Assembly: GCA_016217545.1 (NCBI GenBank)
Contig: JACRHT010000012.1
Coordinates: 744,001-808,000 of the forward strand
Length of the DNA stretch: 64,000 bases
From: Opitutia bacterium
GTDB lineage: Bacteria; Verrucomicrobiota; Verrucomicrobiia; Opitutales; Opitutaceae
Reading direction: 5' to 3'
The notes under the pieces were generated by a model that saw nothing but the letters and a program-made list of their open reading frames with translations, did not search any database and was not told the DNA's origin. A program made the translations under genes and the position numbers. Each line of letters begins with the position of its first letter. The stretch's first letter is position 1. Of the stretch, positions 1 to 64,000 are shown piece after piece.

Positions 1-2
1 CA

Positions 3-335
3 AAACAGACCTACGGCAAACCGTTGCCGGAAAAGCACGACGTCTCGGGCCTCGACCCGGATCGCTTCATCCCGATCCCGTCGCGCTTCCTGCGCGCCGA
101 CCGCGACCATCCGCGCCTCGCGTTTCTCGACGGCGAACCGTGGCTGGTGGCCGACACGCACGATCGCAATGTCGTGCGCGACGAACGCGGCGAACTGCGC
201 GTGATCGATCTGGTGGCCGCGCCGTTGACGCGCGAGCTGCTCGACCGGGCGCCGTTGTTCAGCGATTGGATTGGGCGCGCCAAACTCGACCCGCGCGCGC
301 AGGTGCTCGCGCCGGTGAACGACGATGAACTCTGA
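3..335 (+). CDS. C-terminal fragment of a protein with a kinase-like motif
   Basis: The open frame enters from the left edge and ends with TGA, so only about 110 C-terminal residues are visible and the true start lies outside the window. The stretch DTHDRNVVRDERGELRVIDL looks like the catalytic and metal-binding part of a kinase-like fold (H-x-x-N followed by an acidic residue in V-I-D), as in the putative polyvalent protein kinase domains of phage and mobile-element proteins. This is motif resemblance only. No neighbour on the left can be seen, so the function stays open. Confidence 0.5.
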   Translation, partial: KQTYGKPLPEKHDVSGLDPDRFIPIPSRFLRADRDHPRLAFLDGEPWLVADTHDRNVVRDERGELRVIDLVAAPLTRELLDRAPLFSDWIGRAKLDPRAQVLAPVNDDEL

Positions 336-346
336 AACGGAGGAGC

Positions 347-435
347 AACCACGAATGAACACGAATGGACACGAATCCTGCGCTCCGGGCCGGAAGCCAG
401 GGGTTATGCGTGTCCATTCGTGTTCATTCGTGGTT
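347..435. repeat. Inverted repeat made of 10-nt ACGAAT units
   Basis: The left arm (347-372) and right arm (410-435) are perfect reverse complements over 26 bp, with a 37-nt loop. Each arm is a short degenerate tandem with a 10-nt period (ACGAATGAAC, ACGAATGGAC). The element fills the gap between two genes. A GTG codon inside the right arm (420) could be read as an alternative start of the next gene. It resembles the ACGGAT repeats near 6.2 and 6.7 kb. Confidence 0.85.
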
Positions 436-449
436 CAAAACATCGGCAC

Positions 450-1460
450 GTGAGACCGTCGGCATCATCTTGGGTCGCGACCTGGCTTCGCGCCAACGCG
501 TTTCTCCTCGGGCTGCTCGCCGTGACGGCGCTCGCGTTCGTTTTTCCCGAGCCCGCGGCGCGGGGCGGGTGGATGCAGCCGGAATTGCTGACGAATGTCG
601 GCGTGGCGCTGATCCTGTTCCTGCAAGGCTGGTCGCTGCCGTTCGAAAAAGTCCGCGAAGGCGCGGCCAACTGGCGGCTGCACGTCGTCGTGCAGGCGTT
701 CACGTTCGCGGTCTTTCCGCTCGTGGGACTCGGCCTGAACGCGCTCGTGCCGACGCTGTGGCCCGCGATGCCGCCGGCGATTCGCGATGGTTTTCTTTAT
801 CTCTGCGTGTTGCCGTCCACGGTCTCGAGCTCGGTCGTCTTCACCTCGGTGGCGCGCGGCAACACCGCCGGTGCGCTCTTCAACGCCGCGTTCTCGAACG
901 TCCTCGGCGTGCTGCTGACTCCCCTGCTCGTGCAACTGCTCATGCGCACGACGGGGCAGACCACGCCGATCGGTCCGCTGCTGCTGAAAATCACCGCGCT
1001 CACGCTCGCGCCGTTTGCGTTCGGTGCGCTGGCGCGCACGCGCGCGGCGGCGTGGATCGATGCGCGCAAGAAATGGGTCACGCGACTGAGCAACGGCGCG
1101 ATCCTGTTCATGGTTTACGCGGCGTTTTGCGACTCGGTGCAGGACCGCGTGTGGCAGCGGCACGGTGCGGACGTGACGGTGAAGACGCTCGCGCTGGCGG
1201 TGGCGTTGTTCGCGTTCATGTCGGTGCTGATCGCGGCTTCGTGCCGCTCGTTGCGGCTGAGCCGCGAGGATTTCATCGCGGGCTATTTCTGTGCGGTGAA
1301 GAAGACGCTCGCGATGGGCGTGCCGCTGGCGGTGCTGATCTTCGGCGCGCGGGCGGACCTGTCGCTGATTTTGCTCCCGATCATGTTCTACCACCCGGTG
1401 CAGCTGCTCGTGAATGGCGTGCTGGCGAACCGATGGGGACGGCCCCAGGCCGAAAGGTAG
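450..1460 (+). CDS. Bile acid:sodium symporter family (SBF-like) transporter
   Basis: This is a polytopic inner-membrane protein of about 336 residues with roughly nine to ten hydrophobic segments. It matches the SBF-like family of sodium/organic-anion symporters (YfeH type). The family-typical stretch LPSTVSSSVVFTSVARGN follows the fourth hydrophobic segment, and another conserved region (AVKKTLAMGVPLA) lies near the C-terminus. The substrate cannot be told from sequence. I chose the GTG at 450 because the earlier in-frame GTG at 420 lies inside the inverted repeat; neither has a clear ribosome binding site. The stop codon TAG is the TAG of the GTAG motif opening the downstream REPIN-like repeat, so the C-terminus may have been reset by that insertion. 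Confidence 0.85.
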   Translation: MRPSASSWVATWLRANAFLLGLLAVTALAFVFPEPAARGGWMQPELLTNVGVALILFLQGWSLPFEKVREGAANWRLHVVVQAFTFAVFPLVGLGLNALVPTLWPAMPPAIRDGFLYLCVLPSTVSSSVVFTSVARGNTAGALFNAAFSNVLGVLLTPLLVQLLMRTTGQTTPIGPLLLKITALTLAPFAFGALARTRAAAWIDARKKWVTRLSNGAILFMVYAAFCDSVQDRVWQRHGADVTVKTLALAVALFAFMSVLIAASCRSLRLSREDFIAGYFCAVKKTLAMGVPLAVLIFGARADLSLILLPIMFYHPVQLLVNGVLANRWGRPQAER

Positions 1461-1545
1461 GGGCGCTTGCCCTCAAGCGCCCTGCGCTCGTGCGCGAGGT
1501 GGCGCTTGCGACGCTCAAGGGCCGTTGAGGGCAACGGCCCCTACC
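1456..1545. repeat. REPIN-like palindromic doublet, class 1, copy 1
   Basis: The 90-bp element begins GGTAG and ends CTACC. Each end carries its own hairpin: GGGCGCTTG / CAAGCGCCC on the left and GGGCCGTTG / CAACGGCCC on the right. A GTAG tetranucleotide followed by a hairpin, as two inverted copies, is the known layout of REP doublets mobilised by RAYT-type transposases. The second copy is at 38616-38687 in the opposite orientation. It overlaps the stop codon of the SBF transporter. Confidence 0.85.
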
Positions 1546-1577
1546 AAAAAATAAAAGCCGCGACGTCGGTCGCGGCT
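1546..1577 (-). terminator. Intrinsic terminator of the peroxiredoxin gene
   Basis: Read on the minus strand, the stem AGCCGCGAC / GTCGCGGCT (1556-1564 with 1569-1577) is followed by an uninterrupted T-rich run (the A-rich run at 1546-1555). It lies 28 bp past the peroxiredoxin stop codon. Confidence 0.8.
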
Positions 1578-1604
1578 CGTGGTGCGGAGGGAATCTCGTT
1601 GGCT

Positions 1605-2138
1605 TCAGCCCTTTTGCCCTTCGATAAATTCGAGGATGACTTTCGCCTGCTCGGTCGTCGTGCCCTTGTAGTCGGCGTAGACGATCTTGCCGTCCTTGAT
1701 CAGGTAGGCGGAGCGCGACGCGAATTCGCCGACCATCGGCACGCTGCGCGTCGGAACGCCGAAGGCATTGATCACGGCCTTGTCGGTGTCGGCGATGAGC
1801 GTGAACGGCAGGTTGTATTTCTGCTTAAATTCCGCCTGCGACTTCACGTCGTCGTGACTGACGCCGATGACCGCGACACCTTTCTTCGTGAGAGTCTCGT
1901 AGCCGTCGCGCAGCGAGCAGCCCTGCTTCGTGCAGCCCGGCGTGTCGGCCTTCGGGTAGAAATAGACGAGCGTGTAGGCCTGTTGCTGGTAGACGTCGGC
2001 GAAGTTCAACTTGGCGCCGGTGTCGGTGGTGCCGGTGACGGCGGGCGCGGCGTCACCGACTTTGACGGGATCAGCGTGGGAGGTGGCAAAGAGGAGCATG
2101 GTGGCAGCGAGAGCGAGGATGGTGCGCGTGGATTTCAT
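1605..2138 (-). CDS. Exported thiol peroxidase, PrxQ/BCP-type peroxiredoxin
   Basis: The 177-residue AhpC/TSA-fold peroxiredoxin should reduce hydrogen peroxide and organic hydroperoxides using thioredoxin-like electron donors. The motif YPKADTPGCTKQGCSLRD gives the peroxidatic Cys69 and a second Cys74 five residues on, the spacing of the atypical 2-Cys PrxQ/BCP class. Unlike classical cytosolic BCP, it opens with a signal peptide (residues 1-22, ending SHA), so it probably acts in the periplasm. It is a single gene with its own terminator, and is divergent from the outer-membrane barrel gene to its right. Confidence 0.92.
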   Translation of the reverse strand: MKSTRTILALAATMLLFATSHADPVKVGDAAPAVTGTTDTGAKLNFADVYQQQAYTLVYFYPKADTPGCTKQGCSLRDGYETLTKKGVAVIGVSHDDVKSQAEFKQKYNLPFTLIADTDKAVINAFGVPTRSVPMVGEFASRSAYLIKDGKIVYADYKGTTTEQAKVILEFIEGQKG

Positions 2139-2424
2139 GAAGTCGTGCGAGGTTGGAGCGGCACGCTACGCGGGTTGATCGTTTGCGCAAGTGGAGCGTG
2201 ATACCCAGAAATCGCGGCGAAATTTCGCGAGGCCTGCGCCGGACGTCCCACGCGTGGGAAAAAATCGGCGGCCCGACAAATCCGCCGCGGCGAGGTTCCG
2301 CGTCGTGCGAAAATTTTCTGCCGGAACTTCGCCGCCGCGCCCGTGTTTTTCTCCACGTGAACACGCAACCGCGTCCTCCAACGCGGCACCAAGCGTGGGC
2401 ACGACCAAGCAACAAACCAAACAC
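2139..2424. other. Divergent intergenic region
   Basis: This 286-bp gap lies between the divergent peroxiredoxin and outer-membrane barrel genes and must hold both promoters. A weak sigma70-like pair, TTGATC (2175) and TGATAC (2199) with an 18-nt spacer, points rightward but sits over 200 bp from the barrel start codon. I see no repeat or small gene that I would defend. Confidence 0.4.
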
Positions 2425-3072
2425 ATGAAAAACGTTCCTTCCTTCAAAACTTTGATCCTGGCCGCGGCGGTTTCGCTCGGCCTCGCTTCCGCGTCGTTCG
2501 CGCAGAGTGCGAATGTCGCCGTGCCGAATCCGGCCGACGCCAAGGCCAACGGCCTGCTCGGCCAGAACTACACCACGCTCGGCTACGGTTACGTCGATCT
2601 CGACGCGACCAACGTCCACGCGTCGCGCTTCTCGCTCGCGGCCAACCAGAGCCTGCGCGAGGGCCTCGACGGTCTCTTCGAATACGGCTACACGCGCTCG
2701 AGCTCGTTCGCGGGCACGCGCCTCACGCAGCATGACCTCATGGCCGGCGCGCGCGCGTATCTTACTTCGGCGGGCTTCAAGCCCTACGTCGAGGCCGGCA
2801 TTGGCTGGGTGTGGCAGAAGGCTGCGGGCTTCAGCGACGACTCGTTCGCGTGGGGCCTCGGCGTCGGTGCGGAAATCGACGTCGCCTCCTCGTTCACCGT
2901 CACGCCCTACGTGCGTTACGAGGACCTCACCCGCGGTTCGAACAACGACTCGTGGAACTACGGCGTGAAAGCCAACTACTGGGTCACCAGCCGCGTGGGC
3001 ATCCAGGCCGGCGTCGAGCGCGACGACGACAAGAACATGACCTACTCGGTCGGCGCGAACATCCGCTTCTAA
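2425..3072 (+). CDS. Outer-membrane beta-barrel protein (OmpA/OmpX-like barrel fold)
   Basis: The protein has 215 residues: a signal peptide (about residues 1-26, ending ASFA) and then alternating amphipathic strands rich in Tyr, Gly and aromatic girdle residues, ending in NIRF. A terminal Phe is the usual BAM recognition signal, so this is an outer-membrane barrel of about eight strands (porin-family OMP_b-brl type). The frame stays open far upstream, but the ATG at 2425 directly precedes the signal peptide, and the upstream residues have no export signal. Function beyond structure or adhesion cannot be assigned. Confidence 0.82.
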   Translation: MKNVPSFKTLILAAAVSLGLASASFAQSANVAVPNPADAKANGLLGQNYTTLGYGYVDLDATNVHASRFSLAANQSLREGLDGLFEYGYTRSSSFAGTRLTQHDLMAGARAYLTSAGFKPYVEAGIGWVWQKAAGFSDDSFAWGLGVGAEIDVASSFTVTPYVRYEDLTRGSNNDSWNYGVKANYWVTSRVGIQAGVERDDDKNMTYSVGANIRF

Positions 3073-3080
3073 GCGGCTTC

Positions 3081-3160
3081 TGTCATCGCGAGGCCGGCAT
3101 CGCCGGCCGTGGCGATCCAGCTGGATTGCCGCGTCGCCCTGCGGGCTCCTCGCAACGACA
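3081..3160. repeat. TGTCATCGCGAG-type palindromic element
   Basis: The 80-bp intergenic element starts TGTCATCGCGAGG and ends CCTCGCAACGACA (10 of 12 outer positions pair). Its centre is GCGATCCAG/CTGGATTGC. This matches a palindrome seen in many unrelated bacterial genomes (TGTCATTGCGAG...AATCCAG...CTCGCAATGACA). It is placed just after the outer-membrane barrel gene. Confidence 0.75.
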
Positions 3161-3200
3161 GGGCGAAGATTTGGGTCTAGATTAAAGTGTGTGCAGAACC

Positions 3201-3233
3201 AGCCGCGGCGGCCGCAAGGCGCCGCGGCTTTTT
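3201..3233 (+). terminator. Intrinsic terminator
   Basis: The stem AGCCGCGGC (3201-3209) pairs with GCCGCGGCT (3221-3229) and is followed by a short T run. It sits about 130 bp after the barrel gene, on the far side of the palindromic element, and ahead of the next gene. Confidence 0.7.
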
Positions 3234-3302
3234 CCTGGGCGGGCCGCTGTCGCGCGGGGGAAGCGCGCTTGCGTGGCGGGCGCGAGGTGCTTGGCTCGCG
3301 GC

Positions 3303-4475
3303 ATGTCGTCCGCCGCGGAGAATGCCCTGCTGATCGCCCTCGTGGGCGATCGCGCGAGTGGTGCGGCCGACGAGTTGGAGGATTTTTTGCGCGAGGCGTC
3401 CGCGCGTGACGAGATAACGATCGTCGAGGTGGGCGCGGTTGCGCCGATCGTTCCGGTCGCGCGAATCGTGGTGCTGCGCTGTCCGGACGCGGGCGCGGTG
3501 GCGGAGTGGCAGGGACGTCAGCCGGACATGGTTCTATCCGTCTCGGACCCGGAGACGCCGGTGCGGCTGCGGCAGGCGTGCGCCGAGTATGGCGAATGGA
3601 CGCGAGTCGGCTTGTGGGGCGGCGCGTCGGGCGCGGTCGAGATGTCGATCGGTGCGACGTTGCACGCGGTGAAATTTCCGTTGCGCGGCGCGGCGCTGGC
3701 GAGCGTGCAGGCGGCGATGCTGACGGCGGCGTCGGCGAAACTGAATCCGCCGGGGCGCGTGGTGTGGGTGTCGTTCATCGCGTCGGGCTTGAAGGCGTTT
3801 TCGCCCGGCGGCGGGCGGGTGCGGCCGATGGTGGCGATCGCGATGCAGGGGACTTTGTTCGGCGCTGCGGTGCAGTTGCTCGGCTGGAACGCGGTCTCGG
3901 TGGCGCTGGGCGGGGCGTTGATCGGTTCGTGGGCGGCGCTGCAGGGCGTGGTGCTGCAGTATCTGCTCCTCGGCGACGATCTGGTCGTCACTTATTCGAA
4001 GGCGACGGAGTGGCTGTTGGCCCATCGCGAAGTGGCGGCGCCGTCGCTCGCGGCGGTGATTGTCGCTTGGGCGGTGGTGCATGCGTGTGTCGGCGCCGTG
4101 ATGGCGCTGGCGGCGTGGTATTGGCGGGAGGCTCCGCACTGGCTGCAGGCGCGGTTGGTCAATCCCGCGGCGGCGATGTCCCACACCGTGCCGGAGCAGC
4201 GTCGTTGGCGGCGAGTCGCGCGCGAGCTGAGGCGTTGGCAATTCTGGGTGCCGTTGCTGGTCGTCGCGGTGGCGTTGCTGCTGATGGGGCGGCCTTGGGA
4301 AAAGGTGTTGTGGCTGACGGCGCGTTTCGTGGCGGTGGCGGTGGTCGTGCTGGCGGTGTTGTCGCTCTTCCAACCGGCCGCGATTGCGCGGGCGTTGCGT
4401 CGGCGGGGCTGGTGGGGACCGGCGGTGGCGTTCAGCGAGGCGCTGGCGCGGCGGAAGCAACCGCCGTCACCATGA
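3303..4475 (+). CDS. Unknown membrane protein, N-terminal soluble domain
   Basis: I do not recognise this 390-residue protein. The first ~190 residues form a mixed alpha/beta soluble region (ALLIALVGDRASG, then IVVLRCPDAGAV and VLSVSDPETPVRLRQ) reminiscent of a receiver-like or nucleotide-binding fold without its catalytic residues. The rest has four to six hydrophobic helices (around residues 170-215, 245-270, 315-335 and 340-365). The frame is open upstream, but ATG 3303 is the first plausible start after the terminator. The stop overlaps the start of the MOSC gene (ATGA), so the two are probably co-translated and may act together. Confidence 0.6.
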   Translation: MSSAAENALLIALVGDRASGAADELEDFLREASARDEITIVEVGAVAPIVPVARIVVLRCPDAGAVAEWQGRQPDMVLSVSDPETPVRLRQACAEYGEWTRVGLWGGASGAVEMSIGATLHAVKFPLRGAALASVQAAMLTAASAKLNPPGRVVWVSFIASGLKAFSPGGGRVRPMVAIAMQGTLFGAAVQLLGWNAVSVALGGALIGSWAALQGVVLQYLLLGDDLVVTYSKATEWLLAHREVAAPSLAAVIVAWAVVHACVGAVMALAAWYWREAPHWLQARLVNPAAAMSHTVPEQRRWRRVARELRRWQFWVPLLVVAVALLLMGRPWEKVLWLTARFVAVAVVVLAVLSLFQPAAIARALRRRGWWGPAVAFSEALARRKQPPSP

Positions 4476-4933
4476 TGCGGGTGCGGCACATTTTCATTTC
4501 GCCCGGGCACAATTTCTTCGGGCGCTACGGCGAGCCGGCGGGCACGCACCCGACGCACGATGTCGCGGAGGTCGAGTGCGTCGCGGGCTACGGGCTGCGC
4601 GGCGACCGATTCTTCGGCTATCGGCCGGACTACAAAGGTCAGGTGACGTTGTTCGCGATGGAGGTGTGCGAGGCGTTGCGGCGGGAGTTCAAGTTGCCGG
4701 CGCTGTCGCCCGAGGTTTTTCGGCGCAACGTGGTCACGGAGGGCGTGGATTTGAACACGCTGATCGGGACGCGCTTCACGTTGCAAGGAATCGAGCTCGA
4801 GGGCGTGGACGAGTGTCGGCCGTGCCACTGGATGGACAAGGCGGTCGCGCCGGGCGCCGAGGAATGGCTGAAGGGACGCGGGGGCTTGCGCTGTCGCGTG
4901 CGTTCGAGCGGCTGGCTGCGGCGCGAGGCGTGA
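4472..4933 (+). CDS. MOSC-domain protein
   Basis: The 153-residue protein consists almost entirely of a MOSC domain (molybdenum cofactor sulfurase C-terminal domain). These are sulfur-carrier or Moco-binding beta-barrels found alone or fused to sulfurases. The conserved cysteine region appears as ECRPCHWMD, preceded by the family-typical RRNVVTEGVDLNTLIG segment. Two adjacent ATG codons (4472, 4475) could start it; the first gives a 4-base ATGA overlap with the membrane-protein gene. Single-domain MOSC proteins of this size (YiiM class) have been linked to reduction of N-hydroxylated compounds with Moco, but the partner here is unknown. Confidence 0.85.
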   Translation: MMRVRHIFISPGHNFFGRYGEPAGTHPTHDVAEVECVAGYGLRGDRFFGYRPDYKGQVTLFAMEVCEALRREFKLPALSPEVFRRNVVTEGVDLNTLIGTRFTLQGIELEGVDECRPCHWMDKAVAPGAEEWLKGRGGLRCRVRSSGWLRREA

Positions 4934-4957
4934 TGCGCGCCGCAGCCGCGGCGGCAA

Positions 4958-6157
4958 TCAAATCGGCGGATGGAAACCGGCGCTGGCGCCGACCCAGGTT
5001 TTGCCCTTGTTGAAATCGACGCCGTGCATCGCGCCTTTGGTGAGGCGGACGAGTTGGTTGAGGAGCGTCGGCATCTCGCTGCCGTCGCCGGCGAGGATGA
5101 GGCGCACCTCGGCTTTCGCGGGGCCGTCGGGCGTTTGCAGGATCGGCGCGTAGGCGACTTTGCGCTGAAGGAGCCACTCGGCGGGATTGGGGAGAGCGGA
5201 GATTTTTTCGCGGGTGGGCGCGATGTCGACGCCGAGGCCGGCGAAGGAGTAGAGCGGCTTGAGGACGTAGTTTTCGAGATCGGCGGGGATGTCGACGCCG
5301 AGTTCGCTGACGAAGCGGCAGTCGGGCACGTAGCGGCTCTTGAGGAAGGGCAGCGTGTGTTTGCTGATGCGAAAATACCAGTTCGGGTGGCTGACCCACT
5401 GCACATCAAGACGATCGTCGCGGAGATTGAAGCCGGGCTTGAAGTCGGGTTTGCGCAGGAGCTCGTCGAAGATGACGCGGTTGTAGATGCGCTGGATCGG
5501 CACCTCGCGTCCGCCGGAGAAATACACGAGCTGGCGGCCGCGCTGGCGCACCTTCGAGAGGCACATCGGGCGGACGTTGAGGAAGCTGTGGGTGCAGGCG
5601 AAATCGATGCGCGTCTTCTGTTTCTCGGGTTCGATTTCGAGGAGGACGACGTTCTCGGGCAGGCAGTCGCCGACGATGGCGGAGCGAAGGGCGTCGAGGT
5701 AGCGCTCGTCGTCGAGGCCGCCGAAGTAGGGCGTGAAGTCGGACGGGATTTCCGGAAAGTGTGCGCGGTAGGTGTTGGTGAGGAGCGTTTGCCAACAGGC
5801 GACGGTGGGGAATCCCTGCAGCTCGATCAGTTGCGGCAGCACGCGGCCGTCGGCGTCGGCGCAGAGCGCGAAGTCGATGCAGAGGAAGTGGGGGAACTCG
5901 GTCTCGTGCGGGACGGAGAGATTGGCCGGGATGGCGTTGGCGGCGTGGCGGCGAAACTCCGGCGTGGCGAGTTGGCGCGTGATGTCGGCCGCGGCGTCGA
6001 CGAGCGCGCGCGTCGTGGCCTCGTCGAGAAACAGCGGTGATTCGGCGACGCGGAAATCCAGCGGCCAATACATCGAGCGGTTCAGCTCGCGCGAGAAGGC
6101 GGCGTAGCGGGCGTCGGTGAACGCGGCGTTGTAGCGCTGGCGGAGGGCGGGGATCAT
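4958..6157 (-). CDS. Probable ATP-grasp-like ligase, function unknown
   Basis: This 399-residue cytoplasmic protein has no signal peptide. Three features suggest a divergent ATP-grasp fold: IELQGFPTVACWQ near residue 110, a candidate glycine-rich ATP-binding segment LKPLYSFAGLGV near residue 300, and KAEVRLILAG followed by LNQLVRLTKGA near the C-terminus, where ATP-grasp enzymes carry the metal-binding and ATP-binding residues. Such enzymes join a carboxylate to an amine or thiol. It is the last gene of a minus-strand run with another ATP-grasp, a GCS2 ligase, an aminopeptidase and an esterase, which supports a role in making or modifying a small peptide. The assignment is inferred from motifs. 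Confidence 0.5.
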   Translation of the reverse strand: MIPALRQRYNAAFTDARYAAFSRELNRSMYWPLDFRVAESPLFLDEATTRALVDAAADITRQLATPEFRRHAANAIPANLSVPHETEFPHFLCIDFALCADADGRVLPQLIELQGFPTVACWQTLLTNTYRAHFPEIPSDFTPYFGGLDDERYLDALRSAIVGDCLPENVVLLEIEPEKQKTRIDFACTHSFLNVRPMCLSKVRQRGRQLVYFSGGREVPIQRIYNRVIFDELLRKPDFKPGFNLRDDRLDVQWVSHPNWYFRISKHTLPFLKSRYVPDCRFVSELGVDIPADLENYVLKPLYSFAGLGVDIAPTREKISALPNPAEWLLQRKVAYAPILQTPDGPAKAEVRLILAGDGSEMPTLLNQLVRLTKGAMHGVDFNKGKTWVGASAGFHPPI

Positions 6158-6184
6158 CGGGAGTGGTGCCGCGGGGGAGCGTTT

Positions 6185-6227
6185 TATTTGACCACGGATT
6201 TCACGGATAGAAACGGATTAGCCGGAT
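6185..6227. repeat. ACGGAT repeat, direct copy 1 (downstream of GxxExxY gene)
   Basis: The 43-bp block has a 9-nt period (CACGGATTT, CACGGATAG, AAACGGATT, AGCCGGATA). It matches 6663-6705 at 37 of 43 positions in the same orientation, so the pair brackets the GxxExxY gene as direct repeats. Confidence 0.85.
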
Positions 6228-6235
6228 AAGGCGCT

Positions 6236-6613
6236 TTAGCGGATGACGCGCTTCCAGCGGAGGTCGGCGAACTTGAAGTTGAGCAGGAGGGCGAGGCGGA
6301 GCTGGGTGATCGCGAGGTAGCCTTCCATCTGAGCCAGATGAGTCGGAGTGAAGAGTTCGACGACCTTCGGGTCAGCGATGACGAGGTCGTCTACGATCAT
6401 GTCGGGCACCAGTGTGTCGACCAGTTCGCCTTCGTAGCGAACCTCGAAGCGACGCTGTTGGTCGACCTTGTGACCGCGTTTGCGAAGTTCGATCACGAGG
6501 GCGTTTTCGTAGGCTTTCTCATCGAGGCCCGGCTTGAGCGTATTGAGCACCTTCATCGCGGAGCCGATGACCGCCTCGCTGATTTCGGGATGAATCAGTT
6601 TTTCGGTGCTCAT
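6236..6613 (-). CDS. GxxExxY family protein (PD-(D/E)xK nuclease-like fold)
   Basis: The 125-residue protein carries the diagnostic GLDEKAY (G-x-x-E-x-x-Y) near residue 30. After it come PDMIV and IADPK, where related proteins have DxxV and ELK. These are the acidic and lysine positions of the PD-(D/E)xK nuclease superfamily, here with Asp in place of the usual Glu. The end (LAQMEGYLAITQLRLALLLNF) is also typical. Family members often occur in many paralogous copies in Verrucomicrobia, Planctomycetes and relatives, and their role is unknown. This copy is bounded on both sides by ACGGAT repeats and interrupts an otherwise coherent metabolic gene run, as expected of a mobile or domesticated element. 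Confidence 0.88.
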   Translation of the reverse strand: MSTEKLIHPEISEAVIGSAMKVLNTLKPGLDEKAYENALVIELRKRGHKVDQQRRFEVRYEGELVDTLVPDMIVDDLVIADPKVVELFTPTHLAQMEGYLAITQLRLALLLNFKFADLRWKRVIR

Positions 6614-6662
6614 GGGCGGACGTGAGAGATGCGAGCGAAAGCGGTGGCGCGAGCGACAGACC

Positions 6663-6705
6663 TATTTGATCACGGATTTCACGGATGGAGACGGATTCAT
6701 CGGAT
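6663..6705. repeat. ACGGAT repeat, direct copy 2 (upstream of GxxExxY gene)
   Basis: A second copy of the 43-bp 9-nt-period block lies 50 bp before the GxxExxY start codon. Together with 6740-6779 it also forms a hairpin, so it may cover or replace the promoter of that gene. Confidence 0.85.
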
Positions 6706-6739
6706 GCCGGTTTCGAGAACGAAAAGAACCTCGCTGCGT

Positions 6740-6779
6740 CATCCGTGGTATCCGTTTCTATCCGTCCAATCCGTGGTAA
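6740..6779. repeat. ACGGAT repeat, inverted copy
   Basis: Its reverse complement (starting TTTACCACGGATTGGACGG) closely matches the two direct copies. It pairs with 6663-6705 across a 34-nt loop. Its outer end lies 40 bp from the stop codon of the aminopeptidase gene. Confidence 0.8.
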
Positions 6780-6818
6780 AGAAAACGCTCGAGCGCGGCT
6801 TCATCTTCGCTCGCTTGT

Positions 6819-7838
6819 TCAGATCAGGAATTTTCCCTGCGCCATGACTTGTTCGTCGTCGAGCCAGATGTCGAAGTTGCGGCCGACGCAGTCGATGTGG
6901 GTCGTGCTTTTCCACGGTTGGCCGGTGTGTTCGCTATAGGGGTGGCCGAAGGCGATGTGGATGCCGGGGAGTTTTTCGTCCTGCAGGATGTGGCCGATGA
7001 TGTGCGTGCAGGCGAGATTGGTGCCGATGGCGAATTCGCCGACGCGGTTCGAGTTCTCGTCGGTGTGGCAATACTTGTCGAATTCCTCGAGCAACTCCTT
7101 GTTCGCGCACGACAGGCCGGCGATGCGGTTGTCCTTGATGTCGATCGTCAGCGGGGTGGCTGCGATGTCGCCGTATTTCTGGCAGAGGTAGTCACCGACG
7201 ACGCCGTCGACGACGAAGCGGCCGTTGGAGTTGAAGGGCGAGGTGAAGATCTCGCCGCCGGGGAGGTTGCCCCACTTTTCGGGCGAGATGAGGCCGGAGG
7301 TTTTCACCCACTTCAGGGATTGGGAGAGTTCGGCGACGTAGTCGGTGCCGGCGGCGGTGCGGCAGGTGACGCGCGAGGCGCGGCGGCATTTCTCGATCAG
7401 TTTTTGCGAGAGGGCGTCGATGGCGAGGAAGTCGGCGCGCATGCCTTCGAGCATGATCTGCCGGTTGATGTTCACCATGTGGCCGTGGCGGATTTTGCGC
7501 GGGTTGAGCACGTCCATCATCTGCATGCGCGTGCGGAGTTCGCCGGTCTGGGTCTGGCAGGCGTAGATGGAGACCTGCGATTGGGCGAGGTGGGCGAGGA
7601 TCTCGGCGGGCATGTCGCGGTGCGGGCGCGGGCCGTATTCCTCGAGGATGAAGACGTCGTAGGCGGCGCCGGTCTTCTCCACCTCGGCGACGAGCGCGGC
7701 GGCGATCTCGGCGCAGGCGTTGTCGGCGATGATCGTCATGCGCTCGTGCGGCTGCAGGCGCAGGCAGACGTGGATCGCGTTGTGCGCGCCGGGCGTGAGC
7801 TCGGAGTCGAAGGTTTTCGGGAGCGTGGCGGCGTGCAT
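6819..7838 (-). CDS. M29-type (leucyl) aminopeptidase-like metallopeptidase
   Basis: The protein has about 339 residues. The C-terminal half carries the M29-like metal-binding region: GGEIFTSP, GEFAIGTN, then FGHPYSEHTGQPWKSTTHID, which supplies two His and an Asp for a dinuclear metal site. These enzymes remove N-terminal residues from peptides. The N-terminal part (LRLQPHERMTIIADNACAEI) also fits the family. The frame extends to 7916, but the extra residues are translated heptamer repeat (7840-7888), so the ATG at 7838 is preferred. Its place between ATP-grasp and GCS2 ligases hints at processing of a peptide-like product. Confidence 0.82.
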   Translation of the reverse strand: MHAATLPKTFDSELTPGAHNAIHVCLRLQPHERMTIIADNACAEIAAALVAEVEKTGAAYDVFILEEYGPRPHRDMPAEILAHLAQSQVSIYACQTQTGELRTRMQMMDVLNPRKIRHGHMVNINRQIMLEGMRADFLAIDALSQKLIEKCRRASRVTCRTAAGTDYVAELSQSLKWVKTSGLISPEKWGNLPGGEIFTSPFNSNGRFVVDGVVGDYLCQKYGDIAATPLTIDIKDNRIAGLSCANKELLEEFDKYCHTDENSNRVGEFAIGTNLACTHIIGHILQDEKLPGIHIAFGHPYSEHTGQPWKSTTHIDCVGRNFDIWLDDEQVMAQGKFLI

Positions 7839-7839
7839 G

Positions 7840-7888
7840 GCGGAGGGGCGGAGCGCGGAGGGCTGAGGGCGGAGTGCCGAGGCGAGCG
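7840..7888. repeat. Degenerate heptamer tandem at a start codon
   Basis: Seven consecutive 7-nt units follow the pattern GGCGGAG / CGCGGAG / GGCTGAG / GGCGGAG / TGCCGAG. They directly abut the aminopeptidase start codon. When the frame is read through, the repeat would encode Pro/Ser/Arg/Leu-rich sequence. Similar heptamer tracts occur at queC and inside oleC. Confidence 0.75.
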
Positions 7889-7938
7889 GCGTGCGGGAGG
7901 GAGCGTCGGAATACAAGGTGCGAGGAGGTGGTTCGGAT

Positions 7939-8034
7939 CTTTCCTCTTTCTCTTAATCTTTCTCTTCAATCTGCCTGCGGTGCGCGGCAGCGAAGAAGAT
8001 GACGGAGGGAGAAAGATTAAGAGAAAGAGGAAAG
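7939..8034. repeat. Long perfect purine/pyrimidine palindrome
   Basis: A pyrimidine-rich left arm (7939-7964) and a purine-rich right arm (8009-8034) pair perfectly over 26 bp around a 44-nt loop. It lies between the GCS2 ligase and the aminopeptidase genes. It could fold in the transcript of the shared operon or be the remnant of a palindromic insertion. Strand composition is strikingly different from the surrounding GC-rich DNA. Confidence 0.85.
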
Positions 8035-8044
8035 AGAAAGATTG

Positions 8045-9163
8045 CTAGAGCGACAGGCCGTGGTGGGTTTCGGCGATGATGTAGTCCACCACGGCTTTCA
8101 GGTCCTGGGTCTGTTCCCAGACGGCGACCTGGCGGTCGGCGCCGGTGCCTTGGGCGAGGATGGTTTGGACGTAGTTGATCTCGTTGCGCGAGCCGAGCTC
8201 GTCCACGACGTCGTCGATGAACTCGAGGAGCTCGGCGATCAAGCTGCGGGTCTCGACCTCCTCCTGTTTGCCGAAGTCGATCATCTTGCCTTTGATGCCG
8301 TAGCGGGCGGCGCGCCAGCGGTTTTCGTTGATGAGGCGGGCGCGGTAGGTGCGGAAGCTCATGTTCTGCTTGTGCAGCTTGTAGAGCTTGGCGGTGAGCG
8401 CCTGCATGATGGCGGCGAGGCAGATGGTCTCATCGACACGCATCGGGATGTCGCACATGCGGAATTCGAGGGTGCCGAAGAGCGGGTGCAGGCGGATGTC
8501 CCACCAGATTTTCTTGGCGTTATCGATGCAGCCGGTTTTCACGAGCAGGTTCACGTAGTCGTCGAATTCGTTGACCGACTCGAAGAGGTCCGGGATGCCG
8601 GTGCGTGGGAAGCGTTGGAAGATCTGCAGGCGATACGAGGCGTAGCCGGTGTTGCGGCCGACCCAGAACGGCGAGTTGGTGGACAACGCGAAGATGTGCG
8701 GGAGGAAGTAGCGCGCGGTGTTCTGGAGGTGGATGGCGGTCTCGCGGTCGGGCATGCCGAGGTGGACGTGCAGGCCGAAGATGAGGTTGGCGCGTGCGAC
8801 TTGCTGGAGGTCGTTGATCACGCCGGCGTAGCGTTCGCCGGGGGAGATTTTCTGGTCGATCCAGTGCGAGAACGGATGCGTGCCGGCGGCGGCGATGCGG
8901 AGATTTTGCGAGCGGGCGAGGCGCGCGAGATCGGTGCGGAGGCCGGTGACGGAGCGGCGCGCGTCGGCGACGTTGTGGCAGATGTCGGTGCCGACCTCGA
9001 CGACCGACTGGTGCATCTCGGGCTTCACGCGCTCCTTGAGGATCATCTTGCCGCCTTCGATGATCTCTTCGATGTGCGACTTCAGCTCGCGCGTCTCGGG
9101 GTCGACGATCTGGAACTCTTCTTCGATGCCGAGGGTGAACTGGTGTTTTTTGCGTGTGGCCAT
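8045..9163 (-). CDS. Carboxylate-amine ligase, YbdK/GCS2 family
   Basis: The 372-residue enzyme belongs to the glutamate-cysteine ligase 2 family, which forms an amide bond between a carboxylate (often glutamate gamma-carboxyl) and an amine using ATP. It shows the N-terminal metal-binding LGIEEEFQIVDPET, the GLHVHLG segment, and the FRMCDIPMRVDETICLAA region near residue 235. Length is normal for YbdK proteins. True glutathione synthesis cannot be assumed. The neighbouring ATP-grasp, esterase and aminopeptidase genes match amidoligase gene groups predicted by comparative genomics (Iyer and Aravind's amidoligase survey), so a dedicated metabolite or peptide modification is more likely. Confidence 0.9.
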   Translation of the reverse strand: MATRKKHQFTLGIEEEFQIVDPETRELKSHIEEIIEGGKMILKERVKPEMHQSVVEVGTDICHNVADARRSVTGLRTDLARLARSQNLRIAAAGTHPFSHWIDQKISPGERYAGVINDLQQVARANLIFGLHVHLGMPDRETAIHLQNTARYFLPHIFALSTNSPFWVGRNTGYASYRLQIFQRFPRTGIPDLFESVNEFDDYVNLLVKTGCIDNAKKIWWDIRLHPLFGTLEFRMCDIPMRVDETICLAAIMQALTAKLYKLHKQNMSFRTYRARLINENRWRAARYGIKGKMIDFGKQEEVETRSLIAELLEFIDDVVDELGSRNEINYVQTILAQGTGADRQVAVWEQTQDLKAVVDYIIAETHHGLSL

Positions 9164-9247
9164 GGGGGCGATCGATGGAGGAAGGGCGAGGGATGAAAGA
9201 GAAGGGGAGCGCCCTGGCCCGGGCGCTCGAGCAACGGTGGGTGGAGG

Positions 9248-10228
9248 TTATTTTTTCTTCGCGGCCGTCGCGGCGCCGATGGATTTGCCGGCGGCGCTGG
9301 CCTGGACGTATTTGCCCCAGGTGAGGTTGTCGGCGCCGTCCTTGTGGGCCTTGGCGCGGGTGACGAGCATCTTCGCGGCGGCTTCGACGACCCACTTGAA
9401 GTTTTCCTCACCGACGGAGTTGCGGTCGGCGTCGGGCGCGGGGTTACAGAAATCGATCGCGTAGGGCACGCCCTTGCTGACGCCGAACTCGACGGTGTTG
9501 AAATCGTAGCCGAGCGCTTGGTTGAGCGTGAGGACGTCCTGCTTGATGCGCTCGAGAAGGGCGGGCGGCGCGGGCGGGCGGTCGACGACGTAGCGCAGGT
9601 GGTGCGGGTTGCGCGGCTCGTAGGGCATGATGCGGACGTCGGTGCCGCCGATGCAGTAGCAGCGGTAGTAGTCGTCGAAGATCACCTCGGATTGGAGGAG
9701 CATCACGAGCTGGCCGGTCTCGTTGTAGGCTTTGAAGAACTCCTCGCGGTTGTTGACCTTGTAGACGTTCTTCCAGCCGCCGCCGGCGTGCGGCTTGAAG
9801 TAGGCGGGGAAGCCGATGTAGCCGAAGATGCCGTCCCAATCGAGCGGGTAGGCGAGGTTGCTGAACGACTCCGCGCTGCAATCCGCCGGGTGATCCTTCG
9901 AGGGCAGGATGACTGTGTTAGGGACGGCGACACCGAGTTTGGTGGCGAGGCAGTTGTTGAAGAACTTCTCGTCGGCGGACCACCAGAACGGGTTGTTCAC
10001 GACGGCGGTGCCGTTGAGCGCGGCGTTTTTCAGGTAGGCGCGGTAGAAAGGCACGTCCTGCGAGATGCGATCGAGGATGACGGCGTAGGCCGTGGGCTCG
10101 CCTTGGGCGACTTGGTTGATGTTCACCGGCTCAGCGACGATGCCGGGCTCGTTGAGGGCGTTGATGCGCTCCGCGAGCGCGAGGGGGAAAGTGCGTTCCT
10201 TGCCGTGGAGGATGCCGATTTTTTTCAT
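9248..10228 (-). CDS. ATP-grasp family ligase (RimK-like)
   Basis: This is a 326-residue soluble protein. The order of motifs fits ATP-grasp: a pre-ATP-grasp domain opening KKIGILHGKERTFPLALAER, then FPAYFKPHAGGGWKNVY (glycine-rich loop, near residue 137), the VMLLQSEVIFDDYYRCYCIG strand pair, and TVEFGV...AIDFCNPAPD near residue 270, where E, D and N coordinate Mg-ATP. Acceptor and donor are unknown. It lies 12 bp after the esterase gene and 84 bp before the GCS2 ligase, all in one direction, suggesting one operon. Confidence 0.8.
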   Translation of the reverse strand: MKKIGILHGKERTFPLALAERINALNEPGIVAEPVNINQVAQGEPTAYAVILDRISQDVPFYRAYLKNAALNGTAVVNNPFWWSADEKFFNNCLATKLGVAVPNTVILPSKDHPADCSAESFSNLAYPLDWDGIFGYIGFPAYFKPHAGGGWKNVYKVNNREEFFKAYNETGQLVMLLQSEVIFDDYYRCYCIGGTDVRIMPYEPRNPHHLRYVVDRPPAPPALLERIKQDVLTLNQALGYDFNTVEFGVSKGVPYAIDFCNPAPDADRNSVGEENFKWVVEAAAKMLVTRAKAHKDGADNLTWGKYVQASAAGKSIGAATAAKKK

Positions 10229-10240
10229 GGGGAGGGTGGA

Positions 10241-10963
10241 TTAGATCGGGAGAAGGGACAGGTAATACGGAAACATGTCGCGCCAGTAGTTCCAGTCGTG
10301 TCCACACCATTTACGGTCGTCGAGGAAGTGCGGGATGCTTTTCGAGTGGAGGAGGTGCGAGAGGTGGAGGTTGCGACCGCGGCAGACGTCGCTGTCGCCC
10401 GTGCCGAGGATGATGCCGAGGCGACGGATGTGATCGAGAAACCACGGGTCACCCAGACCGGGCAGGTAGTCGACGGGGTTGTTGAAAAAGGCGTTGTCGT
10501 CGAAATACCCGTCGAGGAACGACCGGATGTCGAACGCCCCGCTCAAGCTGATGCAATACGCGGCGACATCCGGGTGCCGCAGCGCGAAGTTCACCGCGTG
10601 ATAGCCGCCGAAACTCGCCCCGGCGACCGCGATCCGGTTCCAGCCGGTCTCGTGTCGGGCACGGGGCACGACTTCGTGCAGGATCACGCGTTCGTAGGCC
10701 ATATGCGTCTTCACGCGATCGGCCGGATGGATGTTCTTGTTATACCAGCTCTGCTCGTCGAGGCCGTCCGGGCAGTAGATCTTCACCTTGCCGGAATCGA
10801 CCCACGATGCGACGGAGCCGACCAGGCCGAAGTCCTTGTTCTGGTAGTAGCGGCCGAGCGAAGTCGGGAAAAGGACGATGGGCAGCCCGCCATGCCCAAA
10901 GACGAGCATCTCGAAATCGCGACTGAGGTTCGGCGTATACCAGCGGACGTATTGCTCGTGCAT
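10241..10963 (-). CDS. Esterase-D-like alpha/beta hydrolase
   Basis: The 240-residue alpha/beta hydrolase is of the putative esterase (PF00756) type. Ser117 in GASFGG is the nucleophile elbow, and the His in CGHDWNYWRDM near the C-terminus can complete the triad. There is no signal peptide, so a cytoplasmic substrate is expected. It is the first gene of the minus-strand ligase run and shares its upstream region with the divergent response regulator. Together with the GCS2 and ATP-grasp enzymes it may release or trim an acyl or peptidyl product; that role is inferred. Confidence 0.85.
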   Translation of the reverse strand: MHEQYVRWYTPNLSRDFEMLVFGHGGLPIVLFPTSLGRYYQNKDFGLVGSVASWVDSGKVKIYCPDGLDEQSWYNKNIHPADRVKTHMAYERVILHEVVPRARHETGWNRIAVAGASFGGYHAVNFALRHPDVAAYCISLSGAFDIRSFLDGYFDDNAFFNNPVDYLPGLGDPWFLDHIRRLGIILGTGDSDVCRGRNLHLSHLLHSKSIPHFLDDRKWCGHDWNYWRDMFPYYLSLLPI

Positions 10964-11175
10964 GCGGGGGCGGCGGAGCAGGGTGTGTGCCCTTCAGTCC
11001 TAGGAGGCGAGAGAGCGGGTGCAAGCCGTTGTCGGCCGCCATGGGTGTCGGACAGCACCTCGGTGCCGGGAGGCTGGGGAGGCGGGGGTAATCGTTTTGA
11101 GCCGCCGCTTGGTAACAAAACAGACAGATGCGGGCGCTTGCCCGCGCGCGGCGCTTGGCGCACAAGTTCGCGCGC

Positions 11176-11862
11176 ATGAACGTCCTCGTCGTCGAAGACG
11201 AAATCGCCCTCGCGCGCCCCATCGTCGCGGCCCTCCGCCGCCAGGGGCACGACGTCTCCGCCTGCCACGATGGTGCCGCGGCCCCGCGCACGATTCTCCA
11301 GCTCAACCCCGATCTCGTCGTCCTCGACCTCAACCTCCCGGGTCGCGACGGCCTCGAGATTCTCGCGCAAATCCGCTCCGCCCGCTGCGCCTGCCGCGTG
11401 CTCATCCTCACCGCGCGCGGCCAGGTCGAGGATCGCATCACCGGGCTGCGTGCCGGCGCCGACGATTACCTGCCCAAGCCTTTTGCGATGGAGGAGCTCG
11501 TCGCGCGCTGCGAAGCGCTCGGGCGCCGCCCCGCCGCTCCGGCCGCCGACGGCCGCCTCGCCTGCGCCGATCTCCAGGTGGACGCCGTGCAACGCCGCGT
11601 CGTGCGCGCCGGCGAGCCCATCGAACTCACACCGCGCGAGTTCGAACTGCTGCACATCTTCATCACCGAGCCCGGCCGCGTTTTCTCGCGCGGCGAGCTC
11701 TCCGAGCGCGTCTGGCAGCGCGATCACCGCTACGACACGCGCACGGTCGAGATCTTCATCGCCCGCCTCCGGCGCAAACTCGACCGCACCGGCCTGACGC
11801 CGCTCTTGCACACCGTCCGCGGCGCGGGCTACGTTTTGCAGCCCGATGCGCCGCACGAGTGA
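11176..11862 (+). CDS. OmpR/PhoB-family response regulator
   Basis: The 228-residue two-domain regulator has a receiver with acidic pair VEDE, phosphoacceptor Asp51 (VVLDLNLPG) and Lys101 (LPKPF), then a winged-helix DNA-binding domain (ELTPREFELLHIFITEPGRV ... RTVEIFIARLRRKL). The frame opens at 11128, but the receiver starts directly at the ATG at 11176. Its end overlaps the next gene by 17 bases, and the histidine kinase follows that gene immediately, so the three form one translationally coupled operon. The kinase is the probable partner. Confidence 0.93.
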   Translation: MNVLVVEDEIALARPIVAALRRQGHDVSACHDGAAAPRTILQLNPDLVVLDLNLPGRDGLEILAQIRSARCACRVLILTARGQVEDRITGLRAGADDYLPKPFAMEELVARCEALGRRPAAPAADGRLACADLQVDAVQRRVVRAGEPIELTPREFELLHIFITEPGRVFSRGELSERVWQRDHRYDTRTVEIFIARLRRKLDRTGLTPLLHTVRGAGYVLQPDAPHE

Positions 11863-12499
11863 ACTTTCCCCGCCGCTCCTCGCGTTGCTGCTCAGCGCTG
11901 CGTTCGCCCTCTCCGCTTCCGCCGCCACGCTCACCGGCCGCGTCGCGCTGCCGGCGCGCTCCGGCGCTCCCGTCGTCGAACAACGCTACGAGATCGTGAT
12001 CGACGGCGGCGTGCTCCGCGCCGATCCGCCGCGCGCCATCGTCTACCTCGCGGGCGATTTTCCCGCGCCCAATGCGACCCCTTCCGCCCGCATCGAGCAA
12101 AAAGGCCTCGCGTTCGTGCCGCGCCTGTTGCCCGTGCGCGTCGGCACGCGCGTCGAGTTTCCCAACCTCGATCCGGTCTACCACAGCGTGTTCTCCTTTT
12201 CACCCACGCGCCGCTTCGACCTCGGCCGCTACCGCGCCGACGAGGCCGAGGTGCCGGCCATCGTCTTCGATCGCGCCGGCCTCGTCACGCTGCGCTGCGA
12301 TATCCACGAACACATGCGCGCCGCCGTCCTCGTGCTCGAGACGCCGCACTTCGTCGTGACCGACGCCGGGGGCCGCTACCGGCTCGAAAATCTCCCCGCC
12401 GGCCGCTACGTGCTCAAGGCTTGGCTCGACAGCCGCACCGTGCGCGAGCACGCCGTGGAGCTCGCCGCCGACTCCGACCTCGTCGTCGATTTTCCCTGA
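11846..12499 (+). CDS. Exported cupredoxin-like protein with C-terminal Ig-like domain
   Basis: The protein has 217 residues with a signal peptide (1-27, ending ASA). The middle resembles a cupredoxin: VYHSVFS and CDIHEHM supply the His, Cys, His and Met expected of a type 1 copper site. The last ~55 residues (VTDAGGRYRLENLPAGRYVL) form a carboxypeptidase-regulatory-like beta-sandwich. Such proteins occur as periplasmic electron carriers or metal sensors. Being wedged by overlap between a response regulator and its kinase suggests it works with that signalling pair, for example in sensing copper or redox state; this is inference from context. Confidence 0.75.
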   Translation: MRRTSELSPPLLALLLSAAFALSASAATLTGRVALPARSGAPVVEQRYEIVIDGGVLRADPPRAIVYLAGDFPAPNATPSARIEQKGLAFVPRLLPVRVGTRVEFPNLDPVYHSVFSFSPTRRFDLGRYRADEAEVPAIVFDRAGLVTLRCDIHEHMRAAVLVLETPHFVVTDAGGRYRLENLPAGRYVLKAWLDSRTVREHAVELAADSDLVVDFP

Positions 12500-14182
12500 A
12501 TGTCCGTCGCCTCTCCAGCGCGCGCCGAGGCGCGGAGTTTTTCCCGGCGCTTGTGGGCCGCCCTCGTCGTGCTCGTCGGGTTGGCCACGGCCCTCGCGGT
12601 CTGGCTCGCGCGCGCGCAACTGCTCGCGGCGGAAACCCAGTCCGCCCGCCTGCGCTTCGCCACCGAGTCCGCCGCCGCCAGCGCGCTCCGTGCCGCCCGC
12701 GCCGCCGAACTCCAACACCACCTCGATCGCCTCGCCACGCGTCCGCGACTCCACGCCGCCCTGGAGGACGATGCGCTCGATCTCCTTTATCCCGTCGCCC
12801 TCGACGAGCTGCGCGATTTCTTCCTGCCGCGCGGTGCGGCCCCGACCGGCGGTTTCCATCGGTTCCTCGATGCCGCCGGTCACGAGATTCCGCCCGCAGG
12901 CGTGCCCTGCGGTGAACTGCCCGCCGGCTTTGCCGCCGAGCTCACCGCCTTCCGACCCACCGACCGCGCGCTCTGGCGGCTGTGGATCGATCCGCGCGAC
13001 CCCGACCGCGCGTGGGAAATCACCGCCGCGCCGTTCTTCTCGCACGAAGACCGGCGCCGGCTCGGCGCCCTCCTGATCGGTGCGCCGCTCGCGGCCGGCG
13101 ACGCGGTCGCGTATTGGAGCGCCGATCGTTTGCACGCGCCGGCGCTCCCTCCCGCCGCGCGGGCCGACCTCGTCGCCGCGCTCCGGCGCACGCCGCCCGT
13201 GGCGAATGAAGTGCGTGCGCTCGACCTCGCCGGTGTCTCGCAACTCCTCGCGTTTCAACCGGCCGCGGCCGACGCCGCGGCGTGGGAAATCCGCCTCGCC
13301 CCGCTCGCGCCGCTGCAAGCGCGCCAGGCCGCGCTCACCCGGCGCATCGTCGCCGTCGGCGCACTGGTCGGCCTCGCCGGCGTGCTCGCTTCCGGTTGGA
13401 TCAGCGCGCGCTTCGCCGTGCGTTTCGGCCGCGTCGCCCAACGCCACGACGCCCAGCGCCGCCGCCGCGAACGCGTCGAATCCCGCCTCGAAATCACGCA
13501 GGAGGAGCGCGACCGCGCCGCGCGTTTCGCGGCCGACGCCTCGCACCAGCTCAAGACCCCCGTCGCCATCCTGCGCGCCGGTCTCGACGAGTTCGGCGCC
13601 GCGGCCGATTTCCCGCGCGAGCGCGAGGCGGAGCTGGCTGACCTTGTCCGCCAGACCGAGCGGCTCGGGCATATCGTCGACGACTTGCTCCTGCTCGCTC
13701 GCCTCGATGCCGGGCTCGTGCCCGCCATCGCTGCACCGGTCGACCTCGACGATCTGCTCGACCGCGCGCTCGACGACGCCAGCGCCTGCCCCGGCGCTGA
13801 GCAGCTCGTCTTCGCGCGCCAAGGCCTGCACGGCGCCCGCGCGCTCGGCGATGCGCGACACTACGCGCTCGCGCTCCAATCGCTCCTCGAGAACGCCGTG
13901 AAATACAGCCGCCCTGCCACGACGGTCCACGTGTCCGTGCTCGACGGCGGCGAGACGTGGATCGTCTGCGTGGACAACGTCAGCGCCGCGCCGGTCCCCG
14001 CCGAGTTGCGCGAGCGGATTTTCGAGCGTTTCCATCGCGGGCCGTCCGCCGGTTCCGCCGCCGGCTACGGTCTGGGGCTCAGTCTCGCGCGTTTGCTCGC
14101 GCGCCTGCACGGCGGCGAGGTGCGGCTCGCCGGCTCCGACGCCACGCGCACGCGCTTTGAGCTGACACTGCGCAAGGCCTGA
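12500..14182 (+). CDS. Membrane-bound sensor histidine kinase
   Basis: The protein has 560 residues. A first transmembrane helix lies near residues 17-38, a periplasmic sensing region of about 240 residues follows, and a second helix is near residues 280-302. The cytoplasmic kinase core comes next: His349 in the H-box DASHQLKTPVAIL, N-box LLENAVKYSRP, and C-terminal FERFHRG and GYGLGLSLARLL boxes. The G1 box reads VDNVSAAPVP, keeping the Asp but lacking the usual glycine, a mild deviation. The ATG follows the stop of the cupredoxin gene with no gap, confirming translational coupling. Confidence 0.92.
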   Translation: MSVASPARAEARSFSRRLWAALVVLVGLATALAVWLARAQLLAAETQSARLRFATESAAASALRAARAAELQHHLDRLATRPRLHAALEDDALDLLYPVALDELRDFFLPRGAAPTGGFHRFLDAAGHEIPPAGVPCGELPAGFAAELTAFRPTDRALWRLWIDPRDPDRAWEITAAPFFSHEDRRRLGALLIGAPLAAGDAVAYWSADRLHAPALPPAARADLVAALRRTPPVANEVRALDLAGVSQLLAFQPAAADAAAWEIRLAPLAPLQARQAALTRRIVAVGALVGLAGVLASGWISARFAVRFGRVAQRHDAQRRRRERVESRLEITQEERDRAARFAADASHQLKTPVAILRAGLDEFGAAADFPREREAELADLVRQTERLGHIVDDLLLLARLDAGLVPAIAAPVDLDDLLDRALDDASACPGAEQLVFARQGLHGARALGDARHYALALQSLLENAVKYSRPATTVHVSVLDGGETWIVCVDNVSAAPVPAELRERIFERFHRGPSAGSAAGYGLGLSLARLLARLHGGEVRLAGSDATRTRFELTLRKA

Positions 14183-14268
14183 CGCCGGGAGGGCGCGCCG
14201 ACGCGCGGTAACAAACCCGTTACGGTCGCGGTTTTGTCACGCGCCGGGCGGCGTGGCTCTTTCGCGCC

Positions 14269-15210
14269 ATGCACTCGCGCCCAATCTCCCCGTCGCTCGC
14301 GCGCGTCGCCCGTCATGGCGCCGCCGTGCTTGCTCTCTCCGCCGCCGCGCTCGCCGGCCACGCGCAGACCGTATTCAGCGCCGCCGGCGCCAGCCAGTCA
14401 TCGATCCAGACGAGCGTTGACTCGTTCCGCACTGCGCTCGGCACGCTCAACGCCAACAACGGCTCCTCCTTCAATTCCGGTCGTCGCGAGATCAACTGGG
14501 ACGGCGTGCCCGATTCCGCCTCCGACCCGAACGCCTTCCCGGGCGACTTTTTCGGTCAGGCCTTCACCGGCGCCAACGGCGGGCGCGCGCGCGGCATCCA
14601 GTTTTCCACGCCCACGGGCGGCTTCCTCAACAGCGCGAACGTTCCCGGCCCGGTCTCCAGCCGGTCGCTCTTCAACGTCCAACTCGCGAACTCCGGCATC
14701 TCGCTCACGCCGTTTTCGGGCGATCAGGTCTTCATCGCGCAGAATTCCACGATTACCGACGTCACCTTCACCGTGGCCGGCACGTCGTCGTCCGCTGCGT
14801 TCGTGCGCGGCTTCGGCGCGGTGTTCCTCGACGTCGAGACGACGAACGCGACGTTCTTCGAATTCTTCAACACCTCCGGCGCCTCGCTCGGCACCTTCAG
14901 CGCGCCGGTGTCGGGCGCGGGCGGGTTCTCCTTCCTCGGCGTCGCCTTCGACAACGCCACGGCCATCGGCCGCGTGCGCATCACGTCGGGCTCGGAAGCG
15001 CTCGGCGCCTTCGCCGATGGCTCGAACCTGCGCCAGACCACCGGCGACTTCGTGGCCATGGACGACTTCATCTACTCCGAGCCGATCTCGGTTTCCGCCG
15101 TGCCCGAGCCGTCCACCTATGCCGCCATCTTCGGCGCGCTGGCGCTGACCGGCGTCATGGTGCAGCGCCGCCGCCGTGCCGCCGCCGCGACGCCGCCCGC
15201 GCAGGGCTGA
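14269..15210 (+). CDS. PEP-CTERM sorting-domain exported protein
   Basis: The 313-residue protein has a signal peptide (ending near GHAQ, residue 29) and a C-terminal PEP-CTERM tail: VPEPSTYA, one hydrophobic helix, then QRRRRAAAA. Such tails are recognised by exosortase for transit to the outer surface, usually alongside exopolysaccharide. No exosortase gene is in this window. The body is rich in Ser, Thr, Asn and Phe beta-strands without a known catalytic motif, which fits a surface or matrix protein. It begins 86 bp after the kinase gene and might be read from the same transcript or from a promoter in that gap. Confidence 0.88.
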   Translation: MHSRPISPSLARVARHGAAVLALSAAALAGHAQTVFSAAGASQSSIQTSVDSFRTALGTLNANNGSSFNSGRREINWDGVPDSASDPNAFPGDFFGQAFTGANGGRARGIQFSTPTGGFLNSANVPGPVSSRSLFNVQLANSGISLTPFSGDQVFIAQNSTITDVTFTVAGTSSSAAFVRGFGAVFLDVETTNATFFEFFNTSGASLGTFSAPVSGAGGFSFLGVAFDNATAIGRVRITSGSEALGAFADGSNLRQTTGDFVAMDDFIYSEPISVSAVPEPSTYAAIFGALALTGVMVQRRRRAAAATPPAQG

Positions 15211-15276
15211 TACCGCGCCGCGCGAGACCGCTTGCTGATGTTTTCCGGGCCGCGTTAACCTCGCGGCCCTTTTTTC

Positions 15277-16530
15277 ATGTCCCCGCGCCTTCTCCGCTTC
15301 GCGCTGGTTTGCCTCGGTGGCCTCGCCGCCGCCGCCGCCGCGACCGCGCAATGGGACGAGTGGGTCGATCGCCATCGCGCCGCACTCGAGCACAACGCAC
15401 CCGCCAGCGCCTGGCGCGGCAAACTCACGGGCCGCCTTGCGCTCGCCGCCCGCCTCGCCGACCGGCCGGTGGCCGATCTCATCTATCACGGCGCGGACCG
15501 CCGCGCGGTCTTCGCCCCGACGGCGCAGCTTTTCGGCGACGCGGAAATCGGACCGCTTTATCTTTTCGCCCAAGCTCGCGCCGATCGCGGCCTCGATGCC
15601 GGCACGGTCGCGATGCAGCTCCGCATCGACGAGCTGGCGCTCCGCTGGTCGCCCGCCCGCGAGTCGCGGTTTTCCGTGCAGGCCGGGAAATTCGCCACGG
15701 TCTTCGGCAGCTGGGCGCGCCGACATGCGGCGTGGGACTATCCCTTCGCCCGCGCACCGCTCGCACAGGAATCGCTCACCGGCCTCTGGGACATCAAGGG
15801 CCTGCCCGCGCTCGCGAAGCTCGAGGAGTGGTCGCACAACACGCCCCTCGGCGACGCGGCGGCCGTCACCTCCGACGAGCGCAATCGCGTCCCGCTGATG
15901 TGGGGCGCGGTCTACGCGTTCGGCACGGCCGCGCGTTGGACAGACGAGCATTGGGACTTCGCACTGGAGGCGAAGAACGTCGGCCTGTCTTCGCGCCCCG
16001 CGTATTGGGCCGACGACCTCGCCGCCGCCTGGCAAGCGCCCGCTCTCGCGGCGCGTCTCGGCTGGCGCCCGTCGCCCACGTGGAATTTCGGTGTCTCGTG
16101 GGCCGACGGGGTTTATCTGCGGCCGCAGCCCGAAACCATCGCGCCGGGCACCCGTCGGGGCGATTACCGGCAAACGACGCTCGGCTTCGACGCGAGCTTC
16201 GCGTGGCGCGCGTGGCAGCTCTGGGCGGAGGCGCTGCATGCACGCTTTGCCCTGCCCGGCATCGGTGACGCCGCGGTGCTCGGCATCACGCTCGAAGGCA
16301 AGCGTCGCTTCACGCCCGCATGCGCGTTGGCCGCGCGCGCCGGCTGGCAGAGCTATGAACCCGTCCGTGGGCACCGCTGGGGCCGCGACACCTGGCGCGT
16401 GGAAGCCGGCCCGGTGTTCCGCCTCGCCGCCCACGCGCAAGTGAAGGTGCAAGCTTCGCTCCTGCACGAGCGCCCCGCGCCCGCGCCGTGGCAGACCGGC
16501 GTCGCCGTCGAGTGGTTGCTGCGTTTCTGA
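15277..16530 (+). CDS. Outer-membrane beta-barrel protein, unknown function
   Basis: The 417-residue protein has a signal peptide (ending AAAATAQ, residue 25) and many alternating aromatic strands spaced like a large barrel. It ends EWLLRF, with the terminal Phe typical of BAM substrates. No conserved porin subfamily motif is recognisable. It follows the PEP-CTERM gene by 66 bp in the same direction. The spacing suggests co-expression, and a role as a channel or surface anchor is possible but unproven. Confidence 0.7.
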   Translation: MSPRLLRFALVCLGGLAAAAAATAQWDEWVDRHRAALEHNAPASAWRGKLTGRLALAARLADRPVADLIYHGADRRAVFAPTAQLFGDAEIGPLYLFAQARADRGLDAGTVAMQLRIDELALRWSPARESRFSVQAGKFATVFGSWARRHAAWDYPFARAPLAQESLTGLWDIKGLPALAKLEEWSHNTPLGDAAAVTSDERNRVPLMWGAVYAFGTAARWTDEHWDFALEAKNVGLSSRPAYWADDLAAAWQAPALAARLGWRPSPTWNFGVSWADGVYLRPQPETIAPGTRRGDYRQTTLGFDASFAWRAWQLWAEALHARFALPGIGDAAVLGITLEGKRRFTPACALAARAGWQSYEPVRGHRWGRDTWRVEAGPVFRLAAHAQVKVQASLLHERPAPAPWQTGVAVEWLLRF

Positions 16531-16654
16531 GCCGGTTTCTCCGGCGCGGCGCCTGCCGCGCCCGAGGCGGAGATCGGCGATTGCGGTCGGGGGGCGCGAC
16601 CGAGGCGCGGGCTTGCTGTCGCGACCGCGGGGCCCCTAGCGTCCGCGACGTCGC

Positions 16655-17491
16655 ATGTCCGCTCCCGAGAAACTTCCCGCCTCCTTTCGCGCCCGCCGCC
16701 TGCCACGCGGCCCGCAGCTTCGCGTGCTCGAGCGGTTTCACTCGCGGATCTTCCGCAACAGTCGCGACGTCACGATCTGGACGCCGCCGGGCTACGGCGA
16801 TCCGCGGCGGCGGCATCCGGTCATCTATTTCCAGGACGGGCAGAACATCTTCGACCCCAAGACCGCGTTCAGCGGCGTGGCGTGGGGCGCCGGCGCGGCG
16901 GCGGAGAAACTGATCCGCGCCCGTGAGATCACGCCGCCGATCCTGGTGGGCATCGCCAATACCGGCACCCATCGCATCAACGAATACACGCCGACCCGCG
17001 CTGAATACGACGGCATGGACGGGGCGAAGCTGCGCAGCGCCGGCGACGCGAAGCGCTACGCGCGTTTCGTGGAGACCGAGCTGAAGCCCTTCATCGACGC
17101 CCGCTACCTCACGCTGCCGGGACCGCGCACGACGTCCATCGTCGGCTCGTCCATGGGTGGACTGGTTTCGCTCTATTTCGGCCTGTGGCACCCGCGCGTG
17201 TTCGGCAACGTCGCGGCGCTCTCGCCGTCGCTTTGGTGGGACGATCGCGTGGCGCTGCGGGATTTCGCGCGCTTGAAGCGCAAGCCGGACTTCCGCCTGT
17301 GGCTCGACATGGGCACGGCCGAGCCGGGCTGGGAAGTGGTGCAGATTTTCCGCGACACGCTCGTGGCCGCCGGCTGGGCGCAGGGTGACGATCTCGAATA
17401 CCGCGAAGTCGCCGGCGGCGAACACAGCGAAGCGGCGTGGGCGGCGCGTCTGCCGGAGGTGTTGCGCTTTCTCGTCGGTCGCCGGCGCTGA
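16655..17491 (+). CDS. Putative esterase, alpha/beta hydrolase (PF00756 type)
   Basis: The 278-residue hydrolase has the nucleophile elbow GSSMGG (Ser166) and a catalytic His in GGEHSEAAW near residue 262. The sequences VIYFQDGQNIFDP and VGIANTG are typical of enterochelin-esterase-like and feruloyl-esterase-like members. There is no signal peptide, so a cytoplasmic acyl-ester substrate is likely. It is distinct from the esterase at 10.2-11 kb, to which it is only distantly similar. It stands alone, with about 125 bp upstream. Confidence 0.87.
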   Translation: MSAPEKLPASFRARRLPRGPQLRVLERFHSRIFRNSRDVTIWTPPGYGDPRRRHPVIYFQDGQNIFDPKTAFSGVAWGAGAAAEKLIRAREITPPILVGIANTGTHRINEYTPTRAEYDGMDGAKLRSAGDAKRYARFVETELKPFIDARYLTLPGPRTTSIVGSSMGGLVSLYFGLWHPRVFGNVAALSPSLWWDDRVALRDFARLKRKPDFRLWLDMGTAEPGWEVVQIFRDTLVAAGWAQGDDLEYREVAGGEHSEAAWAARLPEVLRFLVGRRR

Positions 17492-17623
17492 GCACGCGCT
17501 GGGCGGGCCGGTTGCCGGCCGGGTGTCACCGCGCTGTCACTTTCGGCTCCACCCATCCTCGCGCTCGCGCCGCTGATCCTGCCCGGCTTGTCGGGTGGCC
17601 GGCGCTGGGTTCCTTGTCGCGGC

Positions 17624-17854
17624 ATGGAACCGACTTCCGACCCGCGCAAGAAACCGCACGATGACGGCGGCTGGTGGATCTGGTTAACCAGTCTGTTCTC
17701 CAGCAACGACAGCGCGCCTGCCCACAACGGTGGCGGCGAGACGATGTCCGAACATGGCGCGCATCACGGCGGCGATGCCGGACACGATGGCGGTGGCGGA
17801 GGCGACGCGGGCGGGGATGCCGGTGGAGGCGATGGAGGCGGCGGTGGAGACTGA
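17624..17854 (+). CDS. Small Gly/Asp/His-rich protein overlapping an M50 protease
   Basis: This 76-residue unknown protein starts at an ATG inside a longer frame; the upstream residues lack support. The N-terminus is polar, a short WWIWLTSLF segment could sit in a membrane surface, and the rest is a low-complexity tail of Gly, Asp and His (HGAHHGGDAGHDGGGGGDAG) that could bind metal. Its last 23 bases overlap the start of the M50 metallopeptidase gene, so the two are translationally coupled. Possible roles are substrate, regulator or metal carrier for that protease. It could also be a spurious frame, since such tails arise easily in GC-rich DNA. Confidence 0.5.
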   Translation: MEPTSDPRKKPHDDGGWWIWLTSLFSSNDSAPAHNGGGETMSEHGAHHGGDAGHDGGGGGDAGGDAGGGDGGGGGD

Positions 17855-19025
17855 GCCCCAGGTGATTCCGCGGCTGCCGACGCCCGTGACGCGTGGGCGC
17901 AAGGCGCTTTCGCTCCCGGTGTTGGTCGGGACGGCGGTGGGCTTGGTGATCGGCGGTGTAGCCGGGTTTCTCGGCGTAAGGTTCGGCACGCACCTGCTGT
18001 TGCCGGGGTTGCCGAAATGGATCGCGATCGTGCACCTGGCGGCGCTGCCACTGGTGTGGCTGGTCGTGGTGGGGTTTCATGAGTTCGGGCACATCGTCGG
18101 TGGATGGGCGGGCGGCGGGAAATTCCTGCTCTATGTCGTCGGTCCGCTGATGTGGAAACGCACTCCGGCAGGCGTCCGCTTCTCCTGGAACAAGAACCTC
18201 AATATCGCGGGCGGTCTCGCCGCGTGCCTGCCGCTCGACCCGGCGGCGGCGACACCGCGTGGCACGGCCATCATGGTCGCCGGGGGACCGATATTCAGTC
18301 TCGTGTTGACGGTGTTGGCGGCGTGGCTCGGGGCGGGCATCGCGGCAATCGCGGTGTCGCCGGTCGCGATCTTTGCGCAACACCTCGCGCTGTTTGTCGC
18401 CGGGATGTCGCTGCTGATTTTTCTCGTGACGGTGGCTCCCGGGACGGCCGGCGGATTCAAGAGCGATGGCCTGCGCTTCTACGAGCTCCTGCGCGGCGGC
18501 CCCCGGTCGGAGCAGGAGAACGCGGTCATGACCCTCACGACCGCCGCGCTCGGCGGAGTGCGGCCCGCGGACTACGACCCGCGACTCGTGGAGCAGGCGA
18601 TCTCGCTGCGTGACGGTTCACTCTTCGATCTCTACGCGCACCACACCGTCGCGCACCACTTCATCGACCTCGGCCAGCCCGGCCGGGCGCAGGCGCTGCT
18701 GGATCACGTGATGAGCGGCGAGGCGCAGTTGGTGCCGTTTGCGCGCGATGCGCTGCGTTGCGACTACGCTTGGTTGCTCGCTGAACACTCGGGCGATGCG
18801 GTCGCGGCGCGCGCGTGGCTCGACTCCGCGGGTGCGCTCGCCTTCGATCCGGCGACGCGCCTGCGCGCGGAAGCCGCGGTGTTGCTGGCGGAGGGGCGGC
18901 GGGCGGAGGCGGCCGCGAAGGCCCGTGAGGGCCTGCACGCGCTCGAGCACAAGAGCCTCAGCCCGACGGGCAACCCGTTCGCGCGCGACGTGCTGGAGGA
19001 CTTGCTCGCGCGCGCCGAGGCGTGA
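17832..19025 (+). CDS. M50-like (site-2-protease family) intramembrane metallopeptidase
   Basis: The protein has about 397 residues. The zinc motif HEFGH (residues 83-87) sits inside a hydrophobic helix, as in site-2 proteases, and further membrane helices follow to about residue 210. The C-terminal ~180 residues are soluble and helical (repeated Ala-rich helices such as RAQALLDHVMSGE and RAWLDSAGALAF), resembling TPR repeats. Start codons at 17730, 17817 and 17832 are possible. I chose 17832 because a good ribosome binding site (GGTGGAGGCG) lies just upstream. Such proteases cut membrane-bound regulators or handle membrane proteins; the target is unknown. Confidence 0.8.
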   Translation: MEAAVETEPQVIPRLPTPVTRGRKALSLPVLVGTAVGLVIGGVAGFLGVRFGTHLLLPGLPKWIAIVHLAALPLVWLVVVGFHEFGHIVGGWAGGGKFLLYVVGPLMWKRTPAGVRFSWNKNLNIAGGLAACLPLDPAAATPRGTAIMVAGGPIFSLVLTVLAAWLGAGIAAIAVSPVAIFAQHLALFVAGMSLLIFLVTVAPGTAGGFKSDGLRFYELLRGGPRSEQENAVMTLTTAALGGVRPADYDPRLVEQAISLRDGSLFDLYAHHTVAHHFIDLGQPGRAQALLDHVMSGEAQLVPFARDALRCDYAWLLAEHSGDAVAARAWLDSAGALAFDPATRLRAEAAVLLAEGRRAEAAAKAREGLHALEHKSLSPTGNPFARDVLEDLLARAEA

Positions 19026-19056
19026 CCGCGGCGCGGCGGAGGGGCGGAAACCGGGC

Positions 19057-20193
19057 CTACTTCAGGAACAGCGCGGCGAGCAGCTCCGTGTCGGGCGTGC
19101 CGGTGGGTTTGCCGGCGTCGCCGCGTTGGAAGAGGCCGAAGTTGCCTTTGTAGTCCCAGTTGGCCCAGGCCATCCCCTCGCTCTCGAGCACGCCGACGAA
19201 ATCGCGGTAGTAGCGCAGGCGATCCGCGCGCGGCACGGTCGGCAGGCAGCCGAATTCGCCGCAGTAGAGCTGCAGGCCGAGTTCGCGGGCGCGCTTGATG
19301 GCGGGCATCAGGTCGGCGCGGATGGCGTCGGCGTTCCACTCGTGGCGGGCGCTGGCGAATTGGTCGACGATGTGTTTTTCCTGCTGCGCTTCGATCTGGG
19401 CGAGTTCCTCGGCGGGAATCGGTCGGCCGGGATATTGCACGGGGCCGGTGTAGAGTTTCACGGGCGTCCAGTTCGCGCGATAGTGCGTGAAGGTGAACGG
19501 CTCGTAGCAGTGCGTGCTGAGGATGATGTTCGGGTCGCCGGCGGGGACTTTCAGCGCAGGAAATTTCCACGCGCCTTGCCAGCGGTTCGAGCCGATGACG
19601 ATGACGCGCTGCGGCTCGGTGGCGCGGATCTGCGCGTGGGCGGCGGCGGCGAGGCGGTTCCAATCCTCGTCGTTGTCCGCGACGGCCTCGTTGAGGATTT
19701 CGTAGGCGACGGCGTCGTTCGGGTAGTCCTTCAGGCGCGCGGAGAGCTGTTGCCACAGGCCGAGGAAGTGGCGTTGCGCCGCGGGGTCGCTGAAGAGCGT
19801 GTTGGCGGGGCCGCCGTCGTTGGCGGCGTTGAAGTGGTGCGAGCGGACGGTGTGGAGGTCGACGATCACACGCAGTTGGTGCGCCCGCGCCCAGCCGAGC
19901 GCTTTGGTGAAGTAGCCGAAATTCTCCTCGTTCGGACGGCCGTCCTCGTTCCACAGCTCCTTTTCATCCACCGGCAGGCGCACGTGGTCGAAGCCGGCGC
20001 GGGCGATGAATTTGAAATCTTCCTCGGTGATAAACTTGTCGCGCGGCGCGCCCGCGTATTGCGAGAGCCAGTGGCTGAGGTTTGTGCCGCGATGGATGCG
20101 GAAGCCGGAGGGGTTGGTCGGCGCGGGCGTCGATGAGGTGGACGCCAGTGCGGTGGCGAGACCGAGACAGGAGAGAAGCAGGGCAAGTTTCAT
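19057..20193 (-). CDS. Exported glycoside hydrolase family 5
   Basis: The 378-residue (beta/alpha)8-barrel enzyme has a signal peptide (residues 1-17). The acid/base Glu lies in YEILNEAV and the nucleophile Glu in YCGEFG, in the order expected for GH5 clan-A enzymes. VIVDLHTVRSHH supplies another active-site His region. Likely substrates are beta-linked glucans or mannans in plant or algal material. It lies 18 bp downstream of a GH51 gene in the same direction, suggesting a two-gene polysaccharide-degradation operon. Confidence 0.9.
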   Translation of the reverse strand: MKLALLLSCLGLATALASTSSTPAPTNPSGFRIHRGTNLSHWLSQYAGAPRDKFITEEDFKFIARAGFDHVRLPVDEKELWNEDGRPNEENFGYFTKALGWARAHQLRVIVDLHTVRSHHFNAANDGGPANTLFSDPAAQRHFLGLWQQLSARLKDYPNDAVAYEILNEAVADNDEDWNRLAAAAHAQIRATEPQRVIVIGSNRWQGAWKFPALKVPAGDPNIILSTHCYEPFTFTHYRANWTPVKLYTGPVQYPGRPIPAEELAQIEAQQEKHIVDQFASARHEWNADAIRADLMPAIKRARELGLQLYCGEFGCLPTVPRADRLRYYRDFVGVLESEGMAWANWDYKGNFGLFQRGDAGKPTGTPDTELLAALFLK

Positions 20194-20211
20194 GGGGAAT
20201 CAGGGATGGGG

Positions 20212-22194
20212 TTATTTCAGCGGAATGGAGAACAGAGCGATGCCGAGAGCGGGCGCCGCGAGGGGTTGGGTGGTGTCGATGGCGGGTTGCTCGACGATAT
20301 CGACGGCGCGCGGCTGGCCGGGCGTGTTGTGGGCGAACTCAGTCGGCGCGGCGATGGTCCAGCGCGTGGCAGTGCCGGCGGCCGTGCGGCCGGCGGGCAG
20401 CGCGAGCGGGAGCGCGACGGCGGCGTCGGTCGGGTTGACGAGTGCGACGGTGAGCGTGCGGCCGTCGGCGGACAGTGCGGCGGCGACGTCGAGCGCGCCG
20501 AAGTCGCCCTCGAGTTTCAGCGGCACGGAGCCGAAGTGCGCGCGGTAGAGCTGGAGCACGAGGCCGGTGGTTTCCATCTCGGCGGCGGTGCGGCTGGTCT
20601 TGATCGCGCCGATGACGTTCACGGTCTGCGCGTAGAAGGCCATGTGGATGACGTCGCTCTGGCGGAAGTATTCGTGGAGGCCCATCGCGACGCCCAGTGC
20701 GTCGGCCTGATCGTAGACGCAGCCAAGTTCGCCGTAGACGTAGTCGCGGTGCCAGTAATTCCACTCGTCCATCGAGACGGAGATGAAGCGGCCGCGCAGA
20801 TTAGGCAGCGACGCCTGGAGCGCGCGGTGGCCCTCGGCTTTCTTGCGGATCGTGTTTTTTAACTTCACGACTTCGGCGGCGAGCGCGCCGCGGCCATTCG
20901 TCGCCCACGGCAGGCGGCCTTCGTAGAAGTGTTCGGAGATGAGGCTCATGTGGTCGGCGCAGGCGAGCAGCATGCCGTGCGACCAGGTGTGACCGGATTT
21001 CACCTGCTCGGGATCGTTCTTGGCGTTGATCGTTTCGAGGTCGCCGACGGCGGCGAGCTCGAGCGTGGGATCGACGCGTCGCATGGCGTCGACGACGAGG
21101 TTGTGTTTGATGGTGTAGTGCGAGAGCTGCATGAAGCCCAGCTGCCACGGGCCGAACATCTCGTTGCCGACGCACCAGTAGCGGACGCCGTAGGGCTGCG
21201 GGTGGCCGTTCTGCGCGCGCCAGCCGCCGGCGAGCGTCGCGGCGGGGCGGTTGCAATACTCGACCCACTGCGCGGCGGAGTGCGCGTCGCCGAAGCCGGT
21301 GTTGGCGGCGATCATCGGCTCGGCGCCGATCTCACGGCAAAAGGCGATGAACTCGTCCGTGCCGAAATCGTTGTGCTCGACGCCGGTCCACGCGGGGTTC
21401 TTGCGCGGCGGGCGGCGGTCGCGGTCGCCGATGCCGTCGCGCCAGTCGTAGCCGCTGACGAAGTTGCCGCCCGGCCAGCGATAAATGGAGCCGTTGAGCT
21501 GCTTGAGCAGCGCGAGCGTGTCGCGACGCAGGCCGCGGACATTGTCGGCGGGCATGAGCGAGAGCGTGCCGAGGAGGACGTCGGCGTCCGCGACGCGCAC
21601 CTCGAGCTGCGCGCGGTCGGTGGTGGCGCCGGCGGTGAAGGCGAAAGCGTGTTTCGCGTAGTCGCCTGGCGTGGCGGACACGCGCACCGTGGCGCGGTCG
21701 GCGGCGCCCTCGCCCCAGACGAGCGTGACGTCGACCGCGGCGGGTTTTTCGCCCGTCCCGCGGAGCCAGAGGTAACCGGTGTAGCCGCGGCCGGCGGCGA
21801 CGCCGAGGTCGCGTTGGCGGATGCCGGCGCCGGCGCGCAGCAGCGGCGTGTGGTCGCCGACGAAGGCGTTTTCCGTCACCATGCGCACGCCGTCGGGTGC
21901 GCCGATGATTTGCCAAGGCGACGCGCCGACGACCGGATACGCGGTGTCGGCGAGGCTCTTGTAGGGCGCGTAGTCAGCGGTGACGGGGAAGTAGAATTTC
22001 CGGTCTTCGAGCATCTCGGCCCAGATGCCGCCGTAGATGCAGCGGCCGAGGTGTTCGATGAACTGCCCATAAATGAACGGGTTGATCGGCGCGCCGGTGC
22101 GAGCGGGATCGATTTTCACGACGGGAGTGGGCGCCGCGAACAGCGGCGCAGCCGCGAGCGCGCTGGCGAGCAGCAGAAAGCGAAGAAGACGCAT
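20212..22194 (-). CDS. Exported alpha-L-arabinofuranosidase, GH51
   Basis: The 660-residue enzyme has a signal peptide (ending LFAA, residue 21), an N-terminal carbohydrate-binding-like region (about 90-220), then the GH51 barrel with acid/base Glu in VGNEMFGP and nucleophile Glu in SMDEWNYW. A C-terminal beta domain follows. It should cleave terminal arabinofuranosyl residues from arabinoxylan or arabinan. It is the first gene of the pair with the GH5 enzyme, and the two probably act on the same hemicellulose. Confidence 0.93.
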   Translation of the reverse strand: MRLLRFLLLASALAAAPLFAAPTPVVKIDPARTGAPINPFIYGQFIEHLGRCIYGGIWAEMLEDRKFYFPVTADYAPYKSLADTAYPVVGASPWQIIGAPDGVRMVTENAFVGDHTPLLRAGAGIRQRDLGVAAGRGYTGYLWLRGTGEKPAAVDVTLVWGEGAADRATVRVSATPGDYAKHAFAFTAGATTDRAQLEVRVADADVLLGTLSLMPADNVRGLRRDTLALLKQLNGSIYRWPGGNFVSGYDWRDGIGDRDRRPPRKNPAWTGVEHNDFGTDEFIAFCREIGAEPMIAANTGFGDAHSAAQWVEYCNRPAATLAGGWRAQNGHPQPYGVRYWCVGNEMFGPWQLGFMQLSHYTIKHNLVVDAMRRVDPTLELAAVGDLETINAKNDPEQVKSGHTWSHGMLLACADHMSLISEHFYEGRLPWATNGRGALAAEVVKLKNTIRKKAEGHRALQASLPNLRGRFISVSMDEWNYWHRDYVYGELGCVYDQADALGVAMGLHEYFRQSDVIHMAFYAQTVNVIGAIKTSRTAAEMETTGLVLQLYRAHFGSVPLKLEGDFGALDVAAALSADGRTLTVALVNPTDAAVALPLALPAGRTAAGTATRWTIAAPTEFAHNTPGQPRAVDIVEQPAIDTTQPLAAPALGIALFSIPLK

Positions 22195-22316
22195 GGGGTG
22201 GAGGGGACGGACCTTGGAGAGTCAATCCGTGCCACGCCCACCGGCAAGGGTGCCGGCTTTCTATCTATTGCACGGCTTTGAAGTCTGTTTGCCGGCGCGT
22301 CCGCGCGCGGGCGGGG

Positions 22317-22793
22317 TCAGGCGCGCAATTGGCGATCGATCCAAGAGGAGGCGAACTGTGTCACGACGACCGAGAACGTGAACAGATAAAGCCCGAGCCC
22401 GATCTGGAGCTTGGCGAGGCCGGCGGCCTTCATCGTGACGATCAGGATCGCAACGACGAACACGTCGAGCATCGACCACTTGCCGAGCGTGGCGACCCAG
22501 TGGTGCAGGCGCTGGATGCGCGAGAGGTCCTTGTCGCGCTCGAGCCAGATCAGCGCCAGCAACCCGAGCTTCGCGGCCGGGAAAACGAGCGTGAAGAGGG
22601 TCAACACCGCGAAGAGGAAATACTCGCCTTCCTGGAAGAGCGCGACGATGCCGCCGACGACCGAGATCGCTTCGTGGAAGATCCAGAACTTCGACACGTG
22701 GAAGAACGGGAAGAACACGCCGCTGAGAAACAGCGCCGCGGCGACGACGAGCAGCGCGGGCACGGCGGCGGTGGAGCGGTCGGGCGTGGACAT
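22317..22793 (-). CDS. PqiA-like (paraquat-inducible A) membrane protein
   Basis: The 158-residue inner-membrane protein has about four helices. The sequence HEAISVVGGIVALFQEGEYFLFAV...FPAAKLGLLALIWLE and the WSMLDVFVVAILIVTMK segment match the PqiA domain, here a single half rather than the usual tandem. PqiA-type proteins belong to membrane lipid-homeostasis systems with MCE proteins, but no MCE gene is adjacent. The frame is open upstream to 23000, but those residues are antisense to the DUF4139 terminator region, and MSTPDRST gives a sensible start. Confidence 0.82.
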   Translation of the reverse strand: MSTPDRSTAAVPALLVVAAALFLSGVFFPFFHVSKFWIFHEAISVVGGIVALFQEGEYFLFAVLTLFTLVFPAAKLGLLALIWLERDKDLSRIQRLHHWVATLGKWSMLDVFVVAILIVTMKAAGLAKLQIGLGLYLFTFSVVVTQFASSWIDRQLRA

Positions 22794-22837
22794 GCGCGAA
22801 TGCAGGCCGAAGGACGCGCGGCGCGCAAGGCCGGCCG

Positions 22838-22870
22838 AAAAAAAGCGGGCCCACCTCTCAGCGGGCCCGC
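22838..22870 (-). terminator. Strong intrinsic terminator after the DUF4139 gene
   Basis: On the minus strand, the stem GCGGGCCC / GGGCCCGC has a 10-nt loop and is followed by seven consecutive T residues (A run at 22838-22844). It separates the DUF4139 gene from the PqiA-like gene. Confidence 0.9.
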
Positions 22871-22903
22871 GCACCCAGAAAAGGGCGAAAGAGTTACTCG
22901 AAC

Positions 22904-24574
22904 TTATTCGAGACCGGTGACGTTGACGTCGTTGGGATACTCGATGGTGAATTTCACGGTGATCTCGCGCTTCTCGCCGGGCTTGAGGTCGAGCGTCCAC
23001 TTCAGCGAGCCCTCATCGGTGGGCTTCAACTCGCGAGCGTCGGGCGCGAGCTGCTTGATGACGATCTTCTCGTTGCGCGAGAGCGGCAGCTGGTCGACGA
23101 CGATGACGCGTTCGGCGGACTTCTTGTTGTTCTGGATCGTGAGGAGATACTCGTAGGTGACGCGCTTGCCGGAGTTGGTCAGGCCGGTGTCCTCGGTGAA
23201 CTTCTGCACGCGCTTGTGCTTCACGCTGATCGCCTCGTCGGCGCCGAGCGCGAGGTCGAACTTCTCGCCGGCCATCACGGTGCGCAGCGCGCTGGTGGCG
23301 ACGAAGGTGCCGTCGAGGAAGACGTTCATCGGGCCGGCGAGCAGGGGGAAGTCGGTTGAGTTGACGACCTTGGTGGTGAGGAAGGCGGTCTGCTGACGCT
23401 TCGGGACGGTGAGGTATTCGGGATTGGCGGCGAGCTTGGCAGCGGCGATCGGGACTTTTTGCGCGGAGCCGTCGCTCGGGATGGTGGACGCGGTGGCGAT
23501 CTTGAAGGAGGCGCTGGTGGCGCCGGATTCCACGGTGGCGGAGGCGAGTTCGGCTTCGGGCGGCGGCGGGGCCATGTCGGCGGGCGCGGCGTTGGTGGTG
23601 AATGCCTGCATGTTGACCACGCGGGCGGCGTTGAGCTTGGCCCGTTGTTCGCGCTTGTCGGCTTCGTAAGCGTCGCGGGCCTCAGCGGCCGCCACCAGCG
23701 GGCGATTGACCCACACATCCAGATTCCACGCCGTGAGCGTCGGCGCGGCACCGCCGAGCGACGGGCGCGCGGTCGAGAGCGTGAGCGCGACGTTTTTCCA
23801 GTCCTCGCCGGTCGTCTGCGTAACAACGCCGAAGTAGCCGAGCGCGACGGCGCGTTCGCCGCTGAGGACGCGGGCGTCGTAGCTGGGCGTCCAGCGGGCG
23901 TTGCCGACGGTGTAGGAGAGCGCGAGTTCGAGGTTGCCAGCCTGCGCGGCGGAGACGCGGACGACGACGGTCTTGAAGCCCTTGCCGCCGGTGCCGCGGA
24001 GTTCGTTGAGCTGCTGCTCAAGTGCGGCGATCTTGTTGCCGAGTTCCTCGCGCTGCTGGTCGAGCTTCTGGTTGGATTGGGCGATCTCGAGGAGCTGTTT
24101 CTGTCCGAACTCGAGCGTGGCGCGCACGTCTTCGAGTTTGGGGCGACCGGCGTCCTTCGTGGCCGCGACGGCGTTCTTCATGAATTCGGTGATGCTGTCG
24201 CGCTGGCTGGCGAGGACGGCGACCTGATCGCCGAGCGTGCGGTCGTCGTTGCGGAGGGCGCGGAGCTGGTCCTCGATCTCCTTCACGCGGGAGTTGGGTG
24301 TGAAGTCGACGAACGTCCGGCGCGCGGCGACGTCGAGGATGACGGCCTGCGCCGTGCCGCGGCCGCTGACTTGGACGGATTGATCGACGAGCGACTCGGG
24401 GAGGTTGGCGAAAACGAGTTCCGCCTGGCCGCCGCCGAGGTCGATGGTGGCGGTGCGCGTGACGACCGCGCGGTCGGTGTAAACGGTGACGGCGGAGATG
24501 GTGGAGTCGACCGGCGCGGCGGCGAGCGCGGCGGCGAGCAGGGAAAGGAGGGCGGTGAGCCGGAGGAATTTCAT
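22904..24574 (-). CDS. MuiA-like exported protein (DUF4140 + DUF4139)
   Basis: The 556-residue protein has a signal peptide (ending AAAL, residue 18). The N-terminal domain (VDSTISAVTVYTDRAVVTRTA) is DUF4140. A charged coiled coil follows (about residues 95-190, with EIEDQLRAL and LDQQREELGNKIAALEQQ). A large beta-rich DUF4139 domain reaches the C-terminus, with the landmark YTVGNARWTPSYDARV. The family is named after a mucoidy inhibitor but its biochemical role is unknown. The start at 24574 is preferred over 24601 because it opens directly onto the signal peptide. It has a strong terminator. Confidence 0.88.
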   Translation of the reverse strand: MKFLRLTALLSLLAAALAAAPVDSTISAVTVYTDRAVVTRTATIDLGGGQAELVFANLPESLVDQSVQVSGRGTAQAVILDVAARRTFVDFTPNSRVKEIEDQLRALRNDDRTLGDQVAVLASQRDSITEFMKNAVAATKDAGRPKLEDVRATLEFGQKQLLEIAQSNQKLDQQREELGNKIAALEQQLNELRGTGGKGFKTVVVRVSAAQAGNLELALSYTVGNARWTPSYDARVLSGERAVALGYFGVVTQTTGEDWKNVALTLSTARPSLGGAAPTLTAWNLDVWVNRPLVAAAEARDAYEADKREQRAKLNAARVVNMQAFTTNAAPADMAPPPPEAELASATVESGATSASFKIATASTIPSDGSAQKVPIAAAKLAANPEYLTVPKRQQTAFLTTKVVNSTDFPLLAGPMNVFLDGTFVATSALRTVMAGEKFDLALGADEAISVKHKRVQKFTEDTGLTNSGKRVTYEYLLTIQNNKKSAERVIVVDQLPLSRNEKIVIKQLAPDARELKPTDEGSLKWTLDLKPGEKREITVKFTIEYPNDVNVTGLE

Positions 24575-24665
24575 GGATGCGATTGGGTGCACTGAGACCA
24601 CGGATGGCGGGGGAGGTTCTTAGAGAAAATCTGTTCATCGCGCCGCACTTAGCTATTCCAATCCT

Positions 24666-25508
24666 ATGCCCCAGCTTTTCGGCCAAGTCGTCATCATCAC
24701 CGGAGCATCGTCCGGCATCGGCGAAGCCACGGCGCGGCGCCGTGCGCGCGGCGGCGCCCGGGTCGTGATCTCCGCGCGGCGCCAGGAACGTCTCGACACG
24801 CTCGCGCGTGAACTTGATCCGAGCGGCGCGAGCGTGCTCGCCGTCGCGGGCGACGTCACCAGCGATGCCGACCGGCGGCGGCTCGTGGAAGCGACGTTGG
24901 TTAAGTTCGGCCGCGTTGACGGTCTCGTGAACAACGCCGGTTACGGCACGCGCGGTCCGCTGGAGATCGTGCCGGTGGAGGCGATTCGCCGGAATTTCGA
25001 AACCAACGTCTTTTCGCTGATCGCGCTCACGCAACTCGTGTTGCCGACGATGCGCGCGCAAGGGAGCGGCTGCATCGTGAACATCGGCTCCGTGGCGGGC
25101 CGGATCGCGCGTCCGCTTTCGAGCATCTACGATTCGACCAAGCACGCGCTCGAGGCGTTGACCGACGGGTTGCGCGGCGAGCTGGAGCCGTTCGGCGTGC
25201 GCGTGACGCTCATCCGGCCGGGCTACATCGTGACGGAGTTCGTTTCGGCGGCGGACGCGGCGTCGGACGAGTTCCTCGCGCAGGCGGGACCCTACGAGCC
25301 GTTCCTCGCGGGCTTCCGCGTCGGCTACAAGAAGCTGCGCCGCGTCGCCGGCGCGCCGGACGACATCGCGCGGTGCATCGAGGACGCGCTCACGAGTCGC
25401 AACCCGCCGCCGCGCTACGCGGCGCCGTTTCACGCGAAGATTTTCCTGCTGTTGAAATGGCTCCTGCCGAACCGGCTTTTCGCACGCATCGTGCGGCTGC
25501 GGCGGTGA
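24666..25508 (+). CDS. Short-chain dehydrogenase/reductase
   Basis: The 280-residue classical SDR shows the nucleotide-binding ITGASSGIGEA (residues 11-21), VNNAGYG, catalytic NIGSVAG and YDSTKHAL (Tyr and Lys). The C-terminal ~50 residues extend the usual fold, ending in a hydrophobic segment (FLLLKWLLPNRLF) that may contact the membrane, as in steroid or lipid dehydrogenases. The substrate is unknown. It is divergent from the DUF4139 gene and followed by two small hairpins. Confidence 0.9.
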   Translation: MPQLFGQVVIITGASSGIGEATARRRARGGARVVISARRQERLDTLARELDPSGASVLAVAGDVTSDADRRRLVEATLVKFGRVDGLVNNAGYGTRGPLEIVPVEAIRRNFETNVFSLIALTQLVLPTMRAQGSGCIVNIGSVAGRIARPLSSIYDSTKHALEALTDGLRGELEPFGVRVTLIRPGYIVTEFVSAADAASDEFLAQAGPYEPFLAGFRVGYKKLRRVAGAPDDIARCIEDALTSRNPPPRYAAPFHAKIFLLLKWLLPNRLFARIVRLRR

Positions 25509-25516
25509 CGAAGTGC

Positions 25517-25563
25517 GCGGATGCCAAACGGCATCCGCCCCGATGGGCAGGCAGGAGGCCTGC
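25517..25563. other. Two adjacent hairpins between convergent genes
   Basis: GCGGATGCC/GGCATCCGC (25517-25538) and GCAGGC/GCCTGC (25547-25563) lie between the convergent SDR and membrane-protein genes. Neither has a T run, so a terminator role is only possible. They could equally be a degraded palindromic element. Confidence 0.4.
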
Positions 25564-25572
25564 GCTGCTCGA

Positions 25573-26691
25573 TCACTCGTCCTCGCTGTCGGCAGCGAGG
25601 CGGTGTTTCAGGCGGCGCATTTGCCAGATTGTCTCCGCCCGGGAGCCGATCAGCCAGAAGCTCGCGCCGAGGATCACGAAGAACACGGCCTTGTGCAGGT
25701 CGTCCCAGAAAAATTCGAAGAAGCGCGTGTAGAGGTTGATGCCGAGGAAGGTCAGGCCGAAGCCACGGAGCACGCCGTCGTCGTTCTTCAGTCCAAGGTA
25801 GATACAGCCGGCGGCAGCCGCGCCGAAGTAGAGCGACCAGTGCAATAGCTCAAGGTGCGTGGCGCGGTGCCAAGCGTCGTAGCCCTCGTAGTTGCCCCAG
25901 ATCGAGAGGATCCATAGCGCGATGAACAGGTAGAGCAGCCCGACCACGCGCGTCGTGCCGAAGAACTCCGCGAAACGCGGCCGGCCACGCAGCAGGAGCG
26001 AGAGCAACGTGAGCGCCGCGCCGAAGAGCACGAAGCGCAGCGGATACGCCATGCCGAGGTAGTAGGCGCCCCAACCGGACGCGTAGCCCGTCTCCGCGCC
26101 GAACCAGCTGCCGAGCGACAGCAGACCAAAGATCCAGATGAGTTTCGACTCCAGCAACAGGCCGAGCGCGCTGTAGACGACCGCCGCGAGCAGGATGAGC
26201 AGCGAGAAGTGACCGCTGCCGTCGTCGATCGCCTTGCCCAGGCACGCGACCGACGCCGCGATGCCCAACACCCCGCCGAAGTAGATGGCCTCGTTGCTGT
26301 AGACTTTTTCAGGTGCGCGGTGGCGGCGCAGCGTGCCGAACCAGAAGAGCAGGGCGGAGACCGCGGCGCACGCGAGGCTCTTCAGGCCCCACGAGGCGTG
26401 GAAGAGGCGCGCGATCAGGTCCATGAGCCACTTGTCGGCCAGCGCGGCGCCGACGGCGATGACGACGCAGGCGATCGCGCCGGCGAACGAGTAGCGCGCG
26501 AGCCGGCGCCAGTCGAAGCTCAGCGGCACGATGCGCGCCGACAAATCCTCGGCGAGCGCTGGTGCGATCATTTCCTGGCGCGCCATTTCCTGCAGCGCGT
26601 TGCGGACGATGGCGGCTTTGCGCTTCGGGAGACTCAGGCGCGAAGCGGGCGCGGAGGCGGAGGACGAAGAAGTGGCGTCGGGAGGATTCAT
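25573..26691 (-). CDS. DUF2157-like polytopic membrane protein
   Basis: The protein has 372 residues. A soluble N-terminal segment (about 75 residues, with a helical QEMARQEMIAPALAEDL) is followed by nine to ten membrane helices, and the C-terminus is charged. The general pattern and LLSLGSWFGAETGY are like DUF2157 membrane proteins, whose function is unknown. There is no operon partner: the neighbour upstream is over 1.5 kb of uvrC in the same direction, separated by about 80 bp with a hairpin. Confidence 0.6.
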   Translation of the reverse strand: MNPPDATSSSSASAPASRLSLPKRKAAIVRNALQEMARQEMIAPALAEDLSARIVPLSFDWRRLARYSFAGAIACVVIAVGAALADKWLMDLIARLFHASWGLKSLACAAVSALLFWFGTLRRHRAPEKVYSNEAIYFGGVLGIAASVACLGKAIDDGSGHFSLLILLAAVVYSALGLLLESKLIWIFGLLSLGSWFGAETGYASGWGAYYLGMAYPLRFVLFGAALTLLSLLLRGRPRFAEFFGTTRVVGLLYLFIALWILSIWGNYEGYDAWHRATHLELLHWSLYFGAAAAGCIYLGLKNDDGVLRGFGLTFLGINLYTRFFEFFWDDLHKAVFFVILGASFWLIGSRAETIWQMRRLKHRLAADSEDE

Positions 26692-26748
26692 GGGGCGGGC
26701 GGTTCGCCGAGACCCTACCAGAACAAGTGCGCTACAGGTATTCGATAA

Positions 26749-26769
26749 ACCCGATGCCGCACATCGGGT
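26749..26769 (-). terminator. Weak hairpin after uvrC
   Basis: On the minus strand ACCCGATG / CATCGGGT forms an 8-bp stem with a 5-nt loop immediately after the uvrC stop codon. Only a short T-rich stretch follows, so termination may be partial. Confidence 0.45.
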
Positions 26770-26772
26770 CGC

Positions 26773-28275
26773 TCAATCCGGTTGCGCGCCCGGTTCTGCC
26801 GGCGCGGCGAGGAACGCGTGCAGCTCGGCGGCGAACTTCGGGCCGATGCCTTCGGCTTGCGCGATCTCCTCCGGGGTGGCCGCGCGGAGTCGGTCGATGG
26901 AGCCGAAGTGAGCGAGGAGCGCGTTTTTCCGCTTTTCGCCGAGGCCGGGAAAGTCGTCGAGGATGCTCTCGCGGATTTTGCGCGAGCGCAGGTCGGCGTT
27001 GTAGGTGTTGGCGAAGCGGTGCGCCTCGTCGCGGAGGCGTTGCAGGATGTTCAGCCCCGGGTGGCCGAGCGGCAGGTTGAGCGGGTCGCGTCCGTCGGGG
27101 AAGATGATCGTCTCGTGCTTCTTCGCGAGACCGATCATTTTCGGTGGCGGGCATTCGAGGGCGAGGAACGCCTTCAACGCCGCCGCGATCTGGCCGCGGC
27201 CGCCGTCGATGACGACGAGGTCGGGGAACTGCTTCCGCTCCTCGATCAGCCGGCGGTAACGGCGGCCGACGACTTCCTCCATCGCGCGGAAGTCGTCGTT
27301 GCCGATGAAGCTCTTGATGGAGAAGCGGCGGTAGTTGTTCTTGTCCGGCACGCCGTCGGCGAAGTGCACCATCGAGGCGACGACGAACGTGCCGCTGATG
27401 TGTGAGATGTCGAAGCACTCCATGTGCGCCGGCGGGCCGGGCAGGCTGAGCGCCTCGCCGAGCAGGCGCAGCGCCTCCTCGTTCGGGCGCAGTTGGGTGA
27501 GGTCGCGCGTGAACTTGCGGGTTTTCGACAGCGTGCGTTCGAGGGCGAGCACGACGTCGCGGAGTTCGGCGGCTTTCTCGTATTCCTGCTTGGCGGCGCG
27601 CGCCTTCATCTCCTCGCGTAGCTCGTCGAGCCATTCGCGGCTCTTGCCGTCGAGGAAGTCGCAGGCTTGCTCCACCCGCGCGCGGTAGTCGGCGGACGTG
27701 ACTTCGTTGGGCCAGCCGTAGAGTTCGGCGCGGACGTCTTCGTAGAGTTGGTAGCGGCCGTCGGGGAGCTTGATCGGGTGCGCGTCGCCGAGGAGCACGC
27801 CGTATTGCTTGCGCATCGTGGCGAGCGTGCGGCGGAGCAGGCCGGAGTGCGCGAACGGCCCGAAGTAGCGCGAGCGGTCCTCCTTGCGGAAGCGCGTGAG
27901 CGCGAAGTGCGGCATCTCGTGCTCGAGGTTCACGCGGACGAGGAGGAAGCGTTTGTCGTCGGTGAAGTCCGTGTTGTATTTCGGGCGCCACTGCTTGATC
28001 AGCTTGCCCTCGAGCAGCAGCGCCTCGGGCTCGGACTTCACGTCGATGGTCTCGAAGTCGGCGATCATCTCGATCAGCGTGCGAATCTTCGGTTGGTGGC
28101 GCAGCTGGCGCGTGCGGCCGGGCTGGAAGTAGGACGAGACGCGCTTTTTCAGGCTCTTGGCCTTGCCGACGTAGATGATGCGGCCGAGCCGGTCCTTCAT
28201 CAGGTAGACGCCCGGCGTGTCCGGCAGCGCGCGGACCTTCTCGCGGATGGCGTCGATGGAGCGGGATTCGGGCAT
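26773..28275 (-). CDS. uvrC: Excinuclease ABC subunit C, apparently lacking the Fe-S cysteines
   Basis: UvrC makes the two incisions in nucleotide excision repair. At 500 residues it is shorter than the roughly 600 of E. coli UvrC. The order is a GIY-YIG nuclease (PGVYLMKD, IIYVGKAKSLKKRVSSYF), a UVR-like helical region (EYEKAAELRDVV), an RNase H-like nuclease with FDISHISG, GNDDFRAM, VVIDGGRGQ and RDEAHRF (the Asp and His catalytic positions are kept), then a C-terminal helix-hairpin-helix (FPGLGEKRKNALLAHFGS). The region after GIY-YIG that normally has four Fe-S cysteines contains none; only three Cys occur in the whole protein. It is divergent from cinA. Confidence 0.95.
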   Translation of the reverse strand: MPESRSIDAIREKVRALPDTPGVYLMKDRLGRIIYVGKAKSLKKRVSSYFQPGRTRQLRHQPKIRTLIEMIADFETIDVKSEPEALLLEGKLIKQWRPKYNTDFTDDKRFLLVRVNLEHEMPHFALTRFRKEDRSRYFGPFAHSGLLRRTLATMRKQYGVLLGDAHPIKLPDGRYQLYEDVRAELYGWPNEVTSADYRARVEQACDFLDGKSREWLDELREEMKARAAKQEYEKAAELRDVVLALERTLSKTRKFTRDLTQLRPNEEALRLLGEALSLPGPPAHMECFDISHISGTFVVASMVHFADGVPDKNNYRRFSIKSFIGNDDFRAMEEVVGRRYRRLIEERKQFPDLVVIDGGRGQIAAALKAFLALECPPPKMIGLAKKHETIIFPDGRDPLNLPLGHPGLNILQRLRDEAHRFANTYNADLRSRKIRESILDDFPGLGEKRKNALLAHFGSIDRLRAATPEEIAQAEGIGPKFAAELHAFLAAPAEPGAQPD

Positions 28276-28332
28276 GTCGGCGTGCGGCGGCTGGATTTTT
28301 GGAAATTTAGCGCTACGGTGCGACCTCAGGTC

Positions 28333-29661
28333 ATGGCCGCCTCTCCGTCGAACAATTCCCAGCCCGCCTCGGCTGGCAAATCATCTCCGCGCTTCGAGCT
28401 CGTCACGCTCGGCGACGAGTTGCTGCTCGGGCTGACGGCGAACTCCCACCTGACCTGGATCGGCGCGCAGCTCGGCCGGCGCGGCGTGCAACTCGACCGC
28501 AACGTCACCATTTCCGACGACGCCGACACGATCGCGCGGCAGTTCCGCGAGAGTTGGGCGCGCGCCGACGTCATCATCACGACCGGCGGCCTCGGGCCCA
28601 CGTGCGACGATCGCACCCGCGAGGTCGTCGCGGAGGTGTTGGGACAGGAACTCGTGTTCGATCCCGCGCTCATGGCGGCGATCGAGGAGCGGTTCGCGAA
28701 ATTCAACCGCACTTGCACGCCCAACAACCGCAAGCAGGCCTTCCGGTTTTCGCGCGGTGAAGTTTTCCCGAATCCCAACGGCACCGCGCCCGGGCTCTGG
28801 GCGCAGCAGGACGGCAAAGTGCTCGTGATGCTGCCCGGTCCGCCGAACGAGCTGCAGCCCATGTTCACCGATCAGGTGCTGCCGCTGCTGGCGCAGCTCG
28901 GGCTCGTCTCGGAAACCGAATCCTACATCCAGATCCGCACGGCCGGCGTGGGCGAATCGATGCTCGAAACGCGCTTCCAGCCGATCTTCGACCGGTTCCC
29001 CGGGCTCGGCATCGCCTATTGCGCGCACCAATGGCAGGTCGATTGCCGCGTGAGCTCGCCGGACGGCAAATACTCCCGCGCGACGCTCGAAGCCATCGCC
29101 GACGAGTGCGCGTCGCTGCTCGGCGACGACTTCGTGTGCTTCGGCCACGACTCGCTGGCGAAAGTCGCCGCGGACCACCTGCGCCAGGGCGGACGCACGC
29201 TGGCGGTGGCCGAGTCCTGCACCGGTGGATTGCTCTCAAACAGCTTCACGGACATCTGCGGCGCTTCGAAATTCTTCATGGGCGGCATCGTCGGCTACAG
29301 CAACGACGCGAAGATGCTGCTCCTCGATTGCCCCGAATGCCTGCTCTCGCAACACGGCGCGGTCAGCGCCGAGTGCGCGGTGGCGATGGCGTGCGGCGTG
29401 GCGGAACAGCTCAGCGCCGACTACGGCCTGGCGATCACGGGCTACGCCGGTCCGACCGCGAGCGGCAAGTGCTGCGACGACAACGGCGTCGGCACGATCT
29501 TCATCGGCCTGCATTCGCCGGCCGGCGACTGGTCGAAAAAACTCAGCTATCCCGGCCAGCGCCCGGCGGTGAAGCAGCGCGCGGTCACGGCCGCGATCGA
29601 CTGGCTGCGCCGCGAAATCGTCCGCGAAGCGCGCCGCGCGACGAGTCCGTTGGTGAATTGA
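28333..29661 (+). CDS. cinA: CinA family protein (competence/damage-inducible protein A)
   Basis: The 442-residue protein has two domains. An N-terminal MoaB/MogA-like domain (VTLGDELLLG, TTGGLGPTCDDRTREV, LPGPPNELQPM) is found in ADP-ribose pyrophosphatase-type CinA. A C-terminal CinA domain (VAESCTGGLLSNSFTD, GGIVGYSNDAK, AITGYAGP) corresponds to the nicotinamide-nucleotide amidase PncC. It probably salvages damaged pyridine nucleotides. The frame continues upstream, but the ATG at 28333 fits the domain start and leaves a 57-bp divergent promoter gap with uvrC. Confidence 0.93.
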   Translation: MAASPSNNSQPASAGKSSPRFELVTLGDELLLGLTANSHLTWIGAQLGRRGVQLDRNVTISDDADTIARQFRESWARADVIITTGGLGPTCDDRTREVVAEVLGQELVFDPALMAAIEERFAKFNRTCTPNNRKQAFRFSRGEVFPNPNGTAPGLWAQQDGKVLVMLPGPPNELQPMFTDQVLPLLAQLGLVSETESYIQIRTAGVGESMLETRFQPIFDRFPGLGIAYCAHQWQVDCRVSSPDGKYSRATLEAIADECASLLGDDFVCFGHDSLAKVAADHLRQGGRTLAVAESCTGGLLSNSFTDICGASKFFMGGIVGYSNDAKMLLLDCPECLLSQHGAVSAECAVAMACGVAEQLSADYGLAITGYAGPTASGKCCDDNGVGTIFIGLHSPAGDWSKKLSYPGQRPAVKQRAVTAAIDWLRREIVREARRATSPLVN

Positions 29662-29758
29662 GGCGGGCGCCCGGAGCGGCGCGCGACGAGTTCATAAATA
29701 GCGGTTGCACACCGACGTGGGGAACGGCTGTCTTCCGCGCGCGGGCCAGCCAATATCC

Positions 29759-30016
29759 ATGAAAATCGCTGCGTTTCTAGCCACGCTCGTCGTGCGTCTG
29801 ATCGGTGTGAATTGGGTCTGGTCGTCGCTGACGACGGCCATCGGAGTTTTCAACACGCCGGAGCTGATGCCGGGCATCAAGATGCCACAGCAGCCCATGA
29901 ACGACCGAATCCTTCTGATCGGGGCGCTCCAGTTTGGACTCGGTATCGTAGCCGTCGCCGCCGCCGGCCGCATCGTGCGCCTCTTCACCGCCGACGCGCC
30001 GCTGGGCAACGACTGA
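29759..30016 (+). CDS. Small two-helix membrane protein, unknown
   Basis: This 85-residue protein has two hydrophobic helices (about residues 5-27 and 47-68) joined by a polar loop. It begins at the ATG after a modest upstream gap. I recognise no family. It sits between cinA and holA, with 44 bp to the latter, and is small enough that spurious coding is possible. However, the clean hydrophobic pattern and start codon favour a real gene. Confidence 0.55.
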   Translation: MKIAAFLATLVVRLIGVNWVWSSLTTAIGVFNTPELMPGIKMPQQPMNDRILLIGALQFGLGIVAVAAAGRIVRLFTADAPLGND

Positions 30017-30060
30017 GGCTGCGCTTGCCAGCGGGCGGGGCGGGCGTTGTGTGTTGAGCG

Positions 30061-31173
30061 ATGCCCGGCGCCAAACCCTTCGTCTTCATCTGCGGTCCCG
30101 ACGACTTCCTCGTCGGGCGGCTGGGCAAGGAGCGTTTCGAGGCGATGGCGAAGGAGGCGGGCGCGGACGATTTCTCGCGCGAGATCCTCAGCGGCTTCGC
30201 CAACAACGTCGATGAGGTCGAGGCGGCCGTGAACCGCTTCCGCGACTCCGTGCAGACGGTCGCGATGTTCGGCGGCAAGCGCGTGGTATGGTTCAAGGAC
30301 GTCAACTTCCTCGCCGACACTGTCACCGGCCGCGCCGACGGCACGCTCAAGCAGGTCGAGGCGTTGCAGGAAATCCTCGAAAAGGTGAACCCCGACGAGG
30401 TCGGCGTGATCGTCACCGCCGCGCCGCTGGATCGTCGCCGTAGTTTCCCCAAATGGTGCGAGTCGCACGCGGATTTCGAGTTGGTAGGCGGCGACGCCGA
30501 CAGCGCGGCCGAGGGGCTCGCCGGCGTGGCGCTGGCGGAGGCGCGGGCGATCGGCGCGAGTTTCGGTGACGGTGCCGTGGAGCTGTTGCTGACCAAAGTC
30601 GGCGCCAACACCCGCCTCATCACCGAGGAAGTGCGCAAGCTCGCCACCTTCGCCGGCGAAGGCGCGACCATCGAGGAGGCGCACGTCGCCGAGCTGACGC
30701 CGAACGTGGCCGAGGGCGATTTCTTCGAGGCGGCGGATCGGTTCTTCGCGGCTGATTTGCGCGGCACGCTCGATGCGCTGCAGCGGCACTTTTTCGCCGG
30801 CGGCGACTCGCGCCCGCTGATCTCGTCGCTGCAAAACCGCAACCGCATCCTGATCCAGGCGCGCGTGCTGATCGACGCGGGCGAACTGAAGCCGCCGTCC
30901 GAGCGCTTCGGCTTCGACAAGTCGGCGTGGGCGCGCGCGCAGGGCGTCTACGCGACGCACTTCGGCGGCGATGCGGAGAAGAGCTCGTTCAACCTCTTCA
31001 CGCAAAACCAGTGGTATGCCGGCAAACTCGTCGGTGGAGCCAGGCTCCCGACGCTGCGCCGTTTGATCGACAACCAGCAGGAATTCATCCGCGCGTTCGA
31101 GGAGATCATCCGCCGCCCGAGCGAGCAGGAAGCGGTGATGCGCGAGATGGTAGTGCGCTGCCTCGGCGCGTGA
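30061..31173 (+). CDS. holA: DNA polymerase III subunit delta
   Basis: The 370-residue delta subunit of the clamp loader opens the beta sliding clamp during replication. The N-terminus KPFVFICGPDDFLVGRLGKE and the FGGKRVVWFKDVNFL segment correspond to the degenerate Walker-like first domain of HolA, which does not bind ATP. VGANTRLITEEVRKLATFAG matches domain II, and the C-terminal helical collar domain is complete. Length is typical. It is followed directly by the first composite REPIN-like repeat. Confidence 0.9.
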   Translation: MPGAKPFVFICGPDDFLVGRLGKERFEAMAKEAGADDFSREILSGFANNVDEVEAAVNRFRDSVQTVAMFGGKRVVWFKDVNFLADTVTGRADGTLKQVEALQEILEKVNPDEVGVIVTAAPLDRRRSFPKWCESHADFELVGGDADSAAEGLAGVALAEARAIGASFGDGAVELLLTKVGANTRLITEEVRKLATFAGEGATIEEAHVAELTPNVAEGDFFEAADRFFAADLRGTLDALQRHFFAGGDSRPLISSLQNRNRILIQARVLIDAGELKPPSERFGFDKSAWARAQGVYATHFGGDAEKSSFNLFTQNQWYAGKLVGGARLPTLRRLIDNQQEFIRAFEEIIRRPSEQEAVMREMVVRCLGA

Positions 31174-31182
31174 TTTTTCCCC

Positions 31183-31353
31183 GTAGGCAGCGTGCTGGCG
31201 CGCGCCCCACCGATCGCCGCGGCGGAAAAATGGCGCGCCCAAGGTCGCTGCCTACCCGAACCACGAACGGTAGCCGGGGTCGCTGACCCCGGTTAAAAAG
31301 ACCTTCGCCGAACAAACCGGCTTCGCCCGACCGGGCTCAGCGAGCCCGGCTAC
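31183..31353. repeat. Composite REPIN-like repeat (class A + class B), copy 1
   Basis: Element A (31183-31255) starts GTAGGCAGCGTGCTGGC and ends GCTGCCTAC. After 14 bp, element B (31270-31353) starts GTAGCCGGGGTCGCTGACC and ends CCCGGCTAC, each end with its own hairpin. The same A-14 bp-B arrangement and orientation recurs at 34920-35086. It occupies almost the whole space between holA and the convergent solenoid gene. Confidence 0.9.
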
Positions 31354-31370
31354 ATTCGGGCAAGACGGCG

Positions 31371-33482
31371 CTACTCGGAGCGTGTCGGCTCCGCCTCCTT
31401 TTCCGCCGGCCACGCGAACCACCGGTGTGCGGCGGCGGCTTTGCCGAGGTCGGTGTTGGGACAGCGGAAGACGAGCGTCTTGTAGAAAAGCTGCGCGTCC
31501 TCCGGGTAACGCGCGGCGAGCCAACGGCCCGCCGTGTGGAGGATTTCCGCGGTGCGCACGTCGTCGTCGGGCAGCAACGTGGAGGCGAGCCACGCGAGTT
31601 CGGCGGCGCGTTGGCGGTAGTGGAAGCGGCGCGTGGGCAGTGTCTGCTGCCCAAAGCGCTTTCGTTCGTCCTCACTGGCAGCGAGGGCGAGATCGACGCC
31701 CTGGAGTTTTTCGTGCTGCGCATACCAAGCCCAACCGGTGGGCACACGATTCTGCTCGAAGGAGGGCCACTCGAAACTGCCGCCCCAAATCGCGAAGTCC
31801 GGCGCGAGTTCGAAGCCTTGCAGCTCCATGCCGTGCTCGCGGGCGAGGCGCGCGGCTTCCCATAGGGCGTCGGCGCGCGTGGCGGCGGGCAACTCGCGTT
31901 GGTAGCCGCGGCGCACGGCGGCGACATAGCGGTCGTAGGTCGCCACGAACTCCGCCGGGAAAAATTCGCGCGCTTCGTCGAAGCGCCCTGCGCGCACGAG
32001 CCGCCGCGCGAGCAAGTGGCGCAGGTCGCGGTCGGCCGTCGGCGCGCGTTCGGCGGTTGTGCCGCGCCATTCGTATTCTTCCGGTGGACGCATCGGCGCG
32101 CTGGCAGCGTGCGTCTCGGCACGGGCGAATGTCGTCAACTCGCCGAGCGTCAGCACGCGCTCCGCGACATAGGCGGCGTCGGGCCAGTGGCCGGCGGTGA
32201 GGAAGAGGCGGAGCGCTTCGAGGTATTGCTGGCGCTGGAGCGCGAGCGTGCCGCGCACGCCGCTGAGCTGCACCGACGGATCGTCTTCTTGGGTGCTCCT
32301 GAATCGGCGCTCGGCGTCAGTCGCGAACGCGACGGTGCTCAGCGCGGTGTCCTGCGGAAAAAATCTCGCAGCGTTCGCGAGGTGCGCGGCGGCATCCTCG
32401 ATGCGGCCCTCGCGCAGCAACAGCATCGCGCGCACCCACTCGCTCGCGGCGGCGTCGGGCGCGGCGAAGCGCGCGAAGAGCCCGGCCTGATCCCAAAGTC
32501 CGTTTTGATAGGCGGCCCAGGCCCAGCGGTCGGCTTCGGCGGGCGTGAGCGAGGCGTCGGCGGGCAGCGCCTCGATCCAGCGGCGAAAACGCTGGGTGGC
32601 GTGCGCCGTCCAGGGCGTGTGCGGCCCGCCGCGGGCGACGAACCACGCCGTGACGAGCGCGCGCAAGTCGCGATCGGCGCCGAGCGCGCGGAGCGGCGAC
32701 GGCGTGAAATCCGCCGAATCGGTCGGTGTGGCCGCGGCGGTGTCGTCGAGCGCAAAGACGGCTTGCAAGGTCAGTTGCAACGAGGCGAGCGCGCTGGGTT
32801 CGCCGAACGATTGCTGCTGCAGGTAGAGACGCAGCGCGCCGGCGCGGTCGTTGGCTTGAAGACGCACGCGGGCCTCCTCGCCGAGGCTGGCGAGAGCGAG
32901 ACCTTGGCTGTCGGCGAAGCCTTGGGCGGCGAGTTCGTGCGTGAGTTGGAAGTGGCGGGCCGCGTCGTCGGGCCGGTCCTCGGCCAGCGCGCGGCCGAGC
33001 ATGTAGGCGGCCCAGACGCTGCGGCGCGGACGCTCCGCGGCGGGCAACGCGAGCAGTTCGCGCCAGCGCGCGATGGCGGAGGGAAAATCCTTCGCGCGCC
33101 ACGCCGCGGCGCCGGCGCCGTAGAGTTGGAACTCGCGCGGCAACTCCGCGGGCGGCGCGGCGCGGTCGGGTATTTCGAGGAGTGCGGTGAGGCGGTCGCT
33201 CGTCACGCCGGCGGTGGCGAGGGCGGCGCGCCATTCTTCGCGCTCGGCCGCGACGGCGGCTTCGGGAGGGACGGGACGCAGCGAGGTGACGTCCGTGCGC
33301 GGCGGGAAAACCCGCGCGAGCTCCGAGGCGAAGTCGAGCGTCGGCAACGCGGTGAGGCGGTCGCCGGGCATGACGAGGTAGGCGTTGGGGAAGTCCGGCC
33401 CGCAGGCGCGGACGACGATGGGTGCGGTCAGCGCGAGGATCGCGGGCGCGGTGTGATGGAGGAGTTTTGCGAGCGGAAACAT
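31371..33482 (-). CDS. Exported helical-repeat (TPR-like) protein, unknown
   Basis: The 703-residue protein begins with a signal-like hydrophobic segment and ACGPDFPN. The Cys could be a lipoprotein acylation site, though Arg at -2 is unusual. The rest is a long alpha-helical solenoid with recurring A-rich helices (AAYMLGRALAEDRPDDAARHF, DEAREFFPAEFVATYDRY), like TPR/Sel1 repeats, without catalytic motifs. It starts 6 bp after the DUF3142 gene ends, so they form a two-gene operon, and the pair is enclosed by direct composite repeats. Similar CGPDFPN proteins occur in Planctomycetes and Verrucomicrobia relatives with no known role. Confidence 0.75.
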   Translation of the reverse strand: MFPLAKLLHHTAPAILALTAPIVVRACGPDFPNAYLVMPGDRLTALPTLDFASELARVFPPRTDVTSLRPVPPEAAVAAEREEWRAALATAGVTSDRLTALLEIPDRAAPPAELPREFQLYGAGAAAWRAKDFPSAIARWRELLALPAAERPRRSVWAAYMLGRALAEDRPDDAARHFQLTHELAAQGFADSQGLALASLGEEARVRLQANDRAGALRLYLQQQSFGEPSALASLQLTLQAVFALDDTAAATPTDSADFTPSPLRALGADRDLRALVTAWFVARGGPHTPWTAHATQRFRRWIEALPADASLTPAEADRWAWAAYQNGLWDQAGLFARFAAPDAAASEWVRAMLLLREGRIEDAAAHLANAARFFPQDTALSTVAFATDAERRFRSTQEDDPSVQLSGVRGTLALQRQQYLEALRLFLTAGHWPDAAYVAERVLTLGELTTFARAETHAASAPMRPPEEYEWRGTTAERAPTADRDLRHLLARRLVRAGRFDEAREFFPAEFVATYDRYVAAVRRGYQRELPAATRADALWEAARLAREHGMELQGFELAPDFAIWGGSFEWPSFEQNRVPTGWAWYAQHEKLQGVDLALAASEDERKRFGQQTLPTRRFHYRQRAAELAWLASTLLPDDDVRTAEILHTAGRWLAARYPEDAQLFYKTLVFRCPNTDLGKAAAAHRWFAWPAEKEAEPTRSE

Positions 33483-33488
33483 GGAAAT

Positions 33489-34748
33489 TCAGGGCAAAAG
33501 GGTCGCGGTGATTTCGGCGGCGCGGTCGAGGCGGAGCCAGCCCACGCGCAGCGTCTGGCCGGGCCGCAGCAGGCCGTTGGAGCCGTGCGGCGGCGGGCGG
33601 ACGAGGAGCGTCGTGGGACCGGTGCGCTCGACTTGCCAGCCGGCGAGGCCGTCGGCGGCGAGGGCGCGAGCTTCGCGCCAGCTGAGACGAAACGCGGCGG
33701 GTTCGGCCGCGGCGTCTCCTTGATTGGTGACGGTCAACTCGAGCACGCCGGACGCCGCCGGTGATGCGAGGAGCGCGAGGCGGGCGCGCGGGATTTCGCC
33801 GCGCAGGACGGCGCGCAGAGTCGGCCAGCTCCACGCCAGCTCGTCTCCCGCGATCGGTAACCGAAACCAGACGATTCCCTCGCAATGCGGCGGAGGCGAC
33901 GCAAGCAATTCTCCGGCGAGCGCGGAGATTTCGGCGGCGTCGGCGATGGCGAGGCGCGTCGTGTAGCCCGCGGGCCAGTCGCGCGGCTCGCCTTCGGCTT
34001 CGAGCGCGGTGAATTTCCCCGCGGTGTCGAAGATCAGCCGGTAGCCGTAGGCCGGCAGCGCGACGCGAAACGGCCGACCGAGCGCGGCGGCGCGGGCGAT
34101 CCACGCGCGCGCTTTGATCGGATCGCAGAGCGTGAATGGCGCGGCGAGCGTCGCGGGTTTTTCGAGCGAGTGGACTTGCAGCGTGAAACCGTCCGCTTCG
34201 GCGATGAGCCCCGCGAAGTCCGCGCTGCGCAGCCAGTCGGGCAGCGTGGTGAGCGTGAGACGCGGCGGCTGCACGGCGGCGCGCACGGCGCGGAGCAGGT
34301 CGCGGTAGGCGGCGAGGCGCGACGTGGCGGCGTCGAAATCGAGCTGCAGTTCGGCGGGCTCGAGTCCGGCGGTGCGGGCGCGGGCGAGCGCTTGCGTGCA
34401 GGCCGCCACGACGGCGCGCGTGGCGGGCGAGTCCGGTGCCCAGGTGGAGGCGGTCGGGCCGACGCGGACGACGAGCGCGACGGAGCGAGCGTGAGCGCGC
34501 AGCGCCGCCCAGTCAGGGGCGACGGTCGTGGTGACGGCTTGGCCGCCGCGCCACGCGATCTCGGCCACGAGCACGTCGAACGCGGCGGAGTGGTTGCCGG
34601 TCTCCGCGACGGCGGCCCGCACGGCAGGAGTCCATGCGCGTTGCCAGACGTAGGCACGGTGGGGCAGGGCGGCGACGAGTGCGGTTGCGCTCACCACCGC
34701 GCAGAGCGCGGCGATACAGCGCCGGAAAAATGACCGGAGGACGGACAT
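33489..34748 (-). CDS. DUF3142 family exported protein
   Basis: The 419-residue protein has a signal peptide (ALCAVVSATALVAALPHR). The opening YVWQRAWTPAVRAAV is the DUF3142 hallmark, followed by a barrel-like alpha/beta domain (LQLDFDAATSRL, GRPFRVALPAYGY) reminiscent of glycoside hydrolases, then a C-terminal beta-sandwich domain (GVLELTVTNQGDA). Function is unknown; a carbohydrate-active fold is likely. The frame runs upstream through repeat DNA to 35063, so the ATG at 34748 is chosen. It is the first gene of the pair with the solenoid protein. Confidence 0.78.
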   Translation of the reverse strand: MSVLRSFFRRCIAALCAVVSATALVAALPHRAYVWQRAWTPAVRAAVAETGNHSAAFDVLVAEIAWRGGQAVTTTVAPDWAALRAHARSVALVVRVGPTASTWAPDSPATRAVVAACTQALARARTAGLEPAELQLDFDAATSRLAAYRDLLRAVRAAVQPPRLTLTTLPDWLRSADFAGLIAEADGFTLQVHSLEKPATLAAPFTLCDPIKARAWIARAAALGRPFRVALPAYGYRLIFDTAGKFTALEAEGEPRDWPAGYTTRLAIADAAEISALAGELLASPPPHCEGIVWFRLPIAGDELAWSWPTLRAVLRGEIPRARLALLASPAASGVLELTVTNQGDAAAEPAAFRLSWREARALAADGLAGWQVERTGPTTLLVRPPPHGSNGLLRPGQTLRVGWLRLDRAAEITATLLP

Positions 34749-34836
34749 CGGCGCGGGAGTGTGACGGTGGCGGCGGGCGCGTCGATAGCGCCGCTCTACG
34801 CAATTGTGCGGAGAGTGGCGGCGGGTCATTGGGGGC

Positions 34837-34890
34837 GAGCGAGCTTGCTCGCGATTCGCGCGGGAGTGTCGCGAGCAAGCTCGCTCCCAC
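34837..34890. repeat. REP doublet resembling Pseudomonas REP
   Basis: GAGCGAGCTTGCTCGCGA (34837-34854) and its reverse complement TCGCGAGCAAGCTCGCTC (34869-34886) form a perfect inverted pair, each arm also being a self-complementary hairpin. The right half read backwards starts GTGGGAGCGAGCTTGCTCG, closely matching the REP consensus of Pseudomonas fluorescens. It is part of the 448-bp gene-free gap between the DUF3142 gene and ppnP. Confidence 0.85.
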
Positions 34891-34919
34891 AGGGGCGGCG
34901 GCGCAGGCCATTTTCCCCG

Positions 34920-35086
34920 GTAGGCAGCGTGCTGGCAGCGCCCAACGGATCGTCGCGGCGGAAAATGGCGCGACCAAGGCTGCTGCCTACCTGAACCGTA
35001 AGCTGTAGCCGGGGTCGCTGACCCCGGGAGAAAATATTCGCCGACCAAGACGGCTTCGATCAACCGGGCTCAGCGAGCCCGGCTAC
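34920..35086. repeat. Composite REPIN-like repeat (class A + class B), copy 2
   Basis: Element A (34920-34990) and B (35005-35086) repeat the organisation of copy 1 with the same 14-bp spacer and similar inner sequence. With the REP doublet, the two occupy most of the 448-bp gap between DUF3142 and ppnP. Copies 1 and 2 lie in direct orientation and enclose the two-gene DUF3142/solenoid unit. Confidence 0.9.
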
Positions 35087-35196
35087 AGTTTTGCGAACGG
35101 ACGTTCTTCGGCGCGCGTCTGCGTCGTAGTCTCAACGCGTCCCGCATGACAGGGCGGCGGCTTGTCGCGCGCGAGCGGGTTGCGCACGGTCGCGGC

Positions 35197-35520
35197 ATGG
35201 CTCTCCCCACTGAATTCTCCGGCGTCACGGTCCACACGAAGGCGAACGTCTATTTCGACGGCAAAGTTGTCAGCCACACCGTGCTGCTGCCGGGCGGCGT
35301 GAAGAAGACGCTCGGGCTGATTTATCCGGGCTCGTATCACTTCGGCACCGGCGCGCCGGAGCGCATGGAGATCGTCGCGGGCGCGTGCCGCGTGCAGCTC
35401 GACGGGAGCGCCGAGACCCAAGACTACGCGGCCGGCACCTCCTTCGACGTCCCCGGCAAGTCGGGTTTCACCATCGAGGTGAAGAGCGGGCTCTGCGAAT
35501 ACATCTGCTCGTTCCTCTGA
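35197..35520 (+). CDS. ppnP: Pyrimidine/purine nucleoside phosphorylase
   Basis: The 107-residue cupin-fold protein of the PpnP (YaiE, DUF1255) family phosphorolyses diverse nucleosides to base and ribose-1-phosphate. The sequence [26 protein letters not shown]-type turn [20 protein letters not shown] and the C-terminus [11 protein letters not shown] are typical, and length is normal. An upstream in-frame ATG at 35146 is less likely because the family begins near FSGVTV. It lies about 100 bp before purB in the same direction. Confidence 0.93.
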
Positions 35521-35616
35521 GCAACGAGCTCGCGCGGTAGGGCTCTCGTGCGCGCTCCACTGACAGGTTTTCCGCTGGCAACGGCGCCCGGCGCTCCGTA
35601 ACCGTTGGCGCCTCCC

Positions 35617-37059
35617 ATGCCCGACGCCGCTTCGCCCTCTTCCGCCGCCATCCCCAATGTCCTCGCCGAGCGCTATGCGTCGCCGGCGATGAAGGAAATT
35701 TGGTCGGCGCACGGTCGCATCCTCATTGAACGCGATTTCTGGATCGCGGTGATGAAGGCGCAGCGCGACCTCGGCGTCGCGATTCCAACCGAGGCGATCC
35801 GGGACTATGAGCGGGTGAAGGGCGACGTGAACCTCGCGCGCATCGCCGAGCGCGAGCGCACGACGCTCCACGACGTGAAGGCGCGTATCGAGGAGTTTTC
35901 CGACCTGGCGAAACGCCAGTTCATCCACCTCGGCCTCACGAGCCGCGACCTCACCGAAAACGTCGAGCAACTCCAAGTGGCCCGCGCGCTGGAACTCGTC
36001 CGCTTCAAGGCCGTCGCCGCGCTCCACCTGCTCGCCACGCGCGCCGCAGAGATGCGCGATGTGATGATCACGGGCCGCACGCACAACGTCCCGGCGCAGC
36101 CCACGACGCTCGGCAAGCGCCTCGCGATGTTCGGTCAGGAGCTGCTCATCGCCCACGCGCGTCTCGAGGAACTCATCGCGCGCTATCCGGTGCGCGGCCT
36201 CAAGGGCGCCGTCGGGACGCAGCTCGACCAGCTCACGCTGCTCGGCGGCGATGCGGCCAAGGTTGACCAACTTGAACAGCGCATCGTGAAGCACCTCGGC
36301 TTCAAGGCCTCGCTCGGCGCCGTCGGGCAGGTTTACCCGCGCTCGCTCGATTTCGACGTGGTCAGCGCGCTGCACCAAGTCGGTGCGGCCGCCGCGAGCT
36401 GCTGCACGACGATCCGCCTCATGGCTGGCGCGGGTCTGCTCACGGAGGGTTTTCAGGAAGGCCAGGTCGGCTCGTCGGCGATGCCGCACAAGGTCAACGC
36501 TCGCAACTGCGAGCGCGTCTGCGGTTTTTCCACGATCCTCAGCGGCTACGTCACGATGACCGCGAACCTCTCCGGCCACCAATGGAACGAAGGCGACGTG
36601 TCGTGCTCCGTCGTGCGCCGCGTGGCGTTGCCGGATGCGTTTTACGCGATCGACGGGTTGTTCGAGACCTATCTGACGATTCTGCGCCAGATGGAGGTTT
36701 TCCCCGCCGCCATCGCGGCCGAGAACGAGCGCAACCTGCCGTTCCTCGCCACGACGACGATCCTGATGGAAGCCGTGAAAAATGGCGCCGGCCGCGAGAC
36801 CGCGCACGAAGCGATCAAGCTCCACGCCCTCGCCGCCGCCAAGGCGCTGCGCTCCGGCGGCAACGCGGATCTGCTTTCGCTGCTCGCCGGCGACAAACGC
36901 GTCGGCCTCGGCAAGAAGAAGCTCCAGGAAATCCTCGCGCAAAGCGAACGCTTCGTCGGCGCGGCGCCGCATCAAGTCGACGAGTTCGTCGCGACCGTGA
37001 AGCCGCTCGCGAAGGCGGCAAAAGGCGCCGCCGACTACCGCCCCGGCAAGTTGCTCTGA
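35617..37059 (+). CDS. purB: Adenylosuccinate lyase
   Basis: The 480-residue enzyme catalyses two steps of purine biosynthesis: cleavage of adenylosuccinate and of SAICAR, with release of fumarate. The aspartase/fumarase superfamily signature GSSAMPHKVNARNCERV is present near residue 290, plus HLGLTSRDLTEN and GRTHNVPAQPTTLG, which carry the catalytic His. A TTG four codons upstream could also start it. Its neighbour ppnP is also in nucleotide metabolism. Confidence 0.96.
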   Translation: MPDAASPSSAAIPNVLAERYASPAMKEIWSAHGRILIERDFWIAVMKAQRDLGVAIPTEAIRDYERVKGDVNLARIAERERTTLHDVKARIEEFSDLAKRQFIHLGLTSRDLTENVEQLQVARALELVRFKAVAALHLLATRAAEMRDVMITGRTHNVPAQPTTLGKRLAMFGQELLIAHARLEELIARYPVRGLKGAVGTQLDQLTLLGGDAAKVDQLEQRIVKHLGFKASLGAVGQVYPRSLDFDVVSALHQVGAAAASCCTTIRLMAGAGLLTEGFQEGQVGSSAMPHKVNARNCERVCGFSTILSGYVTMTANLSGHQWNEGDVSCSVVRRVALPDAFYAIDGLFETYLTILRQMEVFPAAIAAENERNLPFLATTTILMEAVKNGAGRETAHEAIKLHALAAAKALRSGGNADLLSLLAGDKRVGLGKKKLQEILAQSERFVGAAPHQVDEFVATVKPLAKAAKGAADYRPGKLL

Positions 37060-37267
37060 ACGCTGGCGCCGACGCGCTTGCGCAGGGTTCGACGCCGACG
37101 CACTTGCGCCGTGCTTCTGCGCGGCGCGGCACTGTGCGTTTCCCCGAGGCGACCGGGTGTTTTTACTATTTCCCCGGGCCGTGGGAGAATTGGTTTGCCA
37201 GTGCTGGCGGCCCAACCTTTTTTGGACCCTCTTTCCGTTTCTTTAACAGCTTTAACTCCACACACCC

Positions 37268-38518
37268 ATGGCAGAACTCGCAGGCAACTGTCTCATCGGC
37301 CAATCCGGCGGCCCGACCGCGGTCGTTAACGCGACCATCGCCGGCATCGTTTCCGAGGCCCTCAATCACGGCAACATCGAGGAAGTCTACGGCGCGCTCA
37401 ACGGCGTCGCGGGCCTCCTCCAGGAGGATCTTGTCGACCTCGCGGCCGAGTCCCAACAGGCGATCCGCGGCCTGCGTTACACGCCGGGCGCCGCTCTGGG
37501 CAGCTGCCGCACGAAGCTGAAGAAGGACGCCGAAGTCGCCCGCGCGCTCGAGGTCCTCAAGGCGCACAACATCCGTTACTATTTCCACATCGGCGACGGC
37601 GATTCCCAGGAGTCCGCCGCCAAGATCGCCGAAGCCGCCCGCGCCGCGAATTACGACCTCAACGTCATCGGCGTCCCGAAGACGATCGACAACGACGTCC
37701 CGACGACCGACCACTGCCCCGGCTACGGCAGCGCCGCGAAGTTCATCGCCACGACCGTGCGCGAACTCTCGATCGACGCCGACGCCACCGCGCAGAACGA
37801 CATCGTCACCATCGTCGAGGTCATGGGCCGCAACACCGGCTGGCTCGCTGCCGCCGCCACGCTGGCCAAGCGCCGCGATCACCCGAACGACCCGCCGCAC
37901 CTCGTCTACGTGCCGGAAGTCGCGTTCGACGCCGCCAAGTTTGCCGATGACGTCCGCCGCATTCTGAAGCGCGAGAAGCACTGCGTGATCGTCGTGGGCG
38001 AAGGCCTCGTCGACAAGGACGGCAACTACGTCGCCGTCGAGTCCGGCGATGCCACCACCGCCGCGCAGTTCGGCGGCGTGGGCGATCACCTCAAGGAGAT
38101 CGTCGAGTCGCAGGTCGGCGCCAAGGTCCGCCTCACGCGTCTCGGTGTCACCCAGCGCGCCGCTGCGCACCTCGCCTCCAAGACGGACGCCGACGAGGCG
38201 TTCCTCGCCGGCCAGGCTGCGGTCAAGGCCGCCATCGACGGCGAGAGCGAGAAGATGATCACGCTCGTGCGCGGCGACACCGACACCTATACCTGCGAGA
38301 CGGGCCTCGTGGCGTTCGCCGACCTCGTCGGCAACACCAAGAAGCTCCCGCGCGAGTGGATCAACGAAGACGGCGTCAGCCTGAACTTCCAGTTCTACCG
38401 CTACGCCACGCCGCTGATTCAGGGCGAAGTCACGGTGCCGTATGAAAACGGCATCCCGTCCTACATCCGCCTGCACGGCGAGCGCGTCGACAAGCAACTC
38501 GCCGCCTTCGAGGGCTGA
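37268..38518 (+). CDS. pfp: Pyrophosphate-dependent 6-phosphofructokinase
   Basis: The 416-residue phosphofructokinase phosphorylates fructose 6-phosphate to the 1,6-bisphosphate. The glycine-rich loop IGQSGGPTAVVNATIAG begins at residue 10, and the substrate loop IGVPKTIDNDVP is present. The Lys before TIDND and the Asp after GDG in the IGDGDSQES loop are residues associated with pyrophosphate rather than ATP as phosphoryl donor. MGRNTGWLAA is also conserved. The 208-bp upstream gap should hold its promoter, and a strong terminator follows. Confidence 0.93.
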   Translation: MAELAGNCLIGQSGGPTAVVNATIAGIVSEALNHGNIEEVYGALNGVAGLLQEDLVDLAAESQQAIRGLRYTPGAALGSCRTKLKKDAEVARALEVLKAHNIRYYFHIGDGDSQESAAKIAEAARAANYDLNVIGVPKTIDNDVPTTDHCPGYGSAAKFIATTVRELSIDADATAQNDIVTIVEVMGRNTGWLAAAATLAKRRDHPNDPPHLVYVPEVAFDAAKFADDVRRILKREKHCVIVVGEGLVDKDGNYVAVESGDATTAAQFGGVGDHLKEIVESQVGAKVRLTRLGVTQRAAAHLASKTDADEAFLAGQAAVKAAIDGESEKMITLVRGDTDTYTCETGLVAFADLVGNTKKLPREWINEDGVSLNFQFYRYATPLIQGEVTVPYENGIPSYIRLHGERVDKQLAAFEG

Positions 38519-38541
38519 GTCGTCGCCCACGCGAAAATTTC

Positions 38542-38572
38542 GAGCCGGTCGCAAGACCGGCTCTTTTGTTTT
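38542..38572 (+). terminator. Intrinsic terminator after pfp
   Basis: The stem GAGCCGGTC / GACCGGCTC with loop GCAA is followed by TTTTGTTTT, a textbook rho-independent terminator 24 bp past the pfp stop. Confidence 0.93.
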
Positions 38573-38581
38573 CCGGATACG

Positions 38582-38606
38582 AAAAAGGCACCGGCGAACC
38601 GGTGCC
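38582..38606 (-). terminator. Intrinsic terminator after the S9 peptidase gene
   Basis: On the minus strand GGCACCGG / CCGGTGCC is followed by five T residues (A run 38582-38586). It lies on the far side of the REPIN-like element from the peptidase stop codon, so the element is included in the transcript. Confidence 0.8.
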
Positions 38607-38615
38607 TCGGATTGA

Positions 38616-38687
38616 GGTAGGGGCCGTTGCCCTCAACGGCCCTTTTTTGAGCGAGCACGAGGGCGCTTGAGGGCAAGCGCCCCTACC
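38616..38687. repeat. REPIN-like palindromic doublet, class 1, copy 2
   Basis: The 72-bp element starts GGTAGGGGCCGTTGCCC and ends CGCCCCTACC. It is the reverse orientation of the 1456-1545 copy, sharing both terminal hairpins and differing in the central spacer. It lies between the pfp terminator and the S9 peptidase stop codon. Confidence 0.88.
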
Positions 38688-38707
38688 AGAGAGAGCGCGC
38701 GCTGCGC

Positions 38708-40846
38708 TTACGCTTTCGGCGCGGGAGCGGCGGCGTCCTTTTTCTCCTCAGTCTTCTTGTCGGCGTCGAAGTCGGGCTTTTCGAGCGCGGGCTTGCCGCC
38801 GATGTGGCGGCTGAGCCAGCTCTGCATTTCCCAGTGCCAGTAGATCGCGTTCTGCGGTTTCAGCACCCAGTGGTTTTCGTCGGGGAAGACGACGAGGCGC
38901 GACGGCACGCTCATCGCCTGCAGCACGCCGTAGAGTTCGAGGCCGTTGCCGTAGGGGACGCGGTAGTCCATCTCGCCGTGCAGCACGAGCGTCGGGGTCT
39001 TGAAGTTCTTCGCGTAGAACATCGGGTTCTCCTTCTGCAGGCCCTCGACGTTGTCCCACGGCTTGCCGCCCATGACCTCGGGGAAACCGTGCGGGACATC
39101 CGTGGCGTATTGCGCGTAGCTGCTGTTCACACCGGCGTGATCGATGATGGCCTTGAAGCGGTCGGTGTGGCCGAGCACCCACGCGGCCATGTAGCCGCCG
39201 TAGCTCGCGCCGGCGGCGGCGAGCCGCTGCGGGTCGAGGTTCTTGAAGCGGTCGAGCAGGAAGTCGGTCGAACGCATGATGTCCTCGAACGGCATCTCGC
39301 CCCACTGGTTCAGGATGCTGCGGGAAAATTCCTCGCCGAAGCCGGTTGAGCCGTGGCGATTGACCCAAGTGACGACGTAACCGGGCGCGGCGAACACGTG
39401 CGTGTTCCAGCGGTAGCTCCAGCTGTCGCGGCACATCGTGTGCGGGCCGCCGTGCATGAGCTGCACGAGCGGGTATTTCTTCGCGGCGTCGTAGCCGGGC
39501 GGGAACACGAGCCAGCCTTGGATCTCGACGCCGCCCGCCCCGGCGAACGAGTAGCTTTCGACCTTGCCGAGATCGAGCTGCGCCATGAACGCGTCGTTCA
39601 CGTGCGTGAGCTGGCGCGCCTGGCCTGTCGTGGCGTCGAGGACGAAGAGTTCGCCCGGGCGCGAGGTGGTGTCGTTGAGGAAGACGACCGTGCCGCCTCC
39701 GACCCGCACGCTCGACGAGGTGCCGGCGCGATGGACGGCGGCGAAGCCCGAGCCGTCGGCGTTGGCCTTGAAGATCGGCACCACGCCGCGGTCCTCGGCG
39801 ATGAGCCAGAGGATTTTGCCGTCGTGGGAAATTTCCACCTCGTCGATCGAGTAGTCGAGCGCGTCGGTGACCGGCAGGCTCTTGCCGCTGGCGAGATCGT
39901 AGCGCCAGAGTTTCTGGAATTCGCCGGAGTAATACGGCGTCTCCGTGCGGAGGAAGTAGACGCTCCTGCCGTCGGGCGACCACTTGGGCGAGCCGTCGCC
40001 GCCCTTGTTCTCGGGCGTGACGTTCTTCATCTCACCGGAGCCGTCGGTCGGCACGAGGTAGATGTCCTGGTTCAGGAAGTCGCGGTAGGGCGGCGGCGTG
40101 CTGTTGAAATCCAACGCGATGGTCTTGCCGTCGGGCGAGATGTCGAAATGCACCTCGCCGCTGCTGTTGAAGAGCCGGTCGACGTTGGGCGTGAGGTCCT
40201 TGATGGACTTGGTCGCGAGATCGACGAACACGAGGCGGGTCGCGGCGCTGTCGACGAGGTAGTGGTCGAAGTAGCGATACTGGCGGTTCTCGGTGACCTT
40301 CGCGGTCATCTTCGAGTCCTTGCGGCGCTTCAGCTCCTTCTTCATCGCAGCGAGGTCGTCCTTGCCGAGCTTGCCGGCGAGTTCGGGGATCACCGTCGTC
40401 GCCACCACGATGCCGCTGCCGTCGGGCATCCACTTGGGGTTCGAGATGGAGCCGGGCAATTCGAGGACCTTCTCCGCCTCACCGCCGCCAAAGGGGATCA
40501 CGTAGAGCGACGCGGCCTCGTCGTCGCCGCGCTTCGACGTGAAGGCGATGCGCGTGCCGTCCGGGCTCCACACCGGCGAACCGTCACCGGCGGCAGCCGT
40601 GGTCAGGCGTCGCACGGCGCCGCTCGCCACGTCGACCGCCCACAGGTTGCTCGTGGGCTTGTTCTTTTCGATCGACCATTCCTGTTGCGAGAACACGACG
40701 GTCTTGCCGTCGGGCGAGAGGGCGGGACTGCCGAGGCGTTTGATGGCCCAGAGGTCCTGCGGCGTGATCGGGCGCTTGTCGGCCGCGATTGCGGCCACAG
40801 CGAGCACCACGGTGACGAACAACGCGACAACGCGAGGGGTTTTCAT
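38708..40846 (-). CDS. Exported S9-family prolyl-oligopeptidase-like peptidase
   Basis: The 712-residue protein has a signal peptide (ending AIAA, residue 21). The N-terminal half is a beta-propeller of PD40/WD40-like blades (SPDGKTVVFSQQEW, WSPDGTRIAFTSKRGDD, WSPDGRSVYFLRTE). The C-terminal alpha/beta hydrolase domain has Ser in GASYGGYMAAWV and His in FPDENHWV. It likely digests peptides in the periplasm or outside. No gene to either side is obviously functionally linked. Confidence 0.92.
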   Translation of the reverse strand: MKTPRVVALFVTVVLAVAAIAADKRPITPQDLWAIKRLGSPALSPDGKTVVFSQQEWSIEKNKPTSNLWAVDVASGAVRRLTTAAAGDGSPVWSPDGTRIAFTSKRGDDEAASLYVIPFGGGEAEKVLELPGSISNPKWMPDGSGIVVATTVIPELAGKLGKDDLAAMKKELKRRKDSKMTAKVTENRQYRYFDHYLVDSAATRLVFVDLATKSIKDLTPNVDRLFNSSGEVHFDISPDGKTIALDFNSTPPPYRDFLNQDIYLVPTDGSGEMKNVTPENKGGDGSPKWSPDGRSVYFLRTETPYYSGEFQKLWRYDLASGKSLPVTDALDYSIDEVEISHDGKILWLIAEDRGVVPIFKANADGSGFAAVHRAGTSSSVRVGGGTVVFLNDTTSRPGELFVLDATTGQARQLTHVNDAFMAQLDLGKVESYSFAGAGGVEIQGWLVFPPGYDAAKKYPLVQLMHGGPHTMCRDSWSYRWNTHVFAAPGYVVTWVNRHGSTGFGEEFSRSILNQWGEMPFEDIMRSTDFLLDRFKNLDPQRLAAAGASYGGYMAAWVLGHTDRFKAIIDHAGVNSSYAQYATDVPHGFPEVMGGKPWDNVEGLQKENPMFYAKNFKTPTLVLHGEMDYRVPYGNGLELYGVLQAMSVPSRLVVFPDENHWVLKPQNAIYWHWEMQSWLSRHIGGKPALEKPDFDADKKTEEKKDAAAPAPKA

Positions 40847-40939
40847 TCTGGCGCGAGCAAACCGAAGCCCGCGCGCGAGTCAAAGCCGTGTCCGCCCGAT
40901 GCGACGAACGACGCGTCCGCCTCCGCGAAAAGGGCAAAT

Positions 40940-41707
40940 TCAGCGATACTCGATCCAGTCGGCCGACGAATACTGCTCGATCAGCCCAGCGACCTCGTCC
41001 TCGTTCAGCTCCGGCCACGGCGTCTCCGCCGCTGCGGCGGCGAGCGCTCGCCCGAGCGCGGCGACGAAACGCGCGCCGAAATCGTCCCAATCGAGCACGC
41101 CGACGCTGCTCTTCTCGATCGAGCCCTGGAAGAGCAGGCCGTGCTTGTTCCGCTTCTGCGCGGCGCCGGCGACCTTGGCACCGGTGGTGGAGTTCACGAC
41201 ATCGAACAACTCCGCGCGCTGGAAACACACGCCTGTGGGTGGAGCGGCTTGACCACAAGACGCTCCGTCGCCGAACGCGTTGGGGTCAACGCGTTCCACC
41301 CCGGGCTCGCACACGGCTTTCAATTCCACCGGCTGGCCGAGCGCAACGAGGGTCTCCGTGAGGCATTCGTGGACCACGCGGTAGGACTGCGTGGCGCGCG
41401 CCTCCTCGAGCGGATGGCCGCGCGGGATCACGAGCGCGTAGGTCCAGTCGTTGCGATGATCGACGATGCCGCCGCCGGTCGGGCGACGGCAGAGATCGAC
41501 CGGCAAATCGGCGGCGAGTTTCTCGCGCACGAAGGCGATTTTCTGGCTGAAACCGAAGGTGAACGCCGGACCGCGCCACTCGTAGTGGCGGAACCGCGCC
41601 GCCGTCGCGTCCGGGTAGCGCTGCAGGAGCAGGAAATCGATCGCCATGTTCTCGGCGGCGCCCGCGGTGCGGACAGGCAGGACGTGAAGGGGCGAAACGA
41701 TGCTCAT
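40940..41707 (-). CDS. Lipoyl/octanoyl protein ligase family protein (LplA/LipM-like)
   Basis: The 255-residue protein of the biotin/lipoyl attachment fold contains RRPTGGGIVDH (residues about 75-85) and VAGAAQKRNKHGLLFQGSI, with the catalytic Lys, plus TGVCFQRAELFDVV carrying a Cys where LipM-type transferases have their nucleophile. It could attach lipoate or move an octanoyl group to lipoyl-dependent enzymes. An insertion of about 21 residues just before the Cys coincides with a palindromic repeat (41238-41300), so the active-site loop is locally altered. The extended frame to 41746 is rejected because MSIVSP fits the fold. Confidence 0.82.
   Translation of the reverse strand: MSIVSPLHVLPVRTAGAAENMAIDFLLLQRYPDATAARFRHYEWRGPAFTFGFSQKIAFVREKLAADLPVDLCRRPTGGGIVDHRNDWTYALVIPRGHPLEEARATQSYRVVHECLTETLVALGQPVELKAVCEPGVERVDPNAFGDGASCGQAAPPTGVCFQRAELFDVVNSTTGAKVAGAAQKRNKHGLLFQGSIEKSSVGVLDWDDFGARFVAALGRALAAAAAETPWPELNEDEVAGLIEQYSSADWIEYR
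41238..41300. repeat. 63-bp in-frame palindromic repeat inside the ligase gene
   Basis: The outer arms GGTGGAGCGGCTTGACC (41238-41254) and GGTCAACGCGTTCCACC (41284-41300) pair at 14 of 17 positions. The element is 63 bp, exactly 21 codons, and adds the residues around VERVDPNAFGDGASCGQAAP to the ligase without breaking the frame. Confidence 0.65.
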
Positions 41708-41753
41708 GGACTGACCACGTTTAGGCGTCGTCGCGCGCGTGTCCAATCGACGT

Positions 41754-42668
41754 TTAGCCCTGGCCGAAGCCGCGCCACCACGGCGGCAACACCAGTCGCG
41801 CGACGGCCGCCGCGAAACGCTCGGGTTTCACCCGCAGTTCCCGATCGAGCGGCGCCAGATCGAGCGTGAGGTCGCGCGGACGAGTCGCCGTGAACTGCGG
41901 CATCGACGCGCGCGGGGCGGACGAAATCCACTCCGGCGGAAAATTGAAATGCGCGCAGATCGCGCGGCCCATTTCCCAGCGCGAGACCGGCTCCGCGCCG
42001 GTCCAATGCAGCACGCCCGCGAGATCGGGGCGCGCGGCGAGTTCGAGCAGCGCGGCGGCGACGCTTTCGGCGCTGCACGCGGCGCGGATCTCGTCGGTGA
42101 AGAGCGCCATGGTTCGGCCAGCGGCCCACGCTTCGAGGAATTTTTCGTGCACGCTGCGCCGGCCGCCGAGGCTGTTGCCGAACATCAGCGGCACGCGCAC
42201 GACCGCCGCACGCGGGTCGGCGGCGAGCACGCGTTGCTCCGACTCGAGCTTCTGCCGGCCGTAGCGGTGGAGCGGATTGACGGGTGACGCGATGGAGTAG
42301 GGCGGGTTCGCGCCGTCGAAGACCTGCTCGGTCGAGACGTGCACGCAACGCGCGGCGATCTCTCGCGCGACTTGGGCGAGTGCGGCCGGCAGGTCGACGT
42401 TCACGCGCTGCGCGAGTTCTGGCTTGGCGTCGCAGGCGGCGGGTTCCGCGACGGCGGCGCAGTTCACGATGACATTGGGCCGCACCTCGCGGGCGAGCGC
42501 GGCGACGGCGTCAGGATGCGAGAGATCGAGCGAAACCTGCCGCGCGACGCCGGGCACGGCGGCGGACCAGCGGCCGACGACGCCGATCACTTCGGCGCCT
42601 TGCGCGTTGGCGGCGCGAGCGACGGCGGCGCCGAGCAACCCAGACGCGCCCGTCAACAGCAGCTTCAT
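41754..42668 (-). CDS. RmlD-like NAD(P)-dependent sugar reductase/epimerase
   Basis: The 304-residue extended SDR has LLLTGASGLLGAAV at its N-terminus, NCAAVAEPAACDAKPE, the catalytic HRYGRQKLESE (Tyr and Lys) and the family FDGANPPYSIASPVNPLHRYG segment. It matches dTDP-4-dehydrorhamnose reductase (RmlD). No rmlA/B/C genes are here, so another sugar-nucleotide or small ketone substrate is possible. Its start overlaps the stop of the hybrid kinase (ATGA), implying co-translation with that sensor protein, an unusual pairing. Confidence 0.87.
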   Translation of the reverse strand: MKLLLTGASGLLGAAVARAANAQGAEVIGVVGRWSAAVPGVARQVSLDLSHPDAVAALAREVRPNVIVNCAAVAEPAACDAKPELAQRVNVDLPAALAQVAREIAARCVHVSTEQVFDGANPPYSIASPVNPLHRYGRQKLESEQRVLAADPRAAVVRVPLMFGNSLGGRRSVHEKFLEAWAAGRTMALFTDEIRAACSAESVAAALLELAARPDLAGVLHWTGAEPVSRWEMGRAICAHFNFPPEWISSAPRASMPQFTATRPRDLTLDLAPLDRELRVKPERFAAAVARLVLPPWWRGFGQG

Positions 42669-44182
42669 CGCGTATCGAGCAGCCCGCGCACCGAGCGGAG
42701 CAGCGTGCTCAGCGCAAAAGGCTTCGGCAGGTGCGCGAACGAGCGCGGCGGGAAGTCGCGCAAGGCCGACGCCGGCGAGTCGACCGACACGGCGAGCACG
42801 CGCAGGCGCGGGCACTTTGCGGCGAGCAAATGGATGAGTTTCACCGCGTCGGCCACGCCAGCGTCGACGAGCAAGAGGTGCGGCGCGGGACCTTTGCCCA
42901 CGCTGCCGATGGCGTCGGCGATGCTGGCGAACTCCTGCACCTTGTAGCCGTCGACCGCGAGGATGCCGCTGACCATTTTGCGCAGCACTTCATCCTCTTC
43001 GACGAGCCAGAGCGTTTCAGAGCCGCGCGCGCCGGGCGGCGTCGGGATCATCGTGCTGTAGACCTGCTCGGGCTCGGGTGTCTCGGGGAGCAACACCTCG
43101 AACGTCGTGCCGGAGCCCGGTTTGCTGCGGACGGTGATGCGGCCCTCGCAGCTTTTCACGACGGCGAACGCCATGGGCAAACCCAGGCCGGTGCCGTGCG
43201 GTTTGGTGGTGAAGAACGGCTCCCACATCCGTGCGAGCGTCGTGTCGTCCATGCCGGTGCCGGTGTCGGTGACCTGCAGCATGACGTAGTCGCCGGCGCG
43301 CAAATCCCCGGCCGGCGCGGCCAGCTTGTGGTTGGCGGTGCGCACGGTGAGCTTGCCGCCGTGCGGCATGGCGTCGCGGGCGTTGAAGCAGAGATTGAGC
43401 AGCACCTGCTGGAACTGCGTCGGGTCGATGCGTGTGTTGCCGAGATCGGAAGCGAGGCGCATCTCGACCTTTACGGCCTCGCCCACGACGCGGCGGAGGA
43501 TGTCGGCGATCTCGCGGATGAGCGTGTTCGGGTTGACGACGCGCGCCTCGGTTTCCTGGCGGCGGCTGAACTCGAGGATTTGGCGGGCGAGGCGCGCGGC
43601 CTTTTGCCCCGCGCGGTGGATTTCCTCGAGGTCCTTCTGCGCGGCGGGCAGGCCGGTGAGCTTGGCGCTCATGATCTCGCAGTAGCCGTTGATGATCGAG
43701 AGCAGGTTGTTGAAGTCGTGCGCGACGCCGCCGGTGAGCTGGCCGACCGTGTCGAGTTTCTGCGAGTGGAACATCGCTTCCTGCAGCCGTCGCACCTCCG
43801 AGAGATCGCGAAAAACAGCGACGAGCAGGCCGTCGCCCAGCGACGAGAAATTCCAACCGGCGAAGAAGGCCGTGCCGTCCTTGCGATGCAGCCAGCCTTC
43901 CCCCGCGAGCAGGCGCTCGCTCGCCGAGCGGCCGGCGCGGGGCGTGAGCACCTCGGTCTTCGGGCCGTGCAACAGCCGGGTGTTGCGGCCGACGAGTTCG
44001 GCGACGCTGTAGCCGCAGAGCGAGGCGAAGCGGGAGTTGGCGGCGAGGATTTCCACGCCGGCTGCGTCCCATTTGTCGCGCGTGATCAGCGCGGCCTCGG
44101 GCAGCGACTCGAGCAAGGCGACGGCGGCCGGGGCGGGGCCGACGGCTTGGGGCGCAGCGGGAGTGGGCTTGCGGGCAGGCAT
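42665..44182 (-). CDS. PAS-containing hybrid histidine kinase
   Basis: The 505-residue soluble kinase has no membrane helix. An N-terminal PAS domain (residues about 25-130, ILAANSRFASLCGYSVAEL) is followed by His155 (GGVAHDFNNLL), N-box NLCFNARDAMPHGG, G1 VTDTGTGM and HGTGLGLPMAFAVV boxes. The C-terminal receiver has Asp440 (LLLVDAGVAD) and Lys487 (LPKPF). It could relay phosphate internally to a separate regulator; none is adjacent. The downstream RmlD-like gene overlaps by 4 bases. Confidence 0.92.
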   Translation of the reverse strand: MPARKPTPAAPQAVGPAPAAVALLESLPEAALITRDKWDAAGVEILAANSRFASLCGYSVAELVGRNTRLLHGPKTEVLTPRAGRSASERLLAGEGWLHRKDGTAFFAGWNFSSLGDGLLVAVFRDLSEVRRLQEAMFHSQKLDTVGQLTGGVAHDFNNLLSIINGYCEIMSAKLTGLPAAQKDLEEIHRAGQKAARLARQILEFSRRQETEARVVNPNTLIREIADILRRVVGEAVKVEMRLASDLGNTRIDPTQFQQVLLNLCFNARDAMPHGGKLTVRTANHKLAAPAGDLRAGDYVMLQVTDTGTGMDDTTLARMWEPFFTTKPHGTGLGLPMAFAVVKSCEGRITVRSKPGSGTTFEVLLPETPEPEQVYSTMIPTPPGARGSETLWLVEEDEVLRKMVSGILAVDGYKVQEFASIADAIGSVGKGPAPHLLLVDAGVADAVKLIHLLAAKCPRLRVLAVSVDSPASALRDFPPRSFAHLPKPFALSTLLRSVRGLLDTR

Positions 44183-44325
44183 GGGGCGCTCGTCGATGCA
44201 TCGTGGGGTTGCGTCGCGGACGATGTCAAAGCCTGCGTGTTGAACGCGCGATTTGTGCCGCGCAATGTCGTTGGTGAAACGTTCTAGCTTCCCCTCGCCG
44301 CGACGGACGGGAATAAACGCAGGCC

Positions 44326-45093
44326 ATGTTGCCCGAGTTGACCGCCGCTCATTACGCGCTGCTTTTCGCCGCCGGTTTGGTGGCGGGCGCGGTGGACGCG
44401 ATCGCGGGCGGGGGCGGGTTGATCACGCTGCCGGCGATGCTCGGTGTCGGGTTGCCACCGCCGCTGGCGCTGGGCAGCAACAAGCTCGGTTCGGTCTTCG
44501 GCACGGCGTCGGCGACGTGGAGTTTCGCGCGGCAGGGCGCGGTGGACTTGCGCGAATGCGTGCGCGGTGTGGTGTTCACGGCGATCGGGGCGGTGGCAGG
44601 CGCGGTGGCCGTGCGATTGCTGGATCCGGCGCTGCTGGGGCGCGCGATTCCGTGGCTGCTGGCGGCGATCGTGATCTACATGGTTTTCCGGCCGAAGTTG
44701 GGCGAGACCGACCGCCATCATCGGATGGAGGCGCCGGCGTTCTACGCGGTGTTCGGGTTGAGTTTCGGTTTTTACGACGGCTTTTTCGGCCCGGGCGTGG
44801 GCTCGTTCTGGACCATCGCGTTCGTGATGGTGCTCGGGCACAATTTCATGAAAGCGGCGGCACACACGAAGGTGATGAATCTCGCGAGCAACGCCGCGGC
44901 GCTGGCGTTTTTCGCGGCGGCGGGGGCGGTGGTGCCCGGGCCCGGGCTGGCGGTCGGCGCCGGCCAGCTCATCGGCGCCCGGGTGGGCGCACATCTGGCG
45001 ATGACGCGCGGCGCGCGGTTCGTGCGGCCGATCTTTCTGGTGATGGCGACGCTGACGATCGCGAAGCTGATCTACCAGCACTACGTGAAGTGA
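44326..45093 (+). CDS. TauE/SafE (TSUP) family sulfite/anion exporter
   Basis: The 255-residue inner-membrane protein has about eight helices. The diagnostic GAVDAIAGGGGLITLPAML (residues about 23-41), GSNKLGSVFGTASATW, and the second half repeat FYDGFFGPGVGSFWTIAFV match TSUP transporters. These export sulfoacetate, sulfite or other small organic anions. Substrate is unknown. It is divergent from the hybrid kinase and 42 bp before an alcohol dehydrogenase-like gene. Confidence 0.93.
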   Translation: MLPELTAAHYALLFAAGLVAGAVDAIAGGGGLITLPAMLGVGLPPPLALGSNKLGSVFGTASATWSFARQGAVDLRECVRGVVFTAIGAVAGAVAVRLLDPALLGRAIPWLLAAIVIYMVFRPKLGETDRHHRMEAPAFYAVFGLSFGFYDGFFGPGVGSFWTIAFVMVLGHNFMKAAAHTKVMNLASNAAALAFFAAAGAVVPGPGLAVGAGQLIGARVGAHLAMTRGARFVRPIFLVMATLTIAKLIYQHYVK

Positions 45094-45134
45094 CTCGGGT
45101 TTGCGTGGAATCGGCCGACGCGTAGGCTTGCGCC

Positions 45135-46133
45135 ATGAAAGCCGTCCAAATCGTGGGGATCAAACAACCGGCCGTGGTGGCGGAGGTGTCGGCGCCGCAG
45201 GCGATGCCCGGTCATGCCGTGGTGCAGCTGAAGGCGGCGGCGCTGAACCACCGCGACGTTTTCATCCAGCAAGGGCTCTATCCCGGCATCAAGTTGCCGG
45301 TCACGCCCGGCTCGGACGGCGCAGGCGTCGTCACGGCGGTCGGCAGCGGGGCGGACGCGGACTGGGTCGGGCGCGAGGTGATCATCAATCCGGCGCTGGA
45401 TTGGGGCGCGGATCCGCGCGCGCAGGGGCCGGCGTTTCGCATCCTCGGCATGCCGGACGCGGGGACGTTCGCCGAACAGATCGCGATCCCCGTGGCCAAT
45501 CTCGTGGCGAAGCCCGCGCACCTCACTTGGGAGCAGGCCGCCGCGTTGCCGCTCGCCGGGCTGACGGCGTGGCGGGCGATGTTCACGCGCGCGCAATTGA
45601 AAGCCGGCGAACGCGTGCTCGTGACGGGCATCGGTGGCGGCGCGGCGCTCTTCGCGCTGCAATTCGCGCGCGCGGCCGGCGCGGAGGTGTGGGTGACGTC
45701 GAGTTCGCCGGAAAAGATCGCGCGGGCGCAGTCGCTCGGCGCACAGGGCGGCGTCAACTACCGCGACGCGGATTGGAGCGAACAGCTCCTGCGGGCGGCG
45801 GGCGGCGCGTTCGACGTGATCGTCGACAGCGCGGGCGGTGAGGGTTTCACGAAGCTCGTCGATTGCACGAAGCCGGGCGGGCGCATCGCGTTTTTCGGGG
45901 CGACGGCCGGCAACCCGAAGTTGTTCGAGATGCGAAAATGTTTTTTCCGGCAAATCAACGTGCTCGGCACGACGATGGGATCGCCGGTCGATTTCGCCGG
46001 GATGGCGACGTTGGTGGCGGCGGCGAAGATCGTGCCGACGGTCGATCGTGTCTTCGCGTTCGGCGACGCGGAGCAGGCGTTGCGGCACATGGAGGCGGCC
46101 GCGCAGTTCGGCAAAATCGTGCTGAAAGTCTGA
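45135..46133 (+). CDS. MDR-type NAD(P)H oxidoreductase (quinone reductase/alcohol dehydrogenase-like)
   Basis: The 332-residue medium-chain dehydrogenase/reductase has a GroES-like N-terminal domain (NHRDVFIQQGLYPGIKLPVTP) and a Rossmann domain (GIGGGAALFALQFARAAGAEV). The structural-zinc cysteine cluster is absent, so a zinc-independent quinone or enoyl reductase activity is more likely than an alcohol dehydrogenase. The C-terminus is complete. It may be co-transcribed with the TSUP transporter upstream. Confidence 0.88.
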   Translation: MKAVQIVGIKQPAVVAEVSAPQAMPGHAVVQLKAAALNHRDVFIQQGLYPGIKLPVTPGSDGAGVVTAVGSGADADWVGREVIINPALDWGADPRAQGPAFRILGMPDAGTFAEQIAIPVANLVAKPAHLTWEQAAALPLAGLTAWRAMFTRAQLKAGERVLVTGIGGGAALFALQFARAAGAEVWVTSSSPEKIARAQSLGAQGGVNYRDADWSEQLLRAAGGAFDVIVDSAGGEGFTKLVDCTKPGGRIAFFGATAGNPKLFEMRKCFFRQINVLGTTMGSPVDFAGMATLVAAAKIVPTVDRVFAFGDAEQALRHMEAAAQFGKIVLKV

Positions 46134-46154
46134 GTCGGCGGACGGAGCGGTGGT

Positions 46155-46820
46155 TCACTTCGGCGCGTCTTTGCCGTCGCCGCGCCCGAATCCCGCCCGA
46201 ATCGCCCAGTGGATCAGCTGAGGCGTGCTGTGCACGCCGATCTTCGTCATCACGTGCTGGCGGTGGGATTTCACCGTGAGGGTGCTCAGACCGATTTGTT
46301 GCGCGATTTCGGCGTCGCCGAGGCCGCTGGCGAAGTGGTGCATCAAGTCGAGTTCGCGGCTGGAGAGGATCTTGAAGAACGCGCTCGGGTCGGCCCTCAG
46401 CTCCGTCCATGCCTGACGCACGTCGGCCGGGTAGTATTTGTTGCCCTGCGCGAGGGCGGTGAGAGCGGTGAGCAGGTGGAGCTTGATGTCGCCGGTCTTC
46501 CACAGGAAGCCGTGCACGCGCTCGTCGCGCGATCGGAAGAGCGCCCACGCATCGTTGCGGACCGAGAGGATCAGGATTTTCGGCGGGCGCGGCCGGAGCT
46601 TGGCGAGCTGTTCGAGGAGGACGAAGCCGTCGATGTCGGGCAGGCGCAGGTCGAGCAGCACGATGTCCGGGCGGCGGAGCTGGGCGAGGGCGAGTCCGCC
46701 TGCGCCGTCGACGGCGGTCTCGAGCGAGCCGACTTCAGGTCGGTCTTGTAACGCGGCGGCGCAAAAATCCCGCCACAGCGGGTCGTCTTCGATCTGGAGA
46801 ATGGACAAGGCCGAACACAT
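46155..46820 (-). CDS. NarL/FixJ-type response regulator
   Basis: The 221-residue regulator has a receiver (IEDDPLW acidic pair, IVLLDLRLPD phosphoacceptor, SVRNDAWALF, then FLWKTG) and a LuxR-type helix-turn-helix at the C-terminus (LSSRELDLMHHFASGLGDAE, VKSHRQHVMTKIGV). The ATG at 46820 is chosen; the longer frame to 47015 is antisense to the start of the TerC region and lacks a receiver start. No kinase is adjacent. The hybrid kinase at 42.7-44.2 kb is one candidate partner by proximity, but untested. Confidence 0.9.
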   Translation of the reverse strand: MCSALSILQIEDDPLWRDFCAAALQDRPEVGSLETAVDGAGGLALAQLRRPDIVLLDLRLPDIDGFVLLEQLAKLRPRPPKILILSVRNDAWALFRSRDERVHGFLWKTGDIKLHLLTALTALAQGNKYYPADVRQAWTELRADPSAFFKILSSRELDLMHHFASGLGDAEIAQQIGLSTLTVKSHRQHVMTKIGVHSTPQLIHWAIRAGFGRGDGKDAPK

Positions 46821-47013
46821 GCGTGGATTGGCCCGGGCGGGACTGTTTCGGGGTTGCTCAGAAAATTCAAGCGCAAGCACGGCGAAATCGCGCTCCGGGC
46901 AAAGATGACGGCGCGGAGCGACGCGGCGGCGCCTCGCTGGAAATTTCGCACGGCTTTCCAAGCTGGTCCGGCTTGCGGGCGTGCGGTCGCTCGGGAATCT
47001 CGGCAGCCTCGCC

Positions 47014-48039
47014 ATGACCGACTACATCCCGCTGTTTCCGTTCGCCGACTACTGGTGGTTCTACGGACTCTTCACGCTCTTCGTGCTGGGCATGCTCGCG
47101 CTCGATTTGGGCGTGTTTCACCGCGACGCGCACGAGGTGCGCTTCAAGGAGGCGCTGGGGTGGAGCGCGGTCTGGATCACGCTCGCGCTGCTGTTCGGCT
47201 ACGGACTCTACCAGTATGCGCTCTACAAATTCCCCCTCGATCCGCGGCTGGTCGGGCTCGACCACGCGGCGCTGGCGAAGCAGACGGGACTCGAATACCT
47301 CACGGGCTTCGTCGTCGAGAAGTCGCTGTCGGTGGACAATATCTTCGTGTTCGTCGTCGTGTTCAGCTACTTCGCGGTGCCGCTGAAATACCAGCATCGT
47401 GTCCTCTTCTACGGCATCCTCGGGGCGCTGGTCTTCCGCGTGATCTTCATCGCGCTGGGCGCGGTGCTGATGAAATTCCACTGGGTGATCTGGCTGTTCG
47501 GCGGCTTCCTCGTGCTGACCGGCATCAAGATCCTGTTCGCGCCCGAAAAACCCATCGAGCCGGAGAGGAACCCCGTGATCCGCCTGCTGCGGCGGCTGAT
47601 GCCCGTGACCTCGCAGCTGCAAGGCCAGAGCTTCTTCGCGAAACTCGACGGCGTGTGGCACGCGACGCCGCTGCTCGTGTGCCTCGTGTTCCTCGAGGTG
47701 ACCGACATCGTGTTCGCGGTGGACAGCGTGCCGGCGATCTTCGCGCTGACGAAGGAGCCGCTGGTGGTCTTCACCTCGAACGTCTTCGCCATCCTCGGGT
47801 TGCGCGCGCTGTTCTTCCTGCTCGCGGGCATCATGCACAAGTTTCGTTTCCTGAAATACGGGCTCGGACTGATTCTGGTCTTCGTCGGCCTGAAGATGGT
47901 GTGGCTGAACGACGCCTTCGGCGGCAAGTTCCCCATCAGCTGGTCGCTCGGCATCATCGGCGCGCTGCTCGCGGGAGCGATTGCCGCCTCGCTGCTGATT
48001 CCGGCCCGGCCCGCGACGGCGGAAGCAAACCGCACTTGA
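47014..48039 (+). CDS. TerC family integral membrane protein
   Basis: The protein has 341 residues and about nine membrane helices. The two conserved acidic membrane motifs are visible: VEKSLSVDNIFVFVVVF (residues about 98-114) and FLEVTDIVFAVDSVPAIF (about 227-244). TerC/Alx members export manganese or protect against metal and tellurite stress. It is divergent from the LuxR regulator, with about 190 bp between them. It is followed by an ExoD-like gene 31 bp downstream. Confidence 0.92.
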   Translation: MTDYIPLFPFADYWWFYGLFTLFVLGMLALDLGVFHRDAHEVRFKEALGWSAVWITLALLFGYGLYQYALYKFPLDPRLVGLDHAALAKQTGLEYLTGFVVEKSLSVDNIFVFVVVFSYFAVPLKYQHRVLFYGILGALVFRVIFIALGAVLMKFHWVIWLFGGFLVLTGIKILFAPEKPIEPERNPVIRLLRRLMPVTSQLQGQSFFAKLDGVWHATPLLVCLVFLEVTDIVFAVDSVPAIFALTKEPLVVFTSNVFAILGLRALFFLLAGIMHKFRFLKYGLGLILVFVGLKMVWLNDAFGGKFPISWSLGIIGALLAGAIAASLLIPARPATAEANRT

Positions 48040-48070
48040 GGACGCGCCGCTCCGGGCCACATTTCCTACA

Positions 48071-48724
48071 GTGCCTTTCTCCGCGCATTCCTCCCCGCCC
48101 GATCCGCTGCGCCGCCTCTCCGACGACCTCCACGCGCTCTCCGTCGCCTTCAGTGATCACGCGGTGACGCTCGGCGAAGTGATGGAAAAACTCGGCGCGC
48201 GCGCGTCCGCGCTGCTCATCATCGTGTGCGGCTTGCCGTTCTGCTCGCCGATCACGATCCCGGGCATGTCCACGCCGTTCGGCCTCGTGATCCTGATCCT
48301 CGCCTTGCGCTTCGCCGCCGGCCGGCCGCCCTGGCTGCCGCAGCGCCTGCGGGGCGTGAAACTGCCGCCGAAATTCTTCGCGCGCGTGCTGGAGGCGGGC
48401 AGCAAGATGGTGGGATGGATCGAGCGGCAGCTGCGGCCGCGGTGGGACTGGATTTCGAACGCCGATTGGAAAATCCGCCTGCACAGCCTCGTCGTCGCCG
48501 CGGCCGCCGCGTTGTTGCTCCTGCCGCTGCCGCCCGTGCCGCCGCTCACGAACACGTTGCCCGCGCTCGTGATCGTCGTCCTCACCATGAGCGTGCTCGA
48601 ACGCGACGGCTTCGGCATCGCCGCGGGCTACACGCTCTTCGTGGGCACGCTGGGCTATTTCGCGTTTTGGGCGACAGTGATCGCGGAGACGGTGCGCCGC
48701 GTGCTCGAGCGCTTCGCGGGCTGA
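48071..48724 (+). CDS. ExoD family exopolysaccharide-associated membrane protein
   Basis: The 217-residue protein starts with GTG. The hydrophobic core ALLIIVCGLPFCSPITIPGM is the ExoD signature, and two or three further helices follow near the C-terminus. ExoD was named in rhizobia for an effect on exopolysaccharide and alkaline tolerance; its mechanism is unknown. The 31-bp gap to the TerC gene suggests one operon. The GTG start has no strong ribosome binding site. Confidence 0.85.
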   Translation: MPFSAHSSPPDPLRRLSDDLHALSVAFSDHAVTLGEVMEKLGARASALLIIVCGLPFCSPITIPGMSTPFGLVILILALRFAAGRPPWLPQRLRGVKLPPKFFARVLEAGSKMVGWIERQLRPRWDWISNADWKIRLHSLVVAAAAALLLLPLPPVPPLTNTLPALVIVVLTMSVLERDGFGIAAGYTLFVGTLGYFAFWATVIAETVRRVLERFAG

Positions 48725-48807
48725 CGCGCGGATGCCCCAGGCAGGGCGGCGGGTCCCTTCGCCGCCGGGAATTGCGGCGCGGAACGGAGTCCGCGCCCCA
48801 CCTTCGC

Positions 48808-49500
48808 TCACGTCCCGCGCTTGTTGCCGTAAAGCTCGACGTGCAGGCGGTGTGCGTAGCGGTAACCACGCGCCTTGCACAGCTCGCTCAGCCAGCCGGC
48901 GCGCGCGCGGAGCGCCTCGAGCGTCGTGCCTTCGGGCATGAGCAGGATCTTGTGCGGCGGCACGACGCAGAGCGTGTCGCGCAACAGCTCCTCGATCTCG
49001 GCCACGTCCGCCTCGTCGCGGACCACGAACTTCAATTGATAATCCCCCGCCGCGATCCACGCCGCGATCACCTCGGGTTGCCGGCGCAGCGACTCGTGTT
49101 TCTTGCGCCACGTGTCGTCCAGTCGCGAGTCGGGCGCCGAGTGCGCGAGCTTCGGACTGAGCGAGGCCAGATCGAACGCGATGCCGCGCGGTGGCACCGT
49201 CGCTGCCGTCTCGATCGTGAGGTGGTAACCGCGCTCCTTCAGCTGAAACGCCAGCTCGTGGATTTCCGGCGCGATCATCGGCTCGCCGCCGGTCAGCACG
49301 ACGTGCTTGGCCGGATATTTGGCGATCTCCGCGACGATTTGGTCGACGCTCAGCTGCGTGCCTTCGGGCGACCACGACGCATACGGTGTGTCGCACCAAT
49401 TGCAGCGGAGGTTGCAGCCGCTCGTGCGCACGAACACCGACGGCACGCCCACGAGTTCGCCCTCGCCTTGGATCGAATGGAAAATTTCCGAAATCAGCAT
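48808..49500 (-). CDS. queE: 7-carboxy-7-deazaguanine synthase
   Basis: The 230-residue radical-SAM enzyme forms the 7-deazaguanine core of queuosine precursors. The Fe-S motif is C29-N-L-R-C33-N-W-C36, preceded by FHSIQGEGELVGVPSVFVRT, and VLTGGEPMI follows. The length is typical for QueE. It lies 36 bp downstream of queC in the same direction, together making two steps of the preQ0 pathway; queD and folE are not in the window. Confidence 0.94.
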   Translation of the reverse strand: MLISEIFHSIQGEGELVGVPSVFVRTSGCNLRCNWCDTPYASWSPEGTQLSVDQIVAEIAKYPAKHVVLTGGEPMIAPEIHELAFQLKERGYHLTIETAATVPPRGIAFDLASLSPKLAHSAPDSRLDDTWRKKHESLRRQPEVIAAWIAAGDYQLKFVVRDEADVAEIEELLRDTLCVVPPHKILLMPEGTTLEALRARAGWLSELCKARGYRYAHRLHVELYGNKRGT

Positions 49501-49507
49501 GATGGCA

Positions 49508-49595
49508 GTGAGCTTTCAGCTATCAGCGTTCAGCGGTCAGCTTTGGGTCGGCTGAGCGCTGGGGGCTGATGACTGACCGCTGCGCGGAGCACTCG
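49508..49595. repeat. Degenerate heptamer tandem at the queC/queE junction
   Basis: The tract has 7-nt units: AGCTTTC, AGCTATC, AGCGTTC, AGCGGTC, then in the other sense TGAGCGC, TGGGGGC, TGATGAC, TGACCGC. It fills the gap before queE and runs into the 3-prime end of queC, where it encodes the Ser/Pro/Gln-rich tail of that protein. Confidence 0.75.
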
Positions 49596-50262
49596 GCAAC
49601 GGCGGCGTGGCCTCGTAAACCGTCGGATCAACCAGCCCGGCCTGCTGGAACGCCTCGCGCCGCTCGACGCACGTGCCGCACTTGCCGCAGTGGACGGCGC
49701 CGCCCTTGTAGCACGACCACGTCTGCGCAAAATCCACGCCGAGCCGTGCGCCTTCCGCGGCAATCTGGCCCTTGGTCAGCGCGATGAACGGCCGCAACAG
49801 CTCGATGCCTGCGTAGGTGCCGAGCCGCAGCGCGTCGCCCATCGCGCGCATGAAATCCTCGCGGCAGTCCGGATAGATCGTGTGGTCGCCGGTGTGCGCG
49901 GCGATCACGAGGCCCGTCGCATCGACGCTCTCGGCAAAACCGCCGGCGACCGCGAGCATGATGCCGTTGCGGAAGGGGACGACCGTGCGCTTCATGTTGT
50001 CGGCCGCGTAGTGTCCCTCGGGGATCTCGCCGCCGCTCTGCAGCAAGTCCGACGTGAAATGCTCGCCGATGAACGCCAGCGGCACCACCACGTGCCGGAC
50101 GCCGAGCGCCCGCGCGTGCGCCGCCGCGAAGGGCAGCTCGGAGGCGTTGTGCTTCGATCCGTAGTCGAAGCTCAGCACCGCACGCACGTCATGCTCGCGC
50201 CGCGCCCAATGGAGCGCGGTCACGGAATCCATCCCGCCGGAGCAAAGCACGACGACTTTCAT
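49537..50262 (-). CDS. queC: 7-cyano-7-deazaguanine (preQ0) synthase
   Basis: The 241-residue ATP-dependent enzyme converts CDG to preQ0. The PP-loop LCSGGMDSVTAL starts at residue 6, and the zinc site CYKGGAVHCGKCGTC lies near residue 195. Length and order fit QueC. The last ~20 residues (Ser/Pro/Gln/Ala-rich) are encoded by the heptamer tract and are not part of the normal family. The start at 50262 is preferred over 50406, which reads through repeat DNA. Confidence 0.93.
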   Translation of the reverse strand: MKVVVLCSGGMDSVTALHWARREHDVRAVLSFDYGSKHNASELPFAAAHARALGVRHVVVPLAFIGEHFTSDLLQSGGEIPEGHYAADNMKRTVVPFRNGIMLAVAGGFAESVDATGLVIAAHTGDHTIYPDCREDFMRAMGDALRLGTYAGIELLRPFIALTKGQIAAEGARLGVDFAQTWSCYKGGAVHCGKCGTCVERREAFQQAGLVDPTVYEATPPLPSAPRSGQSSAPSAQPTQS

Positions 50263-50270
50263 GGCAGGCA

Positions 50271-50500
50271 TTGGCCACAAAAAGCGCGGAAAGCTCAAAA
50301 ACAAACTGCGAGAGCTTACGATGGGAGCCGCAGATGGACAGAGGGGCACACAGGTAGAGGCCAGCGATATAGAGGCCAGCGATGCTGGACGACGCGGCTT
50401 CTTCATCCGGATGCAGCTGTGCCCATCTGCGGTTCACTCCAGCTCTCCCCGCGAAAGTTGCCTCGCCGCCCCCTTTGTGTCTTTTGTGCCTCCTGTGGCC
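50271..50500. repeat. Nested inverted repeat of short units between queC and GDPD genes
   Basis: The right outer block has a 9-nt period (CCTTTGTGT, CTTTTGTGC, CTCCTGTGG) and a partial counterpart at 50271-50300. Nested within, GAGCCGCAGATGGACA (50325) pairs with CTGTGCCCATCTGCGGTTC (50417). A 14-bp tandem, TAGAGGCCAGCGAT, occurs twice near 50355. It replaces what would be the promoter gap between the divergent genes, and the GDPD gene GTG lies at its right end. Confidence 0.65.
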
Positions 50501-51196
50501 CCTTCCGTCCGTCCCCTGATCATCGCTCATCGCGGCGCCTCCGCCGAACGTCCGGAGAACACGCTCGCGGCCTTCCGCCGCGCGCTCGCCCTCAAGGTCG
50601 ACGGTATCGAACTCGACGTGCACGTCACCCGCGACGGCGTGCCGGTGGTCTTCCACGACGCCGATCTGCGCCGCCTCACCGGTGTGCGCGGCCGCATCGC
50701 GGCGCGCACGTGGCGTGAGTTGCGCCCGCTGCGCGTGCGCGGGACGGAGCCCATCCCGCGCCTCGTCGAAGTCCTGCGTCTCACGCGCGACCGCTGCGTC
50801 GTGCAGATCGAGCTCAAGGCCGGCGTGCCGGTCGGGCCCGTCGTCCGTGCGGTGAAAGCCGCGCGCGCCGCCGACGCCGTGATCCTCGCCTCGTTCTCGG
50901 CCACCCTCGTGCGCGACGCGCGGCGCCTCGCGCCGGCCATCCCGCGCATGTTAATCTCGGAAGGCCGCGTCGCCCCCGCTGCGCTCGTCCGCCAGCTGGC
51001 GGCCTGCGCGGCAGCCGGCCTAAGCGTGGATCACCGCGCCATCCGCTCGGCGGCGTGGGTGCGCGGGATAGCTTCCCGGGGCTATTCCGTGTGGTCGTGG
51101 ACCGTGAACGACGCGCGCGTCGCCCGCCGGCTGGCGGGGTGGGGCGTGGGCGGCCTCCTGGGGGACAATCCGGCCTTGCTGCGCGCCGCCGTTTAG
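50495..51196 (+). CDS. Glycerophosphodiester phosphodiesterase
   Basis: The 233-residue TIM-barrel enzyme hydrolyses glycerophosphodiesters to glycerol 3-phosphate and alcohol. The family motif HRGASAERPENTLAAF is followed by GIELDVHVTRDGVPVVFHD (metal-binding Glu and Asp, catalytic His). VVQIELKAG and SFSATLVRDARRLAP are also typical. The frame reaches 50261, but those residues read through repeat DNA, so the GTG at 50495, at the repeat boundary, is the likely start. Confidence 0.9.
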   Translation: MAPSVRPLIIAHRGASAERPENTLAAFRRALALKVDGIELDVHVTRDGVPVVFHDADLRRLTGVRGRIAARTWRELRPLRVRGTEPIPRLVEVLRLTRDRCVVQIELKAGVPVGPVVRAVKAARAADAVILASFSATLVRDARRLAPAIPRMLISEGRVAPAALVRQLAACAAAGLSVDHRAIRSAAWVRGIASRGYSVWSWTVNDARVARRLAGWGVGGLLGDNPALLRAAV

Positions 51197-51240
51197 GCTT
51201 TTTCTGCGGGCTTCCTTCCGTCCGTAGGCGGACACAGTTC

Positions 51241-52095
51241 ATGATTCTCTTTCACGATTCATCCTGCGCTGGCTATGGCTCGCACATGCGGCCGGAACAG
51301 CCCGCGCGCATCACTCGCACCGTCCCGCATCTCCAAAACGCGCACCCCGACTGGGAGTGGCGGGTGCCGGGACAATTCGACGAAGCCGTCCTCCTGCGCG
51401 CCCACACCGCAGCGCTCCTGAAACGCATCGAGGAGCCGGGCGACATCGACGAGGACACGCCGCACTTTCCCGGCATCGCGCAACACGCCCGCCGTTCCGT
51501 CGCCGCCGCGCTGGACGCGACCGCCGCCGCGCTCGCCGGCCACCGCGCCTTCGCGCTGATGCGCCCGCCCGGCCACCACTGCACGCGCAATCAGGCGATG
51601 GGTTTCTGTTACCTCAACCAGATCGCCGTCGCCGCGCTCGAGGCGCAGGCCAATCGTGGCGTCCGCGTGGCGGTGTGGGACTTCGACGCGCATCACGGCA
51701 ACGGCACCGAGGACATCCTCGAGGGCAAACCCGGTGTCTTCTTCGCGTCGGTGCACCAAAGCCCCGGCTATCCCGGCACCGGCACGCGCTCGACGGTCAA
51801 CTGCCGCAACTTCCCCGTGAAGCCACACACGCCGCGCGAATTCCACCTCGGCGAACTCGCCCGCTCCTGGGAGGCCGTGCTGAGCTTCAAACCCGACCTC
51901 GTGCTCGTCTCGGCCGGCTTCGACGCGTTCGAAGGCGACCCGATCACCGAGATGACGCTCGCACTCGACGACTTTGCCGAGCTCGGCCGCTGGCTCCGCC
52001 AGAGCGGACTGCCCGCCGCCGCCGTGCTGGAGGGCGGTTACGCCGATCAACTTCCCCAACTCATCGACGCGTTCCTCACCGCCTGGGACCAGTGA
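51241..52095 (+). CDS. Histone-deacetylase-superfamily hydrolase
   Basis: The 284-residue arginase/deacetylase-fold enzyme belongs to the bacterial acetoin-utilization/acetylpolyamine amidohydrolase class. PPGHH, GFCYLNQIAVAA, WDFDAHHGNGTEDIL (zinc Asp/His) and VLVSAGFDAFEGDP are all present, as is EGGYADQ. It likely deacetylates a polyamine or small amide. It lies 44 bp after the GDPD gene and 12 bp before RNase D; three genes in one direction. Confidence 0.92.
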   Translation: MILFHDSSCAGYGSHMRPEQPARITRTVPHLQNAHPDWEWRVPGQFDEAVLLRAHTAALLKRIEEPGDIDEDTPHFPGIAQHARRSVAAALDATAAALAGHRAFALMRPPGHHCTRNQAMGFCYLNQIAVAALEAQANRGVRVAVWDFDAHHGNGTEDILEGKPGVFFASVHQSPGYPGTGTRSTVNCRNFPVKPHTPREFHLGELARSWEAVLSFKPDLVLVSAGFDAFEGDPITEMTLALDDFAELGRWLRQSGLPAAAVLEGGYADQLPQLIDAFLTAWDQ

Positions 52096-52107
52096 ACTTT
52101 TCGCCGC

Positions 52108-53220
52108 GTGCATACGATACCGCATTACCGACTCCTCGATAAAGCCGACCAACTTGAGCCGCTCTACGCCGCGCTCGATCGCGTCGACGAAATCGCCCTC
52201 GATACCGAGGCGGACAACCTCTTCCGCTACCGCACGAAGGTTTGCCTGCTCCAAATCCTCGCCGGCAGCGAGATCTACCTCGTCGACCTGCTCGCCGAGC
52301 TGCCGCTCGAGCCGCTTTGGCAGCGCCTCGCGACCAAGCACCTCGTGATGCACGGCAGCGACTACGACCTGCGCCTGTTGCGCGGGCTCTGCGACTTCCG
52401 GCCGCGCAGCCTGTTCGACACCATGTTCGCCGCGCAGCTGCTCAACATCCCGCGCTTCGGTCTCGCCGCGCTCCTCGAGCAGCACTTCGACGTGAAACTC
52501 GACAAGGACCACCAGAAGGCCAACTGGTCGCAGCGCCCGCTCGACCGCGACATGCTCGACTACGCCGCGATGGACGTGCACCTCCTGCCCGGCCTGCGCG
52601 ACAAACTCACCGAGCAGCTCGCCGCCCTCGGCCGCATCGAGTGGCAGAAACAGAAATGCCAGTGGCAAATCGATGTCGCCGGCGATGGTTTTGCCGGCCC
52701 GGATGAGAATTCCTGGCGCGTCGGCGGCTCCGAGAAACTCGGCGGCCGCGGCCTCGCCGTCCTTTACCAAGTCTGGCACTGGCGCGAACGCTGGGCCGAG
52801 AAGCTCGACACGCCTCCCTTCAAGGTCACCGGCAACGAAATGCTCATGCGCATCGCGCGCGCAGCCGACGACGGCGCGCCCGTCGCCAAGGCGCTCGAAG
52901 TCCACCTCGGCCGCCGCCACGACCGCCTCTTCCCGAGTCTCGCCGAGGCCGTGCGCCACGGTTTCGCGACCGATCCCCGCTCTCTCCCGCGCCGGGAGCG
53001 CCGCCGCGAGTTCGCTCCGCTGACGCCCGAGGAGCTCTCGCGACAGGACAAGATCAAGGCCGACCGCGACCGCCTCGCGCAGAGCCTCAATCTCGATCCC
53101 ACGATGATCGCCACGCGCTCGCAACTCGTGCAAGTCGCGCGGAGTCCCGCGACGATCGATGAGGTCCTCCTCCCGTGGCAGGCCCAGCTCCTCAAAGCCG
53201 AGCCCGCGTGGAAGAGCTGA
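52108..53220 (+). CDS. rnd: Ribonuclease D
   Basis: The 370-residue 3-prime exoribonuclease trims tRNA and other stable RNA ends. The DEDDy exonuclease residues appear as DTEAD (Asp32, Glu34), HGSDYDLRLL, and YAAMDVHLLPGL. HRDC-like helical regions follow, typical of RNase D. It starts at GTG. Only 12 bp separate it from the deacetylase gene, so they share a transcript. Confidence 0.93.
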   Translation: MHTIPHYRLLDKADQLEPLYAALDRVDEIALDTEADNLFRYRTKVCLLQILAGSEIYLVDLLAELPLEPLWQRLATKHLVMHGSDYDLRLLRGLCDFRPRSLFDTMFAAQLLNIPRFGLAALLEQHFDVKLDKDHQKANWSQRPLDRDMLDYAAMDVHLLPGLRDKLTEQLAALGRIEWQKQKCQWQIDVAGDGFAGPDENSWRVGGSEKLGGRGLAVLYQVWHWRERWAEKLDTPPFKVTGNEMLMRIARAADDGAPVAKALEVHLGRRHDRLFPSLAEAVRHGFATDPRSLPRRERRREFAPLTPEELSRQDKIKADRDRLAQSLNLDPTMIATRSQLVQVARSPATIDEVLLPWQAQLLKAEPAWKS

Positions 53221-53322
53221 GTTTACCATGCACCGCCGATTGCAGTCTCGCGCGGTAGCGCGGGTAGGGCGCGACCACTCGGCGCGCCGCGACCGTGAAG
53301 TCGGCGACGCTCGCCGCCGCCG

Positions 53323-55119
53323 ATGACCGATTCCGCCAACATTGCCCGCCACCTGCCGCTGATGGCGGCGCGCCAGCCGGATCATCCCGCCGTGAAAATT
53401 CCGCGCGGCCGCACGCGCGACGGTCGCATCGACTACCTCACGCTGTCGTTTCGCGAACTCGATGCCGAAGTCGACGCCTGGGTCGCGCACCTCGCGGCCA
53501 AGGGCGTGCGCCGTGGCGACCGCGTGCTCGTGATGGTGCGCCAAGGCCTGCCGCTCATCGCCGCGGCATTCGCGCTCTTCAAGCTCGGCGCTGTGCCCGT
53601 GATCATCGATCCAGGCATGGGCAAGGAGAGTTTTCTCGCCTGCGTCGCGCGCTCGCGTCCGCGCGTGCTGCTCGGCATCCCGCTCGGCCAGTTTTTCAGC
53701 TACATCCACCGCGCGGCATTTTCGTCCATCGAGGTGCGCGTCTGGGCCAGCGGCTCTTCGACCGCGCGCCGCACTTCCCGCGCGCAACCCTCGACGCTCA
53801 ACTCTCAACCCGCCCCGCTCGCGGCCACCGCTCCCAACGATCTCGCGGCCATCCTCTTCACCAGCGGTTCCACCGGCGCGCCGAAGGGCGTTTGCTACGA
53901 GCACGGCATGTTCGACGCGCAAGTGCGGCTCGTGCGCGACACCTACGGCATCCAGCCCGGCGAGGTCGACCTGCCGATGTTGCCGATCTTCGCGCTGTTC
54001 AACCCCGCGCTCGGCATGACGACCGTCGTGCCCGAGATCGATCCGTCGCGCCCCGCGACCGTCGACCCGGCGAAAATCATCCAGGCGATCCAGCAGGAGA
54101 AAGTGACGAACTCATTCGGTTCGCCGACCCTTTGGCGCAAAATCGCCGCGCACGCGAAAGCTGAGAACATCACGCTCCCGACGATGAAGCGCGTGCTCAT
54201 GGCCGGCGCGCCCGTGCCACCGGGACTTTTCGCGGACGTGCAATCGCTCCTCCCCAACGGCGCGGCCCACAGCCCCTACGGCGCCACCGAGTCGCTGCCG
54301 ATCGCGTCGATCTCCGCCGCTGAAGTGCTGGGCGAAACCAGCGTCGCTTCGCTCGCTGGCGAGGGCACGTGCGTCGGCCGCCCGGTGTGCGAGATCGAGG
54401 TGAAGATCATCGCCCTCACCGACGCCCCGCTCGCGACCCTCGCCGATGCCCGCGAGCTGCCGCCCGGCGAGATCGGCGAAATCATCGTGCGCGGCCCGGT
54501 CGTCACGAAACTCTACGACGCGCTCCCGGAAGCCACCGCCGCAGCCAAAATCGCCGCGGCAAGTTCCGAAGTTTCAAGTCTCAAGTCTCAAGAAGGAGAT
54601 CCCGGCGAGGCTCTTGTCACTTGTTCCTCGTCACTTCCCACTTCCGGCGCGCTGCGCGCGCCGGTCTGGCACCGGATGGGTGACGCCGGTTACCTCGACG
54701 CCAAGGGTCGCCTCTGGTTCGTCGGCCGCAAAGCCGAGCGCGTCGAGATGCGCGACGGCACGCTGTTCCCCGATCAGGTCGAGCCGATCTTCAATCAACA
54801 TCCCGACGTTCGTCGCACCGCGCTCATCGGTCTCGGCGAGCGCGGCGCACAGCGCCCCGCCATCGTGGCCGAACCGGTTTCACGCGAAGTCGTCGCCACG
54901 CCGTCGCTGCGCCGGAAACTGGTGCGCGAATTGCGTGCGCTCGCGGTGGGGCGGCCGCACACCGACCGCATCCGGCTCGCGTTCCTGCATCCGAGTTTTC
55001 CCGTCGATGTGCGCCACAACGCCAAGATCCACCGACTCGCGCTCACCAAGTGGGCGGAGCACACGACAGGCTACGAACTCGACAAACGCGACGTGCCGAT
55101 CGAGTCGCTGAAGCGATGA
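53323..55119 (+). CDS. oleC: OleC-type AMP-dependent ligase (beta-lactone synthetase)
   Basis: The 598-residue adenylate-forming enzyme is assigned to olefin biosynthesis because of its partner oleD and overall likeness. OleC converts 2-alkyl-3-hydroxy acids to beta-lactones, which are decarboxylated to long-chain olefins. The P-loop ILFTSGSTGAPKG, YGATES, GDAGYLD and the C-terminal Lys region NAKIHR are present. Two stretches are unusual low-complexity insertions: residues about 150-165 (RRTSRAQPSTLNSQPAP) and about 415-445 (SSEVSSLKSQEGDPG...CSSSLPTSG). Both are encoded by heptamer-tandem DNA. No oleA or oleB is in the window. Confidence 0.85.
   Translation: MTDSANIARHLPLMAARQPDHPAVKIPRGRTRDGRIDYLTLSFRELDAEVDAWVAHLAAKGVRRGDRVLVMVRQGLPLIAAAFALFKLGAVPVIIDPGMGKESFLACVARSRPRVLLGIPLGQFFSYIHRAAFSSIEVRVWASGSSTARRTSRAQPSTLNSQPAPLAATAPNDLAAILFTSGSTGAPKGVCYEHGMFDAQVRLVRDTYGIQPGEVDLPMLPIFALFNPALGMTTVVPEIDPSRPATVDPAKIIQAIQQEKVTNSFGSPTLWRKIAAHAKAENITLPTMKRVLMAGAPVPPGLFADVQSLLPNGAAHSPYGATESLPIASISAAEVLGETSVASLAGEGTCVGRPVCEIEVKIIALTDAPLATLADARELPPGEIGEIIVRGPVVTKLYDALPEATAAAKIAAASSEVSSLKSQEGDPGEALVTCSSSLPTSGALRAPVWHRMGDAGYLDAKGRLWFVGRKAERVEMRDGTLFPDQVEPIFNQHPDVRRTALIGLGERGAQRPAIVAEPVSREVVATPSLRRKLVRELRALAVGRPHTDRIRLAFLHPSFPVDVRHNAKIHRLALTKWAEHTTGYELDKRDVPIESLKR
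53785..53811. repeat. Heptamer tandem inside oleC, first tract
   Basis: Four consecutive 7-nt units (CAACCCT, CGACGCT, CAACTCT, CAACCC) are translated in frame as part of the PSTLNSQP insertion in OleC. Confidence 0.75.
54561..54647. repeat. Heptamer tandem inside oleC, second tract
   Basis: The left block has 7-nt units AAGTTTC, AAGTCTC, AAGTCTC; the right block has CTTGTCA, CTTGTTC, CTCGTCA, CTTCCCA, CTTCCGG. The two face each other in imperfect inverted orientation about 20 bp apart. The whole is translated in frame as the Ser-rich insertion near residue 425. Confidence 0.78.
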
Positions 55120-56237
55120 AGGATGCGGTCTTCATCACCGGCGCGAGCGGCTTCATCGGCGGCAAGATCGCCGAGCGCCTCCTCGCCGCCGGACGCGAAG
55201 TGCGCGTGCTAGCGCGCCGCCCGTTGCCCGAGCTCGAAAAGCTCGGCGCACGCATCGTGCCCGGCGATCTCGACGACACCGCCGCGCTCGCACGCGGCAT
55301 GGAGGGCGCCGGCACGGTCTTCCACGTCGCCGGACGCGTCGGCGTGTGGGGGCCGGAGCAGGAATTTCTCCGCGTCAATGTCGAGGGCACGCGCCACGTG
55401 ATCGCCGCCTGCCGTGCCGCGCGCGTGCCGCGGCTCGTCTACACGAGTTCGCCGAGCGTCGTGTTCAACGGCGGCGACCTTGCCGGCGTCGACGAAGCCG
55501 CGCCGCTCTGCACGCAAGCGCCCTGCGCCTATCCCACGAGCAAGGCCGCCGCCGAGCGTCTCGTCACCGCCGCCAACGACGCCACGCTCGCAACCGTTTC
55601 GCTCCGCCCTCATCTCGTTTGGGGGCCGGGCGACAAGAACATCATCCCGCGCGTGCTGAAACTCGCGCGCTCCGGTCGCCTGAAAATCATCGGCGCCGGC
55701 CGCAATCTCGTCGACTGCACCCACATCATCAACGTCGTCGACGCCCACCTCCTCGCCGAGCGCTCCCTCTCCCAGTCGGCCTCCGCCCCCCAGCCGAGTA
55801 ACCCAATAGGTTACCCGATGACGACTCCCTCGAGTGAAAACGGGGGGCGCACGTCCGACAACGGTAACCTATTAGGTTACTCAGGAGCAACGGCGGGCGA
55901 CCCACGCGGGCGGGCCTATTTCATCACCAACGGCGAGCCGGTGGTGCTGTGGGATTGGATCAACGAGCTGCTGCGCGGTTTCGGTGAACCACCGGCGACG
56001 AAGCACATCTCGCTCGCGACGGCATATCGCGCGGCCGGCGTGCTGGAGTTTCTGTGGCGCGTGCTGCCGCTGAAAGGCGAGCCGCCCACGACGCGTTTCG
56101 TGGTGAAGGAGCTGGCGACCGACCACTGGTTCAAGATCGACGCCGCCCGCCGCGACCTCGGCTACGCACCGCGCGTCTCGATGGCTGCCGGCACGGCGGA
56201 ACTGGTCGCGCACTACCGCGCCGGGAATCAGTTTTAG
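55116..56237 (+). CDS. oleD: OleD-type NAD(P)H-dependent 2-alkyl-3-oxoacid reductase
   Basis: The 373-residue extended SDR has FITGASGFIGGKIAERL at the N-terminus and the catalytic YPTSKAAAE. It is similar to the 3-beta-HSD/OleD family that reduces the 2-alkyl-3-ketoacid made by OleA. The start overlaps the oleC stop (ATGA), fixing the operon. Residues about 228-256 (SNPIGY...GNLLGYS) are encoded by an 87-bp palindromic element inserted in frame between VVDAHLLAERS and RAYFITNGEP. Its end overlaps the convergent TrmH-family gene. Confidence 0.87.
   Translation: MKDAVFITGASGFIGGKIAERLLAAGREVRVLARRPLPELEKLGARIVPGDLDDTAALARGMEGAGTVFHVAGRVGVWGPEQEFLRVNVEGTRHVIAACRAARVPRLVYTSSPSVVFNGGDLAGVDEAAPLCTQAPCAYPTSKAAAERLVTAANDATLATVSLRPHLVWGPGDKNIIPRVLKLARSGRLKIIGAGRNLVDCTHIINVVDAHLLAERSLSQSASAPQPSNPIGYPMTTPSSENGGRTSDNGNLLGYSGATAGDPRGRAYFITNGEPVVLWDWINELLRGFGEPPATKHISLATAYRAAGVLEFLWRVLPLKGEPPTTRFVVKELATDHWFKIDAARRDLGYAPRVSMAAGTAELVAHYRAGNQF
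55796..55882. repeat. 87-bp in-frame palindromic element in oleD
   Basis: The left arm GAGTAACCCAATAGGTTAC is matched by a right arm complementary except for one base (GTAACCTATTAGGTTACTC). Each arm also forms its own GTAACC/GGTTAC hairpin. The length is 87 bp, 29 codons, encoding SNPIGY...GNLLGYS without a stop. The arms are markedly AT-richer than the gene around them. Confidence 0.93.
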
Positions 56238-57088
56238 CCGTTCCGCTGCCGCACCGCTTCGAAGAGCGTGATGATCGTCGCCATGGCGACGTTGAGCGAG
56301 TCGGCCTGGCCGGCCATCGGGATGCGCACGAGCACGTCGCTGTTCTTCATCCAGAAATCACTCAGGCCATACTGCTCGCTGCCCATCACCACCGCGAGCG
56401 GCCCGCACAGATCGGTCTTCGTGTAAATGTTGTCCGTATGCGGCGTCGTCGCCGCCGTGCGAATGCCCTTCGCCTTCAGCCACGCGTGCACGGTCGGCGA
56501 GTCGGCGACGACCACGGGGACGGAAAACAGCACGCCGGTGGAGGCGCGCACGACGTTCGGGTTGAAGAGGTCGGTCACTGCGTCGCACAGGATGAGTGCG
56601 TCGCAACCTGCGGCGTCCGCGCTGCGCAGGATCGTGCCGAGGTTGCCGGGCTTCTCGATGGACTCGCAGACGAGCAGGAACGGCGCTTTCCCTGTAGCCG
56701 GGGTCGCTGACCCCGGACCGGCCTCACCGAGGTCGGCTACAAGCAGGTCGTCGAGCGAGCGTTTCCACTGCGGCGCCACGGCGAGCAAGCCGTCCGGCCG
56801 CTCGCGATAGGCGCACTTGGCAAAGGCGTCCTTCGACAGCTCGAACAGCTGCGCGCCACTCGCGCGCGCCTGCTCGATGAGCGCGGGCTCGTTTTCGCCG
56901 AGGAACCAGTCGGGGGAGAAATAGAGTTCCCGCAGTTTGACGCCCTTCTCGAGCGCCCGGCGCACCTCGCGGTAGCCTTCGACAAGGAAAAGCCCCAACT
57001 CGTCGCGCTCCCGCCGCTCGCGCAGCCGCACGAGCTGTTTCACGCGCGGATTCTGAAGGCTGGTGATTTTTTCGACGAAGGGACCCAC
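56234..57088 (-). CDS. TrmH/SpoU-family RNA methyltransferase
   Basis: The 284-residue SPOUT enzyme methylates ribose 2-OH of rRNA or tRNA. The three motifs are visible: KPGNLGTILRSADAAGCDAL, VVMGSEQYGLSDFW and IPMAGQADSLNVAMATI. The N-terminal L30-like substrate-binding domain is present. Between it and the catalytic domain, the residues [17 protein letters not shown] are encoded by an in-frame REPIN-type insertion. It starts at GTG within a short-unit repeat, and its stop overlaps that of oleD in convergent orientation. Confidence 0.9.
   Translation of the reverse strand: MGPFVEKITSLQNPRVKQLVRLRERRERDELGLFLVEGYREVRRALEKGVKLRELYFSPDWFLGENEPALIEQARASGAQLFELSKDAFAKCAYRERPDGLLAVAPQWKRSLDDLLVADLGEAGPGSATPATGKAPFLLVCESIEKPGNLGTILRSADAAGCDALILCDAVTDLFNPNVVRASTGVLFSVPVVVADSPTVHAWLKAKGIRTAATTPHTDNIYTKTDLCGPLAVVMGSEQYGLSDFWMKNSDVLVRIPMAGQADSLNVAMATIITLFEAVRQRNG
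56693..56741. repeat. In-frame REPIN-like class B element inside the TrmH-family gene
   Basis: The 49-bp element TGTAGCCGGGGTCGCTGACC...TCGGCTACA shares its ends with the class B elements at 31270-31353 and 35005-35086. The spacer is nearly absent, so it is a compact doublet. It is translated (in the minus-strand frame) as [17 protein letters not shown]. Confidence 0.85.
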
Positions 57089-57170
57089 GCACCCACGGAA
57101 GACACGGATGCGAGCCCCAGCAATTTCCTTTTACCGGCCCCTTCCGTGTGTTCTGTGTGTGCCGTGGGCC
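57081..57170. repeat. Short-unit inverted repeat between divergent methyltransferase genes
   Basis: The left block reads GGACCCACGCACCCACGGAA, and the right block has a 9-nt period (TTCCGTGTG, TTCTGTGTG, TGCCGTGGG). They pair imperfectly. The element spans the entire gap between the two divergent RNA methyltransferase genes and provides both GTG start codons. Confidence 0.65.
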
Positions 57171-58537
57171 GAAACAAGAAATTCAACGACCATCCCTTCC
57201 CGTATCGCACCGAGCTCGAACTGGAGATCTCCACGCTGACCAACCTCGGCGTCGGGCTCGGCCGCGTCGATATCGAGGGCGGCCGCTGGGTCGTGATGGT
57301 GCCGTTCACGCTGCCGGGCGAACGCGTGAAGGCTCGCGTTTACCGCAACCACAAGAATTTTTCCGAAGCCGATATGCTCGAGGTGCTCACGCCGTCGCCG
57401 CATCGCATCGCACCCACGTGTCCGCTCTTCGGTCGCTGCGGCGGCTGCCAATACCAGCACCTCACCTACGCCGAGCAACTCGCCTGGAAACGCCGCCAAG
57501 TCGAGGAGCTGCTCCGCCACATGGCCGACGTCGAGTTCCCCGTCGCGCCCACCGTGCCCTCGCCCTGCGAATACGGTTACCGCTCGAAGATCACGCCGCA
57601 CTTCCATGTCGGTCGCCCCGACGACCCGCGCACGCCGCCCGCGGCCGAGACTCCCATCGGTTTCCTGAAACAAGGCACGCGATTCGAACTCGTGGACGTG
57701 CCGGCGTGTCCGATCGCCACGCCCGAGATCAACGCCAAGCTCCCCGAAGTCCGCGCGCGCACGCGCCAGCGGCTCGCGGCGGGCGAGTTCAAGCGCGACG
57801 CCACGCTCCTCCTCCGCCACGCGCAGGAAGGCGTCATCACGGACTACGACGCCGTGATCCACGAGGTGATCGCCCCCGCGGCGAGTAACCCAATAGGTTA
57901 CGCGAATCGGGAGGCTCCGAGTGGGGATGGTGCGAGCGCGAACGAGGGCGGTAACCTATTGGGTTACTCGGCGGCGGGCGGCGGGGCGCCGTTGCGCCTG
58001 CACTTCCTGGCGCGGGATTTCTTTCAGAACAATCCGTTCATCCTGCCGGCGTTCACCGGCTACGTGCGCGAGCAGGCGAAGGCCAGCGGCGCGCGCTTCC
58101 TCGTCGACGCCTACTGCGGCAGCGGACTCTTCGCGCTGAGCTGCGCGCCGGCGTTCGAGCGCGTGGCAGGTGTGGAGGTGAGCGAAACCTCGGTGAAGTT
58201 CGCGCGCGAAAACGCCGCCGCCAACGGCATCGCCAACGCGGCCTTCTCCGCGGGCGACGCCGCGACGATCTTCGCCGGACTCGACGCGTCGTTCGTGCCC
58301 GCCGACACCGCGGTGGTGATCGATCCGCCGCGCAAGGGCTGCGACGAGTCGTTCCTCGCTCAGGTATTCACGTTCGGTCCGCGCGCGGTGGTCTATGTCT
58401 CGTGCGATCCGGCGACGCAGATGCGCGATCTGAAGAGTTTCCTCGCCGCCGGCTACGAGCTGACGGCGGTGCAGCCCTTCGATCTGTTTCCGCAGACGCG
58501 CCACCTCGAGTGCGTGATCACGCTGCGCAAGAAGTGA
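57146..58537 (+). CDS. TrmA/RlmD-family uracil-5 RNA methyltransferase
   Basis: The 463-residue SAM-dependent methyltransferase has a TRAM-like N-terminal domain (TLTNLGVGLGRVDIEGGRWV), a 4Fe-4S cluster motif (CPLFGRCGGC, CX5CX2C, plus VPACPIA), SAM motif VDAYCGSGLFALSC, IDPPRKGCDE and the catalytic Cys in YVSCDPATQMRDL. It should make m5U in rRNA or tRNA. A 29-residue insertion (SNPIGY...GNLLGYS) sits between the central domain and LRLHFLARDFFQNNPF. In-frame GTG codons at 57146, 57155 and 57164 are all possible starts; all lie in repeat DNA. Confidence 0.93.
   Translation: MCSVCAVGRNKKFNDHPFPYRTELELEISTLTNLGVGLGRVDIEGGRWVVMVPFTLPGERVKARVYRNHKNFSEADMLEVLTPSPHRIAPTCPLFGRCGGCQYQHLTYAEQLAWKRRQVEELLRHMADVEFPVAPTVPSPCEYGYRSKITPHFHVGRPDDPRTPPAAETPIGFLKQGTRFELVDVPACPIATPEINAKLPEVRARTRQRLAAGEFKRDATLLLRHAQEGVITDYDAVIHEVIAPAASNPIGYANREAPSGDGASANEGGNLLGYSAAGGGAPLRLHFLARDFFQNNPFILPAFTGYVREQAKASGARFLVDAYCGSGLFALSCAPAFERVAGVEVSETSVKFARENAAANGIANAAFSAGDAATIFAGLDASFVPADTAVVIDPPRKGCDESFLAQVFTFGPRAVVYVSCDPATQMRDLKSFLAAGYELTAVQPFDLFPQTRHLECVITLRKK
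57883..57969. repeat. 87-bp in-frame palindromic element in the TrmA-family gene
   Basis: The arms GAGTAACCCAATAGGTTAC and GTAACCTATTGGGTTACTC pair perfectly over 19 bp and each can also form its own hairpin. The element is 87 bp, exactly as in oleD, in the same reading frame relative to the arms. The inner 48 bp differ, so this is a family with variable core. Confidence 0.95.
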
Positions 58538-58689
58538 GCAGGTTGCGTGCGCGCAACCGATGCGGAGCGCGCGGCTCCCCGCCGTGGCACGGTTCTCTTG
58601 CGCAGCTCGCTGCCCTATGGCGGCGCCGCGCACTCAACAACGCACCTATGCGCTAACGCCCCGATCCCCGCGTGATCGTCGGCCGATAA

Positions 58690-58719
58690 AGTAAAAGGCG
58701 CCGGCCAACGCCGACGCCT
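58690..58719 (-). terminator. Intrinsic terminator after the lipoprotein gene
   Basis: On the minus strand AGGCGTCGGC / GCCGGCGCCT (one mismatch, GTTG loop) is followed by TTTTACTTT. It serves the leftward lipoprotein gene. The rest of the 207-bp gap to the TrmA-family gene holds nothing I can assign. Confidence 0.75.
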
Positions 58720-58744
58720 GAATTTTGCGCGCGGGGCTGAGCGC

Positions 58745-59320
58745 TCAGTTCTTGTTCTCGTTCACCCAGTCGATGAAGGCGTTGTAGAGCGGGTAGAACA
58801 CGGTGTCGTCGTTCACGCCCTTCCACATGAAGTCCATCTTCACCTCGGCGACGAACACCTCGGCGGCGGTATCCGCCCGGATCACTTTCAGCTGGGCGTA
58901 GCTGGTGCGTCCCTCCTCACGCACTTGCGGGCGCAGAACGAGGAAGGGCTGGTAGTTGTCGGCGATTTTCTTCCACGAGAGGAGATTCGTGACGTCGCTC
59001 ACGATCTCGCTTTTGCCCTCCTTGATGAGCAACTGCTCCATGTCCTCGCGGTTCACGACCTTCTCGAAATAGCCGAACTTTACCGTCTGGTCCTTGAAGA
59101 ACTTTCCACCGAGCGCGAGGATCAGCCGCCGGTAGTTCTGCACCGGCACCTTCTCCTTCTTCACCACCGTGGCCTTGATCGAGCCGTAGACCGACTCGGT
59201 CTTGATCCGGCCGGTGGTGGGATCGATTTCTTTGGCTTCCCCGAATGTGGAGCAGCCGCTGATGAGCAGCGAAAGCGCGCTGCCAAGGACGATGAGCAGA
59301 CAGGAACGACGAATGAGCAT
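58745..59320 (-). CDS. Lipoprotein, unknown
   Basis: The 191-residue protein has a lipoprotein signal peptide (lipobox LISGC, Cys23). The mature part is mixed alpha/beta (YGSIKATVVKKEKVPVQNYRR, FGYFEKVVNREDMEQLLIKEG, then LKVIRADTAAEVFVAEVKMDF), ending in a Trp/Asn-rich helix. No catalytic motif is seen. It is probably attached to the periplasmic face. The longer frame to 59950 is antisense to the next gene. It is divergent from a second lipoprotein gene. Confidence 0.75.
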   Translation of the reverse strand: MLIRRSCLLIVLGSALSLLISGCSTFGEAKEIDPTTGRIKTESVYGSIKATVVKKEKVPVQNYRRLILALGGKFFKDQTVKFGYFEKVVNREDMEQLLIKEGKSEIVSDVTNLLSWKKIADNYQPFLVLRPQVREEGRTSYAQLKVIRADTAAEVFVAEVKMDFMWKGVNDDTVFYPLYNAFIDWVNENKN

Positions 59321-59562
59321 GGGATTGGATGGTGATACGATGGTAGCAACAGGCCCAGCCGGCTTGGCCCAAAGGCGGCGGACAATCGGGGGAAAATTGC
59401 GAAGACTTGAAATCGAGATCAACCCCGTTCCGGCCGGGGACGGGTGCCGTGCGCGAGATGCGCAGCGTGATTGGACGAAGCGCGGAATTTGGCTTTTCAC
59501 CGCAGTTGTTCTGGAAATTCTGGACCGGAGGCTTGGGCCGGCCTCCACCAACTCCATTGAAA

Positions 59563-60303
59563 ATGACTCCTGTGCGTTTGCCCAATTTCCAACGGTTTCT
59601 GGGGTGCCTTGCCCTGAGTGTCGCCGCGACGGTGTTTTCCGGGTGCGCGACGACTTGGAGCGACGGGCAGAAAGCCAAGCTGGCTTCGATAGCGGTGGAG
59701 CCGCCACGCGCGCCGGCCGGCGCCTACCAGAAGCCGGATGCGACCGACTCGCCCGGCATGGCGCAGGGTATCCCGCAAATGACCGGCGGCGGCCTGATTC
59801 CCGCGTTGATTGGATCGGCAATCGACGCCTCGGTGACGTCCAAGCAACAGAAGAAGTTCGAGGCGAAAGACGGGCACACGTTCTCCGCGCTCGCTGACGC
59901 GCTCGCTCAGGTGCCAACAGCTCAACTCGGGGAAGCGCTGCGGCGCGCACTGGCAGGTCACGAGTTTTTCGGCTCGCGGGTCAGCGATCGAGGCGGAGCG
60001 CGCATCAGCACGGAAATCGTGCGCTACGGATTTCAGAAATCGCCGCTCTCCAAGAGCGAGGACGCCATCCTTCTTCGCGTGCGTCTTACGGTGCGAGCCA
60101 CTCTGACTGCGGCGGATGGTGAGGTTCTCTGGTCGGGTGTGATTTCAGGCGTTGCGTCTCAAGCGCGATCAGCTGGGGACATCGCGAGCGATGCGGCGTT
60201 CATCGCCGAGAATATCCGGGAGGCCGCCGAGGATTTCGCGCAGCAGCTGCTTGTGGAGTGGGACATCCAGCTTGGCTTGCGAAAGCCTCACTATTCGCGC
60301 TGA
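59563..60303 (+). CDS. Lipoprotein, unknown
   Basis: The 246-residue protein has a lipoprotein signal peptide (lipobox FSGC near residue 27). The mature region has LGEALRRALAGHEFFGSRVSDRG followed by beta-rich segments (ILLRVRLTVRATLTAADGEV) like a periplasmic binding or assembly factor. No family is recognised. The frame starts at 59407, but the ATG at 59563 directly precedes the signal peptide. It shares a 242-bp gap with the divergent lipoprotein gene, which may mark a common role. Confidence 0.72.
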   Translation: MTPVRLPNFQRFLGCLALSVAATVFSGCATTWSDGQKAKLASIAVEPPRAPAGAYQKPDATDSPGMAQGIPQMTGGGLIPALIGSAIDASVTSKQQKKFEAKDGHTFSALADALAQVPTAQLGEALRRALAGHEFFGSRVSDRGGARISTEIVRYGFQKSPLSKSEDAILLRVRLTVRATLTAADGEVLWSGVISGVASQARSAGDIASDAAFIAENIREAAEDFAQQLLVEWDIQLGLRKPHYSR

Positions 60304-60340
60304 GCGGCGATCTCGAGGCTTGTAGTAATTCGCGCGGCTC

Positions 60341-60354
60341 TTGATGCAGCTCAA
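60341..60354. promoter_or_regulatory. Possible FNR/DNR-type operator upstream of norB
   Basis: TTGATGCAGCTCAA matches the FNR/CRP-family inverted-repeat consensus TTGAT-N4-ATCAA with one mismatch. It is centred about 80 bp before the norB start codon. DNR/NnrR regulators of this family commonly control NO reductase genes in response to NO or low oxygen. The sequence match is seen; the regulator is inferred. Confidence 0.55.
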
Positions 60355-60429
60355 GGCTGCGGGCGGCGCGTTGCGGTAGTTTGGCGGCACGGCGGGCGTT
60401 CCTCATCGGGGGCGTGGCCGGCTCCTCGC

Positions 60430-62796
60430 ATGAAACCCAACTACTTCAAACTGTGGCTCGCGTTCGCGACCGTCACCCTTGGCTCGCTCGCCGTGCTCGG
60501 TTACTACGGCGTGCAGATCTGGCAGCATAAGCCGCCGGTCCCGGAACGCGTCGTCGATGCGAGCGGCCGCGTGCTCATGACCGGCGAGCAAATCCAGGAC
60601 GGCCAGAGCGTCTGGCAATCCATCGGCGGCCAGCAGCTCGGCAGCATCTGGGGCCACGGTTCCTACGTGGCGCCGGATTGGTCGGCGGACTATGTGCACC
60701 GCGAGGCGTTGTTCATGATGGAACAGCGCGCGCGGGCGATAATCGGCCGCAGCTACGCCGAGGCGACGGGTGAGCAGCAGGCGGCGATTCAGAGCTGGGT
60801 GCAGACCGCAATCCGCCGCAACGACTACGATGAGGCGACGCGCACGCTGACGCTCTCTCCCGAACGCACCGCGGCGGTCGCGGCGCTCGGGCGCTACTAC
60901 CGCGCGATCTTCGGTCGCGCGGACGCGTTTCCCGACGATGTGCGCTGGCTCGCCGACGCGGGTAAGTCGCCCGCGGAGTTGCGCGAGGCTTACGCGATCG
61001 CGACGGACACGATCAAGGATCCGGCGCGGCAGGAGCTCATGAACGCTTTCTTCTTCTGGGCCGCGTGGTCGTGCAGCACGTCGCGGCCGGGCCTGAAGGC
61101 CGGCGACGTCGATCTGACTTACACGAGCAACTGGCCGTATGAGCCGCTCGTGGGCAACCGCGCCACGGGCTCGATGGTGATGTGGTCGCTCGTGAGTTTC
61201 GTGCTGCTGCTCGCCGGCATCGGCGCGCTGGTCTGGTATCGCGCGCGCGCTCACGAAGAGGAGCCGCCGCAAGCGCCCGCGACGAATCCGTTCGCCGGTC
61301 TGCAGCTGACGCCGTCGATGCGGGCGACGCTGAAATATTTCTGGGTCGTGGCGGCCTTGATTGTCGTGCAGGTGGTGCTTGGCGCGGTCACGGCGCACTA
61401 TGGCGTCGAGGGCAAGGGCTTCTACGGCATCCCGCTCGCGGAGTGGCTGCCTTACTCGGTGACGCGCACGTGGCACACGCAGATCGGCATTTTCTGGATC
61501 GCGACGGCGTGGCTGGCGACGGGCCTGTTCATTGGGCCGGCGGTGTCCGGCCATGAACCGAAGTTCCAGCGCCTCGGCGTGAACTTCCTCTTCGGCTGCC
61601 TCCTCTTGATCGTCGTCGGCACGCTCTTCGGCACTTGGTATGCGACACGGCAGCGTCTCGGCCTCGCGGCGAATTCCTGGTTTGGTCACCAAGGTCTCGA
61701 ATACGTCGACCTCGGCCGCTTCTGGCAGTTGTTCCTGTTCGTCGGTTTGTTCCTGTGGCTCGGACTCGTCGTGCGCTCCATCGCGCCGGCGCTGCGCAAT
61801 CCTGGTCCGAATCGCCACCTGCTCGTGCTCTTCCTCGTGGCGTCGGGTGCGATCGGTCTCTTCTACGGCGCGGGCCTGATGTGGGGTCAGCGCACGCATC
61901 TCGCGATCACGGAATACTGGCGCTGGTGGGTCGTGCACCTCTGGGTCGAGGGTTTCTTCGAAGTCTTCGCGACAGTGGTGATCACGTTCCTGTTCACCCG
62001 CCTCGGCTTGCTGCGTCTCGCGAGTGCGACGGCGGCAGTCATCGGCTCGTGCACGGTTTTTCTCTTCGGCGGCATCATCGGCACGATGCATCACCTCTAC
62101 TTCACGGGCACGCCGATGAGCGTGTTGGCGCTCGGCGCGGTGTTCAGCGCGCTCGAAGTCGTGCCGCTCACGCTCGTCGGACTCGAGGCGGCGGAGAACA
62201 TGAAGCTCCTGCAAGGCCGCGCGTGGCTGGCGACGTTCCGCTGGCCGGTGAAGTTCTTCGTTGCGGTCGCGTTCTGGAATCTCGTGGGTGCGGGCGTCTT
62301 CGGCTTCCTCATCAACCCGCCGATCGCGCTCTATTACATGCAGGGTCTGAACACGACGGCCGTGCACGGGCACACCGCCCTCTTCGGCGTCTACGGCATG
62401 CTCGGTATCGGGCTCATGCTGTTCACGCTGCGGCTCGCCGATCTGCGTCCGCAGTGGAACGAGCGCGCGCTGAGCGTGGCCTACTGGTCGTTCAACGCGG
62501 GCCTCGTGTTGATGGTCGTGCTCTCGCTGCTGCCGATCGGCATTCTGCAAACCATCGCGAGCATCGATCACGGCACGTGGTATGCGCGCTCGGCGGAGTT
62601 CCTGGCGCAGCCGTTCATGGCGACGCTCCGCTGGTGGCGCACACCGGGCGACGTGATCTTCGGTGTCGGCGCGCTGGCGCTCGGGTGGTTCGTCTGCGGT
62701 TTGTGGACGGGCTGGTCGAAGCGCGGCGCGGCCGCTCCGGCCACCGAACTCGGCGCAGCACCGAACGAGGAGCCGCTCGAAACCGTGCAGCGCTGA
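60430..62796 (+). CDS. norB: Quinol-dependent nitric oxide reductase (qNor), single subunit
   Basis: The 788-residue enzyme reduces NO to N2O with quinol electrons. A single polypeptide contains the N-terminal NorC-like extension (no heme c motif, as expected in the quinol form) and about twelve membrane helices. Metal ligands are visible: His349 (WHTQIG), His503 and Glu507 (WWVVHLWVEGFFEV), His554-His555 (IGTMHHLYFTG), and His646/His648 (VHGHTALFG). It is the only denitrification gene in the window, so a detoxification role is more likely than full denitrification. An FNR-like box lies upstream and a terminator downstream. Confidence 0.96.
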   Translation: MKPNYFKLWLAFATVTLGSLAVLGYYGVQIWQHKPPVPERVVDASGRVLMTGEQIQDGQSVWQSIGGQQLGSIWGHGSYVAPDWSADYVHREALFMMEQRARAIIGRSYAEATGEQQAAIQSWVQTAIRRNDYDEATRTLTLSPERTAAVAALGRYYRAIFGRADAFPDDVRWLADAGKSPAELREAYAIATDTIKDPARQELMNAFFFWAAWSCSTSRPGLKAGDVDLTYTSNWPYEPLVGNRATGSMVMWSLVSFVLLLAGIGALVWYRARAHEEEPPQAPATNPFAGLQLTPSMRATLKYFWVVAALIVVQVVLGAVTAHYGVEGKGFYGIPLAEWLPYSVTRTWHTQIGIFWIATAWLATGLFIGPAVSGHEPKFQRLGVNFLFGCLLLIVVGTLFGTWYATRQRLGLAANSWFGHQGLEYVDLGRFWQLFLFVGLFLWLGLVVRSIAPALRNPGPNRHLLVLFLVASGAIGLFYGAGLMWGQRTHLAITEYWRWWVVHLWVEGFFEVFATVVITFLFTRLGLLRLASATAAVIGSCTVFLFGGIIGTMHHLYFTGTPMSVLALGAVFSALEVVPLTLVGLEAAENMKLLQGRAWLATFRWPVKFFVAVAFWNLVGAGVFGFLINPPIALYYMQGLNTTAVHGHTALFGVYGMLGIGLMLFTLRLADLRPQWNERALSVAYWSFNAGLVLMVVLSLLPIGILQTIASIDHGTWYARSAEFLAQPFMATLRWWRTPGDVIFGVGALALGWFVCGLWTGWSKRGAAAPATELGAAPNEEPLETVQR

Positions 62797-62815
62797 GCCG
62801 GCGATTGGTTTTCGA

Positions 62816-62848
62816 AGCCGCGCGTCTGTATCCGGCGCGCGGCTTTTT
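62816..62848 (+). terminator. Intrinsic terminator after norB
   Basis: The stem AGCCGCGCG (62816-62824) pairs with CGCGCGGCT (62836-62844) and is followed by TTTTTG. It also lies just before the end of the convergent gene. Confidence 0.85.
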
Positions 62849-62868
62849 GTTTGGTGCCGAGGCGGAGC

Positions 62869-63786
62869 TTAACGCTTCGCGTCGCGCAGTTCGGCGGGCA
62901 GCGCGGGAATTTCGGCCACGATTACTTGGCCGGCGGCGCGGCTGATGCCGTAGATGATGCGCCGGTCTTTCACGCTGCGGTCCCACGCCCACGATTGGCC
63001 TTCGAACGGCACGTCGATGGTCGTGACGTAGTCGAGCGCCACGCCTTGGCGCGGCAGGCGCAGGACGTAGAGCTCCTTTTCGTCGTGGCCGGTGACGTAG
63101 AGCAGACCGTCGTCGCCCCAGTCCCCGCCGGAGCTGGAGCTCTTGCCCCATGCGGCGACGACTTGCGGCGGAAAAATCCACGACTCGAGCAGCTGCCAGT
63201 TGGCGTCGAATTTTCCAAGGTAGGTCCAGCGGTTGTCGAAGCCCGGCGTCGTGCCGCTGTCGTTGTAGTTGGCGAAGCAGGCCCACCAAAAACCGTCGCG
63301 CTGCACGGCCCACGTGAGCGAACCGAGCCGGATGCCGAGGCTGTGCGACGAACGCGGCGCGAGTGTGGCAGTGTCGTGGATTTCGAGTGAGCTGGCCATG
63401 GGCAACTGCGGGAAGTTCGAGTGCGAGAGCACGAGCGCGCCGTCGCGCACGTAGCCGCCGTTGTAGTGGATGATCGGTCCGCCCTTGAGGCCGATCCACT
63501 CGGCGACTTTCTCGCCGGTGTCCTTGCGGAACTTGCCGAGGTAGAAGTTGCCGATGCCGTAGAAGTGCTCGGCGTCGACCGCGACGCCTTGATTGGCGCC
63601 GAGCGCGGGGAAGCGGCGGAGCTCCTGCGCCACGAGGCCGTGTTTCGTCAGCGCGGGTGCCGGCGCGCTCGGCAGGCGGTCGAGCCATTCGCGGTAGGCA
63701 CTTTTGGTGGCGGGCGGTGGAGTGTCCGCCGCCAGCAACGAGCTGGCGGCGACGAGAGCGCTGAACGAGAGGAGGAGTTTTCTCAT
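62869..63786 (-). CDS. Exported protein, probably beta-propeller-like, unknown
   Basis: The 305-residue protein has a signal peptide (ending LLAAD, residue 20). The body has repeated beta strands with Trp and Gly turns (GVAVDAEHFYGIGNFYLGKF, LTWAVQRDGFWWACF, GDDGLLYVTGHDEKELYVLRL), as in lactonase-like or YncE propellers. No catalytic residues stand out. It lies 72 bp downstream of the TonB-dependent receptor gene in the same direction, so it may act on the ligand that receptor imports. That link is inference. Confidence 0.75.
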   Translation of the reverse strand: MRKLLLSFSALVAASSLLAADTPPPATKSAYREWLDRLPSAPAPALTKHGLVAQELRRFPALGANQGVAVDAEHFYGIGNFYLGKFRKDTGEKVAEWIGLKGGPIIHYNGGYVRDGALVLSHSNFPQLPMASSLEIHDTATLAPRSSHSLGIRLGSLTWAVQRDGFWWACFANYNDSGTTPGFDNRWTYLGKFDANWQLLESWIFPPQVVAAWGKSSSSGGDWGDDGLLYVTGHDEKELYVLRLPRQGVALDYVTTIDVPFEGQSWAWDRSVKDRRIIYGISRAAGQVIVAEIPALPAELRDAKR

Positions 63787-63858
63787 GTTGAGGGAGTAAC
63801 CCGCGCCCGGAGGTCGCGGGCTACCGTGAAATGAACGCAGATTCGAAATGTGCGGCGC

Positions 63859-64000
63859 TCAGAAGGTGCGGGTGACGTCCAGCGTCCAGGTGCGGCCGGG
63901 GACGAGGTTTTGCGAGACGGACGGGTTGTAGCCGAAGCCGCCGGTGGCGAGCGGCGGAGCCTCGTCGGTGAAGTTGACGATGCCGAGGCGCACCTTCGTG
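63859..64000 (-). CDS. TonB-dependent receptor, C-terminal end only
   Basis: Only the last 46 codons are inside the window; the gene continues beyond the right edge. The residues KVRLGIVNFTDEAPPLA and GRTWTLDVTRTF match the final strands of TonB-dependent receptors, ending in Phe. The ligand cannot be inferred. The following 305-residue exported protein may be its partner. Confidence 0.85.
   Translation of the reverse strand, partial: TKVRLGIVNFTDEAPPLATGGFGYNPSVSQNLVPGRTWTLDVTRTF

Follow-up and report, generated by a model that had tools for sequence, protein, structure and literature searches.

In-frame palindromic hairpins in two genes of an Opitutia bacterium belong to a genome-wide and probably mobile, REP/REPIN-like repeat family

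The window analysed here is a stretch of 64,000 nucleotides from an Opitutia bacterium (contig JACRHT010000012.1), in which two genes each hold a copy of a double-hairpin element. The first gene is oleD-like, of the 3-beta-HSD/NAD-dependent epimerase family (55116..56237, + strand), identified from its open reading frame, its homologues and a match to Pfam 3Beta_HSD (E = 2e-49, residues 7-222); the listed reading frame begins at 55050, and the ATG at 55116 is chosen as the start from an alignment of homologues. Copy 1 of the element (55796..55882, +) is read in frame as residues 228-256 of this protein, past residue 222, where the best PDB and Pfam matches end. The second gene (57146..58537, +) encodes an RNA (uracil-5-)-methyltransferase of the TrmA/RumA family, recognised from its open reading frame, from Pfam tRNA_U5-meth_tr (E = 4.5e-21) and from the structure of RumA, 1uwv (E = 2e-40). 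Copy 2 (57883..57969, +), again in frame, forms residues 247-275, which precede the Pfam methyltransferase match (residues 291-463) and fall within the stretch aligned to RumA. A single-sequence AlphaFold model of the second protein has a mean pLDDT of 41, too poor for placing the insert.

An earlier note on this DNA had described both copies as 87 bp long, with near-identical 19-bp arms built from a GTAACC hairpin, and as read in a shared frame (SNPIGY...GNLLGYS); the coordinates, length, arms and frame all hold. Searching the window for the 19-nt arm GAGTAACCCAATAGGTTAC, with up to 3 mismatches permitted, we find four matches: 55796..55814 (+) and 55864..55882 (-) in copy 1, and 57883..57901 (+) and 57951..57969 (-) in copy 2, with 0, 1, 0 and 0 mismatches, respectively. 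The mean over 100 shuffles is 0.00. Each arm is a hairpin of the form GTAACC-N5-GGTTAC; within a copy, one arm is inverted relative to the other, and the spacing of their 17-mers is 66 bp in either copy. In copy 2 the inverted repeat extends outward to 57874 and 57978. Folded as single-stranded DNA, both copies are more stable than all 200 of 200 shuffles (z = -4.7 and -7.2). The centres do differ in sequence, as the note had it, but they measure 49 bp between the 19-bp arms and not 48; by eye, they are unlike save for a loose CTC..GAG motif.

The arms are AT-rich compared with the GC-rich host genes, and the element is placed between conserved blocks of those genes, in agreement with the earlier description. 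Homologues free of the insert are found for both genes, and relative to them the copies are insertions. The copies are not an assembly artefact, because a genome of the same genus (G040) has double hairpins at both orthologous places.

The elements had been noted as a pair in the window, and a search of the own genome (G000) does recover further copies; it also shows that the pair are not two isolated oddities, but members of a repeat that occurs genome-wide and mostly outside genes. The exact pattern GTAACCN5GGTTAC is present at 46 places, against 0 for the reversed control, and among 39 site clusters that we fetched there are 19 pairs, with 8 clusters lying in frame within genes. Of 295 clusters examined, 37 are in frame, in host genes of varied Pfam families. 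These hairpins belong to a superfamily with a core of about TGTNAYNTAATANRTNACA, in which a stem of ~10 bp closes a loop of 3-5 nt; they stand alone or form inverted pairs, mostly 42-68 bp apart. Of 14 genomes sampled in the window's bacterial family, 10 carry the broader core GTNACNTAATANGTNAC; elsewhere in the class, 1 of 127 does. The hairpin family is almost confined to that bacterial family. Opitutus records are among those carrying the core. Copies within genes recur in uvrA (four genomes), in P-type ATPase genes (G000 and G047) and in a helicase gene (DEAD_2/Helicase_C_2), where those of four genomes fall in one alignment column.

The earlier note had suggested that the family is selected, or filtered, for translation. 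The filter is borne out: the spacing of doublets is divisible by 3 in 16 of 16 cases within genes, as compared with 20 of 52 outside them, and also in 2 further doublets whose flanks are coding but which carry a changed frame or a stop. The hairpin has one open frame out of three, and copies within genes, including both in the window, are read in that frame. Since only that frame is open, the spacing filter partly restates the fact of lying in an open gene. Selection for the peptide is not supported, for the peptides encoded at the oleD site vary among genomes (SNPIGY, CNLLGY, CHIIDD, CHLLSD, CQLIVD, CNHNGY) while the DNA palindrome is kept.

The same sites are occupied in different genomes, and also in different genera. 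For the 39 clusters of the own genome, our reading of alignments with G040 gives an orthologous hairpin in 25, none in 7, and 7 that could not be placed. Most of the 32 placed clusters lie outside genes, and the 25 are shared though the hairpin types differ. Between aligned hairpins, identity is 93% (460/493) in the 17-nt core and 66% (1827/2784) in the flanks; these figures cover 29 of 38 hairpins, namely those at least 10/17 identical, with 2 more left out because they lie in a 97.7%-identical stretch. The spacing of pairs is characteristic of the genome: mostly 65-67 in G000, 54 in G040, 44-45 in G003, 42-44 in G047 and 47 in G068. Both window genes follow suit, with a spacing of 66 in G000 and 54 in G040. 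Within the own genome the centres of pairs are largely unrelated. Each genome listed has one or a few prevailing cores, and, within one genus, the number of forward matches to a single core ranges from 0 to 44. The commonest stem feet are GAG, GTG and GGG in G000, and TTG and ATG in G040. Pairs in G047 mostly have inverted ends ATTG...CAATG, with no target duplication seen by eye; more generally, no target duplication came to light, nor any unoccupied site that was clean and had exact ends. Sites are scattered along the chromosome in the single-contig genomes G003, G071 and G075. On contig C1 of G040 exact cores are sparse up to ~1.7 Mb and dense beyond; the GC skew of the fetched pieces is too noisy to explain this crowding.

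The oleD-like gene allows one site to be followed across the family. A GTNA..TNAC hairpin is present in 23 of 70 family genomes, at the same codon in 19 of the 23, and the site in G071 holds a damaged hairpin. When read individually, the oleD loci of G049 and G006 have no hairpin and that of G060 has one. The stem has undergone compensatory change: its covariation score, computed on 29 hairpins with G060 left out, is 0.525, compared with 0.156 for shuffled data (0/500 as high), and for the four outer pairs, which comprise positions not used in finding the hairpins, it is 0.674 versus 0.199 (0/500). Correction of quasi-palindromes is rejected as the sole cause of this compensation, because in several genomes an imperfect palindrome recurs without change. 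Of 17 genomes, 11 have at oleD the same core that is commonest among those listed for the genome, compared with a shuffled mean of 1.3 (0/20000 as high), and the other 6 have a different one. Therefore, copies either turn over where they stand or re-insert at exactly the same spot. On the oleD gene tree, presence of the hairpin is patchy, with 14 changes against 20.2 when shuffled (1/500 as low; G060 is taken as hairpin-bearing, and G049 and G006 as empty), and thus repeated insertion at one spot is possible as well. The hairpin is present throughout one clade, whose six genomes belong to three genera.

A REPIN is made of two inverted palindromes separated by a spacer, and REPINs are dispersed. 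Like the REPIN/RAYT system, the hairpin family consists of short palindromes that stand alone or in inverted pairs and have many dispersed copies. It departs from that system in the largely unrelated centres of its own-genome pairs, unlike those of young REPINs, and in the absence of RAYT linkage; the GTAG or CGTC tag at the stem foot, a REP/REPIN feature, is absent from the commonest feet in G000 and G040. REPs within genes are already published for Opitutus terrae: the GTAG-tagged REPs described in 2013 are short palindromes that occur alone or as dimers and lie mostly between genes; some are in frame within genes, and the dimers code for 20-30 residues (PMC3733652). The hairpin family shares these habits as that description gives them, as well as a host gene, uvrA, and a genus, Opitutus. 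The two are nevertheless different repeats: going by the same description, the hairpin family has no GTAG/CGTC tag, has a TA-rich centre (TAATA) and was not found beside Y1 transposases, and no word beginning GTAACC occurs in the main text of that paper. The earlier note's comparison with Rickettsia palindromic elements, which the same source describes as palindromes that have entered unrelated protein genes without breaking the frame (PMC3733652), is apt as to behaviour; the host phylum differs. The enterobacterial repeats RU-1/2/3, reported in 2007, are small and MITE-like, and their intragenic copies are likewise translated in some genes, but at 103-168 bp their units are of another size class, so far as the description in that report sets them apart (PMC2759123). 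The GTNAC/TAATA family is unnamed in the open-licence literature searched, a weak negative given the small part of the literature that this represents.

A mover was sought near the sites. No Y1_Tnp locus has such a hairpin (0 of 10 in the own genome and 0 of 30 in eight others, thus 0/40 in nine genomes) within the flanking sequence retrieved, up to 1.5 kb, which contig ends shortened at 10 of the 30 other loci; 3 of the matches are below the Pfam cut-off. RAYT linkage, the main mark of a REPIN, was thus looked for in these nine genomes and not found. Several Y1_Tnp genes are accompanied by different palindromes of their own. A neighbouring gene is also rejected as mover, since clustering of 487 open reading frames near the sites yields no recurrent mobility gene and ordinary host genes only, whose names, beyond those matched in Pfam, we presume from the look of the sequence. 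At a single G047 site (L403), a frame that we take from a motif to be IS110-like lies ~400 bp away.

We consider it probable, at roughly 0.6, that the element is a REP/REPIN-like, non-autonomous family of mobile palindromes, moved or exchanged as DNA, whose copies are replaced in place by the version current in the genome. The enzyme responsible would be encoded elsewhere and not beside the element. Copies within genes would survive only in a linker and in frame, and the residues they encode would be a by-product rather than the target of selection. A site once occupied would be re-used, its old copy giving way to the version now common in the genome. More tentatively, the palindrome may home to its own occupied sites, such that dispersed copies are overwritten in place, spacing included, by an enzyme encoded elsewhere.

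A less likely account has a small number of hot spots, permissive and sequence-specific, into which many REP-like families insert independently; copies would not turn over in place and would seldom be inherited vertically. The patchy tree, the local genome's core at oleD and the recurrence of one oleD codon would all follow from it. However, it sits poorly with the clade of three genera in which all six genomes have the hairpin, and with the 32 placed clusters, most of them outside genes, of which 25 are common to G040 despite their differences in type; moreover, no shared target motif was recognised.

Somewhat more doubtful still is the proposal that the palindromes are DNA sites selected by the host, which bind a nucleoid or segregation-type protein of drifting specificity and stand in genes only where harmless. 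Such sites would be kept at the same places between species and genera, with cores better conserved than flanks and one or a few cores prevailing in each listed genome; their crowding in the second half of the G040 contig would be natural, as would the retention in in-gene hairpins of the rare codons CTA, TTA and ATA (0.7%, 0.3% and 1.5% of the codons for their amino acids). Yet at trmA and oleD the sites appear by insertion, not by substitution, and stem pairs beyond the core covary. Pair spacing changes between genomes, and the copy number of one core is highly uneven within a genus. Moreover, G133 (17 of 24 matches), G074 (9 of 12) and G016 (17 of 21) each hold one imperfect palindrome in exact repeats, which points to copying. 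Selection for mRNA hairpins, as processing, attenuation or stability elements, would explain the strong stem covariation but is improbable, as there is no wobble polarity (sense-strand G-T versus A-C mismatches number 14 versus 12 in the 29 oleD hairpins, and 3 versus 4 in 13 in-gene hairpins of the own genome) and, at gathering thresholds, Rfam has 0 matches at the element in 8 loci, with one tRNA elsewhere only.

A single intragenic site can here be traced through dozens of genomes, its arms changing together and mostly matching the local repeat population. The long-standing question of what keeps short dispersed repeats similar within a genome, and what lets them last, is thus directly testable at oleD, trmA, the helicase and the P-type ATPase. 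The site also shows a constraint at the level of DNA writing protein sequence. If the element does home to its own sites, protein linkers would change sequence in step with the mobile DNA of the genome.

The two 87-bp copies described in the earlier note, at 55796-55882 and 57883-57969 of the window, are present as reported: the 19-nt arms of each are small hairpins (GTAACC-N5-GGTTAC) that jointly make an inverted pair, and the open reading frames bear out that both copies are translated in the same frame. The centre measures 49 bp, rather than the 48 bp given there. Pfam identifies the first host as a 3-beta-HSD-like (oleD-like) gene and the second as a TrmA/RumA-like methyltransferase gene. 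The window contains four occurrences of the arm, whereas shuffled sequences have a mean of 0.00.

The search for the arm in the genome and its relatives, which that note had proposed, shows the element to be a genome-wide family. The exact 17-nt core, GTAACCN5GGTTAC, is found at 46 places in the own genome (G000; 5.09 Mb in 17 contigs, window included), against none for the reversed control, and also in other Opitutaceae: 42 of 150 family genomes have it, G000 counted. We fetched the own sites and near-matches with their flanks, leaving out a few GTCACC-type sites on contigs C6 and C9, and obtained 39 clusters; 19 of these are pairs of hairpins, in 15 of which the two 17-mers start 65-67 bp apart. 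A broader core (GTNA..TNAC around TAATA) occurs in 10 of 14 family genomes versus 1 of 127 from elsewhere in the class, and there only once; with TAATA as a fixed centre, the survey patterns miss divergent cores, and many of the assemblies are fragmented. Among the matches listed for the 19-nt arm are named Opitutaceae, Opitutia and Verrucomicrobia records and one Polaribacter, the last likely a chance match.

For the oleD-like site, 70 genomes of the family were inspected (40 loci were fetched in addition to an initial 30). A GTNA..TNAC hairpin lies there in 23 of them (22 genomes with 29 hairpins, plus G060), and G071 has a damaged one. The first hairpin begins at the identical codon in 19 of the 23, where trimmed bases were restored in three of the 19 and G060 was placed through its protein sequence. 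Compensatory change in the alignment of the 29 hairpins far exceeds both shuffles and slid controls; related sequences may beat shuffles without any structure, a weakness from which the slid controls are free. The result holds for the four outer pairs, which were not used in detecting hairpins. The peptides at this site differ, and thus the protein is not what is conserved. On a 70-row protein tree with the linker removed, hairpin presence requires 14 changes versus 20.2 when shuffled (1 of 500 shuffles as low), and in one clade all six genomes have the hairpin.

The core at the oleD site tends to be of the local type. In 11 of 17 genomes it is the commonest core among the matches listed, as compared with a shuffled mean of 1.3 and none of 20,000 shuffles as high. 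The commonest cores were picked by eye, and the oleD copy is itself counted in the tallies, a point of some weight for G065 and G018, where few matches are listed. The survey pattern for G040, a genome of the same genus, fixed ACC, and that for G023 excluded its own oleD core, a bias against the local-type reading.

A comparison of G000 with G040, with orthology judged by eye from alignments, places a hairpin at the orthologous position for 25 of the 39 own clusters, none for 7, and leaves 7 unplaceable; since most G040 loci were fetched for holding a hairpin, absences may hide among the unplaced clusters. One of the seven clusters without a hairpin in G040, L026, has two GTAACC hairpins in G000, and the G040 gap (L301) has two TAATA-centred palindromes with different stems, so that the GTNAC pattern may cover only part of the superfamily. 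The prevailing bases at the hairpin feet are GAG, GTG and GGG in G000 and TTG and ATG in G040, and pair spacing at both window genes is 66 versus 54. Core identity is 93% versus 66% in the flanks, as measured on those 29 of the 38 aligned hairpins that have 10/17 identity or more. Some 3.4 kb of sequence (L036 2643-6001, against L258) is 97.7% identical, compared with the usual 82-93%, carries an identical doublet, and is likely a recent exchange. On the 3.6-Mb G040 contig C1, exact cores are sparse over the first 1.7 Mb and dense over the remainder. Seven genomes have hairpins in the gap beside one gene (L038, L074, L114, L155, L185, L260, L375), which we take to be Dus-like, with what is presumably an aminotransferase-like gene close by in six; this gap is an intergenic hot spot, the counterpart of the intragenic ones.

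By a codon-usage test of the own loci, 8 of the 39 own clusters lie in frame within genes. A wider sample of 295 clusters (L024-L055, L058-L188, L249-L285, L336-L415) excludes duplicates and clusters within 150 nt of a locus end, with coding calls from a codon-usage test for which the own genome was the training set. One-strand coding sequence lies on both flanks of 56, of which 37 are open in one frame, 7 contain a stop and 12 change frame. Spacing is divisible by three in 16 of 16 in-frame doublets versus 20 of 52 outside genes (and in the two doublets whose host frame has a stop or is shifted), which shows a frame filter, although each hairpin is open in one frame only and such spacing therefore partly restates location in an open gene. 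Of the earlier proposal that the frame is selected or filtered for translation, these spacings uphold the filter, while the differing oleD-site peptides speak against a retained peptide. Pfam hosts include a DEAD_2/Helicase_C_2 helicase, a P-type ATPase, a rhamnosidase, a GH43 enzyme, an exosortase, a methyltransferase and uvrA; codons very rare in the own genome occur within in-gene hairpins.

The element is most likely a DNA feature rather than an RNA one. Its single-stranded DNA folds are strong, sense-strand A-C mismatches are about as frequent as G-T, so that there is no wobble polarity, and Rfam gave no family covering it in 8 loci.

We favour REP-like mobile palindromes, whose old copies at occupied sites would be replaced by the local type. 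None of 40 Y1 transposase loci from nine genomes has a GTNAC/TAATA hairpin; the element is thus REP-like in its working, yet fails the linkage that defines REPINs. Several of the 40 have palindromes of their own, and the closest own-genome hairpin lies 2.2 kb from a Y1 transposase, on C11. Copies in G047 and G068 have their ends in common, together with a loose motif at the centre, CTC..GAG.GAAA, seen also in several G000 copies; no target duplication is visible at the G047 and G068 copies.

The own genome has several separate REP systems, with ten Y1_Tnp-type genes (L016-L023, L056, L057), several flanked by their own palindrome. A GTAG...CTAC REP (GTAGCCGGGGTC...) lies at window 56694-56740, inside a SpoU-family gene (56234-57088, minus strand) that separates the oleD-like and TrmA-like hosts, and the gene's frame continues through it; three consecutive genes thus have palindromic inserts, which belong to two families. 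The GTAGCCGGGGTC palindrome forms two further inverted pairs, at 31270-31353 (84 bp end to end) and 35005-35086 (82 bp), and a palindrome resembling it flanks one own Y1 transposase locus, L018.

Our literature search found no naming of the GTNAC/TAATA core family, of its missing Y1 partner, or of lasting intragenic sites with sequence turnover to the local type. In PMC3733652, GTAG REPs are reported in frame within genes, chiefly in O. terrae, with double insertions in uvrA, and Xanthomonas recB genes have REPs at roughly one site; to that extent, in-frame REPs are already known for these bacteria. The uvrA genes of four genomes (L404 from G047, L284, L076 and L124) have in-gene copies of the GTNAC/TAATA family, and uvrA is a host common to these hairpins and, reportedly, the O. 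terrae GTAG REPs.
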